From a virus: DNA of 22,407 bases. Where the stretch lies: positions 1-22,407 of IMG/VR virus record IMGVR_UViG_3300025646_000422; one strand, 5' to 3'. The position numbers and the translations under genes are program-made. This document shows positions 1 through 22,407 of this stretch, one piece after another. The notes below the pieces were generated by a model that worked only from the letters and a program-made list of their open reading frames with translations, ran no database searches and was not told the DNA's origin. Numbering within the stretch: the first letter of the stretch is position 1; each line of letters opens with the position of its first letter.

Positions 1-42
1 GGGGTCGGGGTCGCGGTCGGGGTCGGGGTCGGGGTCGGGGTC
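1..42. repeat. GGGGTC hexamer tandem array at contig edge
   Basis: Seven tandem 6-nt units of GGGGTC fill positions 1-42, with one variant unit (GCGGTC at 13-18). The array is cut by the window edge, so its true length is unknown. The unit is a multiple of three and stays open in the frame that stops at 73-75, where it reads alternating Gly-Val. It could therefore be the low-complexity end of a coding sequence rather than intergenic DNA. Confidence 0.85.
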
Positions 43-75
43 GGTTTAGTTACGAAAGTGAGGAAGATGAAATGA
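1..75 (+). CDS. Possible 3' end of an upstream gene, Gly-Val repeat tail
   Basis: Frame 1 is open from the window edge to a TGA at 73-75. It reads an alternating Gly-Val stretch from the hexamer repeat and then a short basic tail (LVTKVRKMK). The stop overlaps the ATG of the next gene as ATGA, the same junction that links most later genes of this + strand train. This suggests the train continues leftward. Only 24 codons are visible and most are repeat, so it could be chance. No function can be given. Confidence 0.3.
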   Translation, partial: GVGVAVGVGVGVGVGLVTKVRKMK

Positions 76-341
76 CAGCACACACAGATCATCCAATGCG
101 GCACTGGGATAGAACATGCCCTGCGTGTCAGGAAAAAGATAAAGAAATATCACAATTAACCGCAATGACAAAAGAACCCACAAAACTCATGGCAATACCC
201 GCATTGATGGAAGCGGCTGGATGGGTGCGGAAAAAGGAGTGGGTTGGGTTGACGGATGAAGAAAAACGACAAATTTTGTTGGATGATCCAATTGATTGGA
301 TAAATGCAATCGAAGCCAAACTAAAGGAGAAGAATGAATGA
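72..341 (+). CDS. Hypothetical small phage protein with CxxC
   Basis: This encodes an 89-residue soluble, charged protein of unknown function. A CPAC pair lies at about residues 16-19 and could bind metal, but no second Cys pair is present. The middle holds a tryptophan-rich patch (AGWVRKKEWVGLTDEE) of a kind seen in small early proteins of environmental phages. That resemblance is from memory, not a search. GAGGAA at 60-65, six bases before the ATG, supports the start. The gene overlaps its neighbours by ATGA at both ends, implying translational coupling. It is probably an accessory or early gene. Confidence 0.7.
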   Translation: MTAHTDHPMRHWDRTCPACQEKDKEISQLTAMTKEPTKLMAIPALMEAAGWVRKKEWVGLTDEEKRQILLDDPIDWINAIEAKLKEKNE

Positions 342-484
342 TCGGTTGGCTAATTGATTTGCTTTCTTGGCTATGCAAAAAAACTGGACACCTAGTTTGC
401 GCAGACTACCAAGAAAAAAGCGAGGGAACTTACGAACACTGTCAAATCTGCGGAGAACTAATTAAGAAGGAGAAGAACCAATGA
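338..484 (+). CDS. Hypothetical 48-aa Cys-rich protein
   Basis: This is a 48-residue protein, MIGWLIDLLSWLCKK followed by a Cys-rich half. The N-terminus is a short amphipathic or hydrophobic helix (residues 1-13). Cysteines at about 13, 21, 35 and 38, the last two as CQIC, look like a small zinc-ribbon or zinc-knuckle arrangement. AAGGAG lies at a good distance before the ATG, and the start overlaps the previous stop as ATGA. The same coupling repeats at its 3' end. I do not recognise a family. The ribosome site and two-sided coupling are the main reasons to call it real. Confidence 0.6.
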   Translation: MIGWLIDLLSWLCKKTGHLVCADYQEKSEGTYEHCQICGELIKKEKNQ

Positions 485-645
485 CCCGCGAAGAAGCCCG
501 TGTATGGCGCAAGCTGGAGGACTACGTTAAGGCAAGGCAGAAGTTCTTCAAGGAGGAAGCGCAGCCTGCATGGAAAGAATGGAAAGCGGCAGAGTTGCAG
601 TTAGTGGCGCAGTTTATGGAATTTAAACGGGGAGAAAAGAAATGA
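481..645 (+). CDS. Hypothetical 54-aa charged helical protein
   Basis: This is a 54-residue protein starting MTREEARVWRKLEDYVKARQ. It is almost entirely charged and aromatic residues with helix-forming character, and probably forms one long amphipathic helix or short coiled coil. It has no cysteines, signal peptide or membrane segment. AGGAG sits nine bases before the ATG. The start overlaps the previous stop as ATGA and the stop overlaps the next start in the same way. Function is unknown. Position suggests an early or accessory small protein. Confidence 0.6.
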   Translation: MTREEARVWRKLEDYVKARQKFFKEEAQPAWKEWKAAELQLVAQFMEFKRGEKK

Positions 646-803
646 TGTGGGGATGGGATGATGATAAGAGGCTGGGTGACTGGAGCATTGTTGATCGGCA
701 TCGCAAACGTGTTTACGCCGAGGGTGTCAGGGATGGGGTCATCGTGGGGTGCGTGATTGCTGTTTTTAGTGGCGTAATCTTGAGTTGGATTTTCTGCAAA
801 TGA
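642..803 (+). CDS. Hypothetical 53-aa single-pass membrane protein
   Basis: This is a 53-residue protein with a polar N-terminal half (MMWGWDDDKRLGDW, then a basic stretch). A hydrophobic C-terminal helix spans about residues 33-51 (VIVGCVIAVFSGVILSWIF). The layout fits a single membrane span with a short cytoplasmic N-terminus rich in Asp, Arg and Lys. A GGGGAG ribosome site precedes it. Two ATG codons are adjacent (642 and 645), and the first overlaps the upstream stop as ATGA. Function is unknown. A membrane-modifying early protein is possible but unproven. Confidence 0.55.
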   Translation: MMWGWDDDKRLGDWSIVDRHRKRVYAEGVRDGVIVGCVIAVFSGVILSWIFCK

Positions 804-1228
804 AAACGCTTACTATCGACGGAGATGCTTCCGTTCACTCTGATCTGGTGCCATACAAAAAGCTGTGGTTTGCGGTGTTGCAGCAGGCTATCGGGGACGC
901 ATTAAACGACACATCCAGCGAAAAAGAGAAAGCCTATGCTGTCGATTTTTTTCTGGACAAGACAAACGGAGTAGGGACTTTTTACTGGATATGCGATTTT
1001 ATAGACATGAATCCCGAATATGTCTTGAAGAACGTCAAACGCCTTTATATGAAAAACATAGAAAACAAAGAGCGTATAAAAAGAACAATTATAAAAGACA
1101 AGAAAAAAAGGGATATGATTGAGCAGGGGTTAGGTAAGTTAATTATTGATGAAAACGACAGGATCAAGTTTGTATTTACTGAAAGATACAAGCGGATTCA
1201 AAACAAACTGGAGAAGGAAGATGATTAA
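800..1228 (+). CDS. Hypothetical phage protein, 142 aa
   Basis: This is a 142-residue soluble protein. Residues about 20-75 contain a pattern (KLWFAVLQQAIGDAL, then FYWICDFIDMNPEYV) that I recall as recurrent in phage early regions without a known role. The C-terminal half is highly basic and Lys-rich, which would suit nucleic-acid binding. The ATG at 800 was chosen because it overlaps the upstream TGA as ATGA. A TTG at 785 in the same frame would add five residues. No clear Shine-Dalgarno site precedes it, so translation probably depends on coupling. A DNA-related role is speculation. Confidence 0.75.
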   Translation: MKTLTIDGDASVHSDLVPYKKLWFAVLQQAIGDALNDTSSEKEKAYAVDFFLDKTNGVGTFYWICDFIDMNPEYVLKNVKRLYMKNIENKERIKRTIIKDKKKRDMIEQGLGKLIIDENDRIKFVFTERYKRIQNKLEKEDD

Positions 1229-1391
1229 AGAATTTGTGCCGGAAATGAGGAGTGACAAACAAGCAGCGGAGATTGCGCGGCTGCGGGAGGCATTACGGAA
1301 GTATGGTGAACATGAGGTTGACTGCGAACTTCTAGGAACGCATAAGCCTTGTTCTTGTGGGTTTGATGCCGCGCTCGGGGAGGGAAAATGA
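1221..1391 (+). CDS. Hypothetical 56-aa protein with PCSCGFDAAL motif
   Basis: This is a 56-residue protein with an N-terminal helix (EIARLREALRKYGEH) followed by a Cys cluster (C near residue 37, then KPCSCGFDAAL). This helix-plus-CxC arrangement is common in short phage proteins and may bind a metal ion. Its function is unknown. The ATG at 1221 follows a strong GGAGAAGGAAG site and overlaps the previous gene by 8 bp. A longer in-frame reading starting upstream at a TTG is less likely because it would bury most of the previous gene's 3' end. Confidence 0.65.
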   Translation: MIKEFVPEMRSDKQAAEIARLREALRKYGEHEVDCELLGTHKPCSCGFDAALGEGK

Positions 1392-1558
1392 AACCAACGA
1401 TCAAAAAACAGATGAAAAAGGACATTCATTTTGTCGCCAAATTTTACGGTCTGTCACCGGAATCTGAGCGTATGGCGCACCTGTCTGCTCAAGATTCAGA
1501 ACGGGCGCGATCCATTTATCGAAAAATCAGAGAATCTATTGAGAGGGAACGGCACTAA
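1388..1558 (+). CDS. Hypothetical 56-aa basic protein, end of + strand train
   Basis: This is a 56-residue, strongly basic, helical protein starting MKPTIKKQMKKDIHFV and ending RESIERERH. A GGGAGG ribosome site precedes the ATG, and the start overlaps the previous stop as ATGA. It is the last gene of the + strand train. Its 3' end crosses the 3' end of the endolysin gene on the other strand by 23 bp, leaving no intergenic terminator. No family is recognised. The ribosome site and coupling support it. Confidence 0.6.
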   Translation: MKPTIKKQMKKDIHFVAKFYGLSPESERMAHLSAQDSERARSIYRKIRESIERERH

Positions 1559-2081
1559 TCATCTGTTCAGCCGCTTTTTCAACGGCCGCAACGCGGTTAA
1601 GCCACCCCTTCAAGAACTTCTCTTGGTCTGGTTTGGACGCGACAATAGCCTTATAAAATGCCTCTTTATACTGGCTCATTTTATGGATAATGGCTTTAGG
1701 CTCATCTTTCATGGCCGCCAGTGCCGCCAGTGTAGCCGGGCCGATAGCGCCATCGGCGTTTACGCCAACGATCGTTTGTAGCATCTTGGCGCCGCGGCCA
1801 ACGCCGCCATTAACCGCCAGGTCAAACACCATGTAATCCACGCCGGTCGGCAACGAATCGCATTTGCACTTGTCCCAGTAACGGCTCTTGTAGAACGGTT
1901 TTACCTCGGATTTGGTCAACGCCTTCATTTCACCATCTTGGATAGGGCGCTTGAGATATTCCGACCAAGCTGCTTTAGTGACTCCCAAATTAGTTTCACC
2001 ACCATGATCATGTGGGTCATTGACGTAGCCTCCTTCACTGGCAATTACGTGTTCAAACGATTTTTCCCAATTCTCAATCAT
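1536..2081 (-). CDS. Endolysin, GH108-type N-acetylmuramidase
   Basis: This 181-residue endolysin should cleave the glycan backbone of host peptidoglycan at the end of infection. The N-terminal signature SEGGYVNDPHDHGGETNLGV matches glycosyl hydrolase family 108. Glu16 in the SEGGY motif is the expected catalytic acid. The C-terminal part (about 95-180) fits the peptidoglycan-binding domain usual in this family. There is no signal peptide, so release should need the holin upstream. GAGG lies six bases before the ATG. The start overlaps the preceding small membrane gene by 8 bp, and the 3' end overlaps the last + strand gene. Confidence 0.93.
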   Translation of the reverse strand: MIENWEKSFEHVIASEGGYVNDPHDHGGETNLGVTKAAWSEYLKRPIQDGEMKALTKSEVKPFYKSRYWDKCKCDSLPTGVDYMVFDLAVNGGVGRGAKMLQTIVGVNADGAIGPATLAALAAMKDEPKAIIHKMSQYKEAFYKAIVASKPDQEKFLKGWLNRVAAVEKAAEQMISAVPSQ

Positions 2082-2286
2082 CTTTTGCCTCGCCCACCTT
2101 GATTCCAGTAATCAACCCGATAAATCCACCCACAATGGTCTGGAAGGCAGGGCCGATTACGTCAAAGACCACCTTATCGTCCACGGCGGGGTCGAGAATG
2201 GCATACGCGAACATCCCGCACATTGCCACCACTACAGCCGACAAAGAAAGCGTTGAGGCCGCAATGCAGAAGTCTTTAGTGGTCAT
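2074..2286 (-). CDS. Small two-TM protein, holin-like or antiholin candidate
   Basis: This is a 70-residue membrane protein with two predicted hydrophobic helices at about residues 10-31 and 42-65, joined by an Asp-rich turn. The C-terminus is charged (KVGEAKDD). It lies between the 3TM holin and the endolysin, overlapping the former by ATGA and the latter by 8 bp. That position and topology fit a class II holin-like protein or a holin modulator. A second holin-like gene next to a recognised holin may be an antiholin, but the sequence alone cannot separate these roles. Confidence 0.75.
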   Translation of the reverse strand: MTTKDFCIAASTLSLSAVVVAMCGMFAYAILDPAVDDKVVFDVIGPAFQTIVGGFIGLITGIKVGEAKDD

Positions 2287-2693
2287 TGTTTAGCCCTCAT
2301 GTCCATAATCTTCTCAAGCGTCCTGCCGCCAAAATAGAACGACATGATCAACATACCCCATTGCCCCAACAGTTCCACATAGGTCTTGTTGGTATCCATG
2401 CCAAAGGCGCTCATCATGGCAAACGTGAAATAGCCCGACAGGATCGCAATCAGGGTCATTGGCCGGATATTCTTGGACAGCCACGAATCCGAGGCCATGT
2501 CTGCCTTGAGCCGGTCAGTCAGATTGTTCTGTTCCAACTCAAACAGCTTGGTTTCGTTTGCCATCTTCGCCAGTTCACCATCTTGAGCGAGTTTGGCAAG
2601 TTCCATCTGCGCTTTGGCTTTAGCTTCAGGATCGGGCAAAACCTTGTCAAGAATCTTGCCGCCAATTTCAAGCAATCCGGCTATCGGGAACAT
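2283..2693 (-). CDS. Holin of the GTA 3TM family
   Basis: This 136-residue protein resembles the 3TM holin family first described for gene-transfer-agent release. It would form membrane lesions that let the endolysin reach the cell wall. An N-terminal hydrophobic/amphipathic segment (residues 1-20) is followed by a charged Ala/Lys/Glu helix. The family hallmark WLSKNIRPMT lies at residues 71-80, then membrane helices at about 81-99 and 107-122. The ATG lies three bases after the stop of the frameshifted reading of the preceding gene, and its stop overlaps the next start as ATGA. The call rests on the WLSKNIRP motif and neighbourhood. Confidence 0.85.
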   Translation of the reverse strand: MFPIAGLLEIGGKILDKVLPDPEAKAKAQMELAKLAQDGELAKMANETKLFELEQNNLTDRLKADMASDSWLSKNIRPMTLIAILSGYFTFAMMSAFGMDTNKTYVELLGQWGMLIMSFYFGGRTLEKIMDMRAKQ

Positions 2694-2696
2694 AAA

Positions 2697-2861
2697 TCAC
2701 CTGTAAAGGGCTGGAAAAGCGTAGCGAAAGAAATATGCGATTTCGTGGCTATACATTACCAATACAACAACTACGTAGACGCCGCCGATAAACAGTAAAT
2801 ACAACAGTATGGCGGTAAAAATAGATAAAATGCAGTCTTTAATTCCGTTTCTGATTGCTTC
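2697..2861 (-). CDS. -1 frame extension with membrane helix
   Basis: After a -1 slip at the A-run, translation would continue for 54 residues starting EAIRNGIKDC. It would pass through a long hydrophobic helix (ILSIFTAILLYLLFIGGVYV and onward) and end ...FPALYR with TGA at 2697-2699. The reading has no internal stop and lacks its own well-placed start. It ends with TGA-TTT-ATG directly before the holin, filling what would otherwise be a 77-bp gap in a tightly packed operon. Its membrane-helix composition contrasts with the unlikely 0-frame tail. Whether expressed by frameshifting or by a true in-frame sequence with ten A bases, it is probably part of this gene. Confidence 0.8.
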   Translation of the reverse strand, partial: EAIRNGIKDCILSIFTAILLYLLFIGGVYVVVVLVMYSHEIAYFFRYAFPALYR

Positions 2862-3268
2862 TTTTTTTTTAGTTTTTGCTGTTCCACCCTGTTTTGATCG
2901 CGTATCTCCTGCTGTCTGGACTCGATGATATTTGCGCGGATATCACACATTCGCTTATACATATCGAGTTTCCCTTGCAGGGAAAACATATTTCGCAACT
3001 CCTGTTCTGCCGCCCGCAGCTCCTCGGCCCGTAAAACGCAGTCCATTGCGATAGCTGTGGCCGACTTTTCCTTATTACGTTTCGGGTCTTTGCGGATCGC
3101 CTCGGCTTCTTTGGCCGCCGCCTCTACCTCACCCTGGGCGGTAAAAAACGAACCCAATTCCTTAGTCATCGAGGCGATATCGTGCCCGACGTTAATCGCC
3201 TCGCGGATCATATTAACCGCGGTCTTGGCGCCGGCTACCGCCAGCCCGATTGATACCGGGTCGATCAT
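2771..3268 (-). CDS. Coiled-coil protein, 0-frame product of a probable -1 frameshift gene
   Basis: The 0-frame product has 165 residues. An N-terminal hydrophobic stretch (MIDPVSIGLAVAGAKTAV) precedes long charged, heptad-rich helices at about residues 45-135. The 0-frame ends in an odd Cys-rich tail (FYLFLPPYCCIYC). A run of nine A bases (2862-2870) followed by G contains the slippery heptamer A AAA AAG at codons 134-136. Shifting by -1 there opens a 54-residue reading with a strong hydrophobic helix, giving a 190-residue protein ending at 2697. I recall similar phage proteins with a coiled coil and C-terminal membrane span, role unknown. A lost base in the homopolymer is the alternative. 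Confidence 0.8.
   Translation of the reverse strand: MIDPVSIGLAVAGAKTAVNMIREAINVGHDIASMTKELGSFFTAQGEVEAAAKEAEAIRKDPKRNKEKSATAIAMDCVLRAEELRAAEQELRNMFSLQGKLDMYKRMCDIRANIIESRQQEIRDQNRVEQQKLKKKKQSETELKTAFYLFLPPYCCIYCLSAAST
2861..2867 (-). other. Slippery heptamer A AAA AAG (-1 frameshift site)
   Basis: On the - strand the heptamer reads A AAA AAG in the phase of the coiled-coil gene (Lys135 and Lys136 codons). This is the motif used in E. coli dnaX frameshifting. It lies at the end of a 9-A run. A Shine-Dalgarno-like AGGGTGG (2884-2890) is 16 nt upstream, somewhat farther than in dnaX. I see no convincing hairpin directly downstream. Confidence 0.7.
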
Positions 3269-3433
3269 TTAGGTCTTGGTCACCAGATGCAGCAGCAGCA
3301 TGATGATCGCGCCCGCGGTGCTGATCAGGATCGTTTCAAGTCGTTTAATCCGCAGGATGGTTTCCGTCCACCGTTCCTCGCATACCGCCTCATGGGTGTT
3401 AAGCCGGCCTTCGACCTCATTTATTGTGGTCAT
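3269..3433 (-). CDS. 54-aa XhlA-like coiled-coil/TM protein
   Basis: This is a 54-residue protein starting MTTINEVEGRLNTHEAVCEE. The N-terminal half is an amphipathic helix. The C-terminal half is a membrane helix at about residues 36-52 (ILISTAGAIIMLLLHLV). The layout resembles XhlA-type or related small lysis-cassette proteins, and I recall the THEAVC pattern in other phage genomes. The start overlaps the preceding stop as TAATG, and its TAA directly abuts the next ATG. Position just upstream of the coiled-coil and holin genes supports a membrane role in lysis or DNA entry. The exact function is unknown. Confidence 0.75.
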   Translation of the reverse strand: MTTINEVEGRLNTHEAVCEERWTETILRIKRLETILISTAGAIIMLLLHLVTKT

Positions 3434-4983
3434 TATTGAGGCATCCTTTCGGCTTCTACTATTACTTCCGGCATTTGAAATGGCGCCATAGCTCCGGTCA
3501 TTAGCCCTCTTGGAACCATAGTAGGCGCGGGAGGCGGCGTAGTATCTGTCAGCAAACCCGAAATAGCACGTTGAGCTGCTTGCTGGCGTAAAAAGGCTTG
3601 TAGCCTATCTGCGGCAAAACCTCCGGCGGCAATAGGAACGGCGTATTGGGGGGTAGTCGCAGCACCTACGATTGTTCCTGTGCTAACAAGCGTGCTACGT
3701 TCCGGGTTGAATCTAGCTGCAAAAGATAAAAAAGAATCTAACGCGCCACCAGATGCTACCCTACGGATAGCTGCTTGCTCATCTTTATTAAATAGCCGCA
3801 TTTTATTTTGGTTAGCGGCTAAATTTATAAATCCTCTGCGTATGGCTTCACTTTCGGATACTTTTGGGTCTAAAGCCTTTACTTCAGCCGTATCCAATAT
3901 TTGCTCAAGTTGATTTGCTCTAGCCTGATTACGCCAATCTTTACGGGCTTCTCGAATTGCGGTTACTGCTTCTTCAGTGCGCCCCGCGCCCGTAGTAACA
4001 TTCGCAGGCGATAGATTGGCTAAATAGTTATCAATAGATGTAGTCATTACTTTGGCTAATCTACGGATATTGGCGTCAGAATTAGCCGACAATGTTCCAG
4101 CTAATTGCCTCATCTGATCTACATCATTAAAAGATACGTTACCGCGCCCAACAATTCGGGCATATCTATTTAATACGGTTTGAACAGGCGCGGCATTTTC
4201 AGGCAAAAAATTTGCGCTTTTCAGATCAGTATTTATTCTATTAAATAGTGTATCCGCGCCTGTCTGGTTAAGCGTTATACCCATATCCTCAACGCGAGTG
4301 TATGCGCGCGCTGCACGTTGACGTATATCATCTATAGTGACCAAAGGCACAGGTTCAGCAGATATCTTAGCTCCGGCTTTACTACCGATCTGGCCTCCAA
4401 GCGCCCCCGCACCAAAACCAACCAACGTAGCTGCCAAATCGCTATCGGTTAATTTTTTTGTTTGCTCAGCCGCGGGTTGAGCTATGCCGCCAGCAACACC
4501 GGCGGCGGGTATTTGTCTAGCCAAATTTTCGGTTAAAGGCGCTGTTTCCACGCCAGCAACCACACGGGGCAACATTCCCTGCGCGCCGGCACCGACCATA
4601 CCTTGCATAGCAGCTTGTGCGGCACGCTCGCCAAATGTAGTGGGTTCGGGAAGCCCGGCTTGCGTTAACATTCTGCTTTGTGCCTCTGCGACACTCGGCA
4701 TACGACTTTCAGAACCGATCGCTCTAGCGGCCAGGTTATACGCGCCTTTTACGCCTTCTAGCACCATAGTGGCAGGTGCCGTAAAACCTTCATAAAGCGC
4801 GCGGCCAGCAAGCCCGGCTTGACGAGCTATCTCTTGCCCAACAGTTCTTTGCTCAGCTTTTGGTTGATTTGCTTTGGCATAGTTTTCTTTTGCATACGCT
4901 AAAACTTCGTCTTGCGTCGCGCCTTCTGGTGCGGTAACTATGTATTCTTTGCCGTCTGGTGCGGTAACAATATAGTCTGCCAT
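3433..4983 (-). CDS. Ejection/internal virion-type protein, 516 aa
   Basis: This is a 516-residue Ala-rich protein. It starts with a duplicated motif (DYIVTAPDGKEYIVTAPEG), followed by an EVLAYAKENYAKA helix. I recall this leader domain at the N-terminus of several phage virion proteins. The middle has glycine/alanine-rich hydrophobic stretches (about 95-205) that could insert in membranes, followed by helical charged sequence. The ATG at 4983 has GAGG six bases upstream and is preferred over an upstream in-frame start (5082) that would lie inside the previous gene. As the last of three Ala/Gln-rich proteins after the tail genes, it probably is ejected with DNA, by analogy with P22. No enzymatic motif is evident. 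Confidence 0.7.
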   Translation of the reverse strand: MADYIVTAPDGKEYIVTAPEGATQDEVLAYAKENYAKANQPKAEQRTVGQEIARQAGLAGRALYEGFTAPATMVLEGVKGAYNLAARAIGSESRMPSVAEAQSRMLTQAGLPEPTTFGERAAQAAMQGMVGAGAQGMLPRVVAGVETAPLTENLARQIPAAGVAGGIAQPAAEQTKKLTDSDLAATLVGFGAGALGGQIGSKAGAKISAEPVPLVTIDDIRQRAARAYTRVEDMGITLNQTGADTLFNRINTDLKSANFLPENAAPVQTVLNRYARIVGRGNVSFNDVDQMRQLAGTLSANSDANIRRLAKVMTTSIDNYLANLSPANVTTGAGRTEEAVTAIREARKDWRNQARANQLEQILDTAEVKALDPKVSESEAIRRGFINLAANQNKMRLFNKDEQAAIRRVASGGALDSFLSFAARFNPERSTLVSTGTIVGAATTPQYAVPIAAGGFAADRLQAFLRQQAAQRAISGLLTDTTPPPAPTMVPRGLMTGAMAPFQMPEVIVEAERMPQ

Positions 4984-4999
4984 TTTTACCTCACTATCA

Positions 5000-6370
5000 T
5001 TACTTAGGCCGAATAGCCCAATTACCTGTCGATCCAGTTTGCGCGCTTGGTGCCGGAGGCGCGTAAGGAACCGAAAAATCAAAGGTATTCAAGTTCCCAT
5101 ATTTATTGGCGTGATCGTTAATTTTTTTCCAATAATCAATCTTACCTTCTTGAATTTCGCGTAACTTCCCTAAAAGCTCCGTTCTAGCTTTAACACTCGT
5201 AGTAAGCTGCGGAATACGCGCTTCTACAAAATTGCGATCCGCATCAGAAATTTGGGCGCCTAGTTTTCCGCCCAAATCTTGCATCACAAGGTCTTTTGCC
5301 TGTTTATCGTATATCTCGCTTTTTGCGAGCATTTTTGTTTGATCGGGGCTTAGCAAATTAAGGCTGGCCAAAAAGTTTGTAGCGCCAACATAGGTATTTG
5401 CAAACGGACCTGTAAATAACTGCCCACTATCCGCAAGTCTTTGCATATTCGACAAAGTGCTAAGCGCCTGAGATGCACCCCTAGCACTTGATGTAGCTTC
5501 CTTCAAGGCGTTAACTTGCTCTTTCTGTCGTTCGACGTTAAAAGCTTCTTGGCCTTTTATTTCTGCGGACACTCGCGTTACGGCAGCGCCCGCCGCTTTT
5601 TTCCGCAATTCATCTTGTAGCAGTTGTTCATTCACCTTAGATACTTGTTCGGGCGTATAAGCATTAAAAGTTGGTTTGGCCTCCAAACCTAACCCACGAG
5701 CAACACCGAGCCAATCCGCGCTAGGTTTAGCTGATAGATCAACAAGCTCAAGATTGCCAATTCCAGTTGCCCAATTAGAAATGCTTTCAGGCGTGAATTT
5801 TCCCGTCTTAAGCAATTCCACTGATTGTGCTGATCTTGGCGTAAGATAAGATTTAACTAGATCGGGATTATTTGCTATCGCCGTAGCTTGAGTTTCATCT
5901 AGTCCGTATTGTTGCTGTAATTGCGATACAGTGGATTGTCTAGCCTGTTGAGCTTGAGAAAGTCCAGCAGTTTTTGCCAGCGTTTCCTGCGTAGTAGCTG
6001 CCTTAGAACCTTGTTCGACCAAAGCCGCGTTTATAGCTCGCGCTCTATCGGCCACTGTAGCCGCGCCTTGCATATCTCCGGCTTGCTGTAGCGCATTACT
6101 GTATTGCATAAGCCCTTGCGGCGTATTCAAGTCAAATTGACGCGCCAGCGCGTTACGCTGGCTAATCATCTTCAGTTGCGGGTCCTCGACACCGAACAGT
6201 TGCCCCAACCCGCGACCGATCTGTTGACCGGCCTGCGCTGCACCGAACATAACGCGCTGTTGCGGCGTCAGTTGCGCGTATTCCATTGCCTGTTGCCGCG
6301 CCTGTTGCTCGCGGAGTTGTTGATACATTTCCGGCGTTTGAAACAGCCCGGCGATTATGCTCTCAGCCAT
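5000..6370 (-). CDS. Ejection/internal virion-type protein, 456 aa
   Basis: This is a 456-residue, Gln/Ala-rich, largely helical protein. The N-terminus MAESIIAGLFQTPEMYQQLR is followed by repeated Gln-Gln-Ala segments and a glycine-containing stretch (GAAQAGQQIGRGLGQLFGV, about 44-62). Charged coiled-coil-like sequence occupies about 250-300. I recognise no catalytic domain. AGGGG lies six bases before the ATG. Position between two other Ala-rich proteins downstream of tail genes matches the ejection-protein block of P22-like phages, which carry three such proteins. The assignment comes from composition and gene order, not a family match. Confidence 0.65.
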   Translation of the reverse strand: MAESIIAGLFQTPEMYQQLREQQARQQAMEYAQLTPQQRVMFGAAQAGQQIGRGLGQLFGVEDPQLKMISQRNALARQFDLNTPQGLMQYSNALQQAGDMQGAATVADRARAINAALVEQGSKAATTQETLAKTAGLSQAQQARQSTVSQLQQQYGLDETQATAIANNPDLVKSYLTPRSAQSVELLKTGKFTPESISNWATGIGNLELVDLSAKPSADWLGVARGLGLEAKPTFNAYTPEQVSKVNEQLLQDELRKKAAGAAVTRVSAEIKGQEAFNVERQKEQVNALKEATSSARGASQALSTLSNMQRLADSGQLFTGPFANTYVGATNFLASLNLLSPDQTKMLAKSEIYDKQAKDLVMQDLGGKLGAQISDADRNFVEARIPQLTTSVKARTELLGKLREIQEGKIDYWKKINDHANKYGNLNTFDFSVPYAPPAPSAQTGSTGNWAIRPK

Positions 6371-6382
6371 GATTTACCCCTA

Positions 6383-7435
6383 CTAATCCCAATTTACGCT
6401 TGTCGGAACTACACCGGAACCACCAGGCCCGTAAACATTTTCGGCGCCGTATTGCTGCACAGTTTGGCGTTGTTGGTATTGGTTATATAGATCAGTCAAC
6501 GAAGGCAACATTTTTCCTACAGAACTGCCGATATTGGCAAACAATCCGGCCGCCGGGTTCAACCCCGCCGTAGTAAGCCCCGTTTGCGCGGCGGTCAATC
6601 CACCGCGAAGCAATGCTTCTGACGCCGCTGGGCTACCCCGCCCGCCAATGGCCATGCCAATATCCAGTGGTGCTTGGCCTAGCTGCTCAATGCTTTGCGC
6701 TGTGCCTAGCCCTGCGGTAAACGGCGAATAGGCGCCGGCCAAACCGCCCGCGTATTGCCCCAACAACCCGGCACCAGTGCCGAACAACCCGGCGCCAAAC
6801 GCCGTTTGCTGCTGTCCGGCCTGTTGCGCTTGTGCGGCCAGTTGCGCGTCTTGTTGCGCCAGCGCGTTGTAATAGGCTTCCATTTCGGGATTCGCCGCGG
6901 ATAGCCCCGCCCCGCCACCTGGACGCGCGCCCGTAGCACCTACGGCCAACCCGCCCCGCCCCGTTTGAAATAGCTGATTCTGCAATTGCGCGTATTGACG
7001 TTCCCGCGACGGTGCCAGCAAGTCTTGCTGGCGCTGCATATACTGCGCGGCGGCCTGTTCCGGCGTCTGAGCCAGATACCCGGCGCCCAAATTAAACAAC
7101 CCTTGCGCCGCACCGGTCAAAGGCGCGTATCGTCCGGGGGCAGCTTCAGCAGCAGTTAGCCCTTGCCCGGTCAACCCCATTACGCGATCTTGGAGAGCTT
7201 TAAGTTCGGGCGATAGGGTATATCCGGCGCCGGTTACGCGGCCATCCGGCCCCGTCGTGAACGCCGATTGACCGAATCGGGTAGTAATACCTACCGGCCG
7301 GAATCGCGCTTCCTCGGCGGCCAATCGCGCCGCTTGCAGTTGAGCGTCGGCGGCGGTTTGTGCGGCTTGGCGTTGTGCGTCGGCTTGTTCTTGCGCGCCA
7401 AAAAAGCCCAACACCCCGGATACGATATCACCCAT
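6383..7435 (-). CDS. Ejection/internal virion-type protein, 350 aa
   Basis: This is a 350-residue Ala/Gly/Gln-rich protein. It starts with a short hydrophobic segment (MGDIVSGVLGFFGAQEQ) and an Ala/Gln helix that looks like a coiled coil (about 15-45). A conserved-looking patch (RPVGITTRFG) follows. Several glycine-rich hydrophobic stretches occur (about 210-250, including GAGLFGTGAGLLGQYAGG). The C-terminus is Gln-rich. Similar proteins open the internal-protein cluster of environmental podoviruses, as I recall. It overlaps the preceding small gene by 8 bp, and GGAG precedes the ATG. Role in DNA transfer is inferred from composition and order. Confidence 0.65.
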   Translation of the reverse strand: MGDIVSGVLGFFGAQEQADAQRQAAQTAADAQLQAARLAAEEARFRPVGITTRFGQSAFTTGPDGRVTGAGYTLSPELKALQDRVMGLTGQGLTAAEAAPGRYAPLTGAAQGLFNLGAGYLAQTPEQAAAQYMQRQQDLLAPSRERQYAQLQNQLFQTGRGGLAVGATGARPGGGAGLSAANPEMEAYYNALAQQDAQLAAQAQQAGQQQTAFGAGLFGTGAGLLGQYAGGLAGAYSPFTAGLGTAQSIEQLGQAPLDIGMAIGGRGSPAASEALLRGGLTAAQTGLTTAGLNPAAGLFANIGSSVGKMLPSLTDLYNQYQQRQTVQQYGAENVYGPGGSGVVPTSVNWD

Positions 7436-7739
7436 GATTATTTCTCCAAACGTATAGCTTGCGTGTCACACCATCTGTGCAGGTATGATGTTTTAGCAGA
7501 TCAAAACCACAAAATTTAACCCATTTAGCCATTTTTTTATCATCTATAAACGGCATTGCGTATAGCGTAACCATCTGCTTTGCCGCCCACGGAAACCATG
7601 ATTCAGTAAATCGTTTCTTTATGCTTTTGTTCCATTTCGCTACGTCCATATGCACAAACGTAGTTTTTCCGGCGTGTTCAACATAAACCGTAAAACAGTC
7701 GTCAGCCAATACCGGCAGTTTTACGCTGTGCGTTTCCAC
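7428..7739 (-). CDS. Hypothetical 103-aa protein, partial GNAT resemblance
   Basis: This 103-residue protein ends in KWVKFCGFDLLKHHTCTDGV-TRKLYVWR. That pattern recalls the last helix and strands of small phage-encoded GNAT-like proteins (position-late GF, then a strand ending in LYVWR). The usual acetyl-CoA binding loop (Q/RxxGxG/A) is not visible, so catalytic activity is doubtful. The gene overlaps the collar-type fibre by 19 bp and the next ejection-type gene by 8 bp, tying it to the virion operon. Fold assignment is tentative. It may be a structural remnant or a small tail-associated protein. Confidence 0.6.
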   Translation of the reverse strand: METHSVKLPVLADDCFTVYVEHAGKTTFVHMDVAKWNKSIKKRFTESWFPWAAKQMVTLYAMPFIDDKKMAKWVKFCGFDLLKHHTCTDGVTRKLYVWRNNHG

Positions 7740-8404
7740 ATATACACCGTGATATACGGTTGATAGTTTGCATTGGTCGCGCTGGAACCTTCAGTGCTAT
7801 TTGATACGCTGACATTAAGCGCGGAATTAGTTGAAGAAGTTACAGAACCCCCACCCCATGCAGTAGCGCCGCCGCCGGATTGCGCGTTATTTCCGCCACT
7901 TGCCGCTGCAACAGTATGCGTATGCCCTGTATCCGATACAGTAGCCGTATGCGTATGGCTTACCAATGTAGCATCGGCAGAACCACCCGTTTCTTCCGCA
8001 GCGTCAAAAAGTGCGTTTGTCGAGTCAAAACCGACCGGCACACGCCCCGCGCCAAACGCTGTCCAGGTGCCGAATCCCAACAATGTGCCCGGATTTGTGC
8101 TGTTGGTAGCGTTGATATAGATAGAGCCTACGGGATGCAACGCAGCCAATGCCGCCTGCACAAATGCTGTAGTGGCCAAAGTCGTATTGCTGGTGCCAGA
8201 TGTTTGCGTAACGCCCGTTGTGCCAGTCGGTAAACTCGGCGTGCCGGTAAACGAAGGGGATGCCGTATCAGCTTTCGTGGCGATAGCCACTGAAATAGCG
8301 TCAAATTCCGTGTTAATTTCGGTGCCTTTGACGATCTTCAGCGGATTGCCACTGGAAAGATTGTCTTTAGTAGCGAAATTAGTGGCTTTTGTATAGTTGG
8401 ACAT
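7721..8404 (-). CDS. Tail fibre/collar-type tip protein
   Basis: This 227-residue protein probably forms a fibre or tail tip. The N-terminus (SNYTKATNFATKDNLSSGNP) matches a leader common in phage fibres. A linker with LATTAFVQAAL precedes the collar motif HPVGSIYINA at about residues 90-99. Two HxH pairs (149-151 and 160-162) resemble the metal-binding HxH of T4 short-fibre gp12-like tips. The end (NANYQPYITVYMWKRTA) is typical of these domains. GAGG lies six bases before the ATG. It follows the tail-tube-like gene and is separate from the larger fibre cassette near the portal. Receptor binding is the likely role. Confidence 0.85.
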   Translation of the reverse strand: MSNYTKATNFATKDNLSSGNPLKIVKGTEINTEFDAISVAIATKADTASPSFTGTPSLPTGTTGVTQTSGTSNTTLATTAFVQAALAALHPVGSIYINATNSTNPGTLLGFGTWTAFGAGRVPVGFDSTNALFDAAEETGGSADATLVSHTHTATVSDTGHTHTVAAASGGNNAQSGGGATAWGGGSVTSSTNSALNVSVSNSTEGSSATNANYQPYITVYMWKRTA

Positions 8405-8413
8405 ATCGTGCCT

Positions 8414-10246
8414 CTATGAATACTTACCGTTTTTAGCTTGAATCTCGATCTTCTGAATCGACAACGCGGAACCATTGATATCCGCTTCGTAACCCGTCTG
8501 GACAATCTTGCCAGTGCCACTGGCACTTACAGACAAGGTTTGCAGAGCAACACCATCGGAATACTGCGTTGTCACAGACGGTGACGTATGGGTAAGGGTA
8601 TGCGTGCCTGACTGCGAACCGCTGGTATTGATTGCGCTGCCGCCTAAAGTGGACGATAGGTTACAAGTCGTGGAACCTGGGCTACCGGCGTTAATGATGT
8701 AGTAATCTGTGCCGGTAGCCAGACCAGTCGGCAATGCGCCAGTAGTTGTAAGCCTTACCGTATCCGTCGATAGCGTGCCGGTCAGAAAATACGATCCGTC
8801 AGTAGCCGTAATAACCGCAGGGCTGGCAATACTGACGGTAATAGTTTGGCCGGCAGAATTATCGTAAGAACCTACGTTGTAATAGCTTTCACCTTGCGTC
8901 GGGATATACGCATCAACTGATAAGTAGTTAGATGAAAAATCAAACGCCCATTTAAAAGTGACGTATTGATTCGAGCCGCCGACTACGACAATAGAAAGCC
9001 GCTTAAGAATAGACGTTTGCGACTGATTACCCAAATCGGCATGATTGGTGTAATACTGCATCCGATAGGACGAAGTATTATCCTGATAGTTTGTATATTT
9101 AGCGATATATCCTGTTTTGCCGATCAACAGATCGCTATTTCTGCGTGCCAGCAATGCTGTTGGCTCTATTGAATCCCAAGTAGTCACACGCGAAGAACCA
9201 TCTTCAAGTTGCCCGCGCGTATCAAAACAGTAAACTTGTTTTGAGTTTTGCAATACGAGCAAATAGAACGCATTACGCTCTGAGAACGCTGCTTTTACCG
9301 ATGATCCATCGCTGGATTCGCTGGCTACAGCGGTCATCAAATCATTACGGACATTTTTGGACAAATCACGAAACGGCAGCGATTTTTCGTTAACAGTCCG
9401 AAGCAGCGACCGAACGCCGGTATTCGACAAAAAGATAACGTCAGTGCCGATATTGGATATGCTATCGCGTGCTAAACATCCGGTGCCGATAATGGTATCG
9501 GATAGTTGCATGGTAGACGGGGTGCTGGCGTTTTGGTAAACGAGAATCTGTTTTTTGCCAAAAATAAACAGATAGCCGTTATGCGACGCCAATCCGGTAA
9601 TTTCGTCAGAGCCATACCCCCAAACACGGCTTACATCAAGGCTACCCGCGGTGCCGCCAGTCCAGATATGCCCCGCGGTCAAGTCCGAAAAATATACTGT
9701 TGTTTTGTTCGTAGATGTATTGGCTGCCCACAAACGGCCATACGCACTCAAAACTATATTGGCTTGGGGTGCCGTGGCGACATAGCCCGATTGCTCGGAA
9801 ATGCGCCGAAATTTGGTGCTTCTTGACGGATCGTATAGCAACGGATCGTAGCCGCTTTGGAAAAAATACGCGATTCCGTTAAGCGAGGCGCAATGCCAGT
9901 TATTAGCAGTAATGGTCGGCGCCGTTCCACCACCGTCATAAGTCAATGTAGCGAGTGCGCTTCCATCAAATGTAAATATCTTATTGTTGCCCGTAGCTAA
10001 TACAGTTGTAGTGCCATCAGACTGCACTAGCTCATGTAGTGAGCCAACGCTGTTGCTGCCTAGATCGCCGGTTGACGAATTAAGATACGAATACCCCTTA
10101 CGCGACCCGATACGCCCGTATTGGTCAATAATGCAGTTATTCGCCACCAACGCAAATCCTGCCGCCAAATCCAGCGGTGAATCTTGCGTATTAAGCCCAA
10201 AAAAGCCGGGCGCAGCGGTAGTGAATACTTGAATGGCTTGTGACAT
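8414..10246 (-). CDS. Tail tubular protein B-like / tail stabilisation protein
   Basis: This is a 610-residue, beta-rich protein. The opening (TTAAPGFFGLNTQDSPLDLA, then CIIDQYGRIGSRKGY) is a pattern I know from podovirus tail-tube or stabilisation proteins. Repeating Gly/Asp turn segments suggest a beta-propeller-like body. Residues about 465-560 hold a Thr/Gly/Ser-rich insert (LATGTDYYIINAGSPGSTT) seen in many phage structural proteins. It is much longer than P22 gp10 and somewhat shorter than T7 gp12. It follows the adaptor gene, the usual order for adaptor then nozzle. The Shine-Dalgarno site is weak. Confidence 0.8.
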   Translation of the reverse strand: MSQAIQVFTTAAPGFFGLNTQDSPLDLAAGFALVANNCIIDQYGRIGSRKGYSYLNSSTGDLGSNSVGSLHELVQSDGTTTVLATGNNKIFTFDGSALATLTYDGGGTAPTITANNWHCASLNGIAYFFQSGYDPLLYDPSRSTKFRRISEQSGYVATAPQANIVLSAYGRLWAANTSTNKTTVYFSDLTAGHIWTGGTAGSLDVSRVWGYGSDEITGLASHNGYLFIFGKKQILVYQNASTPSTMQLSDTIIGTGCLARDSISNIGTDVIFLSNTGVRSLLRTVNEKSLPFRDLSKNVRNDLMTAVASESSDGSSVKAAFSERNAFYLLVLQNSKQVYCFDTRGQLEDGSSRVTTWDSIEPTALLARRNSDLLIGKTGYIAKYTNYQDNTSSYRMQYYTNHADLGNQSQTSILKRLSIVVVGGSNQYVTFKWAFDFSSNYLSVDAYIPTQGESYYNVGSYDNSAGQTITVSIASPAVITATDGSYFLTGTLSTDTVRLTTTGALPTGLATGTDYYIINAGSPGSTTCNLSSTLGGSAINTSGSQSGTHTLTHTSPSVTTQYSDGVALQTLSVSASGTGKIVQTGYEADINGSALSIQKIEIQAKNGKYS

Positions 10247-10256
10247 TGGCTATGTC

Positions 10257-10916
10257 TTAAACTTCTATAAATTGGTTTTCTTCCGGGTATCGAGTGCCTT
10301 CAAGGGCAATGTAGTCCGACAACATAGACCTATACAGTTGATATGCTTCCGAACTATTAAGACCACCATCTTCCCCGCGCTCTACCAACGCGCGAGCGTA
10401 GGCATTTTGAACGACCAATTCAGGCGGCACTGAAATAACAGTGCTGGCGCTGGTCAAAGTATCTTGCGGCACTACCAGGGTGAACTTAAGCGAATAAACG
10501 CCATCAGGAATGGGAAATACGTCAATTTTAGTGTCGTAAGTTGCGCCATCAACACCGTTAAATGCGTAGTAAACTGGGATACCGGTCGCGGGCGAAGCGG
10601 GGAAATTAAGATACCGATTCATTACTGGAAACGGCACGTTAATCAAAGATACATAGCTGGTCGCGTTGATCGCATCCCGAACCTGAAATTTTTGACCCGA
10701 ACCCGTAACCGTGTAGGACGACGTGGCCGCAACCGTTGTAACCGTCAAGGTCGTGGTCAATACATTCCAGCTATATGCGTCCTCAACTTGTCGTTTGGCG
10801 TCATTTACAAATTTGCCGATCAACGTGGCGTAAGTCGTTTCATCAAGCGACGCGACTTGTTGTTCACGCAAACGGATCAATACGTCATTAACCGCTTGTA
10901 AATAGGTCGTGCTCAT
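10257..10916 (-). CDS. Tail tubular protein A-like head-tail adaptor
   Basis: This 219-residue protein should sit below the portal and connect it with the tail tube. The N-terminus (TYLQAVNDVLIRLREQQVAS) and the helix with DAKRQVEDAYSWNVL at about residues 34-51 match the adaptor/tail-tubular-A pattern. A beta-rich middle and a C-terminal helical segment (NAYARALVERGEDGG, then AYQLYRSML) complete it. The start overlaps the preceding stop as ATGA. The tail-tube-like gene follows after ten bases, the usual order. The call rests on motif resemblance and position. Confidence 0.82.
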   Translation of the reverse strand: MSTTYLQAVNDVLIRLREQQVASLDETTYATLIGKFVNDAKRQVEDAYSWNVLTTTLTVTTVAATSSYTVTGSGQKFQVRDAINATSYVSLINVPFPVMNRYLNFPASPATGIPVYYAFNGVDGATYDTKIDVFPIPDGVYSLKFTLVVPQDTLTSASTVISVPPELVVQNAYARALVERGEDGGLNSSEAYQLYRSMLSDYIALEGTRYPEENQFIEV

Positions 10917-11248
10917 GCCCGCACGCTCCCTTCCAGTTCAAATGTAGCTACAATAGCAAAAGTTCCACCTGTTTCTGTAGTAACCTGAAGAATGTCGTTT
11001 TCCTCAAAAACTATGTAGCCGTAATTCGGAAACGCCAAATATTGTTTTGACGCTACGGTATATTGATAGACAAACGAAAAAGTCGTATTACTACTGGCGT
11101 CATACCAATCAAACGTAACATGCTTGTTGCTGGCAGTCTGGTTAGTGGCAATCAAAGTTATCAGCCGGCCATAGTAGCCCGCAGGGACGGTATAGAGCGT
11201 TGTTAGCGCCGCTGCTGTCGGATTAGCACCGACTGATATTTCTCTCAT
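10913..11248 (-). CDS. Hypothetical 111-aa beta-rich virion protein
   Basis: This is a 111-residue protein with alternating hydrophobic strands and no charged helices, starting MREISVGANPTAAALTTLYT. Its pattern (VPAGYYGRLITLIATNQTAS and FEENDILQVTTETGGTF) resembles small beta-sandwich head or tail decoration proteins. No signal peptide or membrane span is present. It overlaps both neighbours by ATGA, placing it between a small basic protein and the adaptor. A minor structural role is likely. No named family is recognised. Confidence 0.7.
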   Translation of the reverse strand: MREISVGANPTAAALTTLYTVPAGYYGRLITLIATNQTASNKHVTFDWYDASSNTTFSFVYQYTVASKQYLAFPNYGYIVFEENDILQVTTETGGTFAIVATFELEGSVRA

Positions 11249-11544
11249 TTACGCGCCTTGTTCCTAGCCGAAATCGCACTGGCTTTTGCCTTTGCGTCAG
11301 CCTTTGACGACGCACCCCAAGCGCGGAGAGAAAGAAGGAGTCTGGTAGGCTCCCCGTTTTTATACTCCGGGCCGGGCATTGCGCCCATTCTCGCTAAAAA
11401 GGAGGCCCGACGAGGGTTGTCACCTGACTTGACCGGGGCTTTAAGACTACCCCCGGTAGCCGCATTATAAGACGCCCTTCCTTTGGCATTCAAGCCGCCT
11501 TTTGGGTTTTGCCCCTCTTTTCGCTGCCATACCGGGGTTTTCAT
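11245..11544 (-). CDS. DUF6321-like basic protein
   Basis: This is a 99-residue, highly basic, Gly/Lys/Ala-rich protein. The stretch KTPVWQRKEGQNPKGGLNAK near the N-terminus and NPRRASFLARMGAMPGPEYK in the middle match a conserved phage domain that I recall as DUF6321. It has no known function. The ATG at 11544 is preferred because it gives the family's usual start and lies one base after the upstream stop. Upstream in-frame codons would lie inside the preceding gene. The basic character and virion-operon position would suit nucleic-acid contact or a minor virion protein. Confidence 0.85.
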   Translation of the reverse strand: MKTPVWQRKEGQNPKGGLNAKGRASYNAATGGSLKAPVKSGDNPRRASFLARMGAMPGPEYKNGEPTRLLLSLRAWGASSKADAKAKASAISARNKARK

Positions 11545-11545
11545 G

Positions 11546-11710
11546 CTAATACGCCCGTTTTTTGGGCATTTTGGCTTCGGACATGGCGATCGCAATAGCC
11601 TGTTTACGCGATTTGACCATCGGCCCTGATTTGCTGCCGGAGTGCAACTTACCGGCCTTATATTCTCGCATGACCTTACCGATTTTCTTTTCGCCTTTGG
11701 ACATTTTCAT
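11546..11710 (-). CDS. DUF6496-like small basic protein, 54 aa
   Basis: This 54-residue protein reads MKMSKGEKKIGKVMREYKAG, then a SGSKSGPMVKSRKQAIAIAM segment and a basic tail ending KKRAY. The VKSRKQAIAIAMSEA pattern is the hallmark of a small phage/bacterial family that I recall as DUF6496, function unknown. AGGAG precedes the ATG by four or five bases. It is followed after one base by another basic small protein. Net positive charge and a predicted helix suggest DNA or RNA binding, but this is inference. Confidence 0.85.
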   Translation of the reverse strand: MKMSKGEKKIGKVMREYKAGKLHSGSKSGPMVKSRKQAIAIAMSEAKMPKKRAY

Positions 11711-11712
11711 AA

Positions 11713-12120
11713 CTACTCCTTAGTGATCGGCCCGCCGGATTTCCAAGCATCACAAGTGCGAGCCGAAGCACAAGTGAACTGAAACAGGTCGCAATAGCCC
11801 AAATCGGCAGCTTTTACAAACTGTTCGTCGTAAGACAATTCGCCTTTTTTCTCGTCTTTTTCCAGTCCACCAATGATGCATTGCATCATTTTTGGCGTCT
11901 GTATAAACGCCGCGCAGTTTCCGCAACGCATACCTTTGATGGTATCCGTCGGGGCGTTATACATCTTGGCCTTTTTGAGCCAAAAGGCATCATTTGCCTC
12001 ATCAGGGTTAGGCGGCCCGTAACCATATTCTTTGAACGCATGATTACGGTTTTTAAGATTAACCGACACATCCTGTGTAGCCAAAGGGCAAACAGCGCCA
12101 GATAGCAGACCAGTTTTCAT
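11713..12120 (-). CDS. Cys-rich protein resembling a high-potential iron-sulfur protein
   Basis: This is a 135-residue soluble protein with Cys at about 11, 66, 69, 81, 110, 117 and 123. The run CGNCAAFIQTPKMMQC and the later DLGYCDLF echo the CxxC...C...GWC pattern of HiPIP ferredoxin-like proteins. The end FTCASARTCDAWKSGGP adds a second Cys pair. A metal or Fe-S centre is therefore plausible. The remaining sequence is not HiPIP-like, and no export signal is present. It lies two bases before the small basic genes and just after another hypothetical gene. Its role in a virion operon is unclear. Confidence in the gene is high, in cofactor binding low. Confidence 0.8.
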   Translation of the reverse strand: MKTGLLSGAVCPLATQDVSVNLKNRNHAFKEYGYGPPNPDEANDAFWLKKAKMYNAPTDTIKGMRCGNCAAFIQTPKMMQCIIGGLEKDEKKGELSYDEQFVKAADLGYCDLFQFTCASARTCDAWKSGGPITKE

Positions 12121-12122
12121 AG

Positions 12123-12332
12123 CTAAACAGCCTTTCTCGGCCTGCCCCGTTTTTTCATAGCCGTCGGAGGCGCCAAAATAATGCCTTTTGGAGTGTCTTC
12201 GACCGTTTGGATAGGCTCCATAGAGTCTTCGTCAATCCGCACATAACCAGAATGACCGCGCATCGAATCAATATCATGCTGGAAGGTAAACGTCACCGTT
12301 TGACCACTTTGCAGGCATCTAAAAGTTGCCAT
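12123..12332 (-). CDS. Hypothetical 69-aa protein
   Basis: This is a 69-residue protein. A beta-like N-terminal half (MATFRCLQSGQTVTFTFQHD) is followed by an acidic middle. The C-terminus is basic and proline-rich (KKRGRPRKAV), resembling an AT-hook-like GRPRK tail. GAGGG lies four bases before the ATG. The start lies only about 10-20 bases downstream of a terminator hairpin, so expression may depend on read-through. I do not recognise a family. The GRP core could contact AT-rich DNA, a guess based only on the motif. Confidence 0.7.
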   Translation of the reverse strand: MATFRCLQSGQTVTFTFQHDIDSMRGHSGYVRIDEDSMEPIQTVEDTPKGIILAPPTAMKKRGRPRKAV

Positions 12333-12340
12333 TTTTCCCT

Positions 12341-12372
12341 CTAAAAATAGATAGGGGGCCGAAGCCCCCTAC
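12341..12372 (-). terminator. Rho-independent terminator with TTCG tetraloop
   Basis: On the - strand an 8-bp GC-rich stem (12352-12359 with 12364-12371) closes on a TTCG loop and is followed by TCTATTTTTAG. It lies between the decoration-like gene and the next small gene. It should reduce expression downstream without fully stopping a 20-kb operon. Confidence 0.8.
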
Positions 12373-12374
12373 CG

Positions 12375-12701
12375 TTATACAACGCAGCGAGCAATAACAA
12401 GACGAATAGTGCAAGACGCCAGATCGACTGTAGAACCGGATTCGTTTTGAATCCGAATCGACACCGAACCCGCCGAATCGACATACGCCGTGATGCTCAT
12501 ACCGACTTCACTGACCGAAAACGAGCAGCCGATAACCATATCGCCCAGGGCAACGCCCGGAACAGCCACAGTATCGGTTTCACCCGCGCCATCGGCCAGA
12601 GAACCAGCATCTAACGTCGCTTTTACGAGCCAAGTATCGCTAAAAAGCCCGCGAAACTGGTCGTTACCCCGACGCGAGGTAATGGAAGTAGCAGCAGCCA
12701 T
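12375..12701 (-). CDS. Hypothetical capsid-associated/decoration-like protein
   Basis: This is a 108-residue, beta-rich protein starting MAAATSITSRRGNDQFRGLF. It has a conserved-looking block (LADGAGETDTVAVPGVALGD) followed by hydrophobic strands and Ser/Gly turns. Similar short proteins directly follow capsid genes in many environmental phages, as I recall, and may decorate or stabilise the capsid. AGGAG precedes the ATG. Terminator hairpins lie on both sides of the gene, which would favour a separate transcript level. Structural assignment is inferred from gene order and composition. Confidence 0.75.
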   Translation of the reverse strand: MAAATSITSRRGNDQFRGLFSDTWLVKATLDAGSLADGAGETDTVAVPGVALGDMVIGCSFSVSEVGMSITAYVDSAGSVSIRIQNESGSTVDLASCTIRLVIARCVV

Positions 12702-12723
12702 GTCAAAATCTCCTAATCAGGTT

Positions 12724-12757
12724 AAAAATGCCCCCCGCCGGTTAAGACGAGGGGCAA
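12724..12757 (-). terminator. Terminator-like hairpin after the major capsid gene
   Basis: The - strand reads TGCCCC...GGGGCA with a partly paired middle (12729-12734 with 12751-12756), followed by TTTTTAA. It lies just after the major capsid stop and before the next gene's AGGAG site. The pairing has mismatches, so termination is probably partial. Confidence 0.65.
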
Positions 12758-12764
12758 TGCCGTA

Positions 12765-13727
12765 TTAGGCAGGCACAGCCAGTGCAAACGCCGAACTGGA
12801 CAGCGCGGCGCCGGTCGTGGCGGCCGTACGCAGAGCTTTAACGCCATACAGGGTATCGGCCGTGTAAAGCGTAGCCAGATATTCCTGTTTGTATTGCGTC
12901 TGCGAACGAACACCGACTTGCTCAACCAGCACCATCGAGTCGCGGTGCCCCATCAGGCAGATACGATCCGCGCCAGTGTTGCCCGCGCCGTAGTCTGCAT
13001 TCGAGGTCGTGAACACCGGGATGCCGTAGAGCTGACCGATTTCACCGTTACGGATCGCATTGCCGTTGCCAACAAATGCCTGTTCCGTATAACGCGCCAG
13101 CCCCATGAGCGTGTTGCGGCTCGACGGCGGGATGATAAAGAAACGCCCATCCATCGGGGTGTCGTTATCGTCCAGGCGTTGAATGGTGCGACGAATCGCC
13201 GCATCAGTCAGCGCCGCCGCATTGGACGTGCTGCTGTTGTATGCGGTCGTGCCGTCAGAACCAATATACGCTTTAGTCGTAGCCGCTGCGGTAGCGTAGT
13301 CGTTCGTGCCAATCGTAGCACCGTTAAACGCGCGGCCAAGTTGCACCAGATCGGTATCAACCTGTTTAGCCAGAGCGTAACCGGCGTCTTCGGTGTAGAA
13401 CGAACGCAGGCTCGACAGCGCTTGAACTTCCACAATGTCTTCAATCAAGCGGCTATATTCATAGTGCTTGTTGATAGACACTTGCACTTCCGTTTCCGTC
13501 GCCGCAATCAGCGTAACGGCCGTTTCAGCCGCTTTTGCCGATGCCGAACCACGAGTCGGAGCCGGAATGTGAACGGTGTCACCTTTCTTGCCCTTGAAGT
13601 TCATGCGTTTGACGACGTTTGCCAGCACAAGGTTTTTCTTGTAGGCGGCGACAATTTCATCACTCCAAATCTCAGGAATGAATGTTGCAGCGGTAGTAGT
13701 AGTTACCGCAGGGGTCGGATAAGCCAT
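12765..13727 (-). CDS. Major capsid protein
   Basis: This 320-residue protein should build the icosahedral shell with an HK97-like fold. It starts MAYPTPAVTTTTAATFIPEI and continues with ANVVKRMNFKGKKGDTVHIP, a pattern common to podovirus and cyanophage-type capsids. A helical spine-like stretch (about 85-135) and the later RYTEQAFVGNGNAIRNGEIG-like loop fit the family. The alanine-rich C-terminus is ordered for a capsid end. AGGAG precedes the ATG. It follows the scaffold directly, as expected. The T-number and the choice between a P22-like and another capsid class cannot be settled from sequence alone. Confidence 0.9.
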   Translation of the reverse strand: MAYPTPAVTTTTAATFIPEIWSDEIVAAYKKNLVLANVVKRMNFKGKKGDTVHIPAPTRGSASAKAAETAVTLIAATETEVQVSINKHYEYSRLIEDIVEVQALSSLRSFYTEDAGYALAKQVDTDLVQLGRAFNGATIGTNDYATAAATTKAYIGSDGTTAYNSSTSNAAALTDAAIRRTIQRLDDNDTPMDGRFFIIPPSSRNTLMGLARYTEQAFVGNGNAIRNGEIGQLYGIPVFTTSNADYGAGNTGADRICLMGHRDSMVLVEQVGVRSQTQYKQEYLATLYTADTLYGVKALRTAATTGAALSSSAFALAVPA

Positions 13728-13749
13728 TTTGTAAATCTCCTAAAAAAAG

Positions 13750-14508
13750 TTATTTAACCCTGCCCTCTGCGTAAGCCTGCATGATTTCGTCACTCAGAGC
13801 TTCATAGCGGGAAGGATCGGTCATTTTCAGCCTAATGAGATCAGCCCGTCTGTAAACACGCTTTGACGACTCTCCAGAGCCACCTACATCAACTGCTGCG
13901 GCCTTAAGATTTTGCTTACGGGTTTTTTCACCTGCGTCTTCCGTTTGCTTGGTCTTAACGCCCCTCAGTTCCTTGTAGGTAGACAACAATTCATTGGCGC
14001 TATCGTAGTCATATTCGCCATCAGCTTTTGCCCAAAGATTAAGCCTGACCGGACTCATTTTTACCCAATTAACAAACTCAGGGTCTTGCACTACGTTCAC
14101 AAAGTCAGGATGATCTTTGCCCAATCGCTGTTGGACTTGCATCTTTTTAAACTCAGTGGCGGCCTGCCGCGCAGCGAGAATATCGGGATGCTTTTCGACA
14201 GTGCTTTGAATCGCCTTTTTGGGGTCTTCAAAAAAGTCTACTTCCGGTTCTGGTTCTTTCGTAGTTGTCGTAGCGGCGCCGAGATTTTGCTTGATAAGTT
14301 CATCAGCCAGTTTACGGACTTCACCGACTTCTTGAGCCTGCTTGCCGATCAGCTTTTCAGCTTCCTGGTGCATTTTCACGACCTCATCCAGACTTTTACC
14401 CCGATACTTTTCGGGAATGTCCGAACTGGCGGCCTCGACGGTGGACTCCAGCTTTACTTCTTCCGGTTTGATGTCTTCTTGCGACTCGACTTCGGTTTCG
14501 ATCAACAT
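13750..14508 (-). CDS. Capsid scaffolding protein
   Basis: This is a 252-residue, acidic then basic helical protein directly upstream of the capsid gene. The core EKYRGKSLDEVVKMHQEAEK with LIGKQAQEVGEVRKLADELI at about residues 35-80 is the hallmark of phage assembly/scaffold proteins. The Lys/Arg-rich C-terminus would bind the coat. It guides capsid assembly and leaves before or during packaging. The ATG at 14508 was chosen because AGGAAAAGGA precedes it. An in-frame ATG at 14532 has no clear ribosome site. No protease motif is present. Confidence 0.9.
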   Translation of the reverse strand: MLIETEVESQEDIKPEEVKLESTVEAASSDIPEKYRGKSLDEVVKMHQEAEKLIGKQAQEVGEVRKLADELIKQNLGAATTTTKEPEPEVDFFEDPKKAIQSTVEKHPDILAARQAATEFKKMQVQQRLGKDHPDFVNVVQDPEFVNWVKMSPVRLNLWAKADGEYDYDSANELLSTYKELRGVKTKQTEDAGEKTRKQNLKAAAVDVGGSGESSKRVYRRADLIRLKMTDPSRYEALSDEIMQAYAEGRVK

Positions 14509-14563
14509 ATTTATTTCCTTTTCCTGCCTCATTGGGTTGTAGGAGATTAACTCGCCAAAATGG

Positions 14564-14782
14564 TTAAGAGTTAGCTTTTTGCTCTGCCTTCAATTTATCA
14601 AGATGGCGCTGTTCAAATCGTCCATGTGCAGACGGAAATGATCCAGACCAGCCTTCAAGTTGGATGGCGGGAGCCGAAATGATGCGTTTAGCCGACGCAC
14701 CACAGTCACACTGAACGATATTTTGGTCAAAATGAACGTATCGTTCAGTCAAATGCCCATTTTCACAGGCAAATTCATACAT
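14564..14782 (-). CDS. FmdB-like zinc-ribbon protein
   Basis: This is a 72-residue protein with Cys pairs MYEFACENGH and QCDCGASAKRIIS, matching the FmdB-family zinc ribbon. Phage versions with a GWSGSFPSAHGRF segment are common in virion operons, role unknown. The ATG at 14782 starts MYEF, as in the family, and overlaps the previous stop by 8 bp. A TTG three codons upstream (14791) has better spacing from GAGG and would add MKR. Metal binding is likely from four cysteines. A DNA- or protein-contact role is inference. Confidence 0.82.
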   Translation of the reverse strand: MYEFACENGHLTERYVHFDQNIVQCDCGASAKRIISAPAIQLEGWSGSFPSAHGRFEQRHLDKLKAEQKANS

Positions 14783-15017
14783 GCGTTTCAAGTTGTAAAT
14801 CCTCGTAAGTTTTTGCGCTGGCCTCTTGCAAGGTTTTCAGCCATAGCAGGATTGATAGTTCACCACGTTTGAAATGCAGTTGTTTTTCGTTTTCAATGCC
14901 AGAAATACTGTTAAGGCCGGCTATCATGGAATCAATATCCACCATCAAATCAGACCAGCCTTCAGTAGCCATCATTGAAAACCGTTCTTCGTAGTATTTT
15001 TGTAGTTCTGGCGTCAC
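14775..15017 (-). CDS. Hypothetical 80-aa protein
   Basis: This is an 80-residue, helical, acidic protein beginning (M)TPELQKYYEERFSMMATEGW, with a pattern (KQLHFKRGELSILLWLKTL) I recall from environmental phages next to head genes. Function is unknown. The GTG at 15017 is preferred because it overlaps the upstream TGA as GTGA, and an ATG farther upstream would sit deep in the previous gene. The 3' end overlaps the FmdB-like gene by 8 bp. It is probably a minor assembly or chaperone-like protein, but this rests only on position. Confidence 0.75.
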   Translation of the reverse strand: MTPELQKYYEERFSMMATEGWSDLMVDIDSMIAGLNSISGIENEKQLHFKRGELSILLWLKTLQEASAKTYEDLQLETHV

Positions 15018-15355
15018 GCAAACATCTCCACCCAAGCTAAAGAATTTTCGTCCCAAGCGTATTTTTTGCCATCAACAGGCATTGGAATTGGCGCGCTCCA
15101 CAAGCAGTTAGTTTCATTTAGCACCCAAGACGGATAGGGTTTTGGCGGGATAAAAGCATCTCTTTGCTCATCGTATGTATAACCAATACCCGCATAGTTT
15201 TTTCTGATATTTCCGTGGTAGCTTGTTCTCTTACAAATTTGACCTCGGAAATTTCCGTAAAATTGTTCCCAATCGTAAGACGTATCTGTTTCGTCTTTGC
15301 CGACAATGACTTCTACTACAATATTGTTTTCGTCTAAAAAAGCGTAATGTGCCAT
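15014..15355 (-). CDS. Conserved phage protein of unknown function, fibre-adjacent
   Basis: This 113-residue protein starts MAHYAFLDENNIVVEVIVGK. It has RKNYAGIGYTYDEQRDAFIP in the middle and a Trp-rich end (WVLNETNCLWSAPIPMP, then YAWDENSLAWVEM). These three patterns mark a family I know from T4-like and cyanophage genomes, often near fibre genes, with no assigned role. The ATG at 15355 was chosen over an earlier in-frame start because it gives the family start. The end overlaps the next gene as GTGA. A fibre-associated or capping function is plausible from position. Confidence 0.85.
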   Translation of the reverse strand: MAHYAFLDENNIVVEVIVGKDETDTSYDWEQFYGNFRGQICKRTSYHGNIRKNYAGIGYTYDEQRDAFIPPKPYPSWVLNETNCLWSAPIPMPVDGKKYAWDENSLAWVEMFA

Positions 15356-15359
15356 ATAA

Positions 15360-16253
15360 TTACCAATAGATATTGCCGGTTCCGGCGGTAAATTTATATA
15401 TGGTATTACCACCAGATGTTGTTTTTGTATATGTCAAACCAGCGTCTATAGATGATAGGTCTTTATAGGCTGAAGAATACGATATAACAACAATACCTGA
15501 ACCACCAGCGCCGCCGGCATACGCTGTTCCAGACGCAGGTGTAGAGCAACCGCCACCCCCGCCACCAGTATTAGCAGAGCCAGCATTACCCGCGCCGCCA
15601 TTAGAAGTTCCAGCGTTACCGCCGCCACCAGCCCCGCCAGTTCCAACAGTGCCTCCAGAGGTTGTCCCGCCACCTCCACCGCCAGCATAAGTTACACTTG
15701 ATCCGGTAATGCTAGATGCAGACCCCGCGCCGCCGTTACCGCCAGTAGTACCAGTTCCCGCTGCGCCAACAGCACTTGCGCCGCCGCCGCCTCCATCACC
15801 ATAATTAGGCGCTGTAAAAGTAGCTAAACCACCATTATTACCTTGTCCAGAAGTGCCGGTTCCAACACTTCCAGATGTGCTGGCATTTGTAGACGCGCCG
15901 CCGCCAGAACCGCCATTACGTCCATTTGTGTTAGCCGCGGTAGCATTAGACCCACCGCCACCACCGCCACCCGTAGACGTAACGGACGCGAATACCGAAT
16001 CAGAACCATTACCCCCATAATTAGGTGATGCCGCCGTCCCCGCTGATCCTCCAGCTCCTATTGTTACCGTATAGGCTGTTCCACCGGAAACAGATAACGT
16101 AGTAGACCTATAGCCCCCTGCGCCCCCACCGCCACCGCCGTTATACCCGGCGATAGACCCGCCACCGCCACCACCACCAGCAACAACCAAATAAGTAACG
16201 GAGGGAGGCGGGTTTAAAAACGCAGCGATAACGGCTTGTTGAACCGCGCTCAT
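15360..16253 (-). CDS. Glycine-rich tail adhesin
   Basis: This is a 297-residue protein with VTYLVVAGGGGGGGS at about residues 19-33 and glycine runs throughout (to about 252), then GGSGIVVISYSS at 250-261. A C-terminal beta domain (residues 262-297) ends in TIYKFTAGTGNIYW. This architecture matches the glycine-rich domain of phage adhesins and fibre tips. It is thought to fold into polyglycine-II bundles whose loops bind the receptor. It follows the long fibre with a TAATG overlap and should be its tip or a chaperone/adhesin partner. Host range may depend on it. Confidence 0.85.
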   Translation of the reverse strand: MSAVQQAVIAAFLNPPPSVTYLVVAGGGGGGGSIAGYNGGGGGGAGGYRSTTLSVSGGTAYTVTIGAGGSAGTAASPNYGGNGSDSVFASVTSTGGGGGGGSNATAANTNGRNGGSGGGASTNASTSGSVGTGTSGQGNNGGLATFTAPNYGDGGGGGASAVGAAGTGTTGGNGGAGSASSITGSSVTYAGGGGGGTTSGGTVGTGGAGGGGNAGTSNGGAGNAGSANTGGGGGGCSTPASGTAYAGGAGGSGIVVISYSSAYKDLSSIDAGLTYTKTTSGGNTIYKFTAGTGNIYW

Positions 16254-18295
16254 TAGGTAAGCCCCGATCCGCTAATAATCCAAGTTGTGCTGGTCATCTT
16301 TATCGCTGTAGCAACACCATACTGAGCAAGGCTACGCGATCCGGTTGTTCCAGGACCGGCCAAATACATCGTGTCAGTAGTAATTGCGATGGTCACAACT
16401 TGAGAAGTCATATTGATGAATGTGAGCGCAGTTCCAATAGCGTAGGCAACCGAACCGTTAGCAGGAATAGTAAATGTTCTGGCGTTTGCATCGGTTGACG
16501 GATGCAGAATTGCTTTACCAGAATCGGCCAATACCAATGTATATGCAGCAGATTGTGAATTGATAGGTATATTTCTAAAACCTACTGAATCTGTGCCATC
16601 CACAGTGCAGGACGACAGAGTTCCACTAGACGGAGTTCCCAATACGGGGGTAGTAAGCGTTGGACTTGTAAGCGTCTTATTGGTTAGTGTTTCAGACCCC
16701 GCAAGCGTTGCCAGTGTTCCGGTAGTTGGAAGCGTTACGCCGGTAGTTCCACTTACAGTCAGTGTAGTTGCAAAATTACCGCTGATCGTCAAAGTACTCG
16801 CAGAATTATTGGCGACACCAGTGCCGCCATTTGCAGGGCTAAGTGTTCCTGTAACACCCGTAGACAGCGGAAGACCTGTAGCGTTGGTCAATGTGCCACT
16901 AGAAGGGGTGCCTAACGCGCCACCGTTTACGACAAATGCGCCTGCCGATCCAGTATTAATCCCAAGAGCAGTAACAACGCCAGTTCCGGTAGTTACGGTT
17001 GAAGGCGCAACCCCCGCGCCGCCTCCGACTACCAAGGCATTGGCTACCAGCGCGTTAGACGATACCAGCGTGCCAGAGGCACTAAACGCCAAAACGCCGC
17101 CACTGGTGCCTGAAGTCAATCCAGTGCCACCGTTGGCTACAGGCAAAGTGCCGGTAACGCCTGTAGAAAGCGGCAATCCGGTTGCATTAGAGAGCGTGGC
17201 GCTGGATGGTGTGCCAAGTGCACCTCCGTTAACTACAAAAGCGCCAGATGTTCCGGTATTCGTGCCAAGAGCCGTAGCAACACCGGTGCCAAGACCAGAT
17301 ACACCAGTAGATACCGGTAATCCGGTTGCATTGGTCAACGTGCCACTGGTAGGAGTGCCGAGTGCGCCACCATTTACTACAAATGCCCCCGCCGATCCCG
17401 TGTTGACACCGAGCGCGGTGACAACTCCTGTTCCGGTAGTCGTTGTCGCCGGGGCAGCACCAGCGCCGCCGCCCAAAACAATAGCATTTGCCGCCAATGC
17501 CGCAGAACTTGCCCAAACCGATGAACTTGAAAAATACGGCACCCCACCGGAAGTCCCCGCTACGGTTAGGGCCAGCGTGCCGCTAGTCGTAATCGGTGAG
17601 CCTGATACGGATATGAGGCCGCCGGTAAATGTCTGCGCTACCGAAGTAACCGTTCCGCTACCACCACCACCACCAACCGTGGCCCATGAAGTATTGGTGC
17701 CGTCAGTCGTCAGAAATTTACCGCTATTTCCGGTTTGCGACGGAATCAGGGTATCAATCTGCGTTTGCAGCGAGGTAAGCGTATCCAATACAGACTGCGA
17801 AGTGCCACCACCATTGGTAATAACCTTGATTTGTTCGGCCAGATTGGGCGCAATGACTTCGCCTACGTTGATTTCGCGACCGGAAGACAGACCGATAATC
17901 AAACTACCATCAAAGTCAATCCGCGCATCTGTAACCGATACGCCATCAGCACCGTCAGCACCGTCCATGCCCGGTTTGCCATCGGCGCCGCGAGCGCCTG
18001 GCGCACCATCACGCCCATTTTTTCCATCCTTACCGTTACGCCCGTCACGCCCGTTGATACCATCGCGGCCGTCTTTAATCGTAAGAATACGTTTTTCCAG
18101 CGATCCGCTGATGGAATCGTAGCGTTCCTGCAAATCTGCTTCAATTTTCTTCAGGGCGTCAACGACAAGCTGCACATTCTCTGCAACTTTCTTGCGTTGC
18201 AACTCACGCGCTTCGTTTACAGAATTATCAATCGCGCTGAATACGTTATCAGCGATACCATCAAGCATGTTCTTATCTGACGGTTCGGTAGCCAT
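16253..18295 (-). CDS. Long tail fibre with collagen-like and repeated modules
   Basis: This is a 680-residue fibre. An N-terminal helical region (1-72, heptad-rich) is followed by a collagen-like Gly-X-Y stretch at residues 76-118 (15 Gly at triplet spacing). Then comes Thr/Ser/Gly repeat sequence. A module with GAFVVNGGALGTP occurs three times (about 288-331, 336-380, 436-481), inside a larger repeated block of about 80 residues. TGTLPVANGGTG-type linkers are typical of phage fibres. The C-terminus (580-680) is a separate beta domain. The start overlaps the portal stop as TAATG. A receptor-binding role is likely. Its position between portal and scaffold is unusual. Confidence 0.88.
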   Translation of the reverse strand: MATEPSDKNMLDGIADNVFSAIDNSVNEARELQRKKVAENVQLVVDALKKIEADLQERYDSISGSLEKRILTIKDGRDGINGRDGRNGKDGKNGRDGAPGARGADGKPGMDGADGADGVSVTDARIDFDGSLIIGLSSGREINVGEVIAPNLAEQIKVITNGGGTSQSVLDTLTSLQTQIDTLIPSQTGNSGKFLTTDGTNTSWATVGGGGGSGTVTSVAQTFTGGLISVSGSPITTSGTLALTVAGTSGGVPYFSSSSVWASSAALAANAIVLGGGAGAAPATTTTGTGVVTALGVNTGSAGAFVVNGGALGTPTSGTLTNATGLPVSTGVSGLGTGVATALGTNTGTSGAFVVNGGALGTPSSATLSNATGLPLSTGVTGTLPVANGGTGLTSGTSGGVLAFSASGTLVSSNALVANALVVGGGAGVAPSTVTTGTGVVTALGINTGSAGAFVVNGGALGTPSSGTLTNATGLPLSTGVTGTLSPANGGTGVANNSASTLTISGNFATTLTVSGTTGVTLPTTGTLATLAGSETLTNKTLTSPTLTTPVLGTPSSGTLSSCTVDGTDSVGFRNIPINSQSAAYTLVLADSGKAILHPSTDANARTFTIPANGSVAYAIGTALTFINMTSQVVTIAITTDTMYLAGPGTTGSRSLAQYGVATAIKMTSTTWIISGSGLT
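16853..17434 (-). repeat. Three imperfect DNA repeats inside the tail fibre
   Basis: Three units of about 132-138 bp lie at 17303-17434, 17156-17290 and 16853-16990, each encoding a GAFVVNGGALGTP module. Unit 3 and unit 1 also share flanking sequence (an Ala-rich VGGGAG block before the module), so the longest duplication is about 80 codons. They could recombine and change fibre length. Confidence 0.75.
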
Positions 18296-20373
18296 TATTT
18301 CAACGCCTCGGAAAGTTTTGTCAGAAACTCAGTTTCTACATTGGCCGCGCTATCTCTGGCCTTTGTCATTTGAAGCTCGACAATTTTGCTTTTATTTTTG
18401 ATATCGGCTTCTTTTAGCATCAATTCCGCAATTTTCACCCGCTTATCAAATTCGCGGCTGTTAGCATCATCAGCATTAGGCAGATTCTTGGTGACCGATG
18501 CCAGTGCTTTTGCCTTGACTTCTTCCGGCATCAACTGCGCTTCGGTCAGAAGTTTCTGCGCTTCAGCACGATTCTGCTCGGCCTGCGTGGTATTTACCGC
18601 GATTTGCGCCTGTGCAGCCTGCAACGCCAACTGCTGCTGGATACGCTGCGTTTCCTGCGCCTGCGGATCGGGTTGCGCCATCTTGTCGAGCATATCAATC
18701 AGTTCATACCGATTGGTAAGGCTGGAATTGCTCAAAATGCCCTTCAAAATGACCGGCAGAACCGGCGTATCCGGCCCCAATGTCTGCAACAGGCCGATAA
18801 ATTGTTGCTGTTCGTATTCCCGCGCAATGATGCCAAGTGTCGCCGTAGGTATGAACTTCATATCTACCGACGGATATCGTTCGGGATCGAACTGCATATA
18901 CCGATACGCTGCTTTGTAGATAAACGGAATCAGGAAATCTTCCTGAAAATTAACCAGCGTGCGCTTGTATTTCTTGATGATCGTGGCGACAGCCATCGAC
19001 AGACCGGCGCCATCGCGGTTTGATTGCGACACCATGTTCTGCGAATCAAGCGTGCCGGTCGATTGCAGCAACATCGTTTCAAAGGCTTTGGCCGTTTCAA
19101 GATTGCTGCCGTCCGTATTGCCGAATTTGAACGGGTAGAGAATCTCGCTCGGTGCGCCGTTGGTCAAAAACGCTTTGCCCGGCTTCACTTCAAACTTCGC
19201 CCCGCGCGGCAGCCGTGTGGCGTCTACCGCGATCATGGGGCTGGTCGTCAGCGCCAGCGAGTCCAAGTGCGACCGCACCTGCGCGTCGATGGCTTTCTGC
19301 ATGTTGTAGGCTTTTTCAATCGTTCCACGCCCCAACAACCGATTTGGCACCGTATCGTCCTGATACGCAATGACCGGACGATCCTTCATCATATACGGGC
19401 TTTCTTCGGCTTTCAGCAGCACACTTTCGTTGGCAATGACAACGATAGCCTCCACCATGTCCGAATACTCATCTTGCGCCGATTCTTCTGGAAAGAGGTC
19501 AACCACGTCCTCATTGTCCGACTTGCTCAACAGTTCCCGCGGCACCAGCCCGTAATAGGTGAGCAAACGCACCTTGTCGTCCTGGTATTGCGTGATCTCC
19601 TGCGTCGGCTCCAGCTTGGTGTCTTCCGCGTCAGTGCCAAGTGCCACCTTGCGGTAGATACCATCCTCCTGTCCTTTGACGATCTTGTGCAGCGAAATAT
19701 ACTTTTCCACCGCTACACCCATGCAATCGTCTACGCTTGTGCCATTGGGGTCAAACAGAAAGTTTTTAGGGTTGACCGGCACGATCTTGACGCCAATGCG
19801 CGTCTTTTGCTCAACGCCAATGGCGGCTTGCGCCATTTCGCCCGGTATCGGTTTGGTAGCCGGCACAAAGGTCGTATCCGTCACCACGGTAATCTCACCG
19901 ATGCCGGTGCCGTAAATTTCGGCCATCAGTTCAATCTGGTCGATGGACTTCCTGATCTTGTCGATCTTGAAGTCTTCCATCAACTGCGCTTTGATAAGTT
20001 CTACATCCAGCGGGTTTTTATTGATATCGCGGATATCATCCTTGATGTCAAAAAAGTCACCTTGCCCAAAGATGGCTTCCATGATCTCCGCGTGCCGCGT
20101 TTCCACCGCTTGCTGTGCGGCCGGCGTCACAATGCGGCTGCGCTCGGAGTCGCGCATCTTGTCCTGCGACGACCATTGCCCGCGGAAGATACGTTCGTAT
20201 TCTTCCCACAAGGCCAGATAGTTCGTATCGCGGTAATTACGCCAGCGTTCGCAATGATCGTTTACGAATCCGACAAGTTCGTTGTCTTTCTCACTGGGAA
20301 TCTGATACTCAAAACCCCCAGTCGATTCGTTTTCATTCTCGTCGTTGCCGCCGTTTTCGTTTTCAAGTGCCAT
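18295..20373 (-). CDS. Portal protein, P22-like
   Basis: This 692-residue protein forms the dodecameric DNA gateway of the capsid. Residues 35-100 (HCERWRNYRDTNYLALWEEY, then IVTPAAQQAVETRHAEIMEA) match the P22-type portal. The middle includes FLFDPNGTSVDD and the later DRPVIAYQDDTVPNRLLGRG. The C-terminal 130 residues are Gln/Ala-rich coiled coil (QRIQQQLALQAAQAQIAVNT), like the P22 barrel. The length is near P22 gp1 (725). GGGGG precedes the ATG. It sits one base after the terminase and overlaps the fibre gene by one base. Confidence 0.93.
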   Translation of the reverse strand: MALENENGGNDENENESTGGFEYQIPSEKDNELVGFVNDHCERWRNYRDTNYLALWEEYERIFRGQWSSQDKMRDSERSRIVTPAAQQAVETRHAEIMEAIFGQGDFFDIKDDIRDINKNPLDVELIKAQLMEDFKIDKIRKSIDQIELMAEIYGTGIGEITVVTDTTFVPATKPIPGEMAQAAIGVEQKTRIGVKIVPVNPKNFLFDPNGTSVDDCMGVAVEKYISLHKIVKGQEDGIYRKVALGTDAEDTKLEPTQEITQYQDDKVRLLTYYGLVPRELLSKSDNEDVVDLFPEESAQDEYSDMVEAIVVIANESVLLKAEESPYMMKDRPVIAYQDDTVPNRLLGRGTIEKAYNMQKAIDAQVRSHLDSLALTTSPMIAVDATRLPRGAKFEVKPGKAFLTNGAPSEILYPFKFGNTDGSNLETAKAFETMLLQSTGTLDSQNMVSQSNRDGAGLSMAVATIIKKYKRTLVNFQEDFLIPFIYKAAYRYMQFDPERYPSVDMKFIPTATLGIIAREYEQQQFIGLLQTLGPDTPVLPVILKGILSNSSLTNRYELIDMLDKMAQPDPQAQETQRIQQQLALQAAQAQIAVNTTQAEQNRAEAQKLLTEAQLMPEEVKAKALASVTKNLPNADDANSREFDKRVKIAELMLKEADIKNKSKIVELQMTKARDSAANVETEFLTKLSEALK

Positions 20374-20374
20374 A

Positions 20375-21631
20375 TCAAACCCCCGCCACTACATCTATAG
20401 GCGACCAGTTATCCTGTTGATCCTCGAAATACGACGTTATCGCCAGTTGGTCTATATAAGACAGCGCGTCGGGCAGGTCGTCATGGACGCCCTGCGCGGG
20501 AAACATAAGCAACTGATCCACGAAATCATCAAAATCTTCGTCACTGTTCAAAACCACACGGCCGTGCTCAAACCGACCCTGTAACGCCCAAATAACCCTG
20601 TCGGCTTTTTTACGGTTGCCGTGTGTCAAATCAATTATATGAGAATATACATTATAGCTACGCATCAAGTCACTCAAATACGGCAAAACCGCATTTTTGA
20701 GCGCCCCGCGTTCGATTCCGACCGAAATCGGCCGGAAGTCCCGTATGGCGGTCAGGATTTTTGAGGCAGTTTCCTTGATATCCCACCGCCCGTGTTCGAT
20801 CTTTTTAACCCACCACTTGCCATCGTCAGTAACTTTGACCACAGCAATCGCAGATTCGTCCAGCCTTTTGCGGGAATTGGACGCTTGACGGGCGACTTCC
20901 TCGAAACCCGCGAGGTCGCACGCGATGTAGTAGCTGCCTTCCTGCGGTTCGTCGCCATACTTTATCCACTCCTCTTTGAATACGTCGCTGCCGGCGGTGT
21001 CAAAGCTCGCCATGTATTCCTGCTTGAAACTGAAGCTTGATAGCGTTTTCTTCGCGCTCTCGATCTCCTTTGGGTCAATCATCGGGTTGTCTTTGGTCGT
21101 AAAGTGCCACGACTTCCAATCCGTATCCTCACCATTCTTGCCCAGGTTAAACAGATCGTAGAACCAATTTCGGCCTTTTGGCGTTCCGATAAAGATCGCG
21201 CGGCCCTTACGGTCGCTCAAGCTGGCGCGAATGACCTGCTCCCACGCCTCTACCTTGATATCGGCCACTTCGTCCAGCACCGCATACGTGAGGCTAACCC
21301 CGCGCAGCGTATCCGGTCGATCCGCGCCCCGCACATAGATGCGCGCGCCGTTGATAAGCGTGATATCCAAGTTATTGACGTGGCTCGACTGGATCACCTC
21401 CCGCCCCAAATCCAGCAGCAAATCCCAAATAATCTGCCGCGACTGGCCCATCGTCGGACTGACATACAGCACCGCGCTACCTTGCGGGCATCTCAAGCCT
21501 TCAATCAGCAGCGTTGTTGCCGCCAAACGTGATTTACCGCAACGCCGCCCTGCCGCGATGACCTTGAACCGCGTTGTATCTTTGAAAACTTCTTGCTGCC
21601 ACGGCAGCAGACTGAAGTTCAAATCGGCCAT
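20375..21631 (-). CDS. terL: Terminase large subunit
   Basis: This 418-residue motor pumps and cuts phage DNA. The ATPase has Walker A AAGRRCGKS at residues 26-34, Walker B LTYAVLDE at 114-121 and a coupling motif IGTPKG at 148-153. The nuclease half has CDLAG with Asp239, GIERG with Glu307, and DDLPDAL with Asp388, the usual acidic triad. It starts with a TAATG overlap after the small subunit. No intein or frameshift is seen. The set of motifs makes the assignment secure. The packaging strategy (headful or cos) cannot be deduced from this alone. Confidence 0.96.
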   Translation of the reverse strand: MADLNFSLLPWQQEVFKDTTRFKVIAAGRRCGKSRLAATTLLIEGLRCPQGSAVLYVSPTMGQSRQIIWDLLLDLGREVIQSSHVNNLDITLINGARIYVRGADRPDTLRGVSLTYAVLDEVADIKVEAWEQVIRASLSDRKGRAIFIGTPKGRNWFYDLFNLGKNGEDTDWKSWHFTTKDNPMIDPKEIESAKKTLSSFSFKQEYMASFDTAGSDVFKEEWIKYGDEPQEGSYYIACDLAGFEEVARQASNSRKRLDESAIAVVKVTDDGKWWVKKIEHGRWDIKETASKILTAIRDFRPISVGIERGALKNAVLPYLSDLMRSYNVYSHIIDLTHGNRKKADRVIWALQGRFEHGRVVLNSDEDFDDFVDQLLMFPAQGVHDDLPDALSYIDQLAITSYFEDQQDNWSPIDVVAGV

Positions 21632-21978
21632 TAACCAATGTTCTCCGGCTCTTGCGGCTCGATAGCGGCGTCGATAACGGCGCCGGTGGATATTTCACCG
21701 ATACCCGTGATGTTGATCGTCACAGCACTACGATGCCCCTTGTCTTTCTCAAACATGCTAACGGGCAATGTGCGCTCCATACACAGCTTCAATGCGGCCA
21801 TCTGGCTTGGGTGCGCGTCATCGAGCGCAATATCCACAACCTTCTGCACCACACGCGAACCACTTGAATCGAGAAGCATTTGCTTTAACTCGTTCAACTT
21901 CTGATAGTCCGTTTTCGGCAGCGTCTTTGGTGCGCGATACCGTTGGGGCCTACCGTTTTTAGCCGGTGGATTGTCCAT
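21631..21978 (-). CDS. Terminase small subunit-like protein
   Basis: This is a 115-residue protein with a basic, proline-rich start (MDNPPAKNGRPQRYRAPKTL). A helical core about residues 28-75 (KLNELKQMLLDSSGSRVVQK, then ALDDAHPSQMAALKLCMERT) fits a small DNA-binding subunit that selects phage DNA for packaging. It lies directly before the large subunit with a TAATG overlap. The first ATG has no Shine-Dalgarno site, and a promoter-like element is close upstream. A leaderless message is possible. The subunit call is based on position and helical core, since this family is diverse. Confidence 0.75.
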   Translation of the reverse strand: MDNPPAKNGRPQRYRAPKTLPKTDYQKLNELKQMLLDSSGSRVVQKVVDIALDDAHPSQMAALKLCMERTLPVSMFEKDKGHRSAVTINITGIGEISTGAVIDAAIEPQEPENIG

Positions 21979-21986
21979 AGCGCAGC

Positions 21987-22016
21987 ACTATACAGCATTA
22001 TTGTCAAGATTGTCAT
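21987..22016 (-). promoter_or_regulatory. Candidate promoter for the late operon
   Basis: On the - strand ATGACA (22011-22016) and TATAGT (21987-21992) lie 18 bases apart. Each differs from the sigma-70 consensus at one position. Transcription would start at about 21979-21981, next to the ATG at 21978, so the message would be almost leaderless. A TTGACA nearby (22002-22007) is badly spaced to this -10. Confidence 0.5.
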
Positions 22017-22041
22017 TGCCGTTTAACTGCTAACCGCTATT

Positions 22042-22060
22042 CGTAAGGATATGCCTTACG
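22042..22060. other. Perfect 7-bp hairpin upstream of the late operon
   Basis: CGTAAGG (22042-22048) and CCTTACG (22054-22060) form a perfect stem with a 5-base loop. A run of six T begins ten bases later (22071-22076) on the + strand. It could be a weak + strand terminator, or an operator near the candidate late promoter. Confidence 0.5.
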
Positions 22061-22162
22061 CCCGTTTGACTTTTTTCTGAGGGTTGGGGGCACCGCAAAT
22101 TTCTCGTGCCACCGCCTACCCCCTCCCCCCCCATGCTTCGAGCCGCCAGCCACCAGGCACGC

Positions 22163-22314
22163 GGGTGCCGGGCGCCGGGCGCCGGGCGATGGGCGATCGG
22201 GCGATGGGCGATGGGCGATCGGGCGCCGGGCGATGGGCGATCGGGCGCCGGGCGCCGGGCGCCGGGCGATGGGCGCCGGGCGATCGGGCGATGGGCGATC
22301 GGGCGATGGGCGAT
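22163..22314. repeat. Tandem 7/8-mer array of GGGCGAT and GGGCGCC units
   Basis: Twenty-one units lie end to end, the first degenerate (GGGTGCC). Seven of the rest are GGGCGCC and thirteen are GGGCGAT. Five of the GAT units carry an extra C, which creates CGATCG palindromes, and the extra C is never found after a GCC unit. The order of the two unit types is irregular. The array is about 152 bp and very GC-rich with strong strand asymmetry. Confidence 0.9.
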
Positions 22315-22407
22315 CTGGCCGACAGCTGGAAACCGTCGGACAATTTGACATAATGTGGCAAGCGGAAAGACTTGCGGCAGGCTGTAAGCCTTACTTTTGC
22401 ACTTTGA

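Follow-up and report, generated by a model that had tools for sequence, protein, structure and literature searches.

A conserved run of nine A's and its probable slippage in a phage lysis-region gene with two predicted products

Layout of the gene and its lysis-region neighbours

The window, the whole 22,407-nt stretch of viral DNA that was analysed, carries on its minus strand a gene that lies next to holin and endolysin genes (Table 1). Read in its own (0) frame, this gene encodes a helical or coiled-coil domain (residues 1-133), followed by a Lys tract and then by a tail of about 29 residues that is specific to the clade described below. The codons across its run of nine A's (A9) are CTA AAA AAA AAG AAG, and the −1 frame past this point holds an extension that completes a membrane-anchored product of 190 aa, a length derived from the codons. 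An earlier note on this DNA had proposed that a −1 shift at the run joins the coiled-coil protein to a membrane helix beside the holin, and the layout that it described is accurate to the base. The run and the heptamer A_AAA_AAG lie in the phase of the gene; the −1 frame consists of 54 codons with the helix and stops 3 nt short of the ATG of the holin (2691-2693); the unshifted frame is followed by a 77-bp gap (2694-2770); the AGGGTGG sequence stands 16 nt from the heptamer and 13 nt from the run; and the product lengths of 165 and 190 aa both agree with the codons.

Table 1. Coordinates of the frameshift gene, its slip site and the adjoining genes in the window
Feature	Position	Strand	Details
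0-frame gene	2771..3268	minus (3268→2771)	165 aa; short product
A9 slippage run (predicted)	2862..2870	minus	CTA AAA AAA AAG; A_AAA_AAG in phase
−1-frame extension	2697..2870	minus	54 codons past the Lys tract (EAIRNGIKDCILSIFTAILLYLLFIGGVYVVVVLVMYS...); stop TGA at 2697-2699
Transmembrane helix core	2754..2831	minus	ILSIFTAILLYLLFIGGVYVVVVLVM; KD19 2.87
AGGGTGG	2884..2890	minus	proposed Shine-Dalgarno-like stimulator; unconserved
AGGTGA	2697..2702	minus	ribosome-binding site of the next gene; overlaps the −1-frame stop; invariant in the clade
Holin	2283..2693	minus	136 aa; PF11351 GTA_holin_3TM; PHROG 3427 holin
Membrane protein of the lysis module	2074..2286	minus	70 aa; without family match
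Endolysin	1536..2081	minus	glycosyl hydrolase 108 and peptidoglycan-binding domain, by family matches
54-aa protein	3269..3433	minus	one C-terminal membrane helix; directly upstream of the frameshift gene

Small membrane proteins similar to the one encoded directly upstream are also found upstream of the gene in three other loci (L012, L013 and L041), and in most loci with recognizable phage neighbours the gene adjoins holin and endolysin genes. A promoter and terminator scan near the gene found neither. Both ends of the contig (window positions 1-44 and 22162-22319) consist of G-rich tandem repeats, GGGGTC repeated seven times and a CGGGCGATGGGCGAT-type repeat, possibly end repeats or artefacts of the assembly.

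Conservation of the run and of both reading frames

Viral contig scans yielded eight further metagenomic phage contigs (L002-L009), each encoding the same protein with an identity of 80-95%, giving with the window a clade of nine contigs and eight distinct sequences, L008 and L009 encoding an identical protein. Exactly nine A's, with the helix in the −1 frame, are present in all nine contigs, which come from different metagenomes. Silent sites in the clade are close to saturation (pS 0.62-0.70), so that its sequences are not merely recent copies of one another. Taken alone, one A9 in a 22-kb window is unremarkable, about one being expected from shuffled sequence; it is the comparative evidence that raises this run above chance. 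Across all members the helix has a hydropathy of 2.5-3.0 in a 19-residue window, and dN/dS over its region is 0.15 when read in the −1 frame, against 0.66 for the 0 frame and 2.6 for the +1 frame; the N-terminal domain, read in the 0 frame, has 0.05. By this measure, purifying selection acts on the helix as encoded by the −1 frame.

The run itself is constrained at silent positions. The longest invariant block in seven diverged sequences is TAAAAAAAAAGAA, of 13 nt, which has A9 at its centre; the next longest invariant block measures 7 nt, and in the N-terminal part two adjacent third positions are never both invariant. The codon before the run is CTA, GTA, ATA or TTA depending on the member, so that the residue varies (Leu, Val or Ile) and the third-base A is constant; the chance of finding xTA AAA AAA in six lineages is about 4e-8 if these are independent. 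In L008 and L009 the run is shifted 4 nt downstream and stands in another codon phase (GAG AAA AAA AAA GAC), still with nine A's and still with the helix in the −1 frame. Judged from these alignments, the conserved thing is the run itself, beyond what the codons alone would call for. A run of this kind is slippery for DNA polymerases too (PMC3711429), and its length could change reversibly during replication, so that the anchor would be on in some phage genomes and off in others. Such phase variation is very unlikely here, given that no assembled member has A8 or A10 and that selection on silent bases holds the run at nine.

The 0 frame past the run also bears a mark of selection. Its tail has no stop codon in 28 codons of any of the eight sequences, where about 6-12 would be expected (12 with same-residue recoding of the helix). 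With each lineage represented by a single sequence and codon usage set at its least favourable, we obtained a conservative P of 4.5e-4 for stop avoidance, a statistic that presumes partly independent lineages. As a control, the +1 frame of the same stretch has 4 stops against 7.5 expected (P 0.06), and stops were not significantly depleted in either frame further downstream or in either alternative frame of the N-terminal part. Since the 0 frame stays open for at least 28 codons, two products from one gene, as the earlier note had it, are likely, and on this pattern we consider it quite likely that both would be functional.

The residues of the 0-frame tail are unconserved (0-3 Cys) and its hydropathy is that given by the overlap alone, and it appears from the comparison that the length of this tail matters rather than its sequence. 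The odd Cys-rich tail pointed out earlier is real in the window (3 Cys) and is no feature of the clade, the other members having 0-2 Cys. With a KD19 of 1.3-1.7, against 2.5-3.0 for the helix, the tail may touch the membrane. Of the proposal that the short product is soluble and the long one membrane-anchored, the second half fits the helix in the −1 frame, and the term soluble becomes uncertain for a tail that is moderately hydrophobic.

These observations bear on the simplest rival explanation, namely that one A was lost through an assembly or sequencing error, the true run having ten A's and the gene being a plain in-frame one. Homopolymers are indeed error-prone, and the relatives outside the clade are in frame. 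Against this, all nine contigs, from different metagenomes, have A9, and they have it in two codon phases; moreover, a stop-free 0 frame of 28 codons would be needless in a plain in-frame gene. We regard an error as extremely unlikely, the sequences of the clade contradicting this alternative of the earlier note, and recoding at A9 as very probably real on the comparative evidence.

Relatives with the helix in frame

The N-terminal domain matches PHROG 32327, a family of unknown function, over residues 1-131 (E 7e-8). Like the protein of the window, the homologues in this family, from uncultured Caudovirales, consist of a helical domain and a C-terminal membrane helix, and many adjoin holin or endolysin genes; unlike it, they have the helix in frame, slippage being predicted only in the clade of the window. 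Outside the clade, each full-length relative that was read encodes the helix in frame and lacks A9, so that homologues have it behind the A-run within the clade and in frame elsewhere. Homologues lacking any C-terminal membrane helix, which would have spoken against the proposed anchor, did not appear among the full-length relatives read. In the closest in-frame relative, L010, the helix is homologous to the −1 helix of the clade (BLASTP 4e-8, hhalign 96%) and occupies the same residue positions. This homology marks the −1 helix as the genuine C-terminal end of proteins of the family. With such relatives in frame, the shifted product would be the standard form of the family and the unshifted product an extra form.

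The in-frame relatives also weigh on the idea that the helix is a separate small gene with its own start, translated for example by reinitiation and never fused to the upstream domain. Reinitiation is common in phage operons. In every member of the clade, however, the −1 frame lacks an ATG, GTG or TTG between the last upstream stop and the helix, and the in-frame relatives are fusions. Short of a non-canonical start, we consider a separate gene the least credible of the alternatives, with next to no chance of being right.

In the protein tree L010 is nested inside the frameshift group with moderate support (83/96), which would mean either a single origin of the frameshift with later repair in L010, or two separate origins. 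Its in-frame gene inside the clade makes the recoding dispensable in at least one relative, and offers a natural comparison for the question of why both forms exist beside the holin. The gene of L010 lies on an AT-rich 133-kb contig (34% GC in the part examined), without the same lysis genes adjoining; it possibly came there by gene transfer with frame repair.

In the gene of another relative, from the in-frame branch (L074:3001-3480), a frame change that lies outside any homopolymer interrupts the coding sequence after codon 90. This is probably an error or a mutation, and contrasts with the A9 clade.

A tblastn search of phage isolates with the window protein returned no match, and the same search with a distant relative returned only the Roseobacter phages CRP-901 and CRP-902, weakly (E 5e-3 and 6e-4) and under the annotation 'peptidase'. 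The CRP-902 gene (gp45, L082:2965-3432; E 6e-4) is a weak distant homologue, and its GenBank name 'peptidase' finds no support in our data. In bacterial and archaeal genome contigs, relatives were not found.

Slippage mechanism, precedents and likely role

The −1 frame could be reached through the RNA polymerase or through the ribosome. A9 in Thermus thermophilus dnaX gives about 50% slippage (PMC5009743), A9 in an Escherichia coli test cassette of another gene gives 40% (PMC3711429), and in many bacterial genomes selection against such runs becomes evident at the A9 length (PMC1088944). The alternative, ribosomal −1 programmed frameshifting, would have tRNA-Lys re-pair one base back on A_AAA_AAG with the help of the upstream AGGG. 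The heptamer does have the correct phase in L002-L007 as well as in the window, A_AAA_AAA being possible in L008, and the window and L003-L007 have AGGG or AGGA about 13-16 nt before the run. However, a ribosomal slip needs 7 nt, whereas the run is held at nine A's, one of them the silent third base of the codon that precedes the Lys codons; the 13-nt block, this silent A and the phase of L008 all show a run length kept beyond the needs of the protein or of a ribosomal heptamer. Nor is a stimulator apparent. The dnaX-like AGGGTGG proposed in the earlier note is not conserved, since L002 has AAG in place of AGGG, and L008 has CGC there and an AGGG of its own misplaced further upstream, about 25 nt away. 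Downstream of the run, 60-nt folds gave z-scores of −1.3 to +1.1 and RNAalifold gave −1.9 kcal/mol, so that a search limited to structures other than pseudoknots detected no stimulator. In E. coli, X_XXZ_ZZN heptamers without stimulators reach at most about ten times a background of 0.055%, well under 1% (PMC4066793).

The conserved run length, the tolerance of codon phase, the lack of a detected downstream RNA structure and the unconserved 'Shine-Dalgarno' all favour transcriptional slippage, which we infer from these sequence features to be probably the main mechanism. A ribosomal slip in that position, at odds with nine A's kept in two codon phases and with no downstream structure found, is rather improbable. 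We propose that it is mostly the RNA polymerase that slips on the nine A's, so that some mRNAs would contain one extra A (or 1+3n). These mRNAs would be read into the −1 frame and would give the full-length family protein, with its helical or coiled-coil N-terminal domain and C-terminal anchor, and unslipped mRNA would give the 165-aa form, which ends in a weakly hydrophobic tail of about 29 residues where the other has the genuine anchor. The proportion of the two would presumably tune the amount of a lysis-module protein in the inner membrane beside the holin. As a whole, this account of a lysis-region gene that yields two products via slippage at a conserved A9 is probable in our view.

Several known systems resemble the one proposed here. 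In T. thermophilus dnaX, as in the clade, A9 lies within a coding region, and there transcripts of mixed length yield two proteins in comparable amounts (PMC5009743, PMC1088944). There, however, the unslipped transcript gives the long product, whereas here the shifted one would give the full-length protein standard for the family; the gene also differs, it lies in a phage, and its slippage is predicted from sequence. Among cases with experimental support, tssM1 of Citrobacter rodentium comes closest: transcriptional slippage of 20-25% at an A-run produces a membrane protein in two length variants, and both are needed, in a set ratio (PMC4256274). In this gene (A11), in Yersinia tssM3 (PMC4256274) and, by prediction, in the clade, slippage at a poly-A run brings back the C-terminal portion of a membrane protein and gives two length variants from one gene, and the relatives are single-frame. 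Unlike tssM, which belongs to type VI secretion, the gene described here lies in a phage lysis module, and it is the membrane anchor itself that stands behind the slip. The −1 ribosomal frameshifting of E. coli dnaX, copA and IS-type elements uses the same A_AAA_AAG heptamer in the same phase; unlike these sites, the clade has no conserved downstream structure or Shine-Dalgarno, and the nine-A length is kept. With the G/GT tail-assembly chaperone of lambda the clade shares a conserved −1 shift in the late region of a dsDNA phage and, as predicted here, two products with a common N terminus, but the gene and its position are different, being in the lysis module, and the extension is a membrane helix.

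An open-access full-text search, judged by titles and abstracts, found no earlier recoding in phage lysis genes. The slippage trick itself is known, and for this kind of gene no earlier report was found within that search; the locus would be a clean, conserved case of recoding in the lysis region of a dsDNA phage. Standard single-frame gene calling would truncate such a gene and lose its membrane anchor.

An AlphaFold2 model of L010 (mean pLDDT 89) has helices at residues 4-26, 31-60, 68-97 and 101-185, and forms a helical bundle whose last helix continues into the membrane segment. A fold search with this model in BFVD returned only unnamed phage homologues, and in the PDB the best match was not significant (E 0.4), syntaxin-like bundles being among the matches. 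The Lys residues before the helix suggest, by the positive-inside rule, that the N-terminal domain faces the cytoplasm. Two observations exclude a spanin: an Rz-type i-spanin needs a membrane helix at its N terminus and, behind it, a coiled coil in the periplasm, and the helix here is C-terminal; a separate Rz-like gene lies nearby in L024 and L042. The best reading is that of a tail-anchored helical protein of the lysis region. From gene order, a role in lysis is somewhat favoured, and the most likely role would be that of an accessory or regulator of holin action. A more specific but doubtful reading is that slippage by the RNA polymerase at A9 fixes the proportion of anchored to unanchored protein, the two forms being opposed and together timing the triggering of the holin. 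If true, it would make this the first phage lysis cassette with a switch based on transcriptional slippage.

The gene next to the frameshift gene varies within the clade, being a GTA-type holin gene, another holin-like gene or a gene for an 87-aa membrane protein, and the AGGTGATnTATG junction to it is the same in every clade contig. Past this invariant junction the module is swapped among L002-L008, with endolysins of the GH108 or the lysozyme type, different holins and sometimes the 87-aa membrane protein as an extra, a pattern that would suit a recombination boundary at the junction.
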